This document shows, in pieces, positions 1 to 64,000 of a DNA stretch of 64,000 bases. The stretch's first letter is position 1. Each line of letters begins with the position of its first letter. The position numbers were made by a program, and so were the translations under genes. A model generated the notes under the pieces. That model was not told where the DNA came from. It made no database searches and saw only the letters and a list, made by a program, of their open reading frames with translations. The stretch is from Bullifex porci. Its GTDB lineage: Bacteria > Spirochaetota > Spirochaetia > Sphaerochaetales > Sphaerochaetaceae. The stretch is from positions 62,001 through 126,000 of the forward strand of contig NZ_VUNN01000002.1 in the NCBI RefSeq assembly GCF_009695635.1, given 5' to 3'.

Positions 1-2159
1 TAATCTCAATTAAGCCAATTGTTGCTGCAATTAAGGAGTTCTTTGGTTCATCACAGCTTTCTCAGTTCATGGATCAGGTAAACCCACTTGCAGAGCTTAC
101 TCACAAGAGAAGACTTAATGCTCTTGGTCCAGGTGGTCTTTCAAGAGACCGCGCAGGCTTCGAGGTTCGTGATGTACACTATACCCACTATGGTAGAATG
201 TGTCCTATCGAAACACCTGAAGGTCCAAACATCGGTCTTATCGTTTCTCTTGCTAACTATACAAGAATTAATGAATATGGTTTCTTAGAGACTCCATACC
301 GCAAGGTTGAGAATGGTATTGCAACAAAGACAGTATGCTACCTCGATGCTAATGATGAAGAGAAATACTACATCGCTCAGGCTTCTGCTAAGGTAGATAA
401 GGATGGTAACTTCATCGATAAGGAAGTTCCTGTTCGTCACCAGGGTGATTACTCAACACGTTCTCCAAAGGACGTACAGTTCATGGACGTATCACCAAAG
501 CAGGTAATCTCAGTTGCTGCATCCTTAATTCCTTTCCTTGAACACGACGATGCTAACCGTGCACTCATGGGTTCAAACATGCAGCGTCAGGCAGTACCAC
601 TTGTATTCCCTGAGGCTCCACGTGTTGGTACAGGTATGGAAGGTAAGTCAGCCTATGACTCTGGCGTCTTAGTTAAGGCTAAGAGAGGTGGTGAGGTTGT
701 TTATGCTTCTGCTACTGAGATAAGAATTAAGGTTAATAAGGCTGAATGTGAGATCGAGGGTGAGGTAGATACATACCACATCCATAAGTTCGAGAGAACA
801 AACAACGATACCTGCTTAAATCAGAAGACTATCGTATCTGTTGGTCAGAAGGTAGAGAAGGGTACTGTCCTCGCAGATGGTCCTGCTACTCAAAATGGTG
901 AGCTTGCTCTTGGACGCAATATTCTTGTAGGATTCGTTCCTTGGAACGGATATAACTACGAGGATGCTGTATTAATCAGTGAGCGTGTTGTTAGAGAGGA
1001 TATTTATACCTCTATCCATATTAAAGAGTTCTCTATCGATATTCGTGAGACAAAGCTTGGTCCAGAAAGACTTACACGCGATATTCCTAATACTAGCGAG
1101 AGAGCAGTTGCTAACCTCGATAGTGAGGGTATTGTAACAATTGGTACCTATGTTCGCCCAGGTAGTATCCTTGTTGGTAAGGTAACTCCAAAGAGTGAAT
1201 CAGATACAACTCCAGAGTTTAAGCTTCTAAACTCTATCTTCGGTGAGAAGGCTAAGGAGGTAAGAGATACCTCTCTTAAGGTTCCTCACGGTACAGAGGG
1301 TACAGTTATTGATATCCATAGAATGAAGAAGAGTGAGAAGGATGAGCTTCCTCCTGGTGTTGATGAGACTGTTACAGTATTAATCGCAATTAAGAGAAAG
1401 CTTACTCAGGGCGATAAGATGGCTGGTCGTCACGGAAATAAGGGTGTCGTTTCAAGAATTCTTCCTGAAGAGGATATGCCATACATGGAAGATGGTACTC
1501 CACTCGATGTATGTCTCAACCCTCTCGGTGTACCATCACGAATGAACATCGGTCAGCTCATGGAAACTCAGCTTGGTTGGGCAGCTGTTAAGCTTGATGA
1601 GTGGTATTCATCACCAGTATTCCAGTCAGCTTCAATGCAGCAGATCGAGGATAAGATGAAGGAAGCAGGTCTTCCTGTAACAAGTAAGACTAAGCTTATG
1701 GATGGTCGTACTGGTGTTCCATTTGTAAACCCAGTATTCTGTGGTTACATCTACTACCTCAAGCTACACCACCTCGTTGATGATAAGATGCATGCTCGTT
1801 CAACAGGTCCTTATTCACTTGTTACTCAGCAGCCTCTTGGTGGTAAGGCTCAGTTCGGTGGTCAGAGACTCGGAGAAATGGAAGTATGGGCACTTGAAGC
1901 ATATGGTGCTGCTAATACTCTACAGGAGCTCTTGACTATTAAGTCCGATGATATGAACGGAAGAGTAAAGATTTATGAATCTATCGTTAAGGGTGAACCA
2001 GCTCAGAATGCAGGTATGCCTGAGGCATTTAATGTACTCGTTCAGGAAATCAGAGGTCTTGCTCTCGATATGAGCGTTTATGATTCAAACGGTAGACAGG
2101 TTCCACTTACAGAGCGTGAGGAAGAGCTTCTCGACAAGAAGGAAAAGGGATCCATCTAG
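1..2159 (+). CDS. rpoB: RNA polymerase beta subunit, 3' part
   Basis: The reading frame is open from base 3, so the gene enters from upstream and only its last 718 codons are here; the Met at 69 is internal. RpoB forms, with RpoC, the catalytic cleft of RNA polymerase. The window opens inside the rifampicin-binding cluster ([11 protein letters not shown], then [13 protein letters not shown]). The codon at 117-119 gives Asn where E. coli has Ser531, a substitution known from naturally rifampicin-resistant spirochaetes. The catalytic-core blocks [15 protein letters not shown] and the C-terminal clamp segment ([20 protein letters not shown]) are intact. The stop is 9 bases before rpoC, the usual rpoBC operon. 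Confidence 0.98.
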
Positions 2160-2168
2160 GAGGATAGG

Positions 2169-5100
2169 ATGAAAGAGATTCAAGATTTTGACAGCATACA
2201 GATCAGACTTGCTTCCCCTGAGCAAATCAGAGCTTGGTCATATGGCGAAGTAAAGAAGCCAGAAACAATTAACTATCGTACACTCCGCCCGGAAAAAGAT
2301 GGTCTTTTCTGTGAAAGAATATTTGGTACCACTAAGGAGTGGGAATGCTATTGCGGTAAATTTAAGTCCATCCGTTATAAGGGTATGGTCTGTGACCGCT
2401 GTGGTGTTGAAGTAACAAATACAAAGGTAAGAAGAGAGAGAATGGGTCACATTAATCTCGCTTCTCCTGTATCACATATTTGGTATTATAGAAGCGTTCC
2501 TTCAAGAATGTCTCTATTACTAGATATCTCTAAGAGTAATCTTCAGAGCATACTCTACTATGAGAAGTATGTAGTCACCGATCCAGGTGACACTGAGCTT
2601 AAAGAGAAGCAGCTCTTAAGCGAAGAGGAATATGCTGAAGCAGTAGATAAGTATGGTGAGGATGCTTTTAAGGCAGGTATGGGTGCTGATGCTATTAGAA
2701 CCTTACTTGCTAACCTTGACCTTGTTGCCCTTTCTGAAGAGCTCAGAGCTCAGATGAAGGAAAAGAAGGACACAAAGGATGCTCGTCTCTTAAAGAGAAT
2801 TAAGGTTTGTGAGGATTTCAGAGATTCAGGTAACCGCCCAGAGTGGATGATTCTTACTGTAATCCCAGTAATTCCACCAGATTTAAGACCTATGGTTCAG
2901 CTTGATGGTGGTAGATTTGCAACCTCTGACCTTAACGACCTTTATAGACGTGTTATTAACAGAAATAACCGTTTACAGCGCCTTATTACTCTCCACGCTC
3001 CTGATATCATTATCAGAAACGAGAAGAGAATGCTCCAGGAGGCTGTAGATGCGCTCTTCGATAACTCTAAGAGAAAGAAGGTAGTTAAGGGTGCTTCAAA
3101 CCGCCCATTAAAGTCACTATCTGATATGCTTAAGGGTAAGCAGGGTAGATTCCGTCAGAACCTTCTTGGTAAGCGTGTAGACTATTCCGGTCGTTCTGTA
3201 ATTGTAGTAGGACCAGAATTAAGAATTCACCAGTGTGGTGTTCCTTCTAAGATGGCTCTTGAGCTTTATAAGCCATTTATCATGCGCCGCTTAGTTCAAA
3301 AGGATGTTGCTCTAAATATTAAGAGAGCTAAGACATTAGTTGAGAGTGAGGCACCAGAAGTATGGTCTATCCTCGATGAGGTAGTAAAAGAGCACCCAGT
3401 AATGCTTAACCGTGCTCCTACACTTCACCGCTTAGGTATTCAGGCATTTGAACCTGTACTTGTTGATGGTAAGGCTTTAAAGCTCCATCCACTTGTATGT
3501 CAGGCCTTCAACGCAGACTTCGATGGTGACCAGATGGCTATTCACGTTCCTCTTACTCAGGCTGCTCAGCTCGAGTGTTGGACACTTATGCTCTCTGCAA
3601 CTAACCTCCTTGACCCAGCTAACGGTAAGCCTATTGTAGCTCCTCACCAGGATATGGTACTTGGTATCTTCTACTTAACTAAGGATATGCCAGGCGCTCA
3701 TGGAGAGGGACACCACTACAATAATATCGCTGAAATTGAAGCTGCAATTGACCAGAATGCAGTTAGCTACAATGCAAAGATTAAGTTCCGCTTCAAGAAG
3801 GGACTTGAGATTGTAGATAAGGATGGTAATTCAGTTATCAGTGATGGTAAAACATGGTTTGATACAACCCCTGGTAGAATCCTCTTCAATGCGGCTCTTC
3901 CTGAAGGGGTTCCATTCCAGAACTACCTCCTCGGTGATAAGCAGCTTAAGAAGGTTATCGGCTTAACTATTAAGAATAATAAGGCATCTGTTGCTATCGA
4001 GCTTCTCGATTCCATTAAGGATGTCGGATATAAGTATGCAACCCTATTTGGTGCTACAATCGGTCTTTCAGATATGATTGTTCCTGATGTAAAGAAGGAG
4101 CTTGTTACTAAGGCTAACGAAGAACAGTCCCAGATTATCAGCCAGTATCGTTCTGGTCAGATTACACAGGAAGAAAGATATAACCGTGTTATCGGTCTTT
4201 GGTCAAAGACAAATGATGAACTTACCGATGCACTTATGGATCAGCTTGAAAAGAGCCAGAATGGATTTAACCCACTCTACCTCATGGCTGTTTCTGGTGC
4301 GCGTGGTAGTAAGACTCAGATTAGACAGCTTGGTGCAATGCGTGGTCTCATGGCTCGTCCTAGTGGTGATATCATTGAGTTCCCAATTAAGTCAAACTTC
4401 AAGGAAGGTCTTTCAATCATCGAGTTCTTCATCTCAACAAACGGTGCTCGTAAGGGTCTTTCAGATACAGCTCTTAAGACAGCTGAGGCTGGTTATCTTA
4501 CAAGAAGACTTGTAGATATCTCACAGGATGTTGTTGTAAATATCGATGACTGTCACACAATCAACGGTATTTGGCGTTCTGCTATTAAGGAAGGTGATGA
4601 AATTATTGAGCACCTTGCAGATAGAATTACAGGTCGTTGCCCAGTTGATGATGTAGTACACCCATTCCTTCGTGATGAGAATGGTAAGCCAGTTGTACTT
4701 GCAAAGGCTAACGTTGAAATCGATGATGAGACAGCTAAGAAGATTGAGGACGCTGGAATTGAGAGAGTATATTTAAGAACTGTACTCACCTGTGAAGCTA
4801 AATATGGTGTTTGTGCTAAGTGTTATGGTAGAAACCTTGCTAATAACCGCCCAGTTGATATTGGTGAAGCAGTTGGTACTATCGCAGCTCAGTCAATCGG
4901 TCAGCCAGGTACTCAGCTTACAATGAGAACCTTCCACGTCGGTGGTACTGCTACAGCATCAAGTGAAGCTAACAAGCTTTCCTTCGACCACCTTGTAATT
5001 GTTGGAAAGATCTCTGGTATGCTAATCACAAGTGACCTCGATGGAAGAAAGATCTTCCCAAGAAAGGGTTCAGTTGAGATTTCTCGTGTACTCCAGGAGA

Positions 5101-6518
5101 TTACAGGACTTTACGATGAGCTAATCGCTCAGCCAGGTTCTCTAGTTGCTAAGGGCTCTGAGCTATATAAGAAGGATGGTATCGTATGCACATCTGCATT
5201 TAACGGTATTATCATGGAAAATAGTGATAGAGTATTCATCATGGGTAACCCAGTTGAACATAAGGTAGCTCCAGGCTCATTCTTATGTGTTAAGGAAGGT
5301 CAAATTGTTAACGTTGGTGAAGCAATTGTAGAATTCGACCCATTCAGTGAGCCAATCATCAGTGAAGTTGCAGGTACTGTTCTCTTTGCTGATATCAAGG
5401 AGGGTTCAACTCTTATCAATGAGGTTAACGAGGAAACTGGTAACGTCGAAAGAAAGATTACTGAGCATAACCTTGAGAACCTCCAGCCTAGAATGGTTAT
5501 CAGAACAGCAGATGGCTCTGATGTTACATACTCACTCCCAGGTGGTGCATACCTCCAGGTAGAAGAGGGTGCTAAGATTGGTGTTGGTACTGTTCTTGCT
5601 AAGCTCTCTAAGGCTTCCTTAAAGACAAAGGATATTACTGGTGGTCTTCCAAGAGTTGGAGAGCTCTTCGAAGCTAGAAAGCCAAAGGATCCAGCTGTTC
5701 TTGCTCAGGTTTCTGGTACCGTTGAAATTGGTGCTGTTACTAAGGGTAAGAGAATTATCAATGTTAAGGATGCATTTGGTAAGGTATTTAAGCATGTCGT
5801 ACCAATGGGCTCTAACATCCTAGTTCGTGATGGAGATACAGTAGTAGCTGCTGAACCACTTTGTGATGGAGCTAAGGACCCACATGATATTCTTAATATC
5901 TTAGGTGAAAATGCACTTCAGTCCTTCTTAGTTGATGAGGTACAGCAGGTTTATAGACAGCAGGGTGTAGATATCAATGATAAGCACCTTGGTATCATTA
6001 TCCGCCAGATGCTTAGAAAGGTTCAGATCCTTGATGTTGGTGATACAAAGTTTATCTTCCAGCAGCAAGTAGATAAGCATAAGTTCTTAGAAGAGAACGA
6101 AAGAACTATTAAGGAAGGTGGTCAGCCAGCTGTTGCAAGACCAATTCTCCTTGGTATTACTAGAGCTTCTCTCTCTATTGACTCATTTATTTCAGCTGCT
6201 TCATTCCAGGAGACTACAAAGGTCTTGACAAATGCGGCAATTGCTGGTAGTAAAGATGAACTTAGAGGACTTAAGGAGAATGTTGTTATCGGTCACCTCA
6301 TTCCTGCTGGTACAGGTATGAAGAAATACCGACAGATTCACCTTGATGACGAAAAGTTACTCGAGCTTCAGAAGTCAGTTGATAAGGCTAAGAAAAATCT
6401 AAAGGTTGAAGAAATTGACGATGATGAGCTTGATACTGAAACATTAGCAGATATGAAGGTTGTAGGAGACGTAGCAGACATCGACTCTGTTGAAATCGAT
6501 GAGGGCTTCGACGATTGA
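2169..6518 (+). CDS. rpoC: RNA polymerase beta' subunit
   Basis: Largest subunit of RNA polymerase, 1449 residues, complete. It shows the N-terminal zinc finger (Cys60, Cys62, Cys75, Cys78), the absolutely conserved NADFDGD magnesium-binding loop at residues 448-454, and the second zinc site (Cys795, Cys875, Cys882, Cys885). The start is chosen from the AGGAGGA Shine-Dalgarno just upstream and the family-typical N-terminus. It lies 9 bp downstream of rpoB and must be cotranscribed with it. The acidic C-terminal tail after residue 1410 is ordinary for the family. A 144-bp gap with two hairpins separates it from rpsL. Confidence 0.99.
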
Positions 6519-6584
6519 TTAGCCTGTTGGCACATTAATCTTGAGGTTTTTGCTAAAGTCTCATGCTGACTGCAGCTTTTATGA

Positions 6585-6634
6585 AGTATGCCGCTTGTGC
6601 GGCATATTCTAGGACCTTGTGAGGAAGGTCCTAG
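6585..6634 (+). promoter_or_regulatory. Back-to-back hairpins between rpoC and rpsL
   Basis: Two stem-loops abut directly. The first pairs TATGCCGC (6587-6594) with GCGGCATA (6599-6606), loop TTGT, extendable by a G-U and an A-U pair. The second pairs CTAGGACCTT (6609-6618) with AAGGTCCTAG (6625-6634), loop GTGAGG. Neither is followed by a U-tract, so simple termination is unlikely. They sit 29 bases before the rpsL start. An RNase processing site, an attenuator or a ribosomal-protein binding site are all possible; the function is inferred only from position. Confidence 0.6.
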
Positions 6635-6662
6635 AGATATAAATTAAGGAGCGTATCGTAAG

Positions 6663-7037
6663 ATGCCTACTATTAATCAGCTTGTAAGAAAGGGTAGAAC
6701 AAGTCTTAAGAACAAGACTAAGTCCCCAGCTCTTGAAGGATGCCCTCAGAAGAGAGGCACATGTACTAGAGTAATGACTGTAACACCTAAGAAGCCTAAC
6801 TCAGCTTTGAGAAAGGTTGCTCGTGTTCGTCTCTCTAATGGAATCGAAGTAACTGCATACATCCCTGGTATCGGTCATAACCTCCAGGAACACTCTGTTG
6901 TTCTTATCAGAGGTGGAAGAGTAAAGGACCTTCCTGGTGTACGTTATCACATCATTCGTGGTTCTAAGGATACACTTGGTGTTGCAGATAGAAAGAGAAG
7001 CCGCTCTAAGTACGGTGCTAAGAAGCCAAAGGCTTGA
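6663..7037 (+). CDS. rpsL: 30S ribosomal protein S12
   Basis: S12 of the decoding centre, 124 residues, full length for the family. The conserved segments [33 protein letters not shown] and [13 protein letters not shown] are present. Lys43 and Lys88, the usual sites of streptomycin-resistance mutations, are wild type, and Asp89, the residue methylthiolated in many bacteria, is kept. The ATG follows AAGGAG at 6645-6650. It is followed after 15 bp by rpsG; fusA does not follow, unlike the E. coli str operon. Confidence 0.98.
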
Positions 7038-7052
7038 TAGGAGGGTAGTAGA

Positions 7053-7523
7053 ATGTCAAGAGGTTCAAAAACTCCTGTTAGAGTTGTTACACCAGATGCT
7101 GTTTACAACAGCCAGGTTATTGAGAAGTTCATCTGCCGCATGATGGTTGATGGAAAGAAGGGTGTTGCTTCAAAGATTATTTATAGCGCACTAGAGTCAG
7201 TTGCTGAGAAGAGTGGTGAAGCTGCTATCGATGTCTTTAACAAGGCACTTGATAACGTAAAGCCTATGGTAGAAGTAAAGAGTCGCCGTGTTGGTGGTTC
7301 AACATACCAGGTTCCTACTGAGATCAGAGAGCCAAGAAGAGAAGCACTTGCAATGAGATGGATCATCGCTGCTGCAAGAGCTCGTTCTGGTAAGAGCATG
7401 GCTGAAAAGCTCGCTAACGAACTCTTAGATGCATATAACTCAACAGGTGCTGCATTCAAGAAGAAGGAAGATACACACAGAATGGCAGATGCCAACAAGG
7501 CATTTACTCATTTCAGATGGTAG
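7053..7523 (+). CDS. rpsG: 30S ribosomal protein S7
   Basis: S7 organises the 3' domain of 16S rRNA in the small-subunit head; 156 residues, normal length. Diagnostic stretches are [48 protein letters not shown] and the C-terminal [16 protein letters not shown]. An AGGAGGG Shine-Dalgarno overlaps the end of the spacer from rpsL. The gene closes the rpoB-rpoC-rpsL-rpsG unit: a strong intrinsic terminator begins 25 bases after its stop. E. coli continues with fusA and tuf here, but this genome switches to a convergent gene. Confidence 0.98.
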
Positions 7524-7547
7524 TTTTTCTTACCTTGAAAATGAAAG

Positions 7548-7578
7548 GAGACAGATTAAATTCTGTCTCTTTTTTTTT
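7548..7578 (+). terminator. Intrinsic terminator of the rpoB-rpsG unit
   Basis: GAGACAGA (7548-7555) pairs with TCTGTCTC (7562-7569) across a six-base loop and is followed by nine T residues. Confidence 0.93.
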
Positions 7579-7580
7579 GT

Positions 7581-7611
7581 AAAAAAATAAGGTCTACAGA
7601 TGATGTAGACC
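7581..7611 (-). terminator. Intrinsic terminator of the TSCPD gene
   Basis: On the minus strand GGTCTACA pairs with TGTAGACC (7604-7611 with 7591-7598, loop of five), followed by TTATTTTTTT at 7590-7581. It lies back to back with the rpsG terminator. Confidence 0.9.
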
Positions 7612-7631
7612 CTACTTAAAAATAAAATAAT

Positions 7632-7883
7632 TTACTTTTCTAATACGCTTAAGATTGCCTTTGCAAGCTGGTCAGGACAGCTTGTCTGTTTAAAGCCACA
7701 TGTAGTTCCAGCAACCTTATTGGCAACAGCTAAAGCATCCTCACCCTCAACAAGCTTACCGATACCCTTTAGGTTTCCATTACAGCCACCTGTAAACTTT
7801 ACGTTATGAAGCTTTCCATTTTCATCGATAGAAAAGTCGATTAACTGAGAGCAGGTACCTTTTGTTCTATACTGATAATCCAT
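7632..7883 (-). CDS. TSCPD domain protein (TIGR03905-like)
   Basis: An 83-residue protein containing the name-giving TSCPDQLAKAI segment near its C-terminus (about residues 67-77) and four cysteines in CSQL, GGCNGN, TTCGF and TSCPD. The TSCPD domain also forms the C-terminal part of some B12-dependent ribonucleotide reductases, where it is thought to bind metal; the free-standing small protein has no proven function. The start follows TAAGGAGAC on the minus strand. It is a single gene with its own terminator, convergent with rpsG and divergent from the antiporter. Confidence 0.82.
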   Translation of the reverse strand: MDYQYRTKGTCSQLIDFSIDENGKLHNVKFTGGCNGNLKGIGKLVEGEDALAVANKVAGTTCGFKQTSCPDQLAKAILSVLEK

Positions 7884-8107
7884 AATTTGTCTCCTTAATT
7901 AAGAATAATGTAAGATAGTTTTGACTATATAATCAAGGAGAGGATGGTAAATTTTTATCCTTTATACCATTTTTTACATTACTATCTTTATTAATTGTAA
8001 ATATTAAGCAAACAAATGTTAAACTTTTTAGCTACCTAGTTGTATACAAACTCACAACTCATTATTATATGTGTCGGAATTATTAAAATATATTTAAAGA
8101 GGTTAAT

Positions 8108-9403
8108 GTGGATACAATTCTTATTACACTCGCTTTTGCGTTGATCGCAGGCTTAATGATGTCAAGATTAGCAAAGCTTGTTAACCTTCCTGCTGTTACA
8201 GCATATTTAATCGCAGGACTTATCATTGGTCCATTCTGTCTTGGAAAACTAGGTGTTGATGGACTTGGTTTTACAAGCCTAGCTCAAGTAGGTACACTTG
8301 AAATTATTAGCCAAACAGCACTTGGCTTTATTGCTTTTGCAATCGGAAATGAATTTAGGTTGAAAGATTTAAAGGTTATGGGTAGAGCTGCTATAACAGT
8401 AGGTATACTCCAGGCTGTAATTACTACATTAGTTGTAGATATTGCTCTTGTTACTCTACATTTTATTTTCCCTTCAATTATATCTATCTCCTCAGCAATT
8501 ACCTTAGGTGCTATTGCGGCTGCTACAGCTCCAGCAGCAACTCTAATGGTTGTTCGCCAATATAAAGCTGAAGGTCCATTAACAAAGCTCTTATTGATGG
8601 TAGTTGCTATTGATGATGCAGTAGGACTTGTACTCTTCTCTGTTTCATTTGGTATTGCTACAGCATTAGAAACAGGTGCAATTAGTATTATTACAGTATT
8701 AGTTGAGCCACTTATTGAAATTGGAGTATCTGTACTATTAGGTGTTGCAGCAGGACTACTACTTAATTGGTTAGAGGTTTATTTCCACTCTAGAAGTAAG
8801 CGTCTTGCACTTGCAGTTGCATTTGTACTCCTTACAGTAGGTATTTCACAGAAGACATTTGTTGTTGGAGGAGTTCATGTAGGCTTCTCACTCTTACTTG
8901 TTTGTATGCTTACAGGTACTATCTTCTGTAATATATGTGAAACAAGTGAGGAGCTTATGAGCAGAGTAGAGAGATGGACAGCTCCATTAAACATGCTCTT
9001 CTTTATCTTAAGTGGTGCAGAGCTTAACTTAACAGTACTTGCTAACCCACTTGTTATCATGATTGGTGTTATCTATATGATCTTCCGTTCTGTTGGTAAG
9101 ATTGGTGGTGCATATATTTCATGTAAGCTTGAGCATACATCTCCAATAATTCAGCAACACCTTGGTATTACACTTTTACCACAAGCAGGGGTAGCCTTAG
9201 GTATGGCATTAACTGCTTCAAACCTTGCAGATGGAACAATGCTTAGAAGTGTCATTCTATTTGGTGTATTAATTTACGAATTAGTTGGCCCAACACTTAC
9301 TAAGTGGTCTCTTACTCAGGCTGGAGAAATTAAGCCAGAGGGTAGAGTTAGTAGCAGAGAGGTTAACCAGCCTGATACTAAGCCAGCTCCTAAGATTAAA
9401 TAG
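8108..9403 (+). CDS. Cation:proton antiporter, CPA2 family
   Basis: Integral membrane protein of 431 residues with about 12-13 predicted helices and no C-terminal RCK/TrkA nucleotide-binding domain, so it is a transporter module alone. The N-terminus (LPAVTAYLIAGLIIGP) and the AAATAPAATLMVVRQY stretch are typical of the Kef/NapA/NhaP-like CPA2 group. In the ion-binding helix it has the Asp-Asp pair (Asp169-Asp170 in AIDDAVGLV), which in characterised CPA2 members goes with electrogenic Na+/H+ exchange; the substrate is not established. It starts with GTG after AAAGAGG. It is monocistronic, with a strong terminator 18 bases after the stop. Confidence 0.85.
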   Translation: MDTILITLAFALIAGLMMSRLAKLVNLPAVTAYLIAGLIIGPFCLGKLGVDGLGFTSLAQVGTLEIISQTALGFIAFAIGNEFRLKDLKVMGRAAITVGILQAVITTLVVDIALVTLHFIFPSIISISSAITLGAIAAATAPAATLMVVRQYKAEGPLTKLLLMVVAIDDAVGLVLFSVSFGIATALETGAISIITVLVEPLIEIGVSVLLGVAAGLLLNWLEVYFHSRSKRLALAVAFVLLTVGISQKTFVVGGVHVGFSLLLVCMLTGTIFCNICETSEELMSRVERWTAPLNMLFFILSGAELNLTVLANPLVIMIGVIYMIFRSVGKIGGAYISCKLEHTSPIIQQHLGITLLPQAGVALGMALTASNLADGTMLRSVILFGVLIYELVGPTLTKWSLTQAGEIKPEGRVSSREVNQPDTKPAPKIK

Positions 9404-9421
9404 TTAAGCTAAAATTACGCT

Positions 9422-9464
9422 AAAAGCTCGTAGCTCTATTAAGACTATGAGCTTTTTTATTTTT
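9422..9464 (+). terminator. Intrinsic terminator of the antiporter gene
   Basis: A 12-bp stem, AAAAGCTCGTAG (9422-9433) with CTATGAGCTTTT (9445-9456), has one G-U pair and runs into a T-rich tail. The region from here to 9546 shows nothing else. Confidence 0.88.
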
Positions 9465-9546
9465 GCATACTTTTTTTGCACAAAACCAACATTTTTTCAT
9501 CTAATTAAATTACCCTAATAAAAGGAAATAAAAGAGAAAAAGAGTG

Positions 9547-9575
9547 TTGACAAAAAAATATCTTTGAAATATATT
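9547..9575 (+). promoter_or_regulatory. Promoter of the tuf-ribosomal protein superoperon
   Basis: TTGACA at 9547-9552 and TATATT at 9570-9575 are separated by exactly 17 bp, a near-consensus sigma70-type promoter. Transcription should begin near 9582, giving a leader of about 270 nt before tuf. Confidence 0.88.
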
Positions 9576-9581
9576 ACTTAA

Positions 9582-9849
9582 AGTGTCCGCACTACGGTCA
9601 TGTCCTAGTGCGTTTTTGAGAGCCAAACCGACTGCAACTTTTGATAGTGATGGTAGGGTGGTTCCAGATGATAAGTTTTTTGATAGCTTAAACGTATGTC
9701 GGCTTTGACAAGTACATTGTCGACCTCTGGATCCTCTTTTTAGTTCACTAGAAAAACGCAATCAGTTTGTACCTCGGAAATTAGTAAAGGCTTGGGCCTT
9801 TATGACAATAATATTGAATTTGTGACATATGAGTCACAAGGAGGAACTG
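9582..9849 (+). promoter_or_regulatory. Structured 5' leader of tuf
   Basis: About 270 untranslated bases with no convincing ORF or tRNA. Visible pairings are CGCACTA with TAGTGCG near 9588-9612, followed by TTTTT (terminator-like, right at the 5' end); CAAACCGAC with GTCGGCTTTG (one bulged base) enclosing about 9624-9715; TAAAGGC with GCCTTTA at 9785-9791/9796-9802 around a TTGG tetraloop; and a last hairpin touching the ribosome-binding site. I do not recognise a known riboswitch or leader family. The position suggests autoregulation of tuf and ribosomal protein synthesis. Confidence 0.6.
9820..9844 (+). promoter_or_regulatory. Hairpin overlapping the tuf Shine-Dalgarno
   Basis: TTGTGAC (9820-9826) pairs perfectly with GTCACAA (9833-9839) around ATATGA. 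The 3' arm runs into AAGGAGG (9838-9844), the Shine-Dalgarno that places the tuf start at 9850. Folding would partly occlude the ribosome site. Confidence 0.65.
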
Positions 9850-11040
9850 ATGGCAAAGGAAAAATTCGAGAGAACCAAGCCACACGTAAACGTAGGTACT
9901 ATTGGTCACGTAGACCATGGTAAGACCACTCTCACAGCTGCTATCACAGCACACTGTGCTAGAATGTTCGGTGATAAGGCTCTTGCTTACGATGCAATTG
10001 ATAACGCACCAGAAGAAAAAGCTCGTGGTATCACCATCAACACAAGACACGTAGAGTATCAGTCAAAGAACCGCCACTATGCACACGTAGACTGCCCGGG
10101 CCACGCTGACTACATCAAGAACATGATTACAGGTGCTGCTCAGATGGATGGCGCTATCATCGTAGTTGCTGCTACAGATGGTGCAATGGCTCAGACAAAG
10201 GAACACATCCTCCTCGCTAGACAGGTTGGTGTACCATGTATCATCGTATTCATCAACAAGTGCGATCAGGTTGACGATCCTGAACTTATCGACCTCGTTG
10301 AAGAAGAAATGAGAGACCTTCTCACAGAGTATGGTTTCGATGGTGCTAACTGCCCAGTTATTAGAGGTAGTGCTTACCAGGCAATGACAAACCCAGACGA
10401 TCCAGCTGCTACAAAGTGTATTGACGAACTTCTTGATGCAATGGATGCTTACATCCCACTCCCAGAGAGAGCAGTTGATAAGCCATTCTTAATGCCTATC
10501 GAAGATATCTTCTCAATCTCAGGTCGTGGTACTGTAGTAACAGGTAGAGTTGAATCTGGTGTTATCCATGTTAACGATCCAGTATCTATCGTAGGTATCA
10601 AGGAAACTAAGGATTCTGTTGTAACTGGTGTTGAAATGTTCAACAAGCTCCTCGATGAAGGTCAGGCTGGTGATAACATTGGTGCTCTCCTCAGAGGTGT
10701 TGATAAGAAGGAAGTTGTTCGTGGTCAGGTTCTTGCTAAGCCAAAGTCAATCACACCACACGCAAAGTTCACAGGTACTGTATACGTACTCAGCAAGGAT
10801 GAAGGTGGTAGACACTCCCCATTCTTCTCAGGTTACAGACCTCAGTTCTATTTCAGAACAACTGATATCACAGGTACAGTTACACTTCCAGCAGGTAAGG
10901 AAATGGTAATGCCAGGCGACCACACAGAGATCAACGTAGAGCTCATCCACAAGGTTGCTATGGATAAGGGTCTCCGCTTCGCTATTCGTGAAGGTGGTAG
11001 AACAGTTGCTTCCGGTCAGGTAACTGAGATCCAGGACTGA
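9850..11040 (+). CDS. tuf: Elongation factor Tu
   Basis: GTPase that brings aminoacyl-tRNA to the ribosome; 396 residues. The start at 9850 gives the universal [21 protein letters not shown]-terminus and lies 5 bases after AAGGAGG; an in-frame ATG at 9829 would add seven unrelated residues and sits inside a hairpin loop. The G1 motif GHVDHGKT is at residues 19-26, with DCPGH and NKCD following; the beta-barrel domains 2 and 3 are intact. It is the first gene of the ribosomal superoperon, directly ahead of rpsJ as in Treponema, with a 12-bp hairpin between them. Confidence 0.99.
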
Positions 11041-11054
11041 TTAGTTTTTTATAG

Positions 11055-11083
11055 CTTGTCGGGGTCAAGAGACCCCAGACAAG
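11055..11083 (+). promoter_or_regulatory. Strong hairpin between tuf and rpsJ
   Basis: CTTGTCGGGGTC (11055-11066) pairs with GACCCC-A-GACAAG (11071-11083), twelve base pairs with one bulged A and an AAGA loop. The following ATTAGATTTTTGG has only a weak T-run, so partial termination or 3'-end protection of tuf mRNA is more likely than full termination. Confidence 0.75.
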
Positions 11084-11108
11084 ATTAGATTTTTGGAGAT
11101 TTTTGAAA

Positions 11109-11417
11109 ATGGCTAATGAAAGAATTCGTGTAAAACTCAGAGGCTTTGATGTTGAACTCGTTGAGCAGAGCTCAAAAAGTATTGTTTCAACAGTTGTTAA
11201 AGCCGGTGCAAAAGTATCCGGTCCAGTGCCTCTTCCAACACGTATCAATAAGTATACTGTCTTGAGATCACCTCATGTAAATAAGAAGGCTCGCGAACAG
11301 TTCGAGATGAGAACACACAAGAGATTGATTGACATTTTGGAGCCTACACCAAAGGTTGTGGAAGCCCTTATGAAACTCGAACTCCCAGCTGGTGTGGACG
11401 TTGAAATTAAACAGTGA
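11109..11417 (+). CDS. rpsJ: 30S ribosomal protein S10
   Basis: S10 of the small-subunit head, also NusE in antitermination; 102 residues from ATG at 11109, which lies 9 bases after GGAGA. A TTG two codons earlier would leave only 3 bases of spacing. Conserved parts are [37 protein letters not shown] and [15 protein letters not shown]. It opens the S10 cluster proper, with rplC 16 bp downstream. Confidence 0.97.
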
Positions 11418-11433
11418 GAAGTTGAGGTAAGAG

Positions 11434-12054
11434 ATGTTAGGGCTTATCGGCAAAAAAATAGGAATGACACAGGTATTTGATGCTAAAGGCGTTTTAACTC
11501 CTGTGACAGTAATTAAAATAGAGGACAATGTTGTTGTTGCTAACAGAACAGAGGAGAAGAATGGTTACTCCGCAGCTGTTTTGGCTACAGGCGACATGAA
11601 GAAAGACCGTGCTTCAAAGCCATATGCTGGTCAATTTGGTGAAGTTTGTGATCCAAAGAAGACTGTTATGGAAATGAGAGATTTTGACTCTGATGTCAAA
11701 GTCGGTGATGTACTCGGTGTAGATATGTTTAAGGATATTGCTTTCGTCGACGTAACTGGTACTTCTAAAGGTAAGGGTTACCAGGGCGGTATGAAGCGTT
11801 ATGGTTTCGGTGGTGGTCGTGCAACTCACGGTTCTAAGTTCCACAGAGATCTTGGTGGTACAGCAATGTCATCAACACCTTCCCGTACTTTTAAGGGTCA
11901 CAGAATGGCCGGTCATATGGGAAATGAGAAGACCACAGTTCAGAACTTGAAAGTGGTTGCAGTTGACAGTGAAATGCAGGTTCTCATGGTTAAGGGTGCT
12001 ATCCCAGGACCTACTCAGAGTACTGTCATCGTTAGAAAAGCGATTAAGAAGTAG
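11434..12054 (+). CDS. rplC: 50S ribosomal protein L3
   Basis: L3 reaches into the peptidyl-transferase centre and nucleates 50S assembly; 206 residues. The signature region [26 protein letters not shown] and the following [17 protein letters not shown] carry the loop near 23S helix 90 and the glutamine that PrmB methylates in other bacteria. GAGG lies 6 bases before the ATG. The stop codon shares its last base with an upstream in-frame GTG of rplD, so the two genes are close-coupled. Confidence 0.98.
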
Positions 12055-12065
12055 TGGAGCGACAT

Positions 12066-12695
12066 ATGGAAGCAAAAGTTTATTCAACATCAGCTAAAGA
12101 GATCCGCACTGTCGAGCTCAATGAGGAAGTCTTCGCAAGAGAGGTTTCTGATGGTGCTATCTATTATGCTGTAAAAAACGAACTCGCTAACCGTCGTGTT
12201 GGCACTGCATGCACAAAGACACGTGCTGAAGTAAACTACAGCAATACAAAGCCTTTCAAGCAGAAGGGTACAGGAAGCGCTCGTCGCGGTGATAAGAAGT
12301 CCCCAGTAATGGTTGGCGGTGGTACAATCTTTGGACCAAAACCACGCGATTACTCCTACACAACACCAAAGAAGGTTAAGCGTCTTGCTTATAAGAGTCT
12401 TTTAAGTCTTGGTGTACAGGAAGACCGCCTTGTAGTAGTTGAGGATTTCACTAGCGAGAATGGTAAGACTAAAGATCTTGCTCAGATCATGAAAGCATTT
12501 GAGACAGAGAACCAGAGAACAGTTATTGTTATGAAGGATGATGATGCAATGATTCGTCGTTCAGCAAGAAACATTCCTTACTTACATGTTCTTGCTTATG
12601 ACAAGCTTTCCGCTAAAGAGCTTCTTTACGGAAGAAAGATTCTCGTTCTTGAGAGTGCAGCTGTTGAACTTGGTAAGTTCTATGGTGAGAGATAA
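12066..12695 (+). CDS. rplD: 50S ribosomal protein L4
   Basis: L4 (209 residues) lines the exit tunnel with its extended loop: ANRRVGTACTKTRAEV followed by the KPFKQKGTGSARRGDKKSP segment is visible. In E. coli L4 represses its own S10 operon by acting on the leader. ATG at 12066 is preferred because GGAG lies 6 bases upstream; an in-frame GTG at 12054 overlaps the rplC stop. The neighbour rplW begins within 11 bases of the stop. Confidence 0.96.
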   Translation: MEAKVYSTSAKEIRTVELNEEVFAREVSDGAIYYAVKNELANRRVGTACTKTRAEVNYSNTKPFKQKGTGSARRGDKKSPVMVGGGTIFGPKPRDYSYTTPKKVKRLAYKSLLSLGVQEDRLVVVEDFTSENGKTKDLAQIMKAFETENQRTVIVMKDDDAMIRRSARNIPYLHVLAYDKLSAKELLYGRKILVLESAAVELGKFYGER

Positions 12696-12706
12696 GGGTG
12701 AGTAAG

Positions 12707-13009
12707 ATGAGAGCAGATCAAGTAATCATTGAACCAATTGTGAGCGAAAAATCTACTATCGCTCGTGAGAATGAATGCAAGAAGTATACTTTCCGCGTTG
12801 ATCCACAGGCTAATAAGTTTGAGATCATGGCTGCTGTGAAGGAAATCTTCAAAGTAGAAGTTCTTTCTTGTAATGTTATGAATATGAAAGGCAAGCCAAA
12901 GTATTCAAGAGGTAAGGGCGGTTACATTAAGGGAACCACAGCTTCTTGGAAGAAGGCTGTCGTAACTTTGGCCAAGGGTCAGTCCATTTCGGCCATTGAA
13001 GGCGTATAA
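12707..13009 (+). CDS. rplW: 50S ribosomal protein L23
   Basis: L23 forms the docking site for trigger factor and SRP at the tunnel exit. From ATG 12707 it has 100 residues beginning [16 protein letters not shown], the family-typical start; a GTG at 12698 in the same frame would add three residues. AAGGG overlapping the rplD stop is the ribosome-binding site. The [27 protein letters not shown] block and the C-terminal [11 protein letters not shown] strand are normal. Confidence 0.94.
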
Positions 13010-13023
13010 GGGAGAGGTTAAAA

Positions 13024-13848
13024 ATGGCTTTAAAATCATATAAACCTAATACTCCAGGCCTTCGCCAGAAGACCGTTTTGGTTAACACTGAAATAACAGC
13101 TACTAAGCCAGAGAAGTCACTCACAACCAGCCTTAATAAGACAGCAGGTCGTGATACTTTCGGTAGAATCAGCGTTAGACGCAGAGGCGGCGGTCATAAG
13201 AGAGCTTATCGTGTTATTGACTTTAAGCGTAGCAAGGCTGGCGTACCTGGTGTTGTAAAGACAATTGAATACGATCCAAATAGAAGCGTTAACATCGCTC
13301 TCGTATTCTATGCTGATGGTGAAAAGAGATACATCATCGCACCAAAGGGACTCAAAGTTGGTATGACAGTTGTTGCTGGACCAAATGCACCTCTTACAGT
13401 TGGTAATGCACTTCCACTTAAGAACATCCCACTCGGTCTTCTTGTTCACAACGTAGAGTTAACACTCGGTCGTGGTGGTCAGTTAGTAAGATCAGCTGGT
13501 GTTGGTGCTACAGTCGTTGCTAAGGAAGGTGACTATGTTACACTCCGTCTCCCATCAGGTGAGATGAGAATGGTATTCGGCGAATGCATGGCAACTATTG
13601 GTGAGCTTGGAAATGAAGATCACATGAACGTTTCCCTCGGAAAGGCTGGTGCATCACGTCACCTCGGAAAGAGACCTAAAGTTCGTGGTGTTGTTATGAA
13701 CCCAATCGATCACCCACATGGTGGTGGTGAAGGTAAGACAGCTGCTGGACGTCATCCTGTTACTCCTTGGGGTAAACCTACCAAGGGTGCGAAGACTCGT
13801 TCTAAGAAGAACCCTTCTAACTCATTTATTGTTAAGAAGCGCAAGTAG
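13024..13848 (+). CDS. rplB: 50S ribosomal protein L2
   Basis: L2 is needed for subunit association and peptidyl-transferase assembly; 274 residues, usual length. It carries [18 protein letters not shown] in the N-terminal half and the C-terminal [19 protein letters not shown] segment, including the conserved histidine near the peptidyl-transferase centre. The C-terminus [20 protein letters not shown] is family-typical. A GGGAGAGG Shine-Dalgarno sits in the 14-bp gap after rplW. Confidence 0.98.
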
Positions 13849-13860
13849 TAGGAGAAACAA

Positions 13861-14133
13861 ATGGCAAGGTCAATTAAGAAAGGCCCTTTTGTAGACGAGA
13901 GTCTTCTTAAAAGGGTGGAAGCATCAAATAAAGCTGGTCAGAAGCAAATGATCAAGACTTACTCAAGAAGTAGTGTAATCATCCCAGATATGGTTGGTTT
14001 TACTATCTCAGTTTATAATGGTAAGACATGGATCCCAGTTTTCGTTACTGAAAACCTCGTAGGTCACAAGCTCGGTGAGTTCGCTCCTACACGTGTTTTC
14101 CGTGGCCATGCATCTGACAAGAAGGGTAAATAA
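13861..14133 (+). CDS. rpsS: 30S ribosomal protein S19
   Basis: S19 contacts S13 and the 50S subunit in the head of the small subunit; 90 residues. [19 protein letters not shown] at the start and the [16 protein letters not shown] signature are intact. The start follows AGGAGA, 12 bp after rplB. No anomalies. Confidence 0.98.
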
Positions 14134-14142
14134 TAGGTAAAA

Positions 14143-14508
14143 ATGATGGAAACTAAGAAAGGTTATCAAGCAATTGCTAAGTATTTACTGGTTTCACCTT
14201 CAAAGGTACGTCCTGTTGCTAACTTAGTTAGAGGCAAGGCATATCCAGAAGCTGTAGCCATTCTTGAAGCAATGCCACAGAAAGGCGCTCGCCTTATTCT
14301 GAAAGTTCTCAAGTCCGCAGGTGCAAACGCTTTAAATACTAACAGAAAGCTAGATGAGGATTCTCTCTATGTAGCAGCTCTATTAGTAGATGACGGTCCA
14401 CGTATGAAGAGAGTATGGGCACGTTCCCATGGAAAGCGCGACATCCTCTTAAAGAGAATGTCTCATATTACCGTTGTAGTAGACGAGAAAGTTAAGGTAG
14501 GTAAGTAA
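14143..14508 (+). CDS. rplV: 50S ribosomal protein L22
   Basis: L22 helps to form the nascent-peptide tunnel constriction; 121 residues. The family core SPSKVRPVANLVRGK and the terminal RAHGRAxxI-like segment (WARSHGKRDILLKRMSHITVVV) are visible. Two adjacent ATG codons (14143, 14146) are possible; the first is used here. The stop TAA overlaps the rpsC start by one base (TAATG), implying translational coupling. Confidence 0.96.
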   Translation: MMETKKGYQAIAKYLLVSPSKVRPVANLVRGKAYPEAVAILEAMPQKGARLILKVLKSAGANALNTNRKLDEDSLYVAALLVDDGPRMKRVWARSHGKRDILLKRMSHITVVVDEKVKVGK

Positions 14509-15209
14509 TGGGACAGAAAGTTAATCCAATAGGACTTAGACTTGGTGTAAACAAGACATGGAAGTCAAAGTGGTATGTAGACCCAAGGGAATACGCTGAC
14601 ACTCTCCATGAGGATCTCGTATTAAGAAAGGCACTTCTCGCATGCCCTGAAGTACAGGGTGCAGATATTGCAGATGTTGAGATTGTTCGTAAGCCACAGC
14701 GCATTACACTCGTTATCGCAACAGCTCGTCCTGGTATCATTATTGGTGCTAAGGGTGCTAACGTTGAGAAGATTGGCGAAGCAATGCAGAAGCTTACAGA
14801 TAAGAAGGTTCAGATCAAGATCAAAGAGATCAAGAAGCCTGAAGTTGATGCTCAGATTATCGCTCTCTCAGTTGCTAAGCAGCTCGAGAATAGAGGTGCT
14901 TTCCGCCGTGTAATGAAGAACTGTGTTTCACGTGCTATTGCTGGTGGTGCTCAGGGTATTAAGATTAAGTGCTCAGGACGTCTCGGTGGTGCTGAAATCG
15001 CTCGTTCAGAGTGGATGAAGGAAGGTCGTGTACCTCTCCACACTCTCCGCTCAGATATCGACTACGGTTTTGCTACTGCTAACACATCTTTCGGTGCTAT
15101 CGGTATCAAGGTTTGGGTCTTCAACGGCGAGATTTATGATCACGCATCTAATGAAGAGGATGCAGGCGGTGTTCTCAAGAAGAAGACCGATGATGCTTCA
15201 AGGAGTTAA
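14508..15209 (+). CDS. rpsC: 30S ribosomal protein S3
   Basis: S3 forms part of the mRNA entry channel and its helicase site; 233 residues. It has MGQKVNPIGLRLG at the start, a type II KH domain with the GxxG loop (IIIGAKGANVEKI, about residues 76-88), and the C-terminal domain with GGAEIARSEWMKEGRVPLHTLR. The acidic-basic tail after residue 215 is variable in the family. It begins on the rplV stop codon. Confidence 0.98.
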   Translation: MGQKVNPIGLRLGVNKTWKSKWYVDPREYADTLHEDLVLRKALLACPEVQGADIADVEIVRKPQRITLVIATARPGIIIGAKGANVEKIGEAMQKLTDKKVQIKIKEIKKPEVDAQIIALSVAKQLENRGAFRRVMKNCVSRAIAGGAQGIKIKCSGRLGGAEIARSEWMKEGRVPLHTLRSDIDYGFATANTSFGAIGIKVWVFNGEIYDHASNEEDAGGVLKKKTDDASRS

Positions 15210-15212
15210 GTC

Positions 15213-15629
15213 ATGCTTAGTCCAAAGAGAATTAAATACAGAAAAAAGCAGCGCGGTACTCGTGATGCAGTTGCTCACAGAGGCAACACACTGGCATTTG
15301 GTGAATATGGCCTCATGGCTACAGAGCCACTTTGGATCACCAACCGTCAGATTGAGGCTGCCCGTGTCGCTATGACACGTCACGTAAAGCGTGGTGGTAA
15401 AGTCTGGATCCGTATCTTCCCTGATATGCCTTACACAAAGAAACCTGCTGAAACAAGACAGGGTAATGGTAAGGGCGCTCCAGAAGGATGGGTAGCAGTT
15501 GTTAAGACAGGTGCAATTATGTTTGAGATGGGCGGTGTCGATGAGACTCTCGCAAGAGAAGCTCTTCAGCTTGCAGCATCCAAGCTCCCAATTAAGACAA
15601 AGTTTGTTTCAAGAGCTGCACAGGAGTAA
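15213..15629 (+). CDS. rplP: 50S ribosomal protein L16
   Basis: L16 positions tRNA in the A site of the 50S subunit; 138 residues. [44 protein letters not shown] and the [15 protein letters not shown] segment, which contains the hydroxylated arginine region of other bacteria, are all present. The Shine-Dalgarno AAGGAG lies inside the end of rpsC; the gap is 3 bp. Confidence 0.98.
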
Positions 15630-15639
15630 GGAGTAGAAA

Positions 15640-15846
15640 ATGAAAAAGAACATTAAGAAAATGAACTACGCCGAGCTTTGTGCAGAGCGTGATAAGTTAA
15701 GAAAGGAACTTTTCAATCTTAGAATGCAGAAGGTCCTTGGTCACATTGACAACCCTCTCGCACTTAGAACAGTAAAGAGAGACGTTGCACGCTTGAACAC
15801 ACTTATTCACCAAGCAGATATTGGCATTGCCAAGGCATCTAAGTAG
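15640..15846 (+). CDS. rpmC: 50S ribosomal protein L29
   Basis: L29 sits at the tunnel exit beside L23; 68 residues. The central [34 protein letters not shown] is the L29 signature. The N-terminus has a short lysine-rich extension (MKKNIKK). AAGGAG precedes the ATG. It is followed 11 bp later by rpsQ in standard order. Confidence 0.97.
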
Positions 15847-15857
15847 AGAGGCTAGAA

Positions 15858-16109
15858 ATGGAAGCTAGAAAGAAATCTTTTAACGGTATTGTAGTGAGCG
15901 ACAAGATGGACAAGACCATCGTTGTTGAGGTTACCAATAGAACCCTTCACCCTCTCTACAAGAAGTACGTTAACAGTACTAAGAAGATCAAGGCTCATGA
16001 CGAGAAGAATGATGCTCATGTAGGCGACACAGTAACAGTAGTAGAGTGTCGTCACCTCAGCAAGGACAAGTGCTGGAGACTTGAGAAGATCGTCGAAAGA
16101 GCACGCTAA
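15858..16109 (+). CDS. rpsQ: 30S ribosomal protein S17
   Basis: S17 is an OB-fold primary binder of 16S rRNA; 83 residues. [16 protein letters not shown] near the N-terminus, HPLYKKYV and [30 protein letters not shown] match the family from end to end. GAGG precedes the ATG at normal distance. Confidence 0.98.
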
Positions 16110-16120
16110 GGAGAACTGTT

Positions 16121-16486
16121 ATGGTACAGATGCAGACTTATTTGAATGTAGCGGACAACAGTGGTGCAAAGCGTGTGCAGTGCATCAAGGTCCTTGGCGG
16201 TAGCCATAGATATGTTGCTTCAGTAGGCGACATCATCGTAGTTGCTGTTAAGGATGCTCTTCCAAACGGAACTATCAAAAAGGGTGACGTTTTGAAGGCA
16301 GTTATCGTTCGTACAAAGAAGGAATACCGCAGACCTGACGGTACCTATATCAGGTTCGATGACAACGCTTGTGTTATCATCGATGCCAACAATAACCCAC
16401 GCGGAAAGCGTATCTTTGGCCCAGTAGCTCGTGAGCTTCGTGATGGCTATATGAAGATCGTTTCACTCGCACCGGAAGTGTTGTAG
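16121..16486 (+). CDS. rplN: 50S ribosomal protein L14
   Basis: L14 forms intersubunit bridges and is the RsfS target; 121 residues. [28 protein letters not shown] at the start and [29 protein letters not shown] toward the end are diagnostic. AAGGAG precedes the start. It begins the spc part of the cluster. Confidence 0.98.
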
Positions 16487-16496
16487 GAGAACAGAC

Positions 16497-16796
16497 ATGA
16501 GACTAAAGAAAAACGACACAGTCAAGATTATTGCAGGTAAGGATAAAGGCAAGATCGGTAAGATTGTGAAGATCGACCCAGAAACCGAAAGGGTTATCGT
16601 CCAGGGCGCTAACATGGTTTCAAAGACCATGAAAAAGAAGAGCCAGCAGGATAAGGGCGGTATCATGGTAGTTGAAGCTCCGATTCATGTTTCTAACGTT
16701 GCTTTAGTAAGCAAGGATAAGGAATCTAAGATCGGATACAAGCTTGATAACGATAAAAAAGTTCGTTATGCAAAAAAGACAGGTGAGGTACTCTAA
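16497..16796 (+). CDS. rplX: 50S ribosomal protein L24
   Basis: L24 is an assembly initiator with an N-terminal KOW motif ([18 protein letters not shown], residues about 10-27); 99 residues. [32 protein letters not shown] follows as in other L24 proteins. The Shine-Dalgarno AGGAG overlaps the rplN stop region, and rplE starts 2 bp after its stop. Confidence 0.98.
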
Positions 16797-16798
16797 AA

Positions 16799-17353
16799 AT
16801 GGCTGATAAATTTATCCCTAATTTCAAAGTTAAGTACACTGAAACAGTTGCACCTGAGCTCTTAAAGGAGTTCGGTTACTCATCTGTCATGCAAATCCCA
16901 GCTATTGAGAAGATCACACTTTCTGTTGGTGTTGGTGAAGCAACAACTAACAAAAAGCTTCTTGATGCAGCTGTAAAGGAACTCGAGCAGATTTCTGGCC
17001 AGCATGTTGTAAAGACAAGAGCTAGAAAGTCAATCGCTAACTTCAAGGTTAGAGAGGGACAGGAAATTGGTGCTATGGTTACACTCAGAGGTGATAACAT
17101 GTGGTACTTCCTCGAGAGACTCATCAGCATCGCACTTCCTCGTGTCAAGGACTTCAAGGGTGTAAATCCTAATGCATTCGATGGACACGGAAACTACTCA
17201 CTCGGTATCACAGAACAGATTATCTTCCCAGAAATCGACTTTGATAAAATTGAGAGAGTAAGTGGCCTCAACATTGCAATCGTCACTTCTGCTAAAACTG
17301 ACGAGGAAGCATTTGCCCTGCTTAAGAAGCTCGGCATGCCTTTTGCGAAATAA
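16799..17353 (+). CDS. rplE: 50S ribosomal protein L5
   Basis: L5 binds 5S rRNA and contacts P-site tRNA; 184 residues. [45 protein letters not shown] and [40 protein letters not shown] fit the family end to end. GAGG within the last codons of rplX serves as ribosome-binding site. Confidence 0.98.
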
Positions 17354-17365
17354 GGAGCTTAAGTA

Positions 17366-17551
17366 ATGGCAAAGAAGTCTTTAATCGTTAAATGTAATAA
17401 GGACCCAAAATTCAGCACACGTTCTTATAATCGTTGCAGAATTTGTGGACGTCCTCGTGGATATATGCGCAAGTTTGATATGTGCAGAGTTTGTTTCCGC
17501 AAGCTTGCAAGTGAAGGCCAGATCCCTGGCGTTACCAAATCTAGCTGGTAG
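17366..17551 (+). CDS. rpsN: 30S ribosomal protein S14, zinc form (type Z)
   Basis: The short, zinc-binding S14 of 61 residues. CRICGRP and, after 12 residues, CRVCFRKLA give the four zinc ligands of the C+ form. This form is widespread in Gram-positives and spirochaetes; no second zinc-independent copy is seen in the window. AAGGAG precedes the ATG. Confidence 0.98.
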
Positions 17552-17560
17552 GAGAGAGAT

Positions 17561-17959
17561 ATGGCAGTAAGTGATCCAATTGCTGATATGCTGACTAAGA
17601 TCAGAAATGCTAGTCTGGCTAAGCACGAGAAAGTTGATATTTCAAGTAGCAAGATGAAACTCCAGATCATTAAGATCATGAAGAATGAAGGTTTCATCAA
17701 GAATTTTAAGAAGGTTACAAAGGATAACCAATCAGTTATCAGAGTATACCTTAAGTACGATGATGCTCAGGCACCAGTCATTCATGGTCTTGAGCGTATC
17801 TCCACTCCTGGTCGCCGTGTTTACAGCGGTTACAAGGATATGCCACGTGTCTACAATGGCCATGGTGTTGTGGTAGTCTCTTCTTCAACTGGCGTTATCA
17901 CAGGTAAAAAAGCCTCTGAGAACAAGGTTGGTGGCGAATTGATCTGCACTATCTGGTAA
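17561..17959 (+). CDS. rpsH: 30S ribosomal protein S8
   Basis: S8 nucleates the 30S central domain and in E. coli represses the spc operon; 132 residues. [17 protein letters not shown] at the start and the C-terminal [29 protein letters not shown] are diagnostic. AGGAGAG lies before the ATG, in the 9-bp gap after rpsN. Confidence 0.98.
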
Positions 17960-17970
17960 GGGAGGAATAA

Positions 17971-18510
17971 ATGTCACGTATTGGTAAATTACCTGTTGCA
18001 ATCCCTGCTGGTGTTAAGGTCACAGTTGCTGATGGATTAATTACAGTAGAAGGTCCAAAAGGCAAGCTCACACAGCCAACTAGATCAGAAGTCGCTATCG
18101 AGGTAAAGGATAACGAAGTCATCGTTACACGTCATGATGACGAGATGGCATCAAGAAGCTGTCACGGACTTTATCGCCAGCTAATCCATAATATGATTAT
18201 TGGTGTAAGTCAGGGCTTTACAAAGGTTCTTGTAATCAATGGTGTAGGTTACAGAGCAGAGCTTAAGGATAATGTTCTTACTCTCAGCCTCGGTTACTCA
18301 ACAATTATCGATTACATCATTCCTGAAGGCATTACAGCTAAGGTCGATGGTACTAAGGTTGCTATCTTCGGTATCGATAAGGCAAAGGTCGGTCAGGTCT
18401 GTGCCGAGATTCGTTCCCTCAGAGCTCCTGAACCTTATAAGGGTAAGGGAATCAAGTATGAAACCGAGAATATCCGCCGCAAGGTTGGTAAGTCCGGTGG
18501 TAAGAAATAA
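17971..18510 (+). CDS. rplF: 50S ribosomal protein L6
   Basis: L6 lies near the factor-binding site; 179 residues made of two similar half-domains. [17 protein letters not shown], the [22 protein letters not shown] centre and the C-terminal [33 protein letters not shown] are typical. GGGAGG precedes the start. Confidence 0.98.
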
Positions 18511-18522
18511 GGGGTATAGCAA

Positions 18523-18882
18523 ATGAACAGGATTGTCGATAAAAATCGCAAATTAGCTAAGCGTAAGGCACACATCAGAAAGAGAATTTCTGGTACTCCA
18601 GAAAGACCACGCATGACTGTTTTCAGAAGTAATCTTCATATGTATGTTCAGGTCATCGATGATGTTGCAGGAAAGACTCTTGTCTCTGCTTCTACAGTTG
18701 AAGCTGACCTCAAAGGTCTTAAGAACACAGTTGCTGATGCTACAAAGCTCGGTGAAGTTGTTGGAAAGAGACTTCTTGAGAAGAATATCGATGCAGTAGT
18801 TTTTGATCGTAATGGTTATATCTACCATGGTATCGTAAAGGCTATCGCTGACGGTGCTCGTGCAGCTGGTGTTAAGTTCTAA
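18523..18882 (+). CDS. rplR: 50S ribosomal protein L18
   Basis: L18 binds 5S rRNA with L5; 119 residues. [29 protein letters not shown] and the C-terminal [26 protein letters not shown] are characteristic. AAGGGG lies before the ATG, 12 bp after rplF. Confidence 0.98.
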
Positions 18883-18892
18883 GGAGTTTGAT

Positions 18893-19399
18893 ATGGAAAA
18901 AGCTAGAGAAAAAGAAGTTAAAGACGGATACGTAGAAAAACTTATCAAACTCAACCGTGTTGCTAAGGTAGTTAAGGGTGGTAGAAGATTCTCTTTCGCT
19001 GCTCTTGTAGTTGTAGGTTATGGTGACGGTAGAGTAGGTTACGGCTTTGGTAAGGCTAACGACGTAACAGATGCTATTAGAAAGGCAACAGATAAGGCTA
19101 AAGCTAGCCTCATCACAGTACCTTTGAAGGGTAACACAATCCCACACGAAATGCTTGGTAAGTTCAAGAGCGCAAGTGTTCTTGTTCGCCCAGCAGTTCC
19201 TGGTACAGGTGTTATCGCTGGTGGTGCTGTTCGTGCTGTTGCTGATGCAGCTGGAATCAAGGATATGCTTAGTAAGTCTCTTGGTTCTAAGAACTCTATC
19301 AATACTGTAAAGGCTACTTTCGATGCATTTGAAAATCTTTTTGATGCAAAGAAGGTTGCTGCTAACAGAGGCAAATCTTTGAAGGAAATGTGGGGTTAA
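18893..19399 (+). CDS. rpsE: 30S ribosomal protein S5
   Basis: S5 helps translational fidelity; 168 residues from ATG 18893, placed by AAGGAG at 18881-18886. A further-upstream ATG in the same frame lies inside rplR and has no ribosome-binding site. [45 protein letters not shown] is the double-stranded-RNA-binding half; [39 protein letters not shown] is the C-terminal half. Confidence 0.97.
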
Positions 19400-19401
19400 T
19401 C

Positions 19402-19587
19402 ATGGCAGAAAAACAGATCAAAATCACACTCATCCATTCAGTTGCAGGCAGTCTTCCAAAGCAGAGAAAGACTGTTAAGGCTCTTGGCCTTGGTAAGATG
19501 CACAGCTCTGTTGTTCATGCTGCAACACCTGCCACTCTCGGTATGGTTCGCACTGTAGCTCACTTAGTAAAAGTTGAGGAGATGTAA
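19402..19587 (+). CDS. rpmD: 50S ribosomal protein L30
   Basis: Small 50S protein of 61 residues. IKITLIHSVAGSLPKQRKTVKALGLGKMHSSVVHAATPATLGMVRTVAHLVKVEE is a full L30 domain with the expected RKTVKALGLGK core. ATG 19402 follows the rpsE stop by 2 bp, with only a weak GGGG as ribosome-binding site, consistent with translational coupling to rpsE. Confidence 0.96.
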   Translation: MAEKQIKITLIHSVAGSLPKQRKTVKALGLGKMHSSVVHAATPATLGMVRTVAHLVKVEEM

Positions 19588-19588
19588 G

Positions 19589-20020
19589 ATGGGACAGATT
19601 AACGCACCATACGGTGCAAATGCAAAAAAGACCATTGTTGGTCGTGGCGCTTCTTCTAAGGGTAGAGCATGCGGTCGCGGTCATGATGGACAGAACAGCC
19701 GTTCAGGCGGTGGTGTTCGCCTTGGTTTCGAAGGTGGACAGATGCCTCTTTACAGACGTGTTGCACGTCGCGGCTTCTCTAATGCACCATTTAAGGTAAC
19801 TTATGAAGTTATCTCCCTTGATACTATCAGCGCAAATTATGCTGATGGAGAGACAGTTAGCCTCGAGACTCTTAAAGAGAAGGGTATCGTTAAGGGTGTA
19901 GGTGTTCAGGTTAAGGTCTTGTCAAACGGCAGCCTTACAAAGAAAGTCGCTTTTGAAGGAGTAAAGATGTCTCAGTCTGCTAAGGCAGCTGTCGAGGCAG
20001 CAGGTTGCTCCGTAAAATAA
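19589..20020 (+). CDS. rplO: 50S ribosomal protein L15
   Basis: L15 is a late assembly protein; 143 residues. The glycine-rich N-terminus (VGRGASSKGRACGRGHDGQNSRSGGGVRLGFEGGQMPLYRR) and the C-terminal VKMSQSAKAAVEAAGCSVK are typical. ATG 19589 follows the rpmD stop by one base, and GAGGAG within the rpmD end is the ribosome-binding site. Confidence 0.97.
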   Translation: MGQINAPYGANAKKTIVGRGASSKGRACGRGHDGQNSRSGGGVRLGFEGGQMPLYRRVARRGFSNAPFKVTYEVISLDTISANYADGETVSLETLKEKGIVKGVGVQVKVLSNGSLTKKVAFEGVKMSQSAKAAVEAAGCSVK

Positions 20021-20035
20021 TAAAAGAAGGTAATC

Positions 20036-21367
20036 ATGTCAAATTCACTCACAGATATGATGAGAATGAAGGACATCAGAACTAAAGTACTTATTACGAT
20101 CGGCTTACTTGTTGTAAGCCGTATCGGAACAGTGATTCCAATTCCTGGTATTGATCCTAACGTTCTCGAGAACTACTTCATGCTCCAGAGCAATTCCTCA
20201 ACAATTGGATTTGCGGAGTACCTGAACTTCTTCTCAGGTGGTGCTTTTAGTAACTTCTCACTGTTCATGCTCGGTGTAATGCCTTATATCAGTACACAGA
20301 TTATTGTTCAGCTTTTGATGCTAGTTGTACCTTCTCTTAAGAAGCTCGCTCAGGATCCTCATGGTAGCAAGAAGATTCAGCAATATACACGCTATGGTAC
20401 AATCCTCGTATGTATGATTCAGGCCCTAGTCGTTACTGTATATGCAAAGTCAATAGAAAGCTATGGATTTAACATTGTAACTATCGATAGCACAGTTCTA
20501 TTCACTATTGTTGCTATGATCAGTACAACAGCAGGCTCAATGCTCCTCATCTGGCTCGGTGATAAGATTACTCAGCACGGAATCGGAAACGGTATTTCTC
20601 TTTTAATCTTTGCAGGTATCGTAGCAAGAATGCCTTCTGCATTTGGTACTTTAATTAGTAGCATCTCAGCAGGTACACTCAACCCTGTAGCACTTATCCT
20701 TGTTATTATCATGTTTGTATTAGTAGTAATCATGGTTGTATTCGAGGAACAGGGACAGAGAAAGATTCCTGTAAACTATGCAAAGAGAGTAGTAGGTAGA
20801 AAGATGTACGGTGCAGGTTCATCTTATATTCCATTTAAGATTAACCCATCAGGTGTTATCCCAGTTATCTTTGCTTCTGCGCTACTTACCTTCCCGCTTC
20901 AGATTGCATCATCCCTAGGAAATAATGTAAGATGGTTGCAGTCAGTCGCTAATTTCTTAGATCCTCAGGGTGCCCCTTATCTAATTATCTACACCCTGCT
21001 GATTATAGGTTTTGCGTTCTTCTATACTCAGATCAGTTTAAATCCGATCGAGATGGCTAAGAACATCAGAGACAACGGTGGTTCAATCCCTGGCGTCAAG
21101 AACGAGAACATGGAGAAATATCTTACTAAGGTTCTCAACAGAATCGTTCTTCCTGGTGCAATTTTCCTTGCTTTCATCGCTCTGATCCCAACACTGATTC
21201 AGAAGTTCTTCAACTTCCCTGCTGCAGTAGCAATGCTCTTCGGCGGTACATCACTTATCATCATGGTTGGTGTATGCCTTGACACTGTTAGACAGCTTGA
21301 TGGTCTCATGAAGATGCATCACCACGACGGATTTGTCGGCTCAGGCCGCAAGACCAAAAAAATTTAG
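20036..21367 (+). CDS. secY: Protein translocase channel SecY
   Basis: Core of the SecYEG channel, 443 residues with ten predicted membrane helices. The plug/TM2 region ([31 protein letters not shown]), the cytoplasmic loop after TM6 ([45 protein letters not shown]) and the last helices ([31 protein letters not shown]) identify it. It sits between rplO and rpmJ, the normal place. GAAGG precedes the ATG. Confidence 0.98.
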
Positions 21368-21378
21368 GAGCTTTAACT

Positions 21379-21492
21379 ATGAAAGTAAGAGCAAGTGTTA
21401 AACCGATTTGTGACAAGTGCAAGGTCATCAGACGTGCAGGAGTTGTACGCATTGTCTGTGAAAACCCAAAGCACAAGCAGAGACAAAAATAA
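21379..21492 (+). CDS. rpmJ: 50S ribosomal protein L36, zinc form
   Basis: A 37-residue protein, [19 protein letters not shown] then [17 protein letters not shown]. Cys11, Cys14, Cys27 and His32 form the zinc ribbon of the C+ type. AGGAG at 21366-21370 precedes the ATG. The standard secY-rpmJ-rpsM order confirms it. Confidence 0.97.
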
Positions 21493-21511
21493 TCTAGGAG
21501 GCCTTTAATAT

Positions 21512-21877
21512 ATGGCACGTATTGCAGGTGTAGACTTGCCTAATAAGGCAGTCAAGATTGCCCTGACTTATATCTATGGCATTGGTAGAGTTTCCGCTGA
21601 AGAGATTTGTAAGAAAACAAATATCGATCCGGAAGTTAGAATCAATACTCTTTCCGCTGATGATATCGCACTTTTAAGAAAGGTGATTGAAGAAGAATAT
21701 AAAATTGAAGGTCACCTCAGAACTGAAGTTGCACTCAACATCAAGCGTCTGATGGATATCGGTTGTTACCGTGGTCTCAGACACAGAAAGGGTCTTCCTG
21801 TTCGTGGTCAGAGAACTAAGACCAACGCACGTACACGCAAGGGTAAGAAAAAGACCGTTGCAGGAAAGAAGAAATAA
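21512..21877 (+). CDS. rpsM: 30S ribosomal protein S13
   Basis: S13 forms head bridges to the 50S subunit; 121 residues. [25 protein letters not shown] is the helix-two-turn-helix start; [35 protein letters not shown] is the basic C-terminal tail. AGGAGG precedes the start. Confidence 0.98.
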
Positions 21878-21893
21878 GGGTTAGGTAAATAGT

Positions 21894-22271
21894 ATGGCTA
21901 ATGTAAAAAGAAAAGCTAAGAAGACAGTTATTGAAGGTAATGTCTATATTCAGGCAACTTTCAACAACACTATCATCACTGTTACAGACCTTGGTGGCAA
22001 CGCACTTTCCTGGGCTTCAGCAGGTGGTCTCGGATTTAGAGGTGCTAAGAAGAGTACTCCTTATGCAGCTCAGACAACATGTGAGACAGCAGCTAAGAAG
22101 GCTATGGACTTCGGTCTCAAGGAAGTTAATGTATTCGTTAAGGGACCAGGTGTTGGTCGTGAAAGTGCAATTAGAACTCTTGGTGTTCTCGGACTCAAGG
22201 TTAAATCAATTCGCGACGTTACCCCTATTCCACATAACGGGTGCCGCCCAAGAAAGACACGTCGTGTCTGA
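21894..22271 (+). CDS. rpsK: 30S ribosomal protein S11
   Basis: S11 of the platform; 125 residues. [40 protein letters not shown] and the C-terminal [20 protein letters not shown] are diagnostic. rpsD, which in many bacteria follows rpsK, is absent here; rpoA follows after a 76-bp gap holding two hairpins. Confidence 0.98.
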
Positions 22272-22280
22272 TCCAAAGAG

Positions 22281-22326
22281 GGGGCCAGCTTGGCTCCCAG
22301 GGTTTTTTGTGTTCGTTGAACACAAT
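22281..22326 (+). promoter_or_regulatory. Terminator-like hairpin pair between rpsK and rpoA
   Basis: GGGGGCCA (22281-22288) pairs with TGGCTCCC (22292-22299) around GCT and is followed by AGGG and six Ts (22304-22309). TTGTGTTC (22308-22315) then pairs with GAACACAA (22319-22326). The arrangement looks like an attenuator lowering rpoA and rplQ relative to the ribosomal genes; readthrough is required because no promoter is seen before rpoA. Confidence 0.7.
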
Positions 22327-22347
22327 ATTTAAGTATAAGGAGTAATC

Positions 22348-23403
22348 ATGGCACGTAAAAACCTACTGAAGGGTTTTAAAAAACCTACCGGTATTTCCTA
22401 TGACCAGAATGTGTTGACACCGGATTATGGTAAGTTCGTAGCTTATCCTTTTGAGAGAGGCTTTGGAACTACTGTCGGTAACACTCTTAGACGTGTTCTA
22501 CTCTCATCCATTCAGGGCTATGCGGTTACAGCTGTACAGTTCACAACCTTCTCAAACGATGGACGTGAGCCACATATTATCACAAGCGAATATGAACCAA
22601 TCCCAGGTGTTCGTGAGGATATTGCTGATATCATCGCTGCTCTAAAGAAACTTCAGATTGCTATGCCTGAGGATTGCGAAGGAACAACCTTAACAATCTC
22701 ATGCAAGGGACCTGGAATTATCACTGGTGCTGATTTCGAAAAGGATCATGTTACAATTACTAACAAGGATCTTGAGATCTTCACAATGATGGATGATTGT
22801 GATCTAGAAATGGTTGTAGACATCAATCTCGGTCGTGGTTATGTTCCATCCGAACTCAATGAGAAGTATTCTGAAGACCTCGGCGTTATTTCAATTGATG
22901 CTTTCTTCTCTCCAGTAAAGAGAGTAAAGTACTCTATTGAACCAACTAGAGTAGGTCAGAGAAACGATTACGATAAACTTATCCTCGAAATCTATACAGA
23001 TGGTACAATCTCTCCAGATGATGCTCTTGCAGAAGCTGCAAAGATTATCAAGGAGCATTTCTCAATCTTTATTAATTTCGATGAAAGCCTTGTAAATAAC
23101 AATGAAGAGGTCGACGAGGAGGAAGCTAGAATTAGAAAGATTCTCGATACCTCTGTAGAAGAGCTCGAACTCACTGTTCGTTCCTCTAACTGTCTCAAGA
23201 ATGCTAACATCAGAACGATTGGAGATCTGACCAAGAAGACTGAAGAAGAAATTGCCAAGACAAGAAACTTCGGTAAGAAGTCTCTTTCTGAGATTAAGGA
23301 TAAGCTCAAGGAGTGGAATCTTTCTCTCGGCATGACTGATTACAGTATCTTAAAGACTGCTATAAAAGTTCCAGGTAACAAGGAAGAAGAAAATGAAGCA
23401 TAG
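22348..23403 (+). CDS. rpoA: RNA polymerase alpha subunit
   Basis: Alpha subunit, 351 residues: N-terminal assembly domain ([28 protein letters not shown], about residues 37-64; [13 protein letters not shown] near 150) and a C-terminal helix-hairpin-helix domain ([52 protein letters not shown]) that binds UP elements and activators. AAGGAG precedes the ATG. Its last 11 bases overlap rplQ. Confidence 0.98.
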
Positions 23404-23800
23404 AATTGGTTTCAATGCGCTTTCACGTAATTCTAGCGAGCGCAAGGCGCTTAAGCGCAACATGGTCACATCACTCTTCAGATATGAGAGAATCGAGACC
23501 ACTAAAGCAAAGGCCCTCGAAGTTAAGAGAATGGCTGAAAAGATGATTACTCGCGCTAAGGAAGATAGTGTCCACAACCGCAGAATCATCGCAAGAGATA
23601 TCTACGATGAAGCAATCGTAGCTAAGCTCTTCAAGGAGATCGCTCCTATGTTCGCTGAACGTAAGGGTGGTTACACAAGAATCCTCAAGACAGGTAATCG
23701 TCTAGGGGATGCAGCTGAAATGGTAATCCTCGAGCTTGTAGAAAAGACAGAAAAGAAGGATGCTAAAGCTGAGAAGAAAGCTGATAAGGAAGATAAATAA
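23393..23800 (+). CDS. rplQ: 50S ribosomal protein L17
   Basis: L17 is the last gene of the superoperon; 135 residues. [46 protein letters not shown] is the L17 start. The domain ends near residue 118, and a lysine- and acid-rich tail follows ([16 protein letters not shown]-type), a variable extension. It overlaps rpoA by 11 bp, so translation is coupled. Confidence 0.97.
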
Positions 23801-23842
23801 GTCTAATCCTAGAGCTTTGTAAACAGGATTTAATTCCTGAAG

Positions 23843-23871
23843 CCGTCACAGTAGGTGGCGGTTTTTTTTTT
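23843..23871 (+). terminator. Terminator of the tuf-rplQ superoperon
   Basis: CCGTCAC (23843-23849) pairs with GTGGCGG (23855-23861), one G-U pair, followed by ten Ts. A smaller hairpin (CAGGA/TCCTG, 23824-23838) lies just ahead. Confidence 0.93.
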
Positions 23872-23875
23872 ACCT

Positions 23876-24655
23876 TTAGAACAAACAAGAATCAATAATA
23901 TCCTTACCTCTGAGTATTTTAATCCACTCTCTTGGTATTGAGTCATAGCCATACTTAATACCAGCTAAGCCTCCTGCTATTGCAGTAATAGTATCTGTGT
24001 CTCCTCCTAGATTTACAGCCTTTAAGACACATTCCTTGTAGGATGAGGTAGTTGAAAAAGCATAAATAACACTATTAAAGGTGTCCTTAACAAAGCCTGT
24101 ACTCTTTATAGGCTCTTCATATGAAAGCTCTACAGCATTTCCATTAATAATATCCTGTGCTAAGCGAACATATTTAATACAAATATCGATGCTTAGCTTA
24201 TTTGCATGAGTTAAGCGTGAAACATTTGCGATCTCATCATCTGTAATATTATTTACAAAGGCTAAAGGAAGGACTCTCATTAATGAGCCATTTCCATTTG
24301 ACCAAGCATCTGTATCGCCACAAAATGGATTAATTCCATCAAATTTATGTATAGCAGACATTGTAGTATTTCCAATATCAAATACTACTCTATCTATTGC
24401 ATACTCACCATCGATGTACCATCTAGTAAAGCGCTTCATTATATCTTGATATTTTATAACTCCATACTTCTTAATAGATGCACAGGTTGCTAGAGTTAAG
24501 GATGTATCATCAGAAAAGGTACCAGCCTTTTGGTTCCACGTTCCATGACCTATCATTGTTTGACAATTAAAGGTTCCTCTCTCTTTGAATTCATAAGGAA
24601 CTCCTAATGCATCACCAATTGCGAATCCATAAATAGCGTCTTTAAGCTTACTCAT
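23876..24655 (-). CDS. ADP-ribosylglycohydrolase family protein
   Basis: A DraG/ARH-type hydrolase of 259 residues that should remove ADP-ribose from proteins or small molecules. The family's metal-binding motifs are in place: GDALGVPYEF near residue 13, SDDTSLTLA near 48, and GGDTDTITAIAGGLAG near 216. No partner transferase (DraT, DarT or similar) lies nearby, so the substrate is unknown; it may act on nucleotide-derived or nucleic-acid ADP-ribose. It is a single gene facing the rplQ terminator. A TATAAT on the minus strand ends 11 bases before the ATG and no Shine-Dalgarno is present, so the mRNA may be almost leaderless. Confidence 0.88.
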   Translation of the reverse strand: MSKLKDAIYGFAIGDALGVPYEFKERGTFNCQTMIGHGTWNQKAGTFSDDTSLTLATCASIKKYGVIKYQDIMKRFTRWYIDGEYAIDRVVFDIGNTTMSAIHKFDGINPFCGDTDAWSNGNGSLMRVLPLAFVNNITDDEIANVSRLTHANKLSIDICIKYVRLAQDIINGNAVELSYEEPIKSTGFVKDTFNSVIYAFSTTSSYKECVLKAVNLGGDTDTITAIAGGLAGIKYGYDSIPREWIKILRGKDIIDSCLF

Positions 24656-24773
24656 AGTTAAATTTTATTATAGATAAAGATAAATTTTTATCGTTTGTAA
24701 GTAAAATATATAAAAATTTAGCTATTATTTTATATTCCTTCTATTAGGTAAGAAAATTCATCTTAATACAATC

Positions 24774-25040
24774 TTGATACGAGCAAAAATACCTTATAAC
24801 ACACTTTATCCCAAAATATATATCCTTTCTAACATCAAAGGTAGTAAATGTTTAATAATGCATGTCTTAAGACACCTTAGAAGAACTGAGCAAAGGATAG
24901 ATTATAAAATTGCTATGTTTGCTAAAAACCATACAGTCATAGGATTCTTTATCTTATTTGTATTAGTTCCACTATTTGTACTTTCAGCTGTCTGCATCTC
25001 TACAATGGTGATTATGAATATTCTATTTTCTGTGTTTTAA
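24774..25040 (+). CDS. Small membrane protein next to kdp remnants
   Basis: The open frame runs from a TTG at 24774; a more believable start is ATG 24858, giving 60 residues. The protein has a basic N-terminal half (HLRRTEQRIDYKIAMFAKNH) and one long hydrophobic segment (IGFFILFVLVPLFVLSAVCISTMVIMN). Neither start has a good Shine-Dalgarno. I do not recognise the family. It lies 88 bp upstream of the kdpF-like gene and may once have belonged to that operon, which is otherwise decayed, so it may not be expressed. Confidence 0.45.
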   Translation: MIRAKIPYNTLYPKIYILSNIKGSKCLIMHVLRHLRRTEQRIDYKIAMFAKNHTVIGFFILFVLVPLFVLSAVCISTMVIMNILFSVF

Positions 25041-25128
25041 AATCTTTATTTCATATTTAGACCTTTCATGATTGTTTAACGTCGCTTTTAAACAAAAAGA
25101 AATAATATACCTTTCGAAGGAGTATAAA

Positions 25129-25218
25129 ATGCATATCGTTGTTTATTTAATTGGCTTTGTTATGACAGCTTTATTGCTCTGGTATTTGAAATTATTACTT
25201 AAGGGAGATGAAAAATAA
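25129..25218 (+). CDS. kdpF: KdpF-like small membrane peptide
   Basis: A 29-residue ORF, one hydrophobic helix (IVVYLIGFVMTALLLWYLKLLL) followed by KGDEK, with AAGGAG at 25117-25122. Size, composition and position immediately before kdpA (stop and start share one base, TAATGATG) match KdpF, which stabilises the KdpABC K+-pumping ATPase. The peptide itself is intact but the rest of the operon is broken, so it probably has no remaining partner. Confidence 0.7.
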   Translation: MHIVVYLIGFVMTALLLWYLKLLLKGDEK

Positions 25219-25779
25219 TGATGAGTATTATTCAATATTGTCTTTATCCAGTCATCCTAGTAGTAATTGCTCTACCACTTGGAAAATACATAAAGAAGGT
25301 AATGTTTGGTGAAAAGACCATTCTTTCAAGATTTCTTAATCCAGTAGAAGCACTTATCTACCGTATCACTGGAGTTGATGCAAGTGAGGAGATGGATTGG
25401 AAAAATACCTTTTAAGTGTATTAGCGTTCTCTCTATTTGGTCTTATCTTCCTCTTTATGCTGCAGATAGCTCAATACTATCTACCTTTAAACCCTGATAA
25501 ACTTGGAAATGTAAAGTGGGATTTAGCCTTCAATACAGCTGCAAGCTTTGTAACAAATACTAACTGGCAAGCATATTCAGGTAAGTCAACTCTGTTGGAA
25601 CCTTAGCTATAGCAGGAAGTCTATATAGTAAAAAGAAGATTAAATCCAGTTCCGGAATATTATCAACTAGTAATATACTATTTATTTTTTTACTAATATT
25701 TGTCGTCTTACTAATTGGTGCTTTAAGCTTCTTTCCTGCTCTATCATTAGGACCTTTAGCTGAATTCTTTAGTGTTTAA
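25218..25779 (+). pseudogene. kdpA: kdpA remnant with frameshift and large internal deletion
   Basis: KdpA is the K+-channel-like subunit of the Kdp ATPase, about 560 residues. The N-terminal part is clear ([23 protein letters not shown], then [14 protein letters not shown] and [20 protein letters not shown]). A one-base loss in the A-run at 25401-25405 shifts the frame. After NTNWQAYSG the sequence jumps near 25590 directly to the C-terminus ([12 protein letters not shown], then LLIGALSFFPALSLGPLAEFF), ending at TAA 25777-25779. About 380 residues, including most of the selectivity-filter repeats, are missing. It cannot make a functional subunit. Confidence 0.92.
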
Positions 25780-25792
25780 GGAGTATTAGTTT

Positions 25793-26093
25793 ATGAAAAA
25801 AATAATAGTTTAGCCGATAAAAAGATAATTACCAGAGCTATTGTCGATTCATTTAAGAAGATGGATATAAAGCCTAACCCAGTAATGTTCTTGGTATTTA
25901 TATCAGCTATATTAACAACAATACTTTAGATTGTCTCTTTATTTGGAATTAAGGATGCTTAAAGTGGATATACCTTTACAATTGCTATAATCCTTTGGTT
26001 TACAGTTTTATTTGCAAACTTTGATGAATCTGTTGCAGAGGGGCGTGGTAAGGCCCAAGCAGATATTCTCAGAGCATCTAGAAAGGATTGTTA
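25793..26093 (+). pseudogene. kdpB: kdpB remnant, N-terminal stump with stops
   Basis: An ATG at 25793 after AAGGAG opens only six codons before a stop. Further on, in another frame, a KdpB N-terminus is readable: FKKMDIKPNPVMFLVFISAILTTIL, then [32 protein letters not shown]. In-frame stops interrupt it at 25927-25929 and 25960-25962. Everything after about residue 100, including the DKTG phosphorylation site of this P-type ATPase, is gone, as are kdpC and kdpD. Confidence 0.9.
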
Positions 26094-26125
26094 GAAACTT
26101 AATTACAACGACACTTTAAACCAAT

Positions 26126-26747
26126 GATTATAAATATCTTGTAGCAGTAAATGGTGAGGAGACTATTATAGAGGCCTTTTCTCATAACCCTGATATTATG
26201 CTCCTTGATTTAGGACTTCTAGATATAGATGGAGTTGAAGTAATTAAAAAGGTTCGCTCTTGGTCTAATCTTCCTATAATAGTAATTAGTGCAAGAAGTG
26301 AGGATAGTGATAAAATTGAAGCTCTTGATGCTGGAGCTGATAATTACTTTACAAAGCCTTTTTCAATTGAGGAGCTACTTGCTAGACTACGTGTTATTCA
26401 ACGACGATTATCATATATGGCATCAAAGGGAGTAGGCGAAAGCTCTGTATTTGAAAATGGTAAGCTAAAGATAGATTATGCTTCAGGGTGTGCTTATTTA
26501 GATGGACAGGAGCTTCATTTAACTCCGATAGAGTATAAGCTTTTATGCTTGCTATCACATAATTTGGGAAAGGTATTAACTCATACCTATATAACTCAAA
26601 ATATATGGGGTAGAAGCTGGGATAATTACATTGCATTCCTTCGTGTATTTATGGCAACTCTAAGAAAGAAGCTTGAACCAACTCCTGATAGCCCTGGGTA
26701 CATCCAAACACAGCGGAATTGGCTATAGAATGCTAAAGGTTGAGTGA
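26126..26747 (+). pseudogene. kdpE: kdpE remnant, response regulator lacking its N-terminus
   Basis: KdpE is the response regulator that activates kdp under K+ limitation. Homology starts abruptly in the receiver domain (YKYLVAVNGEETIIEAF), with no start codon or the initial acidic pair; the phospho-acceptor region (IMLLDLGL), the ARSEDSDKIEALDAGADNY segment and KPFSIEEL remain. The C-terminal winged helix (LHLTPIEYKLLCLLSHNLGKVLT, and LRKKLEP) is readable. A frameshift near 26708 separates the last residues (HSGIGYRMLKVE) from the rest. It is fused to the kdpB stump by a deletion. An ATG at 26198 gives a 176-codon ORF, but that is not a complete regulator. Confidence 0.9.
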
Positions 26748-26755
26748 ATGCACTC

Positions 26756-26785
26756 TTGAAGAAGCAAAATATTTTGTCTTATCAT
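26756..26785 (+). promoter_or_regulatory. Promoter of the MATE gene, predicted leaderless
   Basis: TTGAAG (26756-26761) and TATCAT (26780-26785) are 18 bp apart. The ATG is only 7 bases after the -10, so transcription should start at or next to it; no Shine-Dalgarno is present. Confidence 0.6.
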
Positions 26786-26792
26786 CACACTT

Positions 26793-28133
26793 ATGCGTGA
26801 TATGACAACTGGTAGAGCTTATACACATCTTTGGAAGTATGCACTTCCATTGCTGCTTGGTAATTGGCTTCAGCTTGCTTATAACGCTATCGATTCAATA
26901 ATCGCAGGACGTTTTATTGGTCCTGAGGCATTAGCAGCAGAGGGTATTGCTGGTCCTGTAATGAACCTAGTAATTTTAGGTGTATCGGGTATGTGTATAG
27001 GCTCTGGTGTTTTAATGAGTGAGGCCTTTGGCGCTAAGGATTTAGATAAGCTTAAAGCAACCTTAGCTATGACACTCTCTCTTGGTGTTATTTCAGCTCT
27101 AGTTATTTCAACCTTTGGCTTTATATTTTCAGCTAATATTACTAATTTACTTCAGGTTCCAAGCGAGATAAAGGAAATAACCGCCTCATACCTTGCTATA
27201 ACATTTTTAGGAACACCCTTTACATTTATATATAATACACTCGCAGCGGGCTTAAAGAGCGCAGGTGACACTAAAACTCCTCTTAAGTTTTTAGCCTTCT
27301 CAGCAATATTAAATGCACTGTTAGATGTTATCTTTATCGGCTTTTTAGGCTTTGGAATTATTTGCTCAGCTACGACAACTGTAGTTGCAGAGGGAGTCTC
27401 TGCGATCCTTGCTATTTACCACATATGGTTTAAGGAAAAAGCAATTTGTCCAAATATTTCATCCTTTAAATTTGATAAGGAAGAAATTAAAAAAATCTTT
27501 GCATATGGAGCTCCTTCAGCACTACAGCAAGCAATTCAACCAATTTGTAAGGTCCTAATACAGGGTAGAGTTAATATGCTTGGAGTTTCATCAATTGCAG
27601 CATATAATGCAGCAACTAAGCTTGATGACTTTGCATGTATCCCTGAGCAGGGAATTGGCTCAGCGATATCAACATATGAAGCTCAGAATAGGGGAGCAAA
27701 TAAGAAAGATCGCCTATTAAAGGGTTTAAAAGCAGGTTTATTACTTGAAGCTATATATGGTGCCATCATATTAGTTTTTACATATCTTTTTAGAAAGCCA
27801 ATTATTTCAATGTTTGTAACAGGTGAAAGTGCTGAGAGTGTTATTGCACTTGGAACTCAATATCTTGGGTACATGGCATTCTTCTATATCCTTCCAGGCT
27901 TAACTAATGGTATGCAAGGCTTCTTTAGAGGTATGGGTAGGATGAAGCTTTCTGCATTAAATACATTTATTCAAGCTTCAATAAGAACTGTTGCAACCTT
28001 TATCCTCGCTCCTATTTTTGGAATATCGGGAATAGCATTTTCTTGTGCAATTGGCTGGAGCGTAATGCTTATATTCATGATTTTTAAATGCTATTTCCTA
28101 TGCAAAAAAGAAAGCTTATCAATGAAATATTGA
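26793..28133 (+). CDS. MATE family multidrug efflux transporter
   Basis: Twelve-helix exporter of 446 residues, coupled to Na+ or H+. The start TTGRAYTHLWKYALPLLLGNWLQLAYNAIDSIIAGRFIGPEALAAEG is typical of the DinF/NorM-like branch common in gut bacteria, and the second half repeats the fold (IFAYGAPSALQQAIQPICKVLIQGRVNMLG). Start codon: ATG 26793, with an in-frame ATG at 26802 as alternative. It begins right after the kdpE remnant, with its own promoter. Its TGA stop overlaps the -35 box of the first antisense-RNA gene. The substrate cannot be read from sequence. Confidence 0.9.
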   Translation: MRDMTTGRAYTHLWKYALPLLLGNWLQLAYNAIDSIIAGRFIGPEALAAEGIAGPVMNLVILGVSGMCIGSGVLMSEAFGAKDLDKLKATLAMTLSLGVISALVISTFGFIFSANITNLLQVPSEIKEITASYLAITFLGTPFTFIYNTLAAGLKSAGDTKTPLKFLAFSAILNALLDVIFIGFLGFGIICSATTTVVAEGVSAILAIYHIWFKEKAICPNISSFKFDKEEIKKIFAYGAPSALQQAIQPICKVLIQGRVNMLGVSSIAAYNAATKLDDFACIPEQGIGSAISTYEAQNRGANKKDRLLKGLKAGLLLEAIYGAIILVFTYLFRKPIISMFVTGESAESVIALGTQYLGYMAFFYILPGLTNGMQGFFRGMGRMKLSALNTFIQASIRTVATFILAPIFGISGIAFSCAIGWSVMLIFMIFKCYFLCKKESLSMKY

Positions 28134-28157
28134 CTACAAATTAAAAAGAGATAGAAT
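28130..28157 (+). promoter_or_regulatory. Promoter of small RNA copy 1
   Basis: TTGACT (28130-28135), 16-bp spacer, TAGAAT (28152-28157). The -35 overlaps the MATE stop codon. Confidence 0.75.
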
Positions 28158-28163
28158 AATAGT

Positions 28164-28259
28164 TGAAGTGGCATAGCCGATAGACGGCTAGTTACCTCAG
28201 AAATATGGATTGGTTAATCCCGCTTCCTGTTGGTACTAGAATGGCGGGATGTTTTTTTT
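28164..28259 (+). ncRNA. Small RNA copy 1 (candidate antitoxin RNA)
   Basis: About 96 nt from a predicted start near 28164 to the terminator. The 5' part holds GTGGCATAGCC and the hairpin TAGCCG-ATAGA-CGGCTA, then GTTACCTCAGAA. The 3' part is an intrinsic terminator: ATCCCGC (28217-28223) with GCGGGAT (28244-28250), then eight Ts. The apical loop contains UUGG, a YUNR U-turn as used by many antisense RNAs for first contact. The opposite strand here has only a broken copy of the peptide gene, so this copy could act in trans on the intact one. Confidence 0.72.
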
Positions 28260-28261
28260 CA

Positions 28262-28330
28262 TTGTAGAAATAAGCTCTATCACAGATGGGTAGAGTTTTT
28301 TAGTAAAATATTTAGCTCATATAAAATAGA
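28262..28330 (-). pseudogene. Truncated duplicate of the small peptide gene
   Basis: On the minus strand the C-terminal half of the neighbouring 40-residue peptide can be read (SVIELISTMKK), but the start, ribosome-binding site and N-terminal hydrophobic half are missing and an eight-base A-run (28252-28259) shifts the frame relative to the intact gene. Confidence 0.65.
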
Positions 28331-28339
28331 TAAGGAATA

Positions 28340-28367
28340 TTGACTATAAATTAAAAAGAGATAGAAT
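28340..28367 (+). promoter_or_regulatory. Promoter of small RNA copy 2
   Basis: TTGACT (28340-28345), 16-bp spacer, TAGAAT (28362-28367); same design as copy 1. Confidence 0.75.
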
Positions 28368-28373
28368 AATATA

Positions 28374-28467
28374 TAGAGTGGCATAGCCGATAGACGGCTA
28401 GTTACCTCAGAATTGCAGAAAATTAATCCCGCTTCCTGTTGGTACCAGAATGGCGGGATGTTTTTTT
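28374..28467 (+). ncRNA. Small RNA copy 2, antisense to the peptide gene
   Basis: About 94 nt. It has the same 5' elements as copy 1, and a terminator pairing ATCCCGC (28426-28432) with GCGGGAT (28453-28459), followed by seven Ts. Its 3' 45 bases are complementary to the last 15 codons of the minus-strand peptide gene, so the two RNAs overlap tail to tail. The loop TTGGTAC has the U-turn motif. The layout is that of convergent type I systems such as par (fst) and txpA-RatA. Confidence 0.75.
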
Positions 28468-28545
28468 CATTGTAGAAATAAGCTCTATCACAGATGTGCA
28501 GATCTTTATACTCCAGAGTATAATCTCTAAAATCATTTCTAGCAT
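28423..28545 (-). CDS. Candidate type I toxin: small hydrophobic peptide
   Basis: A 40-codon gene. It starts MLEMILEIILWSIKI, carries one hydrophobic segment over residues 1-25, and ends with a basic tail (KKTSRHSG, then NRKRD). The Shine-Dalgarno is excellent: AGAGGAGG at 28562-28555 on the minus strand, 9 bases before ATG. Its last 15 codons encode the inverted repeat that is also the terminator of the + strand small RNA, and its TAA directly follows the stem, so the hairpin could terminate both RNAs. Size, hydrophobicity, basic tail, strong but sequestered ribosome site and antisense RNA all fit a type I membrane toxin. I do not recognise a named family. Confidence 0.7.
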   Translation of the reverse strand: MLEMILEIILWSIKICTSVIELISTMKKTSRHSGTNRKRD

Positions 28546-28660
28546 GATTCATCACCTCCTCTCATCCGTTAGATTAGAGGAAGCCATTGTTCCCCCTTAC
28601 GGATGTAATCCTTCTGAGGTAACTAATGCCGCTACCGTTTTTCTAGCTATGCCACAATTC
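28546..28660 (-). promoter_or_regulatory. Structured 5' region of the peptide mRNA
   Basis: Read on the minus strand, CTTCCTCT (28583-28576) pairs over 8 bp with AGAGGAGG (28562-28555), burying the Shine-Dalgarno. A competing stem pairs CATCCGT (28605-28599) with ACGGATG (28569-28563); the two cross, so they are mutually exclusive or form a pseudoknot. Further upstream lie GTGGCATAGC (28655-28646) and AGTTACCTCAGAA (28624-28612), elements shared in the same sense with both small RNAs. No convincing promoter could be assigned. Confidence 0.65.
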
Positions 28661-28805
28661 CATTTAGCTAATATATTAAGACAATAATCAAGTGTAAAAG
28701 CTTTAAATTAAACACAATTCCTATAATAATTTTTGTCCCTAAGTGTTAGGTAAGAAATAGTGGATGTGGCTCTGATGCATTTGATACAAACAAGGCACTT
28801 GTTAA
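28661..28805 (+). repeat. Direct repeat A (145 bp)
   Basis: Near-identical to 30538-30683. It contains a TAGGTAAGAAATAG stretch and the start of a binding-protein gene fragment (GCGSDAFDTNKAL). The pair brackets the minus-strand gene block 28910-30330. Confidence 0.92.
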
Positions 28806-28909
28806 GTCTCCGAAATTGTATAATTTCTTCCATTTTAAATTAGACACTATATATGCCTTGCAACTTCAATTTCAAGAATAGTTATATGAGTTTTTACAGT
28901 AAAAAGTAA

Positions 28910-29785
28910 CTAACAAAAACTCTTAACAAGAGTTTTTAAAACAACCTTTTCCTTTGTACAATTCTGTTTAATATCAATATATTTTTCAACATCTATTTTA
29001 GCATCATAGCTATTTGGTAATTCAAAAGAGGTTGATTCAAGAAGCTCATTTCCTACTTCTCCTGCTTTTATAGAACCATCGTCTAATAGCAATTTAAAAC
29101 GTTTAGTTTTAACATCCATAGCAATAAGCTTGCCTTTTACTTGCAAAGTCTCTTTTTCAATATGATTTATATCTTTTATATAATCATAGCGTCTTAATAC
29201 TTCTTCTTTAGACAATTCAATTTTCTTAGTCTTTGTTGAATTAGGTGAAGCAGTAGTAAATTGTACGCAACTACCTGTTTTTCTAATTGCATCTAACATC
29301 TTCTTATAAGATTCAATGAATTTTTTTTGGTCTTTTACCTTTGATAAGCCTTCAGATAGGTTTTTTGATTCCAATACTTCATTTACAATACCCATCTCAT
29401 AAATAGCATCACTTTCATTAAAGAGATTGATCTGGTCAGGGAAAAATAAATTAACAATACAAGATCCTGCTTTCATAAAAACTTCTAATGGCTGCTTTCT
29501 TTTTATACCAGAGACTGAATTAGTAAGAGAAGTAAATGCTGAACTTACATCATTAATAAAATTACATGAAATGTGATGTCTATCTGAACCAGCGAACAAT
29601 CGAATAGCAACAGTAGTAACATTATTCTCTCTAGCAAATTGCAAAGTCTCATCATTAATATCATCAACTATTTCTTTTTCTGAAAAAACAGGCTCCGAAG
29701 GTAACATTTTAATCCACTCCTTTGCATTCAAAGAAAGTTCAATTTCATCACCGTCGGTCTTATAATTTTTTGTAATAGAAAACAA
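28910..29785 (-). CDS. Unrecognised protein, downstream part of a frameshifted gene
   Basis: A 291-codon frame starting at MFSITKNYKTDGDE. I do not recognise it. It is soluble-looking, lysine- and glutamate-rich, without signal peptide or membrane helix, with a C-terminal region of short beta-rich segments (LQVKGKLIAMDVKTKRFKLLLDDGSI). The frame remains open upstream and joins the preceding minus-strand ORF if one A is removed from the A8 run at 29832-29825; the joined sequence reads DRKK, then SIQKTYDGKAGFNLFSITKN. The two ORFs are therefore most likely one gene of about 380 codons. A perfect 10-bp hairpin at its 3' end is the terminator. Confidence 0.55.
   Translation of the reverse strand: MFSITKNYKTDGDEIELSLNAKEWIKMLPSEPVFSEKEIVDDINDETLQFARENNVTTVAIRLFAGSDRHHISCNFINDVSSAFTSLTNSVSGIKRKQPLEVFMKAGSCIVNLFFPDQINLFNESDAIYEMGIVNEVLESKNLSEGLSKVKDQKKFIESYKKMLDAIRKTGSCVQFTTASPNSTKTKKIELSKEEVLRRYDYIKDINHIEKETLQVKGKLIAMDVKTKRFKLLLDDGSIKAGEVGNELLESTSFELPNSYDAKIDVEKYIDIKQNCTKEKVVLKTLVKSFC
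28915..28937 (-). terminator. Hairpin at the end of the island gene
   Basis: AAAAACTCTT (28915-28924) and AAGAGTTTTT (28928-28937) form a perfect 10-bp stem with a three-base loop. It overlaps the last codons and on the minus strand ends in TTTTT. Confidence 0.7.
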
Positions 29786-29804
29786 ATTAAAACCTGCTTT
29801 TCCA

Positions 29805-30044
29805 TCATATGTTTTTTGAATCGATTTTTTTTCTATCTATTAAATCATAATATTCTAACTTGCTTATTCTTGAGACAAGCCAAACATCTTTATCATGATT
29901 ACTACTCATCTCATAGAATAAAAACTTGCTATTAAATGAATCCTCACAAACAAAAACACGAGGATATATAAATTCTAGTAATACATCATACAAATAAAGA
30001 TTACCTAATTCTTTTACATACATAAATATTTCTTTATCACTCAT
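29805..30044 (-). CDS. Unrecognised protein, upstream part of a frameshifted gene
   Basis: A 79-codon frame, MSDKEIFMYVKELGNLYLYDVLLEF onward, with aromatic, beta-rich sequence (RVFVCEDSFNSKFLFYEM; VWLVSRISKLEYYDLI). It ends soon after the A8 run, where the frame is lost; the downstream 291-codon ORF continues the protein in the next frame. Its start overlaps the preceding 72-codon ORF by 8 bp, so the two are coupled. I do not recognise a family with certainty, and function cannot be assigned. Confidence 0.5.
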   Translation of the reverse strand: MSDKEIFMYVKELGNLYLYDVLLEFIYPRVFVCEDSFNSKFLFYEMSSNHDKDVWLVSRISKLEYYDLIDRKKIDSKNI

Positions 30045-30255
30045 GTTCTTTTAGTACCTCATAAATTCTAAAATCATCCTTAGGACTATTATTCTCATAA
30101 TCATAAAGATAATATTCTACATGATGCAGATTATTTTCTTTAGTAGAGACACCTCGAATAATTGTTGTAAAACCTTTTGCATAAGCTTTTGTTTTGGCTT
30201 TTAATGCTGGTAACCTTAATACAGTTTTTTTTAAAGAATCTAGATTAGTAAACAA
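30037..30255 (-). CDS. Unrecognised short protein, possibly truncated
   Basis: A 72-codon frame from a TTG at 30255. The same frame is open upstream to about 30330 (reading WNVEHANQKKTFRGLFKQPEY) without a start codon, so it may be the C-terminal part of a larger gene cut at the island edge. It is basic, with the block KKTVLRLPALKAKTKAYAKGFTTIIRG, and ends in an acidic-aromatic stretch (YYLYDYENNSPKDDFRIYEV). Its end overlaps the next gene by 8 bp. No family recognised. Confidence 0.45.
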   Translation of the reverse strand: MFTNLDSLKKTVLRLPALKAKTKAYAKGFTTIIRGVSTKENNLHHVEYYLYDYENNSPKDDFRIYEVLKEHE

Positions 30256-30537
30256 TGATAATCCATACTCTGGCTGTTTAAAGAGTCCTCTAAAAGTTTT
30301 CTTTTGATTCGCATGTTCAACATTCCATAGCTATTATCATTTTATGAAATTCTTGATTATTTCTAAAATGATTCCACACTTTATCATTTTATATAGTTGC
30401 CAAAGGAAAAAACACAACCATTGTAAGCAGTTTTCCTCTAGCAGTACTATTATCTATAATAAATTGTCTACTTTAGTTATTGCAAAAACCTCTATCATCT
30501 TAATATGGTGCTCCTTCGTAAATCACTGGTTATTTTT

Positions 30538-30683
30538 CATTTAGCTAATATATATTGACAATAATCAAGTGTAAAAGCTTTAAATTAAACACAATTCCTA
30601 TAATATTTTTTGTCCCTAAGTGTTAGGTAAGAAATAGTGGATGTGGCTCTGATGCTTCTGATACTAACAAGGCTCTTGCTAAG
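30538..30683 (+). repeat. Direct repeat B (146 bp)
   Basis: Second copy of the 28661-28805 repeat, continuing without a break into the binding-protein gene fragment and its terminator. This side looks like the original locus; copy A looks like the duplicated or left-over side. Bases 30331-30537 between the island genes and the repeat show no gene. Confidence 0.92.
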
Positions 30684-30845
30684 AAAGGTGCACTTCTTTG
30701 TATCATGGGTCAAAACCCTTACCAGATGGGTTATCAGGGTGTAAAGGCTGCAGTAGATATCCTCAATGGCGTTGACATGGGTGGCTACAAATACGTTGAT
30801 ACAGGTGTAAATGTCATTACAAAGGATAACGTTGACCAGTTCTAA
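30627..30845 (+). pseudogene. 3' fragment of a sugar-binding protein gene (ABC transporter)
   Basis: The open frame from 30627 to TAA at 30843-30845 reads GCGSDASDTNKALAKKGALL, then IMGQNPYQMGYQGVKAAVDILNG and YVDTGVNVITKDNVDQF. This is the C-terminal lobe of a periplasmic sugar-binding protein of the RbsB/Peripla_BP_4 type. There is no start codon, signal peptide or N-terminal lobe, and no transporter genes adjoin. It keeps its terminator, so it is the stump left after rearrangement. Confidence 0.85.
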
Positions 30846-30857
30846 TATCGTATCGAT

Positions 30858-30888
30858 AAGCAGGTAGGTATAATGCCTATCTGCTTTT
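30858..30888 (+). terminator. Terminator of the lost binding-protein gene
   Basis: AAGCAGGTAGG (30858-30868) pairs with CCTATCTGCTT (30876-30886) with one G-U pair, ending in TTTT. From here to 31141 only AT-rich sequence with a possible TTGACA-TAAATA promoter (30915-30942) and no gene is seen. Confidence 0.85.
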
Positions 30889-31141
30889 ATATAATACGGA
30901 CAAAAAATTAAATATTGACAAATATTTATAACACAATAAATAAATTTTCCATTAAATTTATAATTACACTATTAACTATTAATGATAATGGAGTGTAAAA
31001 ATCCAATTATTTAAATAAATAATGTTAAATTCATGTATTATAAAGAAATACTATGTTATTTTATTGGTAATAGCACTGTATATTGTGTCCTCTTTATAAG
31101 AATTTAAGTTATTTTGACACTATGAATATATTAAATCTAGC

Positions 31142-31170
31142 TTGACCTTTGTATTTCCAATAAGTATGAT
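31142..31170 (+). promoter_or_regulatory. Promoter of rny
   Basis: TTGACC (31142-31147) and TATGAT (31165-31170), spacer 17 bp; predicted start about 31177, 19 bases before the ATG. Confidence 0.75.
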
Positions 31171-31195
31171 AATTAATATCATAGGGGACATTGTT

Positions 31196-32728
31196 ATGAT
31201 TAATATTATTACAATCCTTCTATGTTGTATTTTTGGCATCGCCCTCGGCTATACTGGCCGATGGATATATGCTAAGTTTAAGCTTACTTCTGTTGAACAG
31301 AAGGCAGTTAGAACAGAGCAGGAAGCAATCATCAAGGCAGAGGCTCAAGCAAAGGAGTTAATGCTTGAAACACGTGATAAGCTGTTAAAGGAACAGCAGC
31401 AAAATGAGCGTGAGGCAAGGGAAAGAAGATCAGAGCTGCAGAAGACAGAGAGAAGGCTTTTGCAGAAAGAAGAAAATCTCGAACACAAGCAGCAAGAGCT
31501 TGATGTAGTCAAAAAACAACTTGGGGATAGAAGTGAAGCTGTTTCTAAGAAAGAAGCAGAGCTAAAAGAAAAAGAGGCTTCTTTAATTAAAGAATTAGAG
31601 AAGATAGCAGGTATGAGCCAGGAGGAAGCTAAGGCTTCTATTATTGAGCAGATGCAGGCAAAGGCAGCTCATGATGGCCATGTTTACGTTGCTAAAATTG
31701 AAGCAGAAACAAAGCTAACAGCTGAGAAGGTCGCACGTGACATCATCGTAGAATCAATTCAGCGTCTTGCAACTGAAGTAAGTGGTGAGGTCACAACATC
31801 ATCTGTATCTTTACCATCAGATGAAATGAAGGGTCGTATCATTGGGCGTGAGGGTAGAAATATTAGAACCCTCGAAACCTTAACCGGTGTTGATATTATT
31901 ATCGATGATACTCCAGAGGCTGTTGTAATATCTTGCTTTGATCCAGTAAGAAAGGAAATTGCTAGAGTAGCTCTTGAACGCTTAGTTCAGGATGGAAGAA
32001 TCCACCCATCTAGAATTGAAGAGATGGTTGCTAAGGTTAGTAAAGAGGTTGGCCGCATCATCGTAGATGAGGGTGAAAAGGTAATCTTTGACCTTGGTAT
32101 TCATAATATGGGTCCAGAATTAATCAGAGCTCTTGGCAGATTATATTTTAGAACAAGCTATGGACAGAATGTTCTATTCCACTCTAAGGAAGTAGCTATT
32201 TTAGCTGGTATGATCGCATCAGAGGTTGGTGCTAATGCTGAAATTGCTAAACGTGGTGGTTTATTACACGATATCGGTAAGGGCGCAGAGACAGAGAGTG
32301 AAGCTAACCATGCAGAGCTTGGTGCTGAGCTCGTAAAGAGACTTGGAGAGGATCCTAGAGTTGTAAATGCTGTAGCAGCACACCATGGTGATGTCGAGAC
32401 TAATTGTATCGAATCTATCATTGTTCAGATTGCTGATGCTATTTCTGCTGCACGTCCTGGTGCTAGAAGGGAGAGCTTAGATAACTACATCAAGAGACTC
32501 GAAAACCTAGAGGGTATTGCAAAGAGCTTCGAGGGTGTAGATTCTGCATTTGCTATTCAAGCTGGTCGTGAGCTAAGAATCTTAGTTAATAACACCACAG
32601 TTACTGATGAGGGTGCTAAGGATATTGCTAGAGGTATTGCTGAGAGAATTGAAGCAGAGCTCAGATACCCTGGTAAGATTAAGGTAACAATCATCAGAGA
32701 AACTAGAATCGTGGAGTACGCTAGATAA
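31196..32728 (+). CDS. rny: Ribonuclease Y
   Basis: Membrane-anchored endoribonuclease that initiates mRNA decay; 510 residues from ATG 31196, which has AGGGGA 7 bases upstream. Upstream in-frame TTG/ATG codons overlap the promoter. Order: N-terminal membrane helix (ITILLCCIFGIALGYTGRWI), long coiled coil to about residue 185, KH domain (GRIIGREGRNIRTLETLTGVDIIIDDTPEAV), then the HD phosphohydrolase domain with LLHDIGKG and, later, AAHHGDVE. Its stop overlaps the next ATG, and the rny-ymdB pairing is conserved in many bacteria. Confidence 0.96.
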   Translation: MINIITILLCCIFGIALGYTGRWIYAKFKLTSVEQKAVRTEQEAIIKAEAQAKELMLETRDKLLKEQQQNEREARERRSELQKTERRLLQKEENLEHKQQELDVVKKQLGDRSEAVSKKEAELKEKEASLIKELEKIAGMSQEEAKASIIEQMQAKAAHDGHVYVAKIEAETKLTAEKVARDIIVESIQRLATEVSGEVTTSSVSLPSDEMKGRIIGREGRNIRTLETLTGVDIIIDDTPEAVVISCFDPVRKEIARVALERLVQDGRIHPSRIEEMVAKVSKEVGRIIVDEGEKVIFDLGIHNMGPELIRALGRLYFRTSYGQNVLFHSKEVAILAGMIASEVGANAEIAKRGGLLHDIGKGAETESEANHAELGAELVKRLGEDPRVVNAVAAHHGDVETNCIESIIVQIADAISAARPGARRESLDNYIKRLENLEGIAKSFEGVDSAFAIQAGRELRILVNNTTVTDEGAKDIARGIAERIEAELRYPGKIKVTIIRETRIVEYAR

Positions 32729-33498
32729 TGTTAGTAAACATCCTAATGCTAGGAGATGTAGCTGGAAGTCCTGGAATGAGTGCGCTCTTTCTAGGGCTTC
32801 AAGGTTTAATAAAGAAATATAAGGTTGATTTCTGCGTCGTTAATGGTGAAAATGCTGCTGGTGGCTTTGGCATCTGTGAAGATGATTACTACAATATGAA
32901 AAAGTATGGTGCAGATGTAATCACTAGTGGAAACCATATTTGGCAGAAAAATGAAATTTTTCCTTTATTAGACTCTAAGGATGACCTCCTTAGACCATTA
33001 AACTACCCAAAGGGTGTAATTGGGCATGGACTTTGTACTGTAAAAAAGAATGGAGTTACATATAGTGTAATATCATTACAGGGCAGAGTTGATATGCCTG
33101 TTACAGATTGTCCTTTTAAAACAGTCAAGGAAACAATTGAAAGAATTAAAAAAACTAGTGATGTAATCCTAGTTGACTTTCATGCTGAGTCCACTATCGA
33201 GAAGGAAGCTATGGGCTTCTTTTTAGATGGTAGTGTTTCTGCTATTGTTGGAACTCATACACATATCCAAACTATGGATGAAAAGATTCTTCCTAAGGGA
33301 AGTGGCTACATCACCGATTTAGGCTTAACTGGTGTACATACAGGTGTAATTGGGTCAAATCCTGAGATTTCAATTGAAAGACAGCTTACTCAAATTCCAA
33401 TGAAGAGTGAAATCTTAGATGAAGCTGGTGAAATACAGGGTGTTCTTTTAACTGTTGATACAGATAGTAGTCTTTGTACAAAAATAGTTAGAATTTAA
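32728..33498 (+). CDS. ymdB: YmdB-type metallophosphoesterase (TIGR00282)
   Basis: Calcineurin-like phosphoesterase of 256 residues. ILMLGDVAGSPG supplies the first metal ligand, NGENAAGG and SGNHIWQ the next, DFHAESTIEKEAMG and VGTHTHIQT the last; this is the complete TIGR00282 pattern. Bacillus YmdB hydrolyses 2',3'-cyclic nucleotides and influences biofilm and motility genes. It overlaps rny by one base (TAATG), so the two are coupled and probably act together in RNA metabolism. Confidence 0.92.
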   Translation: MLVNILMLGDVAGSPGMSALFLGLQGLIKKYKVDFCVVNGENAAGGFGICEDDYYNMKKYGADVITSGNHIWQKNEIFPLLDSKDDLLRPLNYPKGVIGHGLCTVKKNGVTYSVISLQGRVDMPVTDCPFKTVKETIERIKKTSDVILVDFHAESTIEKEAMGFFLDGSVSAIVGTHTHIQTMDEKILPKGSGYITDLGLTGVHTGVIGSNPEISIERQLTQIPMKSEILDEAGEIQGVLLTVDTDSSLCTKIVRI

Positions 33499-33518
33499 GA
33501 TAAATAATTATTATAAGT

Positions 33519-33553
33519 CCGCGCAATCTATCTTTTTTTATTAGATTGCGCGG
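33519..33553. promoter_or_regulatory. Long perfect hairpin between convergent genes
   Basis: CCGCGCAATCTA (33519-33530) pairs perfectly with TAGATTGCGCGG (33542-33553). The 11-base loop is nearly all T. No T-run follows on either side, so it is not a standard terminator, although it lies where both converging units should end. Confidence 0.65.
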
Positions 33554-33571
33554 TCCTATCGCACTTTTTAG

Positions 33572-34144
33572 TTATGAAAAATAGTTAGGATCTAATACTT
33601 CACCTTCGATTAATATCACGACTTTTTCTATATTTTCATCTAGTAAAAGTGTCTTTTCAACCTGTTCATAAGCATTGTTTTCATTATATGTAGAGCTCTT
33701 TAAGAACTCCTTAGAGAGATTTACATAGCAAATACCTCTACTAACAGTTAAACCTATTAATTTAGTTTCACTTGATACTAATGAAATACATCCATCCTTT
33801 AAGGCTTCTACTGGATAGTCATGTATTAACGCCTCAATAGTATCGTGTAAATATGTTGAGCCTCTTTTATCTGTCACAAAAGAATAAACCTTTGGACCAG
33901 CTTGAGAAAAATAAATAGCCTTAATACCTCTTTGAGGAATTAATTCCTCTTCATTCATATCTGCAATTAGCTCTAATACTCCGCTTTCAATTACAGCACT
34001 CTTTACCTTTGGATAAAAGAAAATAGATAGACCAACACACCATATAATTAGAATAAATAAGATAATAATAGGTCTTATGAAATTTCTTTCATAAGCAACA
34101 TCAAGGTTTTCTTTTTGCTTGAATTTATCATCATCTTCAATCAT
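33572..34144 (-). CDS. GerMN domain protein, membrane-anchored
   Basis: A 190-residue protein: a charged cytoplasmic N-terminus (about 20 residues), one membrane helix (IILFILIIWCVGLSIFFYP), then an extracytoplasmic GerMN domain (KAIYFSQAGPKVYSFVTDKRG; LIGLTVSRGICYVNLSKEFL; EKTLLLDENIEKVVILIEGE). GerMN domains occur in spore germination and cell-wall proteins; in non-sporulating spirochaetes they are thought to act in the envelope, but the role is unproven. It is a single gene with a leaderless-type promoter. Confidence 0.8.
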   Translation of the reverse strand: MIEDDDKFKQKENLDVAYERNFIRPIIILFILIIWCVGLSIFFYPKVKSAVIESGVLELIADMNEEELIPQRGIKAIYFSQAGPKVYSFVTDKRGSTYLHDTIEALIHDYPVEALKDGCISLVSSETKLIGLTVSRGICYVNLSKEFLKSSTYNENNAYEQVEKTLLLDENIEKVVILIEGEVLDPNYFS

Positions 34145-34150
34145 GGAAAA

Positions 34151-34179
34151 ATTTTATCCAAAATATATAGTTGGTACAA
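34151..34179 (-). promoter_or_regulatory. Leaderless-type promoter of the GerMN gene
   Basis: On the minus strand TTGTAC (34179-34174), 17-bp spacer, TAAAAT (34156-34151), then TTTTCC and ATG. A start 7 bases after the -10 falls on the A of ATG, and there is no Shine-Dalgarno. Confidence 0.72.
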
Positions 34180-34201
34180 GCAATATTTTTTCCACGTGGT
34201 A

Positions 34202-34219
34202 GTCAAACAATTGTTTGAC
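34202..34219. promoter_or_regulatory. 18-bp palindromic operator at the der promoter
   Basis: GTCAAACAATTGTTTGAC is a perfect palindrome without spacer. It overlaps the -35 box (34215-34220) of the following promoter, a repressor position. The regulator is unknown; it is not a CIRCE element. Confidence 0.75.
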
Positions 34220-34243
34220 ACAAAAGTTAAGCTAATCTATATT
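34215..34243 (+). promoter_or_regulatory. Promoter of the der operon
   Basis: TTGACA (34215-34220) and TATATT (34238-34243) with exactly 17 bp between; predicted start about 34250, giving a leader of about 57 nt. Confidence 0.85.
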
Positions 34244-34306
34244 GGCATGAACGAAGTAATACAATACACTTAATATTAAGGGCAATATGCCTTTATGAGG
34301 AATTAT

Positions 34307-35851
34307 ATGCAAAAGCTTGAAATAGTTAATAAAGCTGATATAGATACAACTTTACCTCTTATCAGTATTATTGGCCGTCCAAACGTTGGTAAAAGTACAT
34401 TATTTAATAGATTAATTGGAAAGAGAAGGGCTATAACCGATCCAACTCCAGGAGTTACTCGTGACCCTATTCCTGAGACCTGGTTACTTGGAAATAACCG
34501 TGTAACCTTAGTCGATAGCGGTGGAGTAAAATTAGACCAAGAGGGCTTAGATGGTCCTGTTACAGAAAAGAGTCTTTCATTACTATCTCAAAGCGATGTA
34601 ATTATCTTTGTTATGGATTGTATGGAGGTAACTCCTGAGGATCAGATGCTATTAAAGGAGCTAAGACCTTATACAGATAAGGTTGTGCTTGCTGTAAATA
34701 AAATCGATGACGTTACCCGTGAGGATTTAATTTGGAACTACTATAACTACGGCTATCAAAGGGTAGTTGGAATATCTGCAGCCCACGGACTTGGAATTGA
34801 GGAGCTAGAGGATACTCTATTGGGCCTTCTCGATTTAGAGCGTCAAGAGGAAGAGCCAGAGGAGGCAGAAACAATTAAGATTGCTATCCTCGGTAAGCCA
34901 AATACAGGAAAAAGTACCTTAACTAACCTTTTAACAGGTAGAGATATCTCTATCGTAAGTAGTATCGCAGGTACTACTAGAGATGTAATGAGAGGAACCT
35001 TTACCTATAAGGGTACCGATTATACAGTTCTCGATACAGCTGGTATTAGAAGAAAGAGCAAGGTAGAAGAGGATGTTGAGTATTATTCTGTAAATAGAGC
35101 TATTAAGACAATCGATGATTCAGATGTCGTTTTATTGATGATAGATGTTACAGAAGGCTTAGCTGAGCAGGATAAGAAGATCGCACAGCTAATTGTTAGA
35201 CGTGGAAAGGGTGTAGTTTTAGTTTTAAATAAAATAGATGCTCTTAAGGGAATTGGAAATGAGCTTGAGGCTATTAAGGATAGAGTAAGATTCTTATTCC
35301 CTATATTAAACTTTGCTCCACTTGTTCCTATCTCAGCTCTAGAGGGAGACGAAATAGGTAAGCTTCTTGATACAGTATGGGCTGTATGGAGACAGCTTAA
35401 TAAGAGAATTGATACTAATGTCCTAAATGATTGCATTAGAAGGTGGGGAGAGGAATATGAGCCACCTAGAGGTGCTTCAGGACACTATAAGATTTTATAT
35501 GGAACCCAGGTTAGTGTTACTCCTGTAAGATTCCTACTATTTGTAAATAGAATTAAGGATTTCCCAGAAAGCTATTTATCCTATGTAAAGAACCTCATGA
35601 GAAAGGAGCTTGGCTTTTCCTCAATTCCTATTGAGATCTCTCTTAGAGAGAGAAGGAGAAATCCTTCGCTCTATGAAAAGGGTCCTAAAAAGGAAGAGGT
35701 TGAGATTAGTAAGGTAATTAAGGAGAGTCGTAAGAAGACAACTCTAGCTAAGGGTATTGCTAAAAAGCCAGGTGGTAAGGCTCGCCTTGGTAAGGAAAGA
35801 GAGAGAGCTGAAAAGATAGTAAGAAACCAAAAGCAAAAGAGAAGAGGATAG
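34307..35851 (+). CDS. der: Ribosome-assembly GTPase Der (EngA)
   Basis: Essential 50S-assembly GTPase with two tandem G domains; 514 residues from ATG 34307 (GAGG 6 bases upstream; an ATG four codons earlier is the alternative). Domain 1: GRPNVGKST, DSGG, NKID. Domain 2: GKPNTGKST, DTAG, NKID. A KH-like domain follows (PPRGASGHYKILYGTQVSVTPVRFLLFVNR; LSLRERRR-like IPIEISLRERRRNPS). The C-terminus has a lysine/arginine-rich tail of about 65 residues, longer than in E. coli. It is the first gene of an operon that continues into the HAD gene 2 bp later. Confidence 0.95.
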   Translation: MQKLEIVNKADIDTTLPLISIIGRPNVGKSTLFNRLIGKRRAITDPTPGVTRDPIPETWLLGNNRVTLVDSGGVKLDQEGLDGPVTEKSLSLLSQSDVIIFVMDCMEVTPEDQMLLKELRPYTDKVVLAVNKIDDVTREDLIWNYYNYGYQRVVGISAAHGLGIEELEDTLLGLLDLERQEEEPEEAETIKIAILGKPNTGKSTLTNLLTGRDISIVSSIAGTTRDVMRGTFTYKGTDYTVLDTAGIRRKSKVEEDVEYYSVNRAIKTIDDSDVVLLMIDVTEGLAEQDKKIAQLIVRRGKGVVLVLNKIDALKGIGNELEAIKDRVRFLFPILNFAPLVPISALEGDEIGKLLDTVWAVWRQLNKRIDTNVLNDCIRRWGEEYEPPRGASGHYKILYGTQVSVTPVRFLLFVNRIKDFPESYLSYVKNLMRKELGFSSIPIEISLRERRRNPSLYEKGPKKEEVEISKVIKESRKKTTLAKGIAKKPGGKARLGKERERAEKIVRNQKQKRRG

Positions 35852-35853
35852 TA

Positions 35854-36534
35854 ATGGGATTCTTAAGCGATAATAAGATAAAGGCTGTATGCTTCGATAT
35901 AGATGGAACCCTTTATCCTAAATATGAAACTCATATTTATCTTTTAAAGGCAGCTATAGCACATCCTATTTTTTCTTATCGTTACAATAAAATGAGGGGA
36001 GAAATCAGGAGGATGGATAAAATTAATCCTGTTCCTGCAACCTCATTAGCTGAGTTTAGAAAAAGAGAGTCACGTCTTATCTATGGTAAAGAAATAGAGG
36101 ATTATGAAAAAAGATATAACTCCTTTATGTATGAGCCATGGTGTCGCTATGATAAAAAGCTTACTCGCTTTGACAACCTAATAGAGCTTTTGGATAAGCT
36201 AAAAGCAAATGGGTATATGATAGGGTTTTTATCAGATTTCCCACTTGGAAATAAGCTTGAGGTACTAGGAGTTGAGAGCTATGCGAGCTTTGCATCCTCA
36301 ACAGAGGACTATGGAACCTTAAAGCCTAATGGCACACCATTTTTTAAGATGGCAGAGGCAATGGGAGTTGAGCCAAAAGAGATACTATATGTAGGTGATA
36401 GCTACTCTAAGGATGTAGTTGGTAGTAAGAATGCAGGACTTAGTAGTGTTATGATTACTAATAAAAAGGGCTCATACCCCCTTGCAGATATTGTAATAAA
36501 AAACTATATGGAATTGATGGAAAGGTTATTCTAG
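35854..36534 (+). CDS. HAD-superfamily hydrolase
   Basis: A 226-residue haloacid-dehalogenase-type phosphatase. Motif I is FDIDGTLYP (nucleophile and acid Asp about residues 16 and 18), motif II FLSDFPLG, motif III the lysine in LKPNGTPFF, and motif IV VGDSYSKDVVGSKNAG. A helical cap lies between motifs I and II. It is 2 bp after der and 12 bp before the coiled-coil gene, hence in one operon. The substrate cannot be predicted from this. Confidence 0.88.
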   Translation: MGFLSDNKIKAVCFDIDGTLYPKYETHIYLLKAAIAHPIFSYRYNKMRGEIRRMDKINPVPATSLAEFRKRESRLIYGKEIEDYEKRYNSFMYEPWCRYDKKLTRFDNLIELLDKLKANGYMIGFLSDFPLGNKLEVLGVESYASFASSTEDYGTLKPNGTPFFKMAEAMGVEPKEILYVGDSYSKDVVGSKNAGLSSVMITNKKGSYPLADIVIKNYMELMERLF

Positions 36535-36546
36535 GAGAATAGAATT

Positions 36547-38628
36547 ATGGACATGCTTGTATATATACTTCCTGTAGCACTTTTTGTTATCACAATGATA
36601 ATAATACTTGCTCTTCGTGCTGAAGATAAGAAGAGTAGGAGTCTATCTAACGTTAAGGAGAAGATCGTTACCTTCCGAAACGAAGCATCTCAAACTGTAA
36701 AGAGAGTTCAGGAGACTTGCCTTGATTCCATTGATAAAATTCAATCAAAGCAGAATGAGGTCTCAAGAGTAATTAATGATATAGATTTATCTCTTGAAAA
36801 CCTAAAGAACCACAAAAGAGATTTAGCTGCTCTTGAATCAATTTGTAAGAGCTATGAGGTTACTCTTGAAAAGTTAAGGCTCCAAACAGAGCATGCTGAA
36901 AATAGAATTAGTGTTGTTCAGGATGAGGTTAGAAAGGCTGAATCCGTGAATTCAACTATAGAATCCTTTAAAAGCGATGCCGCAGTAATTGAGGAGGATA
37001 TAGTAAGACAGCAGGAGTCTGTTAAGGCATATCTTGCAACAACTAGAGTAAATCTTGATGCTATAGTTCAAGAGCATCAGGATAAGGAAAGAGAGATGCT
37101 ATCTCTCTTTTCTGATGAGCTATCTAAGAATAGAGAGGAGTTCGGCTCCTACTTAGATGAAGCAAGAGCTGATTTAGCATTAAAGCGAAAGGAAGCTGAT
37201 TCACAGCTTGCTGATGCAATTGCTTCTCTTAGCGAGAAGGAAGAGCAAATTACTAATGGCATTAATGGTCGCTTAGATGAGATCGAGAGTAAGAAGGCTG
37301 AGCTTTCTACACTTTTTGACCAAAGAAGTGAGGCTCTTAAGAATGAAGAGGAGAGACTAAATACCTACTACCTTGAAAAAGATAAGGAGGCTGAGGCTCT
37401 TCTTGAGAAGTATCAGGAGAAGCTAGCTGAGGATAGAGATAATTTTGATTCCTTTATTAATGATAAGAACGAGGAGTTTAAGAATATCTCTAGTAATATT
37501 GAGAGTAATATCGATGAAAGAAAAAAGGAAGCTGAGGAGTTCTTCCAAAATGAAAGAAATAAGCTTCTTATTCAGGTCGATAACTTAACCTCAAATATTG
37601 AGAGTAGAGAAAGCCAAGCCTTAGATAGCTTAGATGAGAGAATTAAGAGTGTTAAGGAGGAAGCTAATAGAAACGAAGAGAGTATTTTAAATGCTCGTGA
37701 AAATCTCTCTATTATCTATACTCAGCTTGAGGAGAAGCTTAATAGTGCTTATAACACTCTATTTGAGCAGCTTAAGACTCTTGAACAAAGCGTTAATGAT
37801 AAGGTTAGTGAGCTTTCTCTTAAGAGAGATGAGGTTGAAAATAGAGCTAATGAGGTAAAATCTGAGGTTACAGCTTCCTTTGATAGCACACTAGCTTCTC
37901 TATCTGAATCCTTTGAGAAAACTAAGAAGGAGCTATCTCTTGTAACAGAGGATAGTATAAAGGCTCTTAATACAAAGCAAAGAGAGGTTGAGGACGCTTG
38001 TCTTAAGGGCTCTCAGGATATCTCTGCTATCCATCAAAAAGAGTTTGAGACTATGGATGCTGAAGCAAAGGCCTTCATCGAGCAAAATAAGGTTAAGATC
38101 GCTGAGATATTAAATAGTGAGGTTACTAGAATAGATGGAGTTTATAGAGCAATGAATAAAATTGCACTAGAAACTATTGAGAACCTAGCTAACCGTCAGC
38201 TTGATATCAAAGAGAGTGTATCTTGGCTTAACCAGGGAGCAGATGAGACTATCGCTAATACAGTTGAACGCTTAAATGATTTACAGCGAAAGATTGCTGA
38301 CAAGCAGGCTCAGCTTGAGGAAACTCAAAAGAGAGTTACCGAGACTAAGGAGGAGCTATTTAACCTTACAGAGCAAAATCGTGAAGTAAATCGTGAGCTA
38401 TTAGCAATTACAGATAAATTTGAGAGTGAGCAAAAGCGCCTCGATTCCATTAAAAAGGAGAGAATGGATGAGGAGGCTATGTTAGTCAGAAAGAAGATAG
38501 AAAATGATAATAAACCAGCTTCTACTCCTTTATCTGCTCCTAAGAGTAAAAAAAGTCAGGTAACGATTGAATCATTCCCTGATGATTTCCTTCTAGGAGA
38601 GGAAGAGGATCTGCTATCTGAGGATTGA
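36547..38628 (+). CDS. Large coiled-coil protein (SpiroCoCo-like)
   Basis: A 693-residue protein: N-terminal membrane helix (LVYILPVALFVITMIIILALRA) followed by about 600 residues of almost unbroken heptad-like, Glu/Lys/Ser-rich coiled coil, and a short acidic C-terminus (FPDDFLLGEEEDLLSED). It corresponds to the membrane-tethered coiled-coil proteins found near chaperone genes in spirochaetes; a structural role in the periplasm or cytoplasm (cell shape, envelope organisation) is inferred. Position between the HAD gene and grpE suggests cotranscription. No catalytic motif is visible. Confidence 0.75.
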   Translation: MDMLVYILPVALFVITMIIILALRAEDKKSRSLSNVKEKIVTFRNEASQTVKRVQETCLDSIDKIQSKQNEVSRVINDIDLSLENLKNHKRDLAALESICKSYEVTLEKLRLQTEHAENRISVVQDEVRKAESVNSTIESFKSDAAVIEEDIVRQQESVKAYLATTRVNLDAIVQEHQDKEREMLSLFSDELSKNREEFGSYLDEARADLALKRKEADSQLADAIASLSEKEEQITNGINGRLDEIESKKAELSTLFDQRSEALKNEEERLNTYYLEKDKEAEALLEKYQEKLAEDRDNFDSFINDKNEEFKNISSNIESNIDERKKEAEEFFQNERNKLLIQVDNLTSNIESRESQALDSLDERIKSVKEEANRNEESILNARENLSIIYTQLEEKLNSAYNTLFEQLKTLEQSVNDKVSELSLKRDEVENRANEVKSEVTASFDSTLASLSESFEKTKKELSLVTEDSIKALNTKQREVEDACLKGSQDISAIHQKEFETMDAEAKAFIEQNKVKIAEILNSEVTRIDGVYRAMNKIALETIENLANRQLDIKESVSWLNQGADETIANTVERLNDLQRKIADKQAQLEETQKRVTETKEELFNLTEQNREVNRELLAITDKFESEQKRLDSIKKERMDEEAMLVRKKIENDNKPASTPLSAPKSKKSQVTIESFPDDFLLGEEEDLLSED

Positions 38629-38683
38629 CGATTAACATAACTCTTATTAACTTAGTTTAGGTGTTAAAACAAAGAGGTTTATT

Positions 38684-39286
38684 ATGAGTAAGAAAAAGAA
38701 TGAAGAAGAGATAAAGGAAGAGGTTGTTGCTGAGAGCATGGATGATATTAAGACAGAAGAAGCTCCATGCGAAAATAAAGAGGAAGCTAAGGCAGATGAG
38801 AGAGATGAAAAGATCTCTAGCCTAGAAGAAAAGCTTGAAGAAAAAGAGAAAGAGGTTAATGAGCTAAAGGATAAGCTTATTAGAAACCAGGCAGATACAG
38901 AGAACTATAAGAAGCGCTTAATTAAGGAGAAGGAGGAGGCAGTTAAATATGCTAATACCGCTCTTATTAAGGATCTTTTAGGACCTCTTGATGATTTCTC
39001 AAGAGCCTTAGAGGCTGCTAAGAATAGTGATAATGTAGAAGCTATTCGTGAGGGTGTCTCTATGATCGAGGATAGAATCTATACTCTATTAAAGACTAAT
39101 TGGGGCTTAGAAATCATAGATGAGGCTAATGTTCCTTTTAACCCAAATGAGCATGAGGCTTGTATGATGGAAGTAAGTGATGACGCAAAGGAAGAGACAG
39201 TTCAGCTTATTCTCCAGAAGGGATATAAGGTAAATGGTAGAGTCGTTAGAAGTGCAAAAGTAAAAGTATTAAAAAGTGCTGATTGA
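38684..39286 (+). CDS. grpE: Nucleotide exchange factor GrpE
   Basis: DnaK exchange factor, 200 residues: a long acidic coiled coil (residues 1-65), then the core (ADTENYKKRLIKEKEEAVKYANTALIKDLLGPLDDFSRAL) and the beta-domain (VPFNPNEHEACMMEV; VQLILQKGYKVNGRVVRSAKVKV). GAGG lies before the ATG. hrcA, often the gene before grpE, is not present. Confidence 0.95.
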   Translation: MSKKKNEEEIKEEVVAESMDDIKTEEAPCENKEEAKADERDEKISSLEEKLEEKEKEVNELKDKLIRNQADTENYKKRLIKEKEEAVKYANTALIKDLLGPLDDFSRALEAAKNSDNVEAIREGVSMIEDRIYTLLKTNWGLEIIDEANVPFNPNEHEACMMEVSDDAKEETVQLILQKGYKVNGRVVRSAKVKVLKSAD

Positions 39287-39318
39287 CGAATTCATAAAAC
39301 ATTATTACATTACATCCA

Positions 39319-39358
39319 GTTCAAGAAAATTGAACAAAATAAATTTGATAAATAATTA
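39319..39358 (+). promoter_or_regulatory. Promoter with inverted repeat before dnaK
   Basis: GTTCAA (39319-39324) and TTGAAC (39330-39335) form an inverted repeat with a GAAAA spacer; TTGAAC also serves as a -35 with TAATTA (39353-39358) 17 bp downstream. No CIRCE sequence is present, so if heat-shock control exists here it would use another repressor or sigma factor. Confidence 0.55.
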
Positions 39359-39374
39359 GAAGAGGATAAATAAA

Positions 39375-41297
39375 ATGGGAAAAATTATTGGTATCGACCT
39401 TGGTACAACTAACAGCTGCGTAGCAGTTATGGAAGGAAATGAACCAAAGGTTATTACAAACTCTGAGGGTGACAGAACTACTCCATCAGTAGTTGGTTAT
39501 AAGAGTGATACAGAACGTGTTGTTGGTAAGCCAGCTAAGAACCAGATGGTTACTAACCCTACTAACACTGTTTATTCAATTAAGAGATTCATGGGAAGAA
39601 AGTTCCATGAGGTAGGTGAGGAGATTAAGCTCACCCCATATAAGGTCGTTGCAGGCCCAAATGATGAGATCAAGGTTGATATTCGTGGTAAGCTTTTAAG
39701 CCCACAGGAGATCAGTGCTGAGATCTTAATGAAGATGAAGAAGACAGCTGAGGAGTATCTCGGTGAGAGTGTTTCAGAGGCTGTTATCACAGTTCCAGCT
39801 TACTTTAACGATGCACAGCGTCAGGCAACTAAGGATGCAGGTCGTATCGCGGGCTTGGATGTAAAGAGAATCGTTAACGAGCCTACAGCTGCTGCTCTTG
39901 CTTATGGCTTTGGTAAGGATAGCTCAAAGGATGAGGTAATCGCAGTATATGACCTCGGTGGTGGTACATTCGATATTTCTATTCTCGAGCTCGGTGATGG
40001 CGTATTCGAAGTAAAGTCAACTAACGGTGATACACACCTTGGTGGTGATAATATTGACCAGCTATTAATTCAGTGGATGGCTGATGAGTTTAAGAAGGAA
40101 ACTGGTATCGACTTAACAAAGGATAACATGGCTCTTCAGAGACTCAAGGATGCTGCTGAGAGTGCTAAGATTACACTTTCTTCTTCTCAGACAACAGATA
40201 TCAACCTTCCATTCATCGCTGCTGATGCAACAGGTCCAAAGAACCTTCAGATGTCTTTAACAAGAGCTAAGTTCGAACAGATGATCGCTCCAATTGTTGA
40301 AAGAACTAAGATTCCTTGCCAGAATGCACTTCGTGATGCAGGTATTACAGCTGATGACATCGATGAGGTTATTCTCGTAGGTGGTTCATCACGTATCCCA
40401 TGTGTACAGGAGCTTGTTAAGAACCTCTTTAAGAAGGAGCCACACAAGGGTGTTAACCCAGATGAGGTAGTAGCAGTTGGTGCAGCTATTCAGGGTGGTA
40501 TCTTAAAGGGTGATGTTAAGGATGTACTCCTTCTTGATGTTACTCCACTTTCACTTGGTATCGAGACACTCGGTGGTGTTAATACAAAGCTCATTGAGAG
40601 AAATACTACTATTCCTACAAGAAAGAGCCAGATCTTCTCAACAGCAGCAGATGGCCAGACTGCAGTATCTATTCACGTACTTCAGGGTGAAAGAGAGCTT
40701 GCTAGCCAGAACAGAACTCTTGGTAGATTTGACCTTGTTGGTATTCCAGCAGCTCCAAGAGGAGTACCTCAGATCGAAGTAACCTTCGATATCGATGCTA
40801 ACGGTATTGTACACGTATCTGCTAAGGATCTTGGTACAGGTAAGGAGCAGAAGATTAGAATTGAAACCTCTTCTGGTCTTTCTGAGGATGAAATCGATAA
40901 GATGGTTAAGGATGCTGAGGCTCACCAGGCTGAGGATAAGAAGCTTAGAGAAGCTATCGAGGCTAGAAATAATGCTGAGAATATCGTATATGCAACTGAG
41001 AAGGCTCTCAAGGACTATGGCGATAAGGTAAGCGATAGTGAAAAGGCTAAGATCGAAGCTGCAGTTAAGGAGCTTAAGGATACTCTTGCTAACCAGAATG
41101 CTACAGCTGAAGAGCTTAAGGCTAAGAGCGATGCTGTACAGCAGGCTTCTATGGAGCTTGGACAGAAGGTCTATGAGGCAGCTCAGGCTGCAAATCAATC
41201 TGGTGCACAGCAGCAGGCTGGTCCTACAGGTGAAAGCACATCTTCTACTTCTGCTGGTGATGATGCAGTTGATGCAGATTACGAAGAAGTAAAATAA
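39375..41297 (+). CDS. dnaK: Molecular chaperone DnaK (Hsp70)
   Basis: ATP-dependent chaperone, 640 residues. [61 protein letters not shown] and the [11 protein letters not shown] block form the ATPase domain; the linker [19 protein letters not shown] leads to the substrate-binding domain and a helical lid. The C-terminus is glutamine/alanine-rich and ends VDADYEEVK, the EEVD-like acidic end common to bacterial DnaK. It lies between grpE and dnaJ. The codon use is that of a highly expressed gene. Confidence 0.99.
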
Positions 41298-41320
41298 GGA
41301 CACTAGTCCAAACAAATAAT

Positions 41321-41348
41321 AACATGCTGGCCATAGTGTCAGCATGTT
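41321..41348 (+). promoter_or_regulatory. Hairpin between dnaK and dnaJ
   Basis: AACATGCTG (41321-41329) pairs with CAGCATGTT (41340-41348), ten-base loop, no T-run. It probably stabilises the dnaK mRNA 3' end or lowers dnaJ expression. Confidence 0.65.
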
Positions 41349-41365
41349 TGTGTAAGTAGGGATTT

Positions 41366-42475
41366 ATGGCAAAACGTGATTATTATGAGGTTCTAGGGGT
41401 TAGTAAGAGCGCTAGCGATGAAGAAATAAAGAAGGCCTATCGTAAGATAGCTATGGCCAACCACCCTGATACTCACCCAAATGATAAAGAGGCTGAGGAA
41501 AGGTTTAAGGAAGCTAGTGAGGCCTACGAAATCCTCTCAAATAAAGAAAAGAGATCAAACTACGACCAATTTGGATTTGCAGGAGTTGATGGTGGTGCTG
41601 GTGGCTATCAGAACGTCTATCGTGATTTCTCTGATATCTTTGGTGGCGGTGGCTTTGAGGATATCTTCTCATCCTTCTTTGGAGGAGGCTCTTCAAGAAG
41701 ATCATCGGGACAAAGTGCACAGCAGAGAGGAAGCTCTCTACAGTACAATGTTACTGTTGATTTTAAGGATGCAGCCTTTGGAACAAAGGTAGATGTTTCT
41801 TATGCTCATGATGAGGCTTGTGATACCTGTGCAGGAACAGGTGGAAGTGGTACAAAGACCTGTCCAACCTGTGGAGGAAGAGGACAAGTAACAAGAGGAA
41901 ATGGTTTTTTCCAAATGGCATCAACATGTCCAACCTGTGGCGGTAGTGGAAGAATTATCGAAAACCCATGCTCATCATGTCATGGTACAGGTGTAAAGAG
42001 AAAGCAGGAAAAGCTCTCTGTATCTATTCCATGCGGCTCTGATAACGGAACAAAGCTTGTTCTAAGAGGTAAGGGCAATGCCGGAAAGAACGGTGGCCCT
42101 GCAGGAGACTTAATCATTTACGTAAACGTAAAGCCTGATAAGTATTTCGCTCGTGAGGATATGAATGTATTCTTACAAATTCCTATTTCCTTTACTCAAG
42201 CAGCACTTGGTTGTGAGGTAGAGGTTCCACTAATTGAAGGTGGTAAGGTAAGAGTCTCAATTCCTTCAGGAATACAATCAGGAAAGAGCTTAAGATTAAA
42301 GGGTAGAGGTGTTCCACGCTTTAGAGGTAGCGAGAGCGATAGAGGTGATATGTACCTTACAGTAATCGTTGAAACACCAAAGCACTTAGGCTTTAAGGCT
42401 AAGGCTTTGATGAAACAGCTATCTGAGGCTATGGGTGAAAATACATCCCCAGACCCAATTCCATTTGAAAATTGA
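41366..42475 (+). CDS. dnaJ: Co-chaperone DnaJ (Hsp40)
   Basis: Full-length DnaJ, 369 residues: J domain with the HPD motif (NHPDTHPND, about residue 32), a glycine/phenylalanine-rich linker (VDGGAGGYQN and FGGGGFEDIFSSFFGGG), four CxxCxGxG zinc repeats (CDTCAGTG, CPTCGGRG, CPTCGGSG, CSSCHGTG) and the two C-terminal beta domains. It stimulates DnaK ATP hydrolysis. A strong terminator follows, closing the der-to-dnaJ region. Confidence 0.98.
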   Translation: MAKRDYYEVLGVSKSASDEEIKKAYRKIAMANHPDTHPNDKEAEERFKEASEAYEILSNKEKRSNYDQFGFAGVDGGAGGYQNVYRDFSDIFGGGGFEDIFSSFFGGGSSRRSSGQSAQQRGSSLQYNVTVDFKDAAFGTKVDVSYAHDEACDTCAGTGGSGTKTCPTCGGRGQVTRGNGFFQMASTCPTCGGSGRIIENPCSSCHGTGVKRKQEKLSVSIPCGSDNGTKLVLRGKGNAGKNGGPAGDLIIYVNVKPDKYFAREDMNVFLQIPISFTQAALGCEVEVPLIEGGKVRVSIPSGIQSGKSLRLKGRGVPRFRGSESDRGDMYLTVIVETPKHLGFKAKALMKQLSEAMGENTSPDPIPFEN

Positions 42476-42483
42476 TCGCTTAG

Positions 42484-42513
42484 GCTGCTAGCTAACTACT
42501 AGCAGCTTTTTTT
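42484..42513 (+). terminator. Terminator of dnaJ
   Basis: GCTGCTAG (42484-42491) pairs with CTAGCAGC (42499-42506), followed by seven Ts. The IS200-type element begins about 11 bases later. Confidence 0.9.
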
Positions 42514-42524
42514 GTGTAACGAAT

Positions 42525-43283
42525 ACCTCCAGCTCGGCTGGAGGTTCAAAAAAGCTTTAGCTATACACAAATAAAAAATTCTCCAATAATGGAAGTGTTG
42601 CATTCCCAAATAGCACCACTACCAATAAAGGAGAATAAAAATGGATGAGGAAAGTTTAGCTCATACCAAATGGAATTGTAAATACCACATAGTATTTGCA
42701 CCGAAGTACAGACGACTAGTAATATATGGAAGGCTCAAAATAGAGATAGGAAAAATATTAAGAGAGTTATGTACAAGGAAAGGAGTAGAAATAGTTGAGG
42801 CGGAATGTTGCCCCGATCATATACACATGCTAGTATCGATTCCGCCGAAGCTAAGCGTGTCAGCATTCATGGGGTACCTAAAAGGGAAGAGTAGCCTAAT
42901 GATATTCGATAGGTTTGCGAATCTAAAGTACAAGTATGGGAACCGAAAATTCTGGTGCAGAGGATTTTATGTAGACACGGTAGGACGGAATAAAGCGGCA
43001 ATAGAAAAGTACATCCGAAACCAGCTAGTTGAGGACAAATTGTCCGAGCAGCTGGTGATGGATGAGCTTTTCGATCCATTTACAGGAGAGCCAAATAAAG
43101 GCAATAAAAATAAGAAATAAAATCTGGTGGAAGAAAAATTCTAGCAGTAACATAAGACCAGAGCTGCTTTAGCAGCAGCCTGTAAAGGTGGTGCGAAAGG
43201 AAGTGCAATTCAGGGCGCCGTCAGCGCCAGCCGGTAGAAAAGGGTTGCACCCGCAGTACAAACTACCGGCTGAGCCGGTAGTT
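42525..43283 (+). mobile_element. IS200/IS605-type element
   Basis: About 760 bp with no terminal inverted repeats but subterminal palindromes, as expected for single-strand transposition: left hairpin ACCTCCAGC/GCTGGAGGT (42525-42533/42537-42545, loop TCG), right hairpin AACTACCGGC/GCCGGTAGTT (43261-43270/43274-43283, loop TGA). It contains one gene, tnpA, and about 140 bp of structured non-coding DNA before the right end (including GGCGC/GCGCC at 43214-43228). No tnpB accessory gene is present. It sits immediately behind the dnaJ terminator. Confidence 0.85.
42641..43120 (+). CDS. tnpA: IS200-type Y1 transposase TnpA
   Basis: HUH-superfamily single-strand transposase, 159 residues, apparently intact. 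WNCKYHIVFAPKYRR is the family start, the HUH pair is His60-x-His62 in CCPDHIHMLVSI, and the nucleophile is Tyr124 in IEKYIRNQ. The C-terminal 25 residues (DELFDPFTGEPNKGNKNKK) extend beyond the core. AAGGAG precedes the ATG. With both end hairpins kept, the element may still be able to move. Confidence 0.93.
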   Translation: MDEESLAHTKWNCKYHIVFAPKYRRLVIYGRLKIEIGKILRELCTRKGVEIVEAECCPDHIHMLVSIPPKLSVSAFMGYLKGKSSLMIFDRFANLKYKYGNRKFWCRGFYVDTVGRNKAAIEKYIRNQLVEDKLSEQLVMDELFDPFTGEPNKGNKNKK

Positions 43284-43331
43284 TTGATTAACACTATTAT
43301 TTGATCTATGAAAATCCTCAGATGGTGAATT

Positions 43332-43490
43332 AAAATGCGCTGGTAGTAGTAAAACACCAGCTATTACAGAATAAATATAATAGAAGGTATCTAACTTATA
43401 AAAAGCATCAGCTATAAAGAGCAAAGAATAGATAGTGAAATAAATGAAGCTTGGAGAAGATCTTAAACTCATAGATAGACTATATTTATT
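43332..43490. repeat. Left flanking copy of a truncated membrane-protein gene
   Basis: Shared with 49318-49414. Read on the minus strand it encodes the N-terminus of a hydrophobic protein starting MSLRSSPSFIYFTIYSLLF and continuing YSVIAGVLLLP; the gene then runs out near the IS200-type element. The right copy has an in-frame-like deletion of about 55 bp. The left copy ends exactly where the ISL3-type end begins (43492). The protein family is not recognised. Confidence 0.75.
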
Positions 43491-43491
43491 G

Positions 43492-43607
43492 GGGCTTCAG
43501 GAATAGTTGTGGGTAGAATTGAGAAAAAATAAGAAAAAAGGTAATTATTGAAAATAGCCATATATTTAATCTAAAGTGTTAAGCGACCAAACCAACACAG
43601 GAGACAA
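43492..43607 (+). mobile_element. Solitary left end of an ISL3-type element
   Basis: Begins GGCTTCAGGAATAGTTGTGG and is almost identical over about 105 bp to 45768-45880, the left end of the nearly complete element downstream. After 43607 the similarity stops, so only the left terminal repeat and leader remain. Bases 43608-43788 show no gene. Confidence 0.88.
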
Positions 43608-43788
43608 ATGATTAGAAGAGCGGAAAATTGCGTGATTGTTGACACTATTTAAAACGTGATCAGTCCATTACCTTTGTTTTATGACAGTTTTCGATATTAT
43701 CTTGCAAATTATTCGCAATTGGATATTGATTTTCGTTGAAGATTAACAGTACTAATATTATTATTTAAGAAAGCAGGAAGTAATCGCA

Positions 43789-45096
43789 ATGTTGTTGGAA
43801 TTCAGAATCAAGAACTATAAATCATTTGTCGATGAGACGGTATTCTCCATGGTACCGGCACCGAAGCAGACCGGTCTGGATTACAGTATTCTTAGTGAAA
43901 AAGTCGGGAGCAGGAAGCATAAAGCACTATGCTCAGCCGTCATTTACGGGCCTAATGCTTCCGGCAAAACCAATATCATAGGTGCAATGGAAACGCTCAG
44001 GGCAATAATCCTCAGAGGAAACATACGTAACAGTGATTCCGATATATCTCCGAATGTTGCTTCCTCATCACTGGAACTCATTCCTAACTGTGATTCAGAA
44101 GGCTCGCCTGCTGAATTCTCGATTTCCTTTATCGAAAAGGGTCTTCTCTTCCAGTATTCTCTGATCCTTGATCTTGGACGGTTCCTTGACCGGGATTATG
44201 AAAGAAAGATTCTTGAAGAAAAGCTTGTCGTTAATGATAAGGAAGTCTTTTCACGTGGAACACATCTTGAAGTGTACCTGCCTCAGGTGATTCGTCACCT
44301 GACCAGCAGGAGCATAAAAAGAATAACACCCAAGACAAAGGAAATTGCGGAAAGCAGCCTTTCAGATACGGAACTGTTTCTGACAAATGGCTTCAAGAAT
44401 ATCTTCGCCAAAGAACTTACAGATGTCATGATTAACTGGTTTGCTGAAAAATTCATGGTCATATATCACTCGGATGCTATCAAGGTCATGCGTAAGTTTG
44501 CTGAACCGAAGGAAAAGGCAATCCATGTGGAAGCTACACTTACTGAAGCAGCCAGGGAATTCGGCATCACTTCCAATGCACTGGGATACCGAACTGATGG
44601 TGAAAGTGATGAAGCGGTACTTTGTTCCATCTTAAGTAACAATAAGGCTGTCATACCTGCAGATATATTTGAATCATACGGCACCATCCGTTTCATAAAT
44701 GAGTTCCCGCTGATCATCAAAACCCTTATAAACGGCGGAACGCTTGTAATGGATGAATTTGATGCTTCCATCCACCCGATGGCTTTGATGAACATCATAT
44801 CCATCTTCCACAATGATGAAATTAACATGAATCATGCCCAGTTCATTTTTAACACTCACAATCCAATCTTTCTGGATGGATCCCTGTTCAGAAGAGACGA
44901 GATCAAATTTGTTGAGAGGGATCAGGAAACAAAGCACAGTACACATTATGCTCTTTCTGATTTTTCAACTGCTGAAGGAGTCCGAAAGGGAGAGGATTAC
45001 ATGAACAACTATTTTGTCAGCCGCTATGGTGCAATCAAAGAAATTGATTTTAGTCCGATTCTTAAAAAAATCATTTCACAAAGTAGGGAAAACTGA
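43789..45096 (+). CDS. AAA family ATPase, AbiLi/RloA-like
   Basis: A 435-residue SMC/OLD-like ATPase of the AAA_15/AAA_21 group. N-terminal FRIKNYKSFVDE, Walker A GPNASGKT at residues 54-61, and Walker B TLVMDEFDASIHP with Asp322-Glu323, followed by a D-loop-like segment and HAQFIFNTHNPIFLD. It is directly followed, 3 bp later, by a RloB-family protein. In Lactococcus the AbiL pair (ATPase plus RloB-fold protein) aborts phage infection, and RloA/RloB pairs are frequent in restriction loci, so a defence role is inferred. C/G-ending codons are more frequent than in the neighbours, a sign of transfer. Confidence 0.82.
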   Translation: MLLEFRIKNYKSFVDETVFSMVPAPKQTGLDYSILSEKVGSRKHKALCSAVIYGPNASGKTNIIGAMETLRAIILRGNIRNSDSDISPNVASSSLELIPNCDSEGSPAEFSISFIEKGLLFQYSLILDLGRFLDRDYERKILEEKLVVNDKEVFSRGTHLEVYLPQVIRHLTSRSIKRITPKTKEIAESSLSDTELFLTNGFKNIFAKELTDVMINWFAEKFMVIYHSDAIKVMRKFAEPKEKAIHVEATLTEAAREFGITSNALGYRTDGESDEAVLCSILSNNKAVIPADIFESYGTIRFINEFPLIIKTLINGGTLVMDEFDASIHPMALMNIISIFHNDEINMNHAQFIFNTHNPIFLDGSLFRRDEIKFVERDQETKHSTHYALSDFSTAEGVRKGEDYMNNYFVSRYGAIKEIDFSPILKKIISQSREN

Positions 45097-45099
45097 AAG

Positions 45100-45759
45100 A
45101 TGCTGGAGACTAAAAAATATGTCCTTACAGTTGAAGGAGAAACCGAACAATGGTATTTCATCTGGCTTAGGGATCAGATTAACGGTTTCGAAGGTCGTAC
45201 ATATAATGTTTCAATTGTTCCAAGGGTTCAGCAGAGCCCAAAGAGTTTCTATAAAGGAACAAACTTAAAAGTTACGCCTGAAGTAATCCATATCTGCGAT
45301 GTGGAAAGTACTGATGATTATCATATTGAAAAGTTTGAAAACATCCTCAAAGAGATGAAAGAGGCAGACAGGCAGAAGAAAATAAAATATCAGCTTGGTT
45401 ACAGCAACTTTACATTTGAGCTTTGGATGATTCTACACAAAAAGGACTGTTTTGGGCCATTTAACAGCAGAAAGCAGTATCTGGCTCCGATTCAGCAGGC
45501 TTTTGGAGAGAAGTTCGAGGATCTTGACCATTACAAACAGGAATCAGCCTTCAAAAGATGTCTTGGAAAACTGTCGCTGAATGATGTCAAAGATGCCTTA
45601 CGCAGAGCAGACAAAATTGCTGAACAGAATGGAAAGGACGGGAAGAAACCTGTAAATCTATGCGGATACTCGTATTACAGGGATAATCCCGCCCTTTCCA
45701 TCAACGAGGTTGTAAAAAAAATATTTACTGAGTGCGGTGTCTTACCCAAAAGAAAATAA
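45100..45759 (+). CDS. RloB-family TOPRIM-like protein, AbiLii-like
   Basis: A 219-residue protein of the RloB family (PF13707 type). The N-terminal KKYVLTVEGETEQWYFIWLRD carries the TOPRIM-like glutamates (Glu12, Glu14, Glu16), and VIHICDVESTDDYHIEKF supplies the acidic pair expected in the second motif; the SNFTFELWMILH and RADKIAEQNGK segments are family features. It is probably a nuclease effector gated by the adjacent ATPase. Same foreign codon style as its partner. Ends 3 bases before the left end of the ISL3-type element. Confidence 0.8.
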   Translation: MLETKKYVLTVEGETEQWYFIWLRDQINGFEGRTYNVSIVPRVQQSPKSFYKGTNLKVTPEVIHICDVESTDDYHIEKFENILKEMKEADRQKKIKYQLGYSNFTFELWMILHKKDCFGPFNSRKQYLAPIQQAFGEKFEDLDHYKQESAFKRCLGKLSLNDVKDALRRADKIAEQNGKDGKKPVNLCGYSYYRDNPALSINEVVKKIFTECGVLPKRK

Positions 45760-45761
45760 GA

Positions 45762-47291
45762 GGCTTTAGGGATTGTTGTGGGTAGAATTGAGAAAAAATA
45801 AGAAAAAAGGTAATTATTGAAAATAGCCATATATTTAATCTAAAGTGTTAAGCGACCAAACCAACACAGGAGACAAATAATGGCTACGCTTAATACATGT
45901 TCAGAAAACTTCTAAATGTCAATACAGCTATCTTCACAAATATGAGAATTGAAACAAATGAAAAAGGAGTCTCCTGTATTTATGTTGAAGCTAAAATAAA
46001 TAAGAAACAGGCAAATAGATGCCCAATCTGTGGAAGGAAGTGTCCAGGATATGAGAAAGGAAGTAATAAGGTTAGAAGATGGAGAGCACTTGATATAGGA
46101 GAACTTATACTTTTCATAGAAACAAGCCAAGCTCGAATTTATTGTAATGATTACGGAGTTCAATATCCATCAGTTCCATGGGCATATGAAGGTAGTCGTT
46201 TTACTAAAGAATTTGACATGACTGTAGCATGGTTAGCCTGTCAACTTTCCAAGAAGGCTGTTGCTGAGTTTCTTAGGATAGACTGGGAGACTGTTGGGAG
46301 ATGTATAGCAAGAGCTAGAATGATATTGAGCCTAACTTAAAGAAAAGGCTCGATGGACTTGTTCTCATAGGAATTGATGAAACATCGTATAGAAAAGGTT
46401 TTAAGTATATTACAGTCATAGTAGACCATGATAAAAACAGAGTTGTATGGCTTCATGAAGGACATGGAAAGTCTGTACTGGAAAAGTTTTACGAAGAACT
46501 CTCTGATAAACAGCGTAAGAATATAAAGGTAGTTACTGGTGATGGTGCAAGATGGATAACTGAGTGCGTTGAGAAGTATACTCCAGAGTGTGTTAGATGC
46601 ATGGATTCCTTCCATGTTGTAGAATGGGCTAATGCTGCTCTTGATGAAGTTCGAATAAATGCTTGGAGAGATGCAAATGCCATAGTTAAAGCTTTAGAGG
46701 AAAAGTATGGTAAGATTGGTAAAGGAAAACCTGCAAAAGATAATCGTAATGTTCAGAAAATACTCAATGCAAGAAAGGAAGCTTACTATATAAAAGGATC
46801 TTCCTTTGCACTTGGTAAAGCACCTAAGCACCTTAATGAAAGGTAGAGAGAAACGCTGGAAAGCATACGTAGAGGTAATTCAAAGTTTTACCGCGCGTAT
46901 GAGATGAAAGAGTCTCTAAGATTAATACTTAGGTGTACAAATAGATTTGATGCTGAAAGTAGACTTAAATCTTGGTTATGGTGGGCAGCTCATTCTAGAA
47001 TAGAGGCATTTAAAGAGCTTGCTAAGAAGGTAAGAAGGAACATGGAATTCATTTTGCTCCACCATTTTCTATGACCTAAGTAATGCAAGAATTGAGGCTG
47101 CCAACAACAAGATAAAACTTCTGATAAGGCGAAGCTACGGGTTCAGAAACATCGATTCAATGCTGAATATGATATATCTCACATGTTCCAATCTGAAGAT
47201 ACCACTTCCGAACAGGCCATAGGAGGAGATTATCGCAGTATGAGAAAAGAAATTACTGCTACTTCCTACCCACATTTATGCCGGAAGAGCC
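45762..47291 (+). mobile_element. ISL3-type insertion sequence, decayed
   Basis: About 1530 bp. The left end reads GGCTTTAGGGATTGTTGTGG; the right end, read inward, GGCTCTTCCGGCATAAATGT then GGGTAG. Both share GGCT and TGTGGGTAG, the imperfect terminal repeats of this family. No 8-bp target duplication is visible: left flank AAATAAGA, right flank GTTTTTTG. The transposase is broken. Confidence 0.82.
45897..47222 (+). pseudogene. ISL3-type transposase, frameshifted
   Basis: The N-terminal zinc-finger part is clear (CPICGRKCPGYEKG). The frame shifts near 46315, continues with the DDE catalytic regions (LIGIDETSYRKGFKYITVIVD; VVTGDGARW; CMDSFHVVEWANAAL), meets an in-frame TAG at 46844-46846, shifts again near 47040, and ends with SNARIEAANNKIKLLIRRSYGFRN, which carries the catalytic glutamate. 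At least three lesions make it inactive. Confidence 0.9.
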
Positions 47292-47345
47292 GTTTTTTGA
47301 TGACCCTTTATTGGTGGTATCGTAGTGGGACCTAAATTTTCCAGT

Positions 47346-47391
47346 TTTAACCGCAATTTACATTTAATTTGCGGTTAAATAAGGTTATAAT
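47346..47391 (+). promoter_or_regulatory. Operator-like inverted repeat and leaderless promoter
   Basis: TTTAACCGCAA (47346-47356) and TTGCGGTTAAA (47369-47379) are perfect 11-bp arms with a 12-base centre. A consensus TATAAT (47386-47391) follows, then TATTTT and ATG. The repeat covers the -35/spacer area, suiting repression, and the mRNA should have no leader. Confidence 0.7.
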
Positions 47392-47397
47392 TATTTT

Positions 47398-49206
47398 ATG
47401 AATAAGCTTGCAGATTTAGAAGAGAAAATTTCCTCTTTGCCGGAAGGTTATGTAACTCGAAAAGTAATCAACAATAAGCCTTATTATTATCATCAGTGGA
47501 AAAGCAACGGGAAAAACTTAAGCCGTACTTTGAATGAAGAAGAAGTAGAACCGTTGAAGGCTCAGATTGAAGAACGCAAGAAGCTTGAAAAAGAACTTAA
47601 GCTTGTAAGAAAAATAACTCCTGATATGTCAGAGTTTGAAGATCAGTTCAACTGCAATATAACTGTAGGCGATGCCCTTAAGGAACTTATTCAGAGTGCA
47701 AGCCAGTATAAAACCCGCGACTGCATTGAACGTCTGGACAAATATATAAATAGTCCTACTACAGATAAAGTATGTGTTGTTTATGGTCTTCGCAGAACCG
47801 GAAAAACTACAATGCTTAAACAGGAAATGCTTTCTTTCTCTGAAGCTCAGCTGAAACATACGGTTTATATTAAAGCCCGTAAAACCGATACAATTTCTTC
47901 AATAAAAAAAGACATAAAGAAACTTGAGAAGGCCGGATACAAATATCTTTTCATAGATGAAGCAACCCTGATGGAAGATTTCATTGACGGAGCCTCATTG
48001 TTCTCTGATGTATATGCTGCTACCGGTATGAAGATTATTCTTTCAGGAGCTGACTCATTAGGCTTTTATTTTGCAGAAGGTCAGGAGCTTTACGATCGTG
48101 CAATAACAATCCACACAACAGTCATCCCTTATAGAGAACATTCAAGACTTCTTGGCATTACAGATATTGATGAATACATCCGTTACGGGGGAACCCTTAA
48201 AGCTGGTGTACTTGATTTTGAAAATACAGAACTGAACACCGAAGAAGCTTCTTTCCGTGATGATGAAGCTACAAGACGCTATATTGATACTGCCATCTGC
48301 AAGAACATTCAGCATAGTTTAAGATGCTATGAAAACGGGCGCTACTTCCGTCATCTTCGTGAGCTTTATGAAAAAAATGAACTTACAAATGCCATCAACA
48401 GAATTATCGAGGATGAAAACCATAAGTTTGCTGCAGAAGTAATTACAAGTGTCTTTAAGAGTCACGATTTACATTCAACAGCCCAGATGCTCCGTTCTGC
48501 CCGTGATGAGGAAAAAAGAACAGATATTCTTGATGATGTTGATACAACAGCCATCATAGACACCCTTAAAAAAATCCTGGATATTAAAGAAAAAGAAGAA
48601 CAGGAAATTGGTGTATCTAGTGTTCATGTGAATGAAATTAAGCAGTATCTCAAACATCTTGATTTGACTGAAACTCTGGAAATTGACTTCATTCAGGGCA
48701 GCCGTGAAGAGTATATAATTTTTACTCAGCCTGGAATGCGGTTCTGTCAAGCACAGGCTCTTGTTTATTCTTTGATGAAAGATGACCAGATCAAGAATCT
48801 TGATGCCAAAACAATTCAGCTTATCACAGACAAAATAATTGAAGGAGTGCTTGGCCACATGCTTGAAGATATTGTGATTTTTGAAACCAAACGCGGACTT
48901 GTAAAAAACTCTAGAAATTCAAAAAAGGAAGTTTATAAGATTCGATTTGAAAATCACGAATATGACATGCTGATTTACGATGCTAACACAAACACCTGTG
49001 AAGCTTACGAAATCAAGCATACTACAGAACCATTCCCGAATCAGTACAGACATCTAGTTAATGAAGACTTTGTTAAGGCAACAGAAAAACGCTTCGGACA
49101 GATTACAAAACGCTGTATTCTTTACAGAGGAAAAACTTATACAGAAGAGAACAGCATTGAGTATAAGAATGTGGAAGAATACCTATGTGAGTTAGGGCTG
49201 GACTAA
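47398..49206 (+). CDS. AAA_14-type ATPase with C-terminal nuclease-like domain
   Basis: A 602-residue protein. Residues 10-70 form a small N-terminal module (LPEGYVTRKVINNKPYYYHQWKSNGK) resembling DNA-binding modules of mobile genes. The ATPase has Walker A GLRRTGKTT (residues 130-138) and Walker B YLFIDEATL (about 183-191). The C-terminus has a PD-(D/E)xK-like pattern: Asp523 in YDMLIYD, and Glu538-x-Lys540 in AYEIKHT. Such AAA_14/DUF4143 proteins are abundant in treponemes, but their function is unknown; a toxin-like or DNA-processing role is possible. Codon use differs from the resident genes. It stands alone behind an operator-like repeat. Confidence 0.75.
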   Translation: MNKLADLEEKISSLPEGYVTRKVINNKPYYYHQWKSNGKNLSRTLNEEEVEPLKAQIEERKKLEKELKLVRKITPDMSEFEDQFNCNITVGDALKELIQSASQYKTRDCIERLDKYINSPTTDKVCVVYGLRRTGKTTMLKQEMLSFSEAQLKHTVYIKARKTDTISSIKKDIKKLEKAGYKYLFIDEATLMEDFIDGASLFSDVYAATGMKIILSGADSLGFYFAEGQELYDRAITIHTTVIPYREHSRLLGITDIDEYIRYGGTLKAGVLDFENTELNTEEASFRDDEATRRYIDTAICKNIQHSLRCYENGRYFRHLRELYEKNELTNAINRIIEDENHKFAAEVITSVFKSHDLHSTAQMLRSARDEEKRTDILDDVDTTAIIDTLKKILDIKEKEEQEIGVSSVHVNEIKQYLKHLDLTETLEIDFIQGSREEYIIFTQPGMRFCQAQALVYSLMKDDQIKNLDAKTIQLITDKIIEGVLGHMLEDIVIFETKRGLVKNSRNSKKEVYKIRFENHEYDMLIYDANTNTCEAYEIKHTTEPFPNQYRHLVNEDFVKATEKRFGQITKRCILYRGKTYTEENSIEYKNVEEYLCELGLD

Positions 49207-49317
49207 TTTAATAAACAAAAATTTCTGGAGATTTATTAATGAATAACGGCATAAATCCTAACATAATTCATCCTATTGCGTGATATTATATGGTGCTCCT
49301 CCGTAAACTGAAATACG

Positions 49318-49414
49318 ATGGTAGTAGTAAAACACCAGCTATTACAGAATAAAGAATAGTGAAATAAATGAAGCTTGGAGAGAATTTTAAACTCATAGAT
49401 AGACTATATTTATT
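49318..49414. repeat. Right flanking copy of the truncated membrane-protein gene
   Basis: Shorter copy of 43332-43490. On the minus strand it reads MSLKFSPSFIYFTILYSVIA, then GVLLLPSYFS. A hairpin (TTACCCCC 49415-49422 with GGGGGTAA 49445-49452) starts at its edge. The rest of 49453-49616 is AT-rich with no gene. Confidence 0.75.
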
Positions 49415-49616
49415 TTACCCCCGCATAATAGCTTGGCACTTAAAGGGGGTAAGAGAGAAAGAACTTTAAAGTAATCTACAAGCATGTATTTTTATCTTAT
49501 TTCTTAAAATAAAAATAATTATTTGAAAATTACAGATTATTACAAAGTGTCAAAAAAATGTGATAATCTTACCTTTTCATATCTCTCTTTTTTTATTATA
49601 TTAATACAGCTATTTT

Positions 49617-52600
49617 ATGAATATAACAAATATGATAAAAAGACTTAAATATATAATTTTTATAGCTTTAATATTACTTCTTTCAGCTTGTGCTATAACC
49701 CCAGAAGAAGAGGAAAGGAAGGAACTTACTCCTGCTTTAAAATATATAGAAGCTCCTAAAAATGTTTTAGTTATAAGTGACTGTATAAATGGTAGAATAG
49801 AATTATCTTGGGATGAAGTTCCAAACGCTACACATTATATAGTCGAATATCAGAGTGCAACTGACTATCTCTCTGATAAAGCGATGAAGACATATGTTAC
49901 AAATAATAATTCCTTTACGCTATCGACATTTCCTAATGCAAACGATAAAAGATTTGTCTTTCGAGTAAGAGCTTTATCAAAGCAAACCTCGAGAGTAATT
50001 GAATCAGAGAGTAGTGAGCTTTTTGAGGGTGCTATAGTTGATGATTTTACTGTAAGTACAAATATTAAAAGCTCAAAGCTAAGCTTCTATTCTTCCTTTG
50101 CAAAGAACTCTTCAATATTAGGAAATGGTAATATTATAGATTGTCAAATCCTTTATTTTGATGGCGATTATACTCAGTCTGACCTTCCTAGCCTTGATGA
50201 GGCTTGTGATAGCTTCTCTATTGGCTCAAACGAGACTAAAACTATTACAGCTGTATTAATGTGTAATAGCAAGGTTGTAAAGAAAAAGAGTGTTACAGTT
50301 ACCTCTGATGTATCTTATATCCCAGCAAATATAAAGAGTATTAATGTTGAAAACAATAAAACAGATGGAATACATCTAAGCTGGATAAGTCCTGGAATTA
50401 ATAAGGGACTTGAAAATACACAAATTTTATTCCTAGTTGAAAGAGCATTGCAGGGTAGTAATAATTGGGAAATAATTAAGCCTACAATCGATGAAGAGTA
50501 CTTTAAGCCAGAGAATAATGATGATTTAAGTGTAGAGCAATTCTCAATGTCCTTTGTTGATACCTCAGCTCTTTCAAATTGTGATTACCAATATCGTATT
50601 TCAACTGTTTATAAAATAATAAATGGTGAAAACGAATATTATTCTAGTGAAGCAATTAGTGATAGCAATATAGTAAGTAATTGCTATCGTACCGATTCTA
50701 AAGTAAAGTCCTTTGTGCATACTAATCAAAGTGGGCTAATAACTGCTCCCGATGGCTCTAAAAGCTATGAGTTAAAGTTTAAATGGGAAACATACCATCC
50801 TCTTCCAGAGGATTGCTCTATTGTAATTAATAGAAAGCTAATTAATACATTATCATCAAGTGAGATAGAAAGCACATTAAATAAAGAATTTAATAATGTA
50901 AGCAGTAATGTCTTTGAAGACACAATAACCTTAACAGCTAGTGAAGCTATAGACCCTAAGAGCTTCATTTATACGATTTCTATAAAGTATAATGATGGCA
51001 CTAATTTAGAATCCCCATACGTAGCAACTAATAATAGTGGACAAGCTATTATTACCTTTGAGGGCTTAGAGATTACAAGAATTATTAGCTCTCTAAGTGC
51101 AACTACAGGAGCTAATGCTTTAAATGATAAAATCCGATTAGCTTGGACTGTAGAAAGTTTTTATCCTGAAGATTTTAATACCTCTAAGGTTACTTATACT
51201 ATTTACAAGCAAAATCCAGCTGATATGACATATTCAAAGGAAGAAGAAAATATTCCTTTTGAAACTCATTCATATGAATTAAATGTAAAACCAGGAGAAT
51301 CCTTCTCATATTTAATTAAGCCTGTCTATAGTGATACAAGTGATAACAAATATGTAAGAGATTACCCAACAACTGGACCAGCTGTTGGTAGTGCTTTAAA
51401 TCTAGTTACTAACCTTAAGGCATCACAAAATACATATAACGATAAAATCGTATTAAATTGGGATAGTGTTGAAAATGCTAAAGGCTATAAGGTTTGCTAT
51501 TTAGATAAAGAGGTAGAAACCTTAGATACTAGATATGAAATTACAGATATCCCAATAGATAGATATGGCACTAAAATTGAAATTAAGGTAAAGACTATTG
51601 ACTGCGAGGAAAGAATATCGAGTGATGGCAGTACTACTATAGGTAAGATACTTGGAGGTATTACACCAACAGTAAATGGAAATGCTAAGGATATCGATGT
51701 TACTTGGAACGCTGTTGATGGTGCAACAAAGTACAAAGTAAATGTATATACAGCTTTACAAGCAGAGGAGCCTATTATTTCTACTATAGTAAGTGCAGGT
51801 AGTACCTTAAGCTTTAAATTAACTTCTGATGATGTCCTAGCAATTGAAGGCCTTGTTGAGCCACTATCAAATCCATATTACTTCTCTGTTATCCCATATG
51901 TAGGTCAGGAGTCCTCTAAGGCCGAAAATAGAATAGAGGGGCATTGGCTACTTGCTCCAAAGAATGTAGCTGCTACCAAAGCTACATATAAGGATATGAT
52001 TGATATAACTTGGGATAGCGTAGAGGGTGCAAATGCGTATGTTGTTTACTACAGAGTTCAAGGCTCAAATAGCTGGAATACAACTACAGTATTTTCTACC
52101 TCCTGTAAGCAATATGATGTTGAAGATATATTTGAATATCGTGTTGCAACTCTTGATAACCAAATGAATGAGGGGCCTGCTTCTCTTGTTACAGATTCAT
52201 CTATTGGCTATGTACTAATGAGACCAATTTATTGCTCAGGAATTGATGAAAAAAATGGTCTTTATTCTATTCGCTTTAACAAGGTAGAAGCTGCAACTAG
52301 CTACACTTTAAGTATTCCTAACTGGGATAATACAATCATTCCAATAAATCCAAATAGTGTAATAGTTAAAACGTCTAATTTTGAGTCAGGTGATTTGACA
52401 TATAGTAATGGCTTTTATACATATTATTTTGCTAAGCAGGACCTTAGCACAGGTGTTTCTATTGTCGTAGAGATAAATTCAAATAAAGATAGTGTAGAGT
52501 CAAAATATACACCTGTTACTATTGTTGCAGAGACTCTAAATGCAAACGAAGTAGTTAATTTAGCTAATAATTCATTAAGAGATATTTTTGCTGTTATAAA

Positions 52601-53030
52601 TTCTGCCTTTGAGGGAGACTGGTGGGCAAGAACAACTGGAGAAATTGGAGATCAAAAATCTAGAACATATGAATCTGCTGATGGAAAAATTAAAGCAAAT
52701 AATAGCTATAGTGATTGGTGGAGTAAAAATCAACAATATGGAACTGTGAAAATATCTAACTATAGAAGTGGCTCTATTGTAATAGATAGTGCTAATTTAT
52801 CAACAATGGCTACAGACGGCGGAGGGCCTGGGTATTTAGATGCTGATCCATTTGATGGCTTTGCTAGTGGTTCTTTAACTATCACAATGCCATATAACCT
52901 TGGAACCTATAAGGTTGAATATTCAGGCTTTAAAAATGATTTAACAGGTGGAAGTGCAAAAGTAACGAAGAGTACAGAAAGCGAAGGACAAACTGTATAC
53001 GCAACAAGCACAAAGATTAGGATATTATGA
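49617..53030 (+). CDS. Large lipoprotein with fibronectin type III repeats
   Basis: A 1137-residue exported lipoprotein. The signal peptide ends in LLSAC with lipidated Cys25. Several FN3-like modules follow, recognisable by repeated blocks such as IELSWDEVPNATHYIVEY, IVLNWDSVENAKGYKVCYL and IDITWDSVEGANAYVVYYRV. The last 170 residues form a different, glycine/serine-rich domain (GDWWARTTGEIGDQ; GSLTITMPYNLGTYKVEYSGF). No enzyme motif is seen; adhesion or surface scaffolding is inferred. An alternative start is the ATG five codons in. No Shine-Dalgarno precedes 49617. Its stop overlaps the next start (ATGA type). Confidence 0.78.
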   Translation: MNITNMIKRLKYIIFIALILLLSACAITPEEEERKELTPALKYIEAPKNVLVISDCINGRIELSWDEVPNATHYIVEYQSATDYLSDKAMKTYVTNNNSFTLSTFPNANDKRFVFRVRALSKQTSRVIESESSELFEGAIVDDFTVSTNIKSSKLSFYSSFAKNSSILGNGNIIDCQILYFDGDYTQSDLPSLDEACDSFSIGSNETKTITAVLMCNSKVVKKKSVTVTSDVSYIPANIKSINVENNKTDGIHLSWISPGINKGLENTQILFLVERALQGSNNWEIIKPTIDEEYFKPENNDDLSVEQFSMSFVDTSALSNCDYQYRISTVYKIINGENEYYSSEAISDSNIVSNCYRTDSKVKSFVHTNQSGLITAPDGSKSYELKFKWETYHPLPEDCSIVINRKLINTLSSSEIESTLNKEFNNVSSNVFEDTITLTASEAIDPKSFIYTISIKYNDGTNLESPYVATNNSGQAIITFEGLEITRIISSLSATTGANALNDKIRLAWTVESFYPEDFNTSKVTYTIYKQNPADMTYSKEEENIPFETHSYELNVKPGESFSYLIKPVYSDTSDNKYVRDYPTTGPAVGSALNLVTNLKASQNTYNDKIVLNWDSVENAKGYKVCYLDKEVETLDTRYEITDIPIDRYGTKIEIKVKTIDCEERISSDGSTTIGKILGGITPTVNGNAKDIDVTWNAVDGATKYKVNVYTALQAEEPIISTIVSAGSTLSFKLTSDDVLAIEGLVEPLSNPYYFSVIPYVGQESSKAENRIEGHWLLAPKNVAATKATYKDMIDITWDSVEGANAYVVYYRVQGSNSWNTTTVFSTSCKQYDVEDIFEYRVATLDNQMNEGPASLVTDSSIGYVLMRPIYCSGIDEKNGLYSIRFNKVEAATSYTLSIPNWDNTIIPINPNSVIVKTSNFESGDLTYSNGFYTYYFAKQDLSTGVSIVVEINSNKDSVESKYTPVTIVAETLNANEVVNLANNSLRDIFAVINSAFEGDWWARTTGEIGDQKSRTYESADGKIKANNSYSDWWSKNQQYGTVKISNYRSGSIVIDSANLSTMATDGGGPGYLDADPFDGFASGSLTITMPYNLGTYKVEYSGFKNDLTGGSAKVTKSTESEGQTVYATSTKIRIL

Positions 53031-55198
53031 TGAGAAAGCTTTTATTAATACTAATTACATCTATCCTCATATCATGTAACGCATCGATATTAATGACTAA
53101 TGGGGAATTAACAAAGCCAAATGATAATATAGATATAAAGGACACAGTGATAAGTGAAAGTGGCTTTAAAGGGGATGCCCCTAAAAACATTAATGCAACT
53201 AAGTCATATTACACTAACCAAATTAATGTGCGCTGGAGTAGTGTAAATTATGCTGACTACTATACTATTGAACGCTGTGAGCATCTAACACCTGAAAATC
53301 CTACAGATAATAAAACCTGGAAGGAGATAGAGGAGAGTATCTTCGATACCTCCTATGTTGATGAAACTAATCTTGAAGTTGGAGTTTATTACACATATAG
53401 AGTTAAGGCTCATACCTTTGAAGGTAAGGTTGGTGTAGCTTCTCAGGAGGCAACAGGAACTATACTATCATCTCCTTTAAATATTGATGCTTCTAAGGGA
53501 ACAAGTATTAGTACTATTGATATTGAGTGGGAGCAGATGCCTAATGTTGATGAATATAGAATTTATAAATCAACACTTCCTAATGTTAGTGGCCTAGATA
53601 GCGAGTTTGTTGATAGAGTACAAGCCTCAAGCACCTCTTTAAACTTAATTTACTCATATAAGGTAGATTTAGCTAAGGAGGGCGGTAAGGAGCTTTACTT
53701 TGCTATTGAGGGTGTTGGACCTACAAATGTTAGAGCTGATATAAGCCTACCTAGATCAGGGTATACATTCGTACCAGGCTCTCCACAGGCTCCATCTGTT
53801 CCTTATATCACTAAAGCCGATAGCACAGACTCTATTTCTATTAAGTTTAAAAGCACAGGAAGTGATACTAAATATATTATAAAGAGGTACTATTCAGGCT
53901 CCTCTGAGACAGTTATTTTCTCTGAAGAATATGGTAATACGCTACCTGAAGCAGATGCAGAGGGCTATTACACATTTATTGATACAGATGTTAAAGCTAA
54001 CGTAGAGTACACATACTCTATCATTGCTTACAATGAAATTGGCTCCTCACCTGCAACAGTTGTAACTGGTTATATTCTCTCTCCTGTTTTAAATATTGCC
54101 CTAGAGCCTACTACTAGAGGTAGTAATATTGGCTATGAGCTATCGTTTAACGAGCCTGTAGGTTCCTCTGATAGCGGCAAAGTAAATAGCTACAGATATG
54201 AAATTACATACTTTAATAAGGCAGGAGAACAGATGGGCTCTCCAAAATACTATGATCAAGGAAGTGATGTAAAAGATTTTACTCCAATAAGTAGAAGTAT
54301 AACTAAGGAAAGTGAATTAGCTGAGGTTAGCTATGGAGTTGTTAAGGTTCTATGTGGAGCCTTAGAGTCTAGTGTAGAGATAACTAATAGAATACCAATG
54401 CTAAGTGAGCCTGTTACCTCTATTAGTGCAAATAAAAATAGTAAGCCAAAGGAAAATGAGACTCCAAATAGCTATGGAGTATATCCAGTTACAGTTACCT
54501 GGACATCAGACTACATTGGGGAGAGAGTGCTTACTCGTAAGGGCTCTGATGGATCAGTAAAGAAATTTAATATTTTAAGTGGTTTACAATTTATAGATAC
54601 TACCTGTGATATCCTAGTTATCTACGACTACTACATCGATACCTCTGATGTATTTGGAAGATCACTTGGCCCTATTATGCATACAGGAGCTGCATATGGT
54701 GCAATTACTCCTACAATATTTGCTAATGTATTAGAGTCAGTTTCAATGAAGCCATTTGAAAACCAAACCTATGTACCAGCTGAGTACAAGCAATATTGGA
54801 AGAAGTGTAAGATAGCACAGCTAGTTTCCTATGGTAATGCTTCTGATCTATCAACACAGATGAAGGCGCTTGGAAGTGCCTCTGACCAGGACCACTTCAG
54901 AGGAGGTACAATTAGCTATAATGCCTCAATGGAAGGTGTTGGAGGACAGATATACTTCTCATATAATAGCTTCGGTGAGAATGAGAACTTCGCATTAACA
55001 GGTAACTATGAGATGCATGTAGATGCTTCAGGAACTGGTTCTGCTTCATCTAATACAGGTGGGTTAACTGTAAGTGGTATGTATCCAGCATTTATTTCTC
55101 TTGCAGAAATAAGTGTATCTAAAAAGGCCTTTATAGGCTCCTATTTAATTACCTATCACTATAGTGATGGAGATGAAGAGTATAGAGTAAGGATTTAA
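53027..55198 (+). CDS. Second fibronectin type III lipoprotein
   Basis: 723 residues, signal peptide ending ILISC with lipid-modified Cys17. FN3-like modules are visible: INATKSYYTNQINVRWSSVNYADYYTIERC, and IDIEWEQMPNVDEYRIYKS, then a third and fourth with RYYSG and NEIGSSPATVV. The C-terminal 130 residues (GGTISYNASMEGVGGQIYFSYNSFGENE; YEMHVDASGTG) are a separate domain with the same flavour as the end of the preceding protein. It overlaps its neighbour by 4 bp and precedes the small lipoprotein by 2 bp, so expression is coupled. Confidence 0.78.
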   Translation: MMRKLLLILITSILISCNASILMTNGELTKPNDNIDIKDTVISESGFKGDAPKNINATKSYYTNQINVRWSSVNYADYYTIERCEHLTPENPTDNKTWKEIEESIFDTSYVDETNLEVGVYYTYRVKAHTFEGKVGVASQEATGTILSSPLNIDASKGTSISTIDIEWEQMPNVDEYRIYKSTLPNVSGLDSEFVDRVQASSTSLNLIYSYKVDLAKEGGKELYFAIEGVGPTNVRADISLPRSGYTFVPGSPQAPSVPYITKADSTDSISIKFKSTGSDTKYIIKRYYSGSSETVIFSEEYGNTLPEADAEGYYTFIDTDVKANVEYTYSIIAYNEIGSSPATVVTGYILSPVLNIALEPTTRGSNIGYELSFNEPVGSSDSGKVNSYRYEITYFNKAGEQMGSPKYYDQGSDVKDFTPISRSITKESELAEVSYGVVKVLCGALESSVEITNRIPMLSEPVTSISANKNSKPKENETPNSYGVYPVTVTWTSDYIGERVLTRKGSDGSVKKFNILSGLQFIDTTCDILVIYDYYIDTSDVFGRSLGPIMHTGAAYGAITPTIFANVLESVSMKPFENQTYVPAEYKQYWKKCKIAQLVSYGNASDLSTQMKALGSASDQDHFRGGTISYNASMEGVGGQIYFSYNSFGENENFALTGNYEMHVDASGTGSASSNTGGLTVSGMYPAFISLAEISVSKKAFIGSYLITYHYSDGDEEYRVRI

Positions 55199-55200
55199 CT

Positions 55201-55638
55201 ATGAAAAAGATATTAACTATTTGTGTGCTTATATTTTCACTCTTTATGCTAACAGGGTGTGATGATATAAATGCAGTTATTAGCCTGCTTCCTAAGTTTG
55301 ATACAACTCTTCCAAATAACCTAGATGGTAAATGGGCATATTTTGATAGTGAGGAAGAGAGATTAAATAATGAATTTACTCGTCAATTTACCTTTGATAG
55401 CAAGGAGCAAAGGTTCAAGCTTGAAATATCAGGAGTAGGGACCATAACTAAGAGTGGTTCCTACTCTGTACAATATAAAACATATACAATTACAGAGTGT
55501 AATGGGACTTTAACTCTTTACTATGAAGATAATAGTGTAGAGAAATACAATTTTTACTATAAAGCTACAGCTATAGATGGGCCAGAGTATATAACCCTTT
55601 CAAATAGTGGCACCTACTACTATGGAGGAAAGAAATGA
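55201..55638 (+). CDS. Small lipoprotein of the FN3 operon
   Basis: 145 residues with a lipoprotein signal (FMLTGC, Cys20). The mature part has alternating beta-strand-like segments: LDGKWAYFDSEEERLNN, FTFDSKEQRFKLEISG, GSYSVQYKTYTITECNGTLTLYYED. Opening with GKW and a short meander, it could be a small lipocalin-like barrel, but no family is recognised with certainty. It overlaps the following gene by 4 bp. Confidence 0.7.
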   Translation: MKKILTICVLIFSLFMLTGCDDINAVISLLPKFDTTLPNNLDGKWAYFDSEEERLNNEFTRQFTFDSKEQRFKLEISGVGTITKSGSYSVQYKTYTITECNGTLTLYYEDNSVEKYNFYYKATAIDGPEYITLSNSGTYYYGGKK

Positions 55639-56180
55639 AAAAGCTATTAGCTATTGTACTTCTATTTGTTTTAGCTCTTCCACTTTTCGCAATAGATAAT
55701 AATGAAAAGCTTGATGTTAAGCTTAAATCACACATATACCTCGATTCTGTAATGCTTTATGGATACCCTACATTAGGTGGCACCTTCGATTTAGGGCTAA
55801 ACATAGATACAGTTTCTATATCAGCGTATTTACGATTTGAGCATCTATTTAGACCAATGGGCTCTAATACTGGGAAGCTAGTAGCCGCAGAAGAAATGGG
55901 AGAGTTAGGGCTTTCCTTTAAGGTTAGAGTCTATGAGCTTTCAAGATTTAATGTCTCTCTTGGAATTAATACAGGATGGTACCAGCAATGGATAATGCTC
56001 TCTTCTAATGCTGGAATATACAACCTAGTTCATAACGGTATTATGATTAGACCTGAGTGTAATATTGGTTTGCGATTAATTGGAAAGTGGAATATTGAAT
56101 TAGGTCTATTCTATCAAACTCCGCTTTATCCATCATATAGCGGTTACCAGGGCTGGGGAGTACAGGTAAAGCTATTTTAA
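55635..56180 (+). CDS. Small outer-membrane beta-barrel protein
   Basis: 181 residues with a cleavable signal peptide (LLAIVLLFVLALPLFA, cut near residue 19) and no lipobox. The mature protein is built of amphipathic strands of about ten residues (LDVKLKSHIYLDSVMLYGY; VSISAYLRFEHLF; FNVSLGINTGWYQQW; WNIELGLFYQTP) and ends VQVKLF, a terminal phenylalanine as in the BAM recognition signal. An eight-strand barrel is inferred. As the last gene of the operon it may anchor or export the lipoproteins. Confidence 0.68.
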   Translation: MKKLLAIVLLFVLALPLFAIDNNEKLDVKLKSHIYLDSVMLYGYPTLGGTFDLGLNIDTVSISAYLRFEHLFRPMGSNTGKLVAAEEMGELGLSFKVRVYELSRFNVSLGINTGWYQQWIMLSSNAGIYNLVHNGIMIRPECNIGLRLIGKWNIELGLFYQTPLYPSYSGYQGWGVQVKLF

Positions 56181-56199
56181 TGGAAAAATAAAGCTTTTC

Positions 56200-56228
56200 T
56201 TGACTAAATAAAAAATTATAGTAAGAAT
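56200..56228 (+). promoter_or_regulatory. Promoter of rlmB, near-leaderless
   Basis: TTGACT (56200-56205) and AAGAAT (56223-56228), 17 bp apart; ATG nine bases later and no Shine-Dalgarno. Confidence 0.6.
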
Positions 56229-56237
56229 ATCGCTATT

Positions 56238-56996
56238 ATGGGTGAAAAAGTATACGGCTATCATGCCATTGAAGAAGCATTAAAGAAGGCTTCACACGGT
56301 TCAACTCTATATTTAGTTAGAGGAGAACGTGAGAGAAGCGAAGAACTCGATAGAAAAGCACGTCTTACAGGAAAGGTTGCTGTAAAGAAAATCTCTAAGC
56401 AAGAGATGGATCGTATGGTCCCTGGAATTGACCATAGAGGAGCTTTATTAGACCTTGGTGGTCCAAGAAAGGGTGCATCAAGACTTACTGAAATTAGTGT
56501 TAGTGATTTCTGTGCAAAGCTAAAGGAGGATGAGGGTGCCCTCGTCTTAATCCTTGACGGCTTAACAGACCCACATAACCTTGGAGCAATACTTCGCTCT
56601 GCAGACCAGTTTGGTGTCGATTTAGTAATAATACCAGAAAGAAGAAGTGTTCAAGCTAATGAGACAGTATTAAAGGTATCCTCTGGAGCTGCACAATATG
56701 TGAACCTATCTGTTGTAACAAATCTAAATCGTGAGATAGATACACTTAAAGCAAATGGCTTCTGGATTTATGGTGCTGATATGTCAGGAACCTCATCCTA
56801 TGAGGAGAAATTCTCACCAAGAACAGTAATAGTAATGGGCTCTGAGGGTGATGGAATTAGTCAGCTCGTAAGAAAGAACTGTGATCACATCACAAGTATT
56901 CCTATGCACGGACACATCGATTCATTAAATGTATCCGTTGCAACAGGAATTCTCTTATATGAGTATAGAAGGTCTAATCCTCCTTGTTCTCGCTAA
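56238..56996 (+). CDS. rlmB: 23S rRNA 2'-O-methyltransferase, RlmB type
   Basis: SpoU/TrmH-family enzyme of 252 residues, expected to methylate the ribose of a 23S rRNA guanosine (G2251 in E. coli). The small N-terminal substrate-binding domain (VYGYHAIEEALKK) is followed by the knotted SAM domain: LILDGLTDPHNLGAILRSADQFG, VIVMGSEGDGISQLVRKNCD and IPMHGHIDSLNVSVATGILLYEYRR, the three SpoU motifs. Other members of the family methylate tRNA, so the exact target is inferred. It converges with, and overlaps by 23 bp, the purD gene. Confidence 0.9.
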   Translation: MGEKVYGYHAIEEALKKASHGSTLYLVRGERERSEELDRKARLTGKVAVKKISKQEMDRMVPGIDHRGALLDLGGPRKGASRLTEISVSDFCAKLKEDEGALVLILDGLTDPHNLGAILRSADQFGVDLVIIPERRSVQANETVLKVSSGAAQYVNLSVVTNLNREIDTLKANGFWIYGADMSGTSSYEEKFSPRTVIVMGSEGDGISQLVRKNCDHITSIPMHGHIDSLNVSVATGILLYEYRRSNPPCSR

Positions 56997-58254
56997 GGAA
57001 GAACTTATAGCCAATATCCTTACGATACCAGGAGCCATCAATCTTAATAGAATCGATGTAGCGGTAAACCTTCTCATTTGCTGACTTAATGTTTTTACCT
57101 CTACCAACGATAGTAAAGCATCGTCCTCCATTGGTCTTAATATGATTAATATCATCACCTGCTATAGGGCCGGTAAAGATCAATGGATTTCTATGTAATA
57201 GGTTATGAATTAAGAATGGATATTCAAGCTTTACATCCTTTCCTATAACAGGCTTCATTGGATAGCCTTCAGAGGCAACAACAACAGCAACACTGCTTTC
57301 GGTAGAAACATCTAATTCAATAGAAGAAACTCTATCCTCTTCAATAGCTCTCATAATCTCAGCAACATCTGTTTTTATGAGAGGAATTATTGCTTGAGAC
57401 GCAGGGTCATTAAATCTTACATGGTAGTCAACAAGTACTGGATTATCATTTTTCATGATAATAGAGAAGGTAAGAACACCCTTATATGATAGCTGTTCTA
57501 CCTTTAAGCCATATATTGTTGGCTCAATAATTTGTTCCTTTATCATGGAGACTAAATGTGGCTTCAGCTGTATTGGACAAATTGCTCCCATACCACCTGT
57601 TGGTACACCCTCATTTTCAGAGGTGTACATATAATCAGAGGTGAAAGGAAGAGCAAGGTATCCATTATTGTCTAAGAAGACAGTAACAGTAATAGGAAGA
57701 CCAGCACAGTGCTCCTCTAATAAAACTGGACCTAATTTAAATAAATCCTCTGCAAAAGAAATTAAAGCATTAGCATCTGAAGAATCAAGCATGATTCTAG
57801 ATGGTGCTATTGTATTTGATTTAAGTACAAAGTGCTCTCCCTCATGGCGCATTAAGAAATTCCTTAATGCCTGTGAGGATTCAAAAAGATTTCTTCTAGG
57901 TGTTGGTATATTATGACGATCTGTAAAGGCTCTAGCAAAGTTTCTATCACCCTCAAGCTTTAATGATGCTATAGGAGCACCAAAGGCATTAATTCTTTTA
58001 CGCTGTAGAAAGTCAATCATACCGGCAAGTAGAGGTTCCTCTGTACCGATAAATACATGTTGGATTTTATGTTTTAAGCAGGCTTCATATACAGCCTCTT
58101 TATCTGATGGATCAACATCTGGCAGATTTGTTGCAATTGTGGAAGTAGCTAAATTACCTGGAGCATAGAACAGTTCTGAAATGAGATTGCTCCTGCTAAA
58201 CCACCATGCGATAGCATGATCTTTTGCACCTGTACCCAGGATTAATACACGCAT
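56974..58254 (-). CDS. purD: Phosphoribosylamine-glycine ligase (GARS)
   Basis: ATP-grasp enzyme of purine synthesis, 426 residues. N-terminal VLILGTGAKDHAIAWWFSRS replaces the usual GGREHA by GAKDHA; APGN follows. The ATP-grasp core includes VLLEEHCAG and the GGMGAICP signature (canonical GGMGAYSP), then YHVRFNDPASQAIIPLI. No other purine genes are near, so pathway context is missing. The ATG has AAGGGGG upstream. A promoter TTGACG-17-TAGCAT (58303-58275, minus strand) precedes it. The 3' end overlaps rlmB. Confidence 0.85.
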   Translation of the reverse strand: MRVLILGTGAKDHAIAWWFSRSNLISELFYAPGNLATSTIATNLPDVDPSDKEAVYEACLKHKIQHVFIGTEEPLLAGMIDFLQRKRINAFGAPIASLKLEGDRNFARAFTDRHNIPTPRRNLFESSQALRNFLMRHEGEHFVLKSNTIAPSRIMLDSSDANALISFAEDLFKLGPVLLEEHCAGLPITVTVFLDNNGYLALPFTSDYMYTSENEGVPTGGMGAICPIQLKPHLVSMIKEQIIEPTIYGLKVEQLSYKGVLTFSIIMKNDNPVLVDYHVRFNDPASQAIIPLIKTDVAEIMRAIEEDRVSSIELDVSTESSVAVVVASEGYPMKPVIGKDVKLEYPFLIHNLLHRNPLIFTGPIAGDDINHIKTNGGRCFTIVGRGKNIKSANEKVYRYIDSIKIDGSWYRKDIGYKFFLSENKED

Positions 58255-58274
58255 CTCAGCCCCCTTTAACTAAA

Positions 58275-58303
58275 ATGCTAAACTACCAAAAGTGCCGCGT
58301 CAA
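58275..58303 (-). promoter_or_regulatory. Promoter of purD
   Basis: Minus strand TTGACG (58303-58298), 17-bp spacer, TAGCAT (58280-58275), within the 66-bp gap after dus. Confidence 0.6.
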
Positions 58304-58320
58304 ACAAAAAGAAAAAATTT

Positions 58321-59277
58321 TTAAAATAGAGCTTCTAACGCCTTTAGGTAATCAAAGCGAGTGTTTGCCTGAACTATTGCAGATTTAACTCTATTTGCAT
58401 TCCTAACTCCCTTAAGATAAGCCGCAGCATGCTTCCTCATTTCTTTAGCAGCTAATGCTTCTCCAAAGTAGTAAATCATATCATCTAGATGTGAAACCAT
58501 AGTCTCATATCTTTCCTCTAGAGAGATAGGCGAGTAAGAGCCATCCTTTAAAAGCTCCTTAGTTTGTTTAAATATGAATGGGTTACCAATTGCACCGCGG
58601 GCAAACATTACACCATCAACACCACAGCTATTTATCATATTAACTGCCGCTTCAGGTGTAAAAACATCTCCAGAGCCAAAGACTAATATACTCTTATCTA
58701 CATGGTCTCTTAATTTTTTTATATCCTCATAGGAGGCACTTCCTGAATAGTTTTGACTTCTAGTTCTTGCATGTAGTGTTAAGGCTGAGGCTCCTGCTGA
58801 GGTAGCTGCATCAGCAAATTCTATATAGTTTATTGAGGAGTAATCCCAACCAAGACGAAACTTTACAGTAATAGGAACATCTGTGTTTTGCTTTAAAAAG
58901 CTTACAATTTCATAGATTTTCTCAGGAGTTTTCATAAGCGCTGAGCCACAGCCATTTTTGACAACCTTAGGAACTGGACACCCTGCATTAATATCTATTG
59001 CTGTAGGCTTGTATGCTAGTAAGCGAGATAGAGAACGTGAAACAGGATCCTTATCTGGTGCAAAGATTTGCATGATAAGCTCGTCTTCGCCCTCATATCT
59101 TAATAAAAGCTCTTCAGTTTTCTCATTATCTCTTGCTAAGCCCTCTGCTGATACCATCTCGGTAACTGCAATAGCTGCACCATTTTCCCTACATACCTTT
59201 CTAAAGGCTCTATCAGAATATCCTGCTAATGGCGCTAGAATTAGATTACCAGCTATTTCCTTATTTCCTAAAATCAT
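58321..59277 (-). CDS. dus: tRNA-dihydrouridine synthase
   Basis: Flavin enzyme that reduces uridines in tRNA; 318 residues. LAPLAGYSDRAFR at the start, INAGCPVPKVVKNGCGSALM with the catalytic Cys (about residue 98), TVKFRLGW, LTLHARTRSQNYSGSA and GVMFARGAIGNPFIF are the Dus landmarks. The subclass (DusB-like by length) is not certain. A near-leaderless promoter, TTGTTC then GATAAT, lies just before the ATG and no Shine-Dalgarno is seen. Confidence 0.9.
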   Translation of the reverse strand: MILGNKEIAGNLILAPLAGYSDRAFRKVCRENGAAIAVTEMVSAEGLARDNEKTEELLLRYEGEDELIMQIFAPDKDPVSRSLSRLLAYKPTAIDINAGCPVPKVVKNGCGSALMKTPEKIYEIVSFLKQNTDVPITVKFRLGWDYSSINYIEFADAATSAGASALTLHARTRSQNYSGSASYEDIKKLRDHVDKSILVFGSGDVFTPEAAVNMINSCGVDGVMFARGAIGNPFIFKQTKELLKDGSYSPISLEERYETMVSHLDDMIYYFGEALAAKEMRKHAAAYLKGVRNANRVKSAIVQANTRFDYLKALEALF

Positions 59278-59340
59278 AACATAGACATTATCAAAAGAAA
59301 TAGTTTATGAACAATAGCTCTATAATAAAATAATAAGAAT

Positions 59341-59383
59341 AATCGCCACTAGACTACTTCAACTTCTAGTGACGATTTTTTTT
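59341..59383 (+). terminator. Intrinsic terminator without an obvious gene
   Basis: AATCGCCACTAGA (59341-59353) pairs with TCTAGTGACGATT (59365-59377), one mismatch, followed by eight Ts (59376-59383). A TATAAT lies at 59321-59326, so a very short RNA is possible. Confidence 0.75.
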
Positions 59384-59392
59384 GAAGCTAAA

Positions 59393-59760
59393 TTTAGGAG
59401 GGGAAAACCATCGCGCAATAGTTCTCTTCCTTTTTAAATAGTAAACTTTCAACTATCACACGTCAATAATATAACTAACTATACTCTTAGAAATAAAGAG
59501 ATACTTAAGTTTAATTCATTACTTTAAATTTTAAGAAGAAATCCTAATAAAACCTAATATTCTCATTTAGCCTTGAAATAAAGAAACCACCTCCGAATCT
59601 TAATGATAAGGAGGTGAAAAATAACTGGATTAGTTATTTCAGCAGTAATGCTTGGAATAACTATTACTAAGAATAATCTTGGAGTGGAAAACCGTTTATC
59701 GATTATCCACTTCCTGCTTACATAGTAAGCTTTCACCTAATACTCGTCAATTATTTATTT
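59393..59760 (+). repeat. Two diverged repeats of a small-peptide locus
   Basis: 59393-59470 and 59679-59756 are related. Each begins near a codon run reading NLGGEN or NLGVEN, passes a stop, then continues with AGTAAACTTTCA or AGTAAGCTTTCA and a CGTCAATA/CGTCAATT end. Similarity extends beyond the stop codons, so RNA as well as peptide seems conserved. Confidence 0.7.
59588..59725 (+). pseudogene. Probable relic of a small hydrophobic toxin gene
   Basis: CACCTCC (59588-59594) pairs with GGAGGTG (59610-59616), burying AAGGAGG. Six bases later, where a start should be, stands ATA (59621). The 34-codon frame from it reads ITGLVISAVMLGITITKNNL and ends at TAG 59723-59725. A hidden ribosome site ahead of a short hydrophobic peptide resembles type I toxins; the start codon seems lost, or ATA is used. 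A C-terminal partial copy lies upstream (ends at the TAG near 59443). Confidence 0.5.
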
Positions 59761-59820
59761 TAAATAGCTTAATCTAGATTGTTTACCGTAAATACAATTT
59801 AAATCGTTTTTTGAACTTAC

Positions 59821-59849
59821 TTGAGTATTATTATCACACATGATAAATT
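59821..59849 (+). promoter_or_regulatory. Leaderless-type promoter of ricT
   Basis: TTGAGT (59821-59826), 17-bp spacer, TAAATT (59844-59849), then TTTATT and ATG; no Shine-Dalgarno. Confidence 0.7.
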
Positions 59850-59855
59850 TTTATT

Positions 59856-60899
59856 ATGGCAAAAAAAGAAAGAAATAAAGTGGAAGAGGCTTACGTATAT
59901 GTTGTTAAAAACCCTTCCTATAATGATATATGCTTAGCAGCTTGGGATTCAGTTCTTTATCCAGGAACTCCAGTTGTTTATGAAACAAGATTTGGTCTTG
60001 ATCTTGGCTTTATTGTTGGACCAGCTCCAAGTGAAGAAAATACATATACTCCGGGTTACGCCGGAGTAAGAGGTGCATGTATTCACTTTGGTAGTAATGA
60101 TAAAGAAGATGAAGCAGAGAATGAAGCTCAGGATATAAATGAAAAGGATATTCACCAGTGTGAGTATTGTATGGGTTGTCAAGTTACAAAGGAACCAAAG
60201 AAAGTCACAGTAACTGGAGACGTACTATTTTTAGATCACCTAGCAACACCTGCCGAAATGGCAAAATACAATGAAAACAGTGCGAAAGAGGATGATGCAA
60301 TCATCGTATGTAGAGAGAAGATTCAAAAGCATAATTTGAATATGAAGCTCATCACAACACACTTTTTACTTGGGGAGCCAAAGGTAATATTCTTCTTCAC
60401 CGCTGATGAGAGAGTAGACTTTAGAGATCTAGTTAAGGATTTAGTCTCTGTATTTAGAATGCGTATTGAGCTTAGACAAATCGGTGTAAGAGATGAGTCA
60501 AGATTAATTGGTGGATTATCTGTTTGTGGAAGAGACTACTGCTGTCACTGTATTACAGATAAGCTAGAGCCAGTTTCTATAAAGATGGCTAAGGAGCAGA
60601 ATCTATCACTCAATTCAATGAAGATATCAGGTCCATGTGGAAGACTTTTATGTTGTCTTGCATATGAATATGATTACTACGTTGAAGAAAAGGCTGCTAT
60701 GCCAGCAGAGGGCTCAAAGATAAAGATTAATCATGAGCTCTTTAAGGTTTCTGAGGTTAATATTCTATCAAGACGTGTATCACTTCAGGGAGCTGATGGA
60801 AGAGTGCTATATGTACCATTTGATGATGTTTATTACAACGATGAAAGCCAGCACTGGTGCGTAAGTCAGGAGTGGGAGGATGAGATATTCTCTTCTTGA
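59856..60899 (+). CDS. ricT: PSP1/RicT family protein
   Basis: 347 residues with the PSP1 domain of YaaT/RicT. Signature GGLSVCGRDYCCHC followed by MKISGPCGRLLCCLAYEYDYY gives the conserved cysteines; more cysteines stand in HQCEYCMGCQ. Bacillus RicT, with RicA and RicF, forms an iron-sulfur complex that steers RNase Y toward certain mRNAs, and RNase Y is encoded in this window. Partners RicA/RicF are not seen. It has an acidic insertion (about residues 85-105: EDEAENEAQDINEKD). Single gene with its own leaderless-type promoter. Confidence 0.88.
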   Translation: MAKKERNKVEEAYVYVVKNPSYNDICLAAWDSVLYPGTPVVYETRFGLDLGFIVGPAPSEENTYTPGYAGVRGACIHFGSNDKEDEAENEAQDINEKDIHQCEYCMGCQVTKEPKKVTVTGDVLFLDHLATPAEMAKYNENSAKEDDAIIVCREKIQKHNLNMKLITTHFLLGEPKVIFFFTADERVDFRDLVKDLVSVFRMRIELRQIGVRDESRLIGGLSVCGRDYCCHCITDKLEPVSIKMAKEQNLSLNSMKISGPCGRLLCCLAYEYDYYVEEKAAMPAEGSKIKINHELFKVSEVNILSRRVSLQGADGRVLYVPFDDVYYNDESQHWCVSQEWEDEIFSS

Positions 60900-60935
60900 T
60901 AAATCAAAATAAATAGAATATTGTAAAATCATATA

Positions 60936-60964
60936 TTGACCGAAGTTATGCTTTGTGTTAGTTT
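60936..60964 (+). promoter_or_regulatory. Probable promoter of rpsT
   Basis: TTGACC (60936-60941) with a weak TAGTTT (60959-60964) 17 bp downstream; the leader would be about 65 nt. Confidence 0.45.
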
Positions 60965-61034
60965 AGATAATCGCAGTTTTATTCTGCAGTTTAATTAAAA
61001 AATATATCTACGCAAGTAGAGCCGGAGGAATAAA

Positions 61035-61295
61035 GTGGCTAATAGATCAGCTGAGAAGAGAGAGCGCCAGAATGTAAAGCGCAGAATGCACAACCGTATG
61101 ATTAAGAGTAGCGTTCGCACACAGATTAAGAAATTCGATGCAGCAGTACAGGCTAAGGATAAGGATGCAGCAAAGACTGCTATGGATCTTAGCTTCAAGC
61201 TTCTTGATAGCGCAGCAAGCAAGGGTGTACTCCATAAGAATACAGCAAGCAGAAAGAAGTCTCGCCTTTATAAGGCTTTTGCGAAGCTTGCATAA
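61035..61295 (+). CDS. rpsT: 30S ribosomal protein S20
   Basis: Helical 16S rRNA binder, 86 residues: ANRSAEKRERQNVKRRMHNRMIKSSVRTQIKKFDAAV at the start and KGVLHKNTASRKKSRLYKAFAKL at the end. The start codon is GTG, with GGAGG 6 bases upstream. It is followed by an HU gene in the same direction; the gap holds a short CCCTTTAAAGGG palindrome (61302-61313). Confidence 0.97.
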   Translation: MANRSAEKRERQNVKRRMHNRMIKSSVRTQIKKFDAAVQAKDKDAAKTAMDLSFKLLDSAASKGVLHKNTASRKKSRLYKAFAKLA

Positions 61296-61341
61296 TTCTA
61301 CCCCTTTAAAGGGATCTACAACTTTTTAGGAGAATAAAATA

Positions 61342-61656
61342 ATGGAAGAGAAACTTACAAAAGCTGCCATAATCGAGAGTCTCCACAATAAACTCAGTCT
61401 TTCACGTGCTGATATTCACCGTGTTATTGACGAATTATTTGAAGAGATTAAGGATGGCCTTAAAGAGGATAGAGTAATTGAGCTTCGTGGCTTTGGTACA
61501 TTTGAAGTTAGAACTAGAAAGGGAAGAGAAAAGGCAAGAAACCCAAAAACAGGTGAGCTAGTAGCAGTAGATACTCATGGAGTTGCAATTTTCCGCCCAG
61601 GAAAAGAACTTAAAGATTGCATCTGGGATTTAAGAGATGCAAAGCCAGAAGATTAA
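61342..61656 (+). CDS. HU/IHF family DNA-binding protein
   Basis: Histone-like DNA-bending protein, 104 residues, slightly longer than the usual 90. It has KAAIIESLHNKLSLSRADIHRVIDELFEEIKDGL, the GFGTFEVRTRKGREKARNPKTGE arm that enters the minor groove, and VAIFRPGKELKD. AGGAG precedes the ATG. The C-terminal extension (CIWDLRDAKPED) is not part of the core fold. It precedes lnt by 18 bp and is likely cotranscribed. Confidence 0.94.
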   Translation: MEEKLTKAAIIESLHNKLSLSRADIHRVIDELFEEIKDGLKEDRVIELRGFGTFEVRTRKGREKARNPKTGELVAVDTHGVAIFRPGKELKDCIWDLRDAKPED

Positions 61657-61674
61657 TTATAGGAGTTATCCGTC

Positions 61675-63345
61675 TTGATTGATCTTTATAAAAAGAGAAG
61701 CCTCGGGACTTTTTGTTCTGAGGTTTTATTATTAGTTATATCTGCATTTATATATTCTATTGCTTTTCCAGGTTTTGTCTCAGAGAAGGGATTAGGCTTT
61801 ATAGCGTTCTTTGCTATAATCCCAGTTTTAATAGTAATTAAGAATACCTCTTGGAAGGCAGTTGGCTTTCATGGCTTTTTATTTGGTGTTGCCTTTTATT
61901 GCTTCTTTAATTACTGGCTTCCAAACTTCCATAAGGGAGCAATAGTAATTGTTACAGTAATTAAGGGCACAGAGATGCTAATGCTCTTCTTTGCTCTTAA
62001 GGGTGCAGTAACTCTATTTAAGAAGCATGGATATCTATTACAGGGCTTTATTTGGATTAGCTATGCATATCTATCTGAGAGCTGGTTTGCAGGTTATCCA
62101 TATGGAACAATTGCTTACGCTCTATATCAATATTTACCATTAATCCAAATTGCAGAGTACACAGGTATTTGGTTTATCATTTACATGATAATTGCGCCTC
62201 AAGCATATATTGCAAATAATCTTGCAGATAGAGTTAAGAGACAAGGCGATAGATTCTTAGTTTACGTAAAGAAAAATTTATTATTCCCAATTATCTATGT
62301 AGCTGTATTTATCGTTTGGCTTATAACTGGTACTATCCAGCTAAGCTATTGGGAAAATGCAAAAGAGGATAGAACCTGGAGAGTTGCAACCATACAGCAT
62401 AACCATGACTCATGGCAGGGTGGGCTAACAACCTATAGGAGAAACTTCTCTAACCTAAGAAGGTTATCACTTGAAGCTATTAGGCAGAACCCAGATATAG
62501 TTGTTTGGTCTGAGACTGCATTTGTCCCATCTGTAAGCTGGCATATGAACTACTCTTATGAGGGTGCAGGTGATACTCTAGGTAATGCTGAGACAGCAGA
62601 GCTAGTTAAGGAGTTTGTTTCCTTTGCAGAGGAGCTCGATAAGCCTCTATTAACTGGTAACCCAACAGGTGTATTAAAGGACCCAACAAAGGGACCTATC
62701 GACTTAGAAACTGGAGAGCTTAATAGAACAGATTATAACTCAGTTATTTTGTTTGATGATGGAACTATTAAGGCTACCTATAATAAGCAGCACCTAGTAC
62801 CATTTACTGAACACTTCCCATATCAAAAGCAGCTTCCATGGCTATACAACATCTTAGTTGCTCTCGATTACAACTGGTGGGAGAAGGGTGATGAGCCTGT
62901 AGTATTTGAATCTGATGGAGTAAAGTTCTCAACTCCAATTTGCTATGAGGATGTATTTGGATACCTTCCGGCAGAGTTTGTTAAAAATGGTGCTGATGTA
63001 ATAGTTAATATGACTAACGACCGTTGGTCTGGCTCTGCCGATGCGGCAGTACAGCATGCAACTATTGCAACTCTAAGAAGTGTAGAGACTAGAAAGTCTA
63101 CAGTAAGAAGTACTAACTCAGGACAAACCTGTATGATACTTCCAACTGGTAAGATCGTTGACCCAGTTGAGCAATTTAAGATGACATACCACATCTATGA
63201 TGTGCCTGTATATGAGAGTGCAACCTATGGTCACACCTTCTATGTAGAGCACATAGATTACTTAGCTTATGCATCGATTTATATCAGTGCTATTGCACTT
63301 ATTGTAGGCCTTGCATTAAATATTTTAAGAAGAATTAAAAAATGA
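61675..63345 (+). CDS. lnt: Apolipoprotein N-acyltransferase
   Basis: Adds the third acyl chain to bacterial lipoproteins; 556 residues. The N-terminal half has about seven membrane helices; the nitrilase-like periplasmic domain keeps the catalytic triad Glu280 (WSETA), Lys371 (YNKQHLVPF) and Cys423 (CYEDVFG); a last helix anchors the C-terminus. The start is TTG, with AGGAG 9 bases upstream. It would serve the lipoproteins of the FN3 operon among others. Its stop overlaps the cinA start (ATGA). Confidence 0.95.
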   Translation: MIDLYKKRSLGTFCSEVLLLVISAFIYSIAFPGFVSEKGLGFIAFFAIIPVLIVIKNTSWKAVGFHGFLFGVAFYCFFNYWLPNFHKGAIVIVTVIKGTEMLMLFFALKGAVTLFKKHGYLLQGFIWISYAYLSESWFAGYPYGTIAYALYQYLPLIQIAEYTGIWFIIYMIIAPQAYIANNLADRVKRQGDRFLVYVKKNLLFPIIYVAVFIVWLITGTIQLSYWENAKEDRTWRVATIQHNHDSWQGGLTTYRRNFSNLRRLSLEAIRQNPDIVVWSETAFVPSVSWHMNYSYEGAGDTLGNAETAELVKEFVSFAEELDKPLLTGNPTGVLKDPTKGPIDLETGELNRTDYNSVILFDDGTIKATYNKQHLVPFTEHFPYQKQLPWLYNILVALDYNWWEKGDEPVVFESDGVKFSTPICYEDVFGYLPAEFVKNGADVIVNMTNDRWSGSADAAVQHATIATLRSVETRKSTVRSTNSGQTCMILPTGKIVDPVEQFKMTYHIYDVPVYESATYGHTFYVEHIDYLAYASIYISAIALIVGLALNILRRIKK

Positions 63346-64000
63346 ATAATACAACAGCTTCCTTAATTGTTATCGGTAGCGAGCTTACTCGCGGAATTAT
63401 ATCAGATAAGCATGGCCAGCTAGTCTCTAGAGAGCTAACTAAGCTTGGCTACCATATATCTCAGATAGTAGCCATCCCTGATGATGGAACTATAGAGCAA
63501 ATCTTACATGCTTTACTTAAATCAAATGATGTAATAATCATCACTGGTGGACTTGGTCCAACTAGTGATGATATGACGAGACAGGCTATTAGCGATGTAG
63601 CAGGAAGGAAGCTTGTAAAGAATGAAGCAGCTTATAGTCGTCTTTATAAGAGAGTTGGAGAGCGTATCCACGGAGCAAATGAGAAGCAAGCTTATTTTCC
63701 TGAGGGTTTTGAGACTATTTTAAATCCAAATGGAACTGCTGAGGGCTTCTATGGCTATGCGGGTAATACACTTTTAATATCACTACCAGGACCACCACGT
63801 GAGATGGAGCCTATGTTTAGGACAAATGTAATACCATTACTCTCTTCCTTAACAGGCCATGAGTATAAGCCACGCTTAGAGTACTCAACCTTCTTAATTG
63901 CTGAGGCTAAGCTAGAGGAGCTCACAAACGATGTTGATAGCTCCATTTCTTGGGGAACAAGGTTCCAGGATTATAGAATATCTTTATATGCTGAGGGCGA
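63342..64000 (+). CDS. cinA: CinA-like protein, 5' part
   Basis: Runs off the window end after about 219 codons. The N-terminal molybdopterin-binding-like (MoCF) domain is present: SLIVIGSELTRGIISDKHG, IIITGGLGPTSDDMTRQAIS, FPEGFETILNPNGTAEGF and LISLPGPPREMEPMF. CinA proteins act on pyridine nucleotides or FAD-like molecules and are linked to competence. Whether the C-terminal amidase domain exists cannot be seen. It is translationally coupled to lnt. Confidence 0.93.
   Translation, partial: MNNTTASLIVIGSELTRGIISDKHGQLVSRELTKLGYHISQIVAIPDDGTIEQILHALLKSNDVIIITGGLGPTSDDMTRQAISDVAGRKLVKNEAAYSRLYKRVGERIHGANEKQAYFPEGFETILNPNGTAEGFYGYAGNTLLISLPGPPREMEPMFRTNVIPLLSSLTGHEYKPRLEYSTFLIAEAKLEELTNDVDSSISWGTRFQDYRISLYAEG

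Follow-up and report, generated by a model that had tools for sequence, protein, structure and literature searches.

A four-gene cassette for a putative barrel-anchored surface complex, exchanged between species of one spirochaete family

Four genes of Bullifex porci, closely packed on one strand (Table 1), raise a simple question: do two very large lipoproteins, a small lipoprotein and a small barrel protein belong to one surface structure, or do they only share a transcription unit? The initial annotation of the window (the whole 64,000-nucleotide stretch that was analysed) took the close coupling as a sign of a stoichiometric complex. We have followed the four genes, A to D, through the window's family and compared their predicted products with known systems.

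Table 1. Features of the cassette and its island, with positions in the window
Feature	Position	Strand	Length	Description
Island	42476..56237	+	13.8 kb	holds the A-D cassette; between dnaJ and rlmB
Gene A	49617..53030	+	1137 aa	lipoprotein, lipobox Cys C25 (LSAC)
A-CTD coding region	52509..53027	+		C-terminal domain of gene A
Gene B	53027..55198	+	723 aa	lipoprotein, lipobox Cys C17 (ISC-N)
Gene C	55201..55638	+	145 aa	small lipoprotein, lipobox Cys C20 (LTGC)
Gene D	55635..56180	+	181 aa	signal peptide and 8-stranded barrel (predicted)

The four genes and their predicted products

The ORF calls place A-D in one unit with junctions of -4, +2 and -4 bp, exactly as had been claimed; scans for promoters and terminators gave nothing above chance. 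The lipoboxes of A, B and C were judged by inspection, and C17 of B is invariant. An Lnt-like apolipoprotein N-acyltransferase gene lies 5.5 kb downstream of the cassette (window 61675-63345), so the lipoproteins here may be triacylated.

The description of A and B as large FN3 lipoproteins holds for B directly and for A by way of its relatives and a profile. B matches Pfam fn3 (28.3 bits, cut-off 25; E 2e-6). A itself has no fn3 match above the Pfam cut-off; fn3 was matched in 10 of 13 A relatives, and an FN3 profile built in this analysis found 8 FN3-like stretches in A and 3-4 in B. A can be described as about nine FN3-like domains followed by a C-terminal domain, A-CTD (about residues 965-1137), which carries the motif FEGDWW...GYLDADPF. 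The AlphaFold2 model of B (pLDDT 84.6) comprises five beta-sandwiches and then a C-terminal domain of helix and sheet (B-CTD, residues about 556-723). Structure matches of this model, in a search that included the C-terminal domain, are dominated by FN3, and generic FN3 structures are the only solved ones related to B by sequence. A phage-structure origin was rejected: the PHROG matches on A are tail proteins, confined to the FN3-containing stretches. A defence origin was rejected as well, since PADLOC gave nothing.

No Pfam family covers A-CTD or B-CTD. The two had been called similar, and this claim survives in a weakened form: their likeness exceeds a reversed-profile control (41%, E 3e-4, with a wider profile; 0.3-0.4% with one profile reversed), but it is weak (profile-profile P 60%, E 9e-5). 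Among the four cassette proteins A shows the lowest conservation, and when A-CTD is aligned together with the domain of the same type in a separate lipoprotein, X, mean column identity is 24% and Asp-Trp alone is invariant. Such variability would suit a recognition head.

The last protein had been read as a barrel ending in Phe, and both parts of that reading agree with our results: D of the window ends in ...VQVKLF, and AlphaFold2, given an alignment of 13 sequences, predicts eight strands forming a barrel (pLDDT 89.5, pTM 0.75). D thus shows the signal peptide, the eight strands and, in the window copy, the C-terminal aromatic residue of 8-stranded outer-membrane barrels; other members end in I, L, V or A as well as F. 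The best structural match of the model is NspA (Z 17.2, 147 residues, 2.6 A), with OmpA at Z about 16, both at 7-9% identity. In sequence, D matched no curated outer-membrane protein family in Pfam (29 members) or NCBIfam (window D) and has no relative among solved structures. C matched no Pfam family; its matches lie below the cut-off, none of them lipocalin-like.

Distribution, co-inheritance and exchange

Of the 139 genomes of the window's family, 44 have D, 45 have full-length B, and 43 have the two adjacent on the same strand; the exceptions (G073, G075, G052) are cut by contig ends. Separate occurrence in relatives, which would have spoken against a complex, was therefore not seen. Position sufficed to identify all four genes in 38 of 40 fetched loci; D was not called as an ORF in the remaining two, where the coordinates of the genome search put it beside B. 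All 12 loci of the genome collection, a set that overlaps with the 40, carry the four genes. Two genomes, G028 (among the 38) and G062, have no C between B and D, and a longer C homologue, in divergent orientation, lies just upstream of A.

The cassette spans five genera of one family. The cassette is not general to spirochaetes: in a sample of 395 genomes from the class, neither D nor A-CTD was found outside the family. The named relatives are without exception assemblies of uncultured Spirochaetales or Spirochaetaceae, and one of them, RUG023, is by name a rumen genome. B has no match on phages, plasmids or viral contigs. The surroundings of the cassette vary widely, with 26 different clusters among the downstream neighbours in 37 loci and 20 among the upstream neighbours in 35; no gene family recurs beside it in most loci, as judged by neighbour clusters rather than by profile scans of individual neighbours.

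A-D are inherited, moved and swapped between species as one block. Pairwise distances correlate for all six gene pairs (Mantel r 0.68-0.90, 0/999 permutations). The B and D trees contain the same genus-discordant groups mixing genera g1 and g10, for example L046 (g1) with L069 (g10) and L035 (g10) with L036 (g1), and on starred branches the genus must change 5 times in the B tree and 3 times in the D tree. The exchange is seen most directly in L038 and L046, which come from two species of the window's genus: identity is 92% over 3.8 kb of one flank and 96% over 4.8 kb of the other, stops roughly 80-100 bp before A and returns within 35 bp after the D stop, and the A-D proteins between are only 20-26% identical. 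The L046 alleles are instead akin to the g10 cassette L069 (46-49% for A-C, 73% for D). The evidence for the swap comes from metagenome-assembled contigs, though the two junctions are each internal to a single contig longer than 100 kb. L037 and L046 repeat the pattern with flanks of 79% and 86%. Together, co-transfer and cassette swapping argue strongly for one functional unit.

Some loci also carry remnants of earlier cassettes: part of a D gene in L035, and parts of B in L040 and L065. The fragment in L035 (5239-5487) is the 3' part of a D of different type and lies beside a metC-like gene; a metC-like gene also flanks the L067 cassette, and the fragment is probably the scar of a replaced cassette. 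In L038 (G012) a pair of transposase genes is inserted within A-CTD, between A and B, so that A is probably broken; B, C and D are intact.

In the window the cassette shares its island with an IS200-type transposase, an AAA_21 and RloB pair, an ISL3 remnant and an AAA_14 ATPase. The pair (43789-45759), an AbiEii-like AAA_21 ATPase followed by a RloB-like gene, is a candidate anti-phage or stress pair, and the ISL3-family transposase (45897-46846) is broken into two partial ORFs. In five relatives (G003, G005, G012, G013, G015) dnaK, dnaJ and rlmB are directly consecutive; G012, G013 and G015 carry the cassette at other sites, and the genome search did not find D in G003 and G005. In G004 (DUF5655, PDDEXK_9) and G008 the genes upstream of rlmB are different. 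With an empty site in five relatives and other cargo in these two, the dnaJ-rlmB interval looks like an insertion hotspot.

A proposed complex and its alternatives

We consider it somewhat probable that A-D form one functional unit, an outer-membrane surface complex that is anchored by the barrel and swapped as an allele; its exposure, contacts and function we infer. D would be the integral outer-membrane anchor or organiser, with A, B and C held at the membrane through their N-terminal lipids. B, the more conserved rod, would bind D at its conserved outward side and display a short rod that ends in a C-terminal domain, likewise conserved. A would be a long rod of about nine FN3 domains whose C-terminal head, more variable than that of B, probably serves recognition and would attach the cell to glycan, mucus, fibre, or to host or partner cells; C would be a small accessory subunit. 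Exchange of the whole cassette between species as an allele is what would be expected if each subunit fits no partners but its own and if the displayed surface is under diversifying selection, which might act through host, phage or niche recognition.

Are the rods outside the outer membrane or beneath it? With the N- and C-termini of D set periplasmic, following known even-stranded outer-membrane proteins, conservation is higher in its outward half and loops than in its periplasmic half (Mann-Whitney p 8e-4). The top-scoring loops are L2 (P74, G76, G80) and L4 (Y168, Y171); the periplasmic turns are short and have the lowest conservation. In comparable barrels the surface loops are usually variable, so that conserved loops in D make a constant outside partner likely. 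Most simply, this partner would be B; the conservation could instead reflect the fold, or a partner other than B. Together with the length of the A rod, the conserved loops favour rods predicted to lie outside the membrane. A-C could also face the periplasm, depending on how lipoproteins are sorted in this family. A scaffold of that kind, in which FN3 rods beneath the outer membrane connect D to peptidoglycan or inner membrane, would serve as an envelope spacer or morphology system; it would agree with the membrane attachment of A-C by N-terminal lipids, which Lol-type sorting could keep on the inner leaflet, and with Pfam scans in which the cassette shows no export machinery for surface lipoproteins. 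We nevertheless regard it as rather unlikely: the conserved side of D is the extracellular one, about nine FN3 domains would extend to near 30 nm, a great length for a periplasm, allelic swapping is commoner in exposed structures than in internal ones, and the Pfam scans of the cassette proteins found no peptidoglycan-binding domain.

The rods might alternatively capture nutrients, A and B binding polysaccharide at the surface as SusD/E/F do and then passing it on. Many A and B relatives have GH85_C-like sandwich matches in Pfam in addition to FN3, one A relative matches SusE, and the relative that is by name a rumen genome fits such a role. The barrel, in contrast, is modelled with eight strands and is probably too narrow for a porin or for sugar import, and the varying neighbours of the cassette include no recurrent SusC/TonB barrel, glycoside hydrolase or transporter, which makes glycan capture unlikely. 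It is highly improbable that A-D are unrelated lipoprotein genes that share a transcription unit without forming a complex. Gene overlap alone is indeed no proof of interaction, and spirochaetes are rich in lipoprotein genes; but B and D co-occur without exception save at contig ends, exactly four genes are transferred and swapped, and C is still linked after its relocation.

Relation to known systems and to a second set of lipoproteins

Several known systems resemble the proposed complex in part. OmpA, NspA and OmpX have the 8-stranded fold that is predicted for D; D differs from them in sequence (9% identity, no Pfam match), in having no C-terminal peptidoglycan domain, in its linkage to three lipoproteins, and in its outward loops, which are conserved instead of variable. 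Invasin and intimin (type Ve, inverse autotransporters) likewise combine a barrel, an Ig-like stalk and a C-terminal recognition head. In those proteins barrel and stalk form one polypeptide, whereas A-D are four chains with lipid anchors, FN3 rather than Ig stalks, and a barrel, D, that is separate from A and B. SusCD/E/F of Bacteroidota also encode an outer-membrane barrel and multi-domain beta-sandwich lipoproteins in one operon; the cassette has no linked TonB-dependent SusC barrel, no SusD and no linked glycan enzymes. The dentilisin operon of Treponema denticola (prcB-prcA-prtP), likened here by description and not by sequence, likewise encodes a surface lipoprotein complex of several parts in a spirochaete, but it is protease-based and is not known to include a barrel gene. 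RcsF is reported to be a lipoprotein held by the barrels OmpA/OmpC and reaching the surface (PMC4942254). RcsF differs in being a small stress sensor, not an FN3 rod, and in not being exchanged as a cassette.

The A-type C-terminal domain also ends lipoprotein X (about 830-960 aa), found in about 14 genomes of the family. In several g1 loci X adjoins a further lipoprotein, Y, upstream of A; in other genomes, where the cassette is absent, X accompanies a lipoprotein-OMP pair, E-F. F has no Pfam match and is taken as a putative OMP from its length and sequence. Loci with X, Y or E-F include L036:7492-12191, L041-L045 (upstream of A) and L096-L100. E-F was rejected as a fixed part of the cassette, since it lies beside the cassette in some loci only and occurs with X where there is none; a search of the window genome with one distant F sequence also gave no match, which is weak evidence. 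The pattern suggests that X, Y and E-F make up a second uncharacterised surface system, and the head that two lipoprotein systems have in common suggests that surface structures of these bacteria form a family.

The system is new, and its parts are of known kinds; in the literature, partially covered, we found no description of such a four-gene system. Tentatively, and with less assurance than we attach to the complex itself, we propose a previously undescribed class of modular surface structure in uncultured spirochaetes of gut type: a pair of FN3 rods docked on a barrel, bearing two unclassified C-terminal domains and encoded by four co-diverging genes that are swapped whole between species and genera in the manner of a serotype, with the A head common to the X system (often with E-F). 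What began as a guess about an operon is now a defined system with sharp borders, and it defines protein families (A-CTD, B-CTD, C and D) of which none is matched in Pfam. The natural swap of a whole cassette between near-identical flanks marks the four proteins as a unit of selection, from which follow direct predictions: an allele-specific fit between B and D, and surface exposure of A. The cassette locus could govern specificity for host, niche or phage in uncultured spirochaetes, a group with little-known surfaces.
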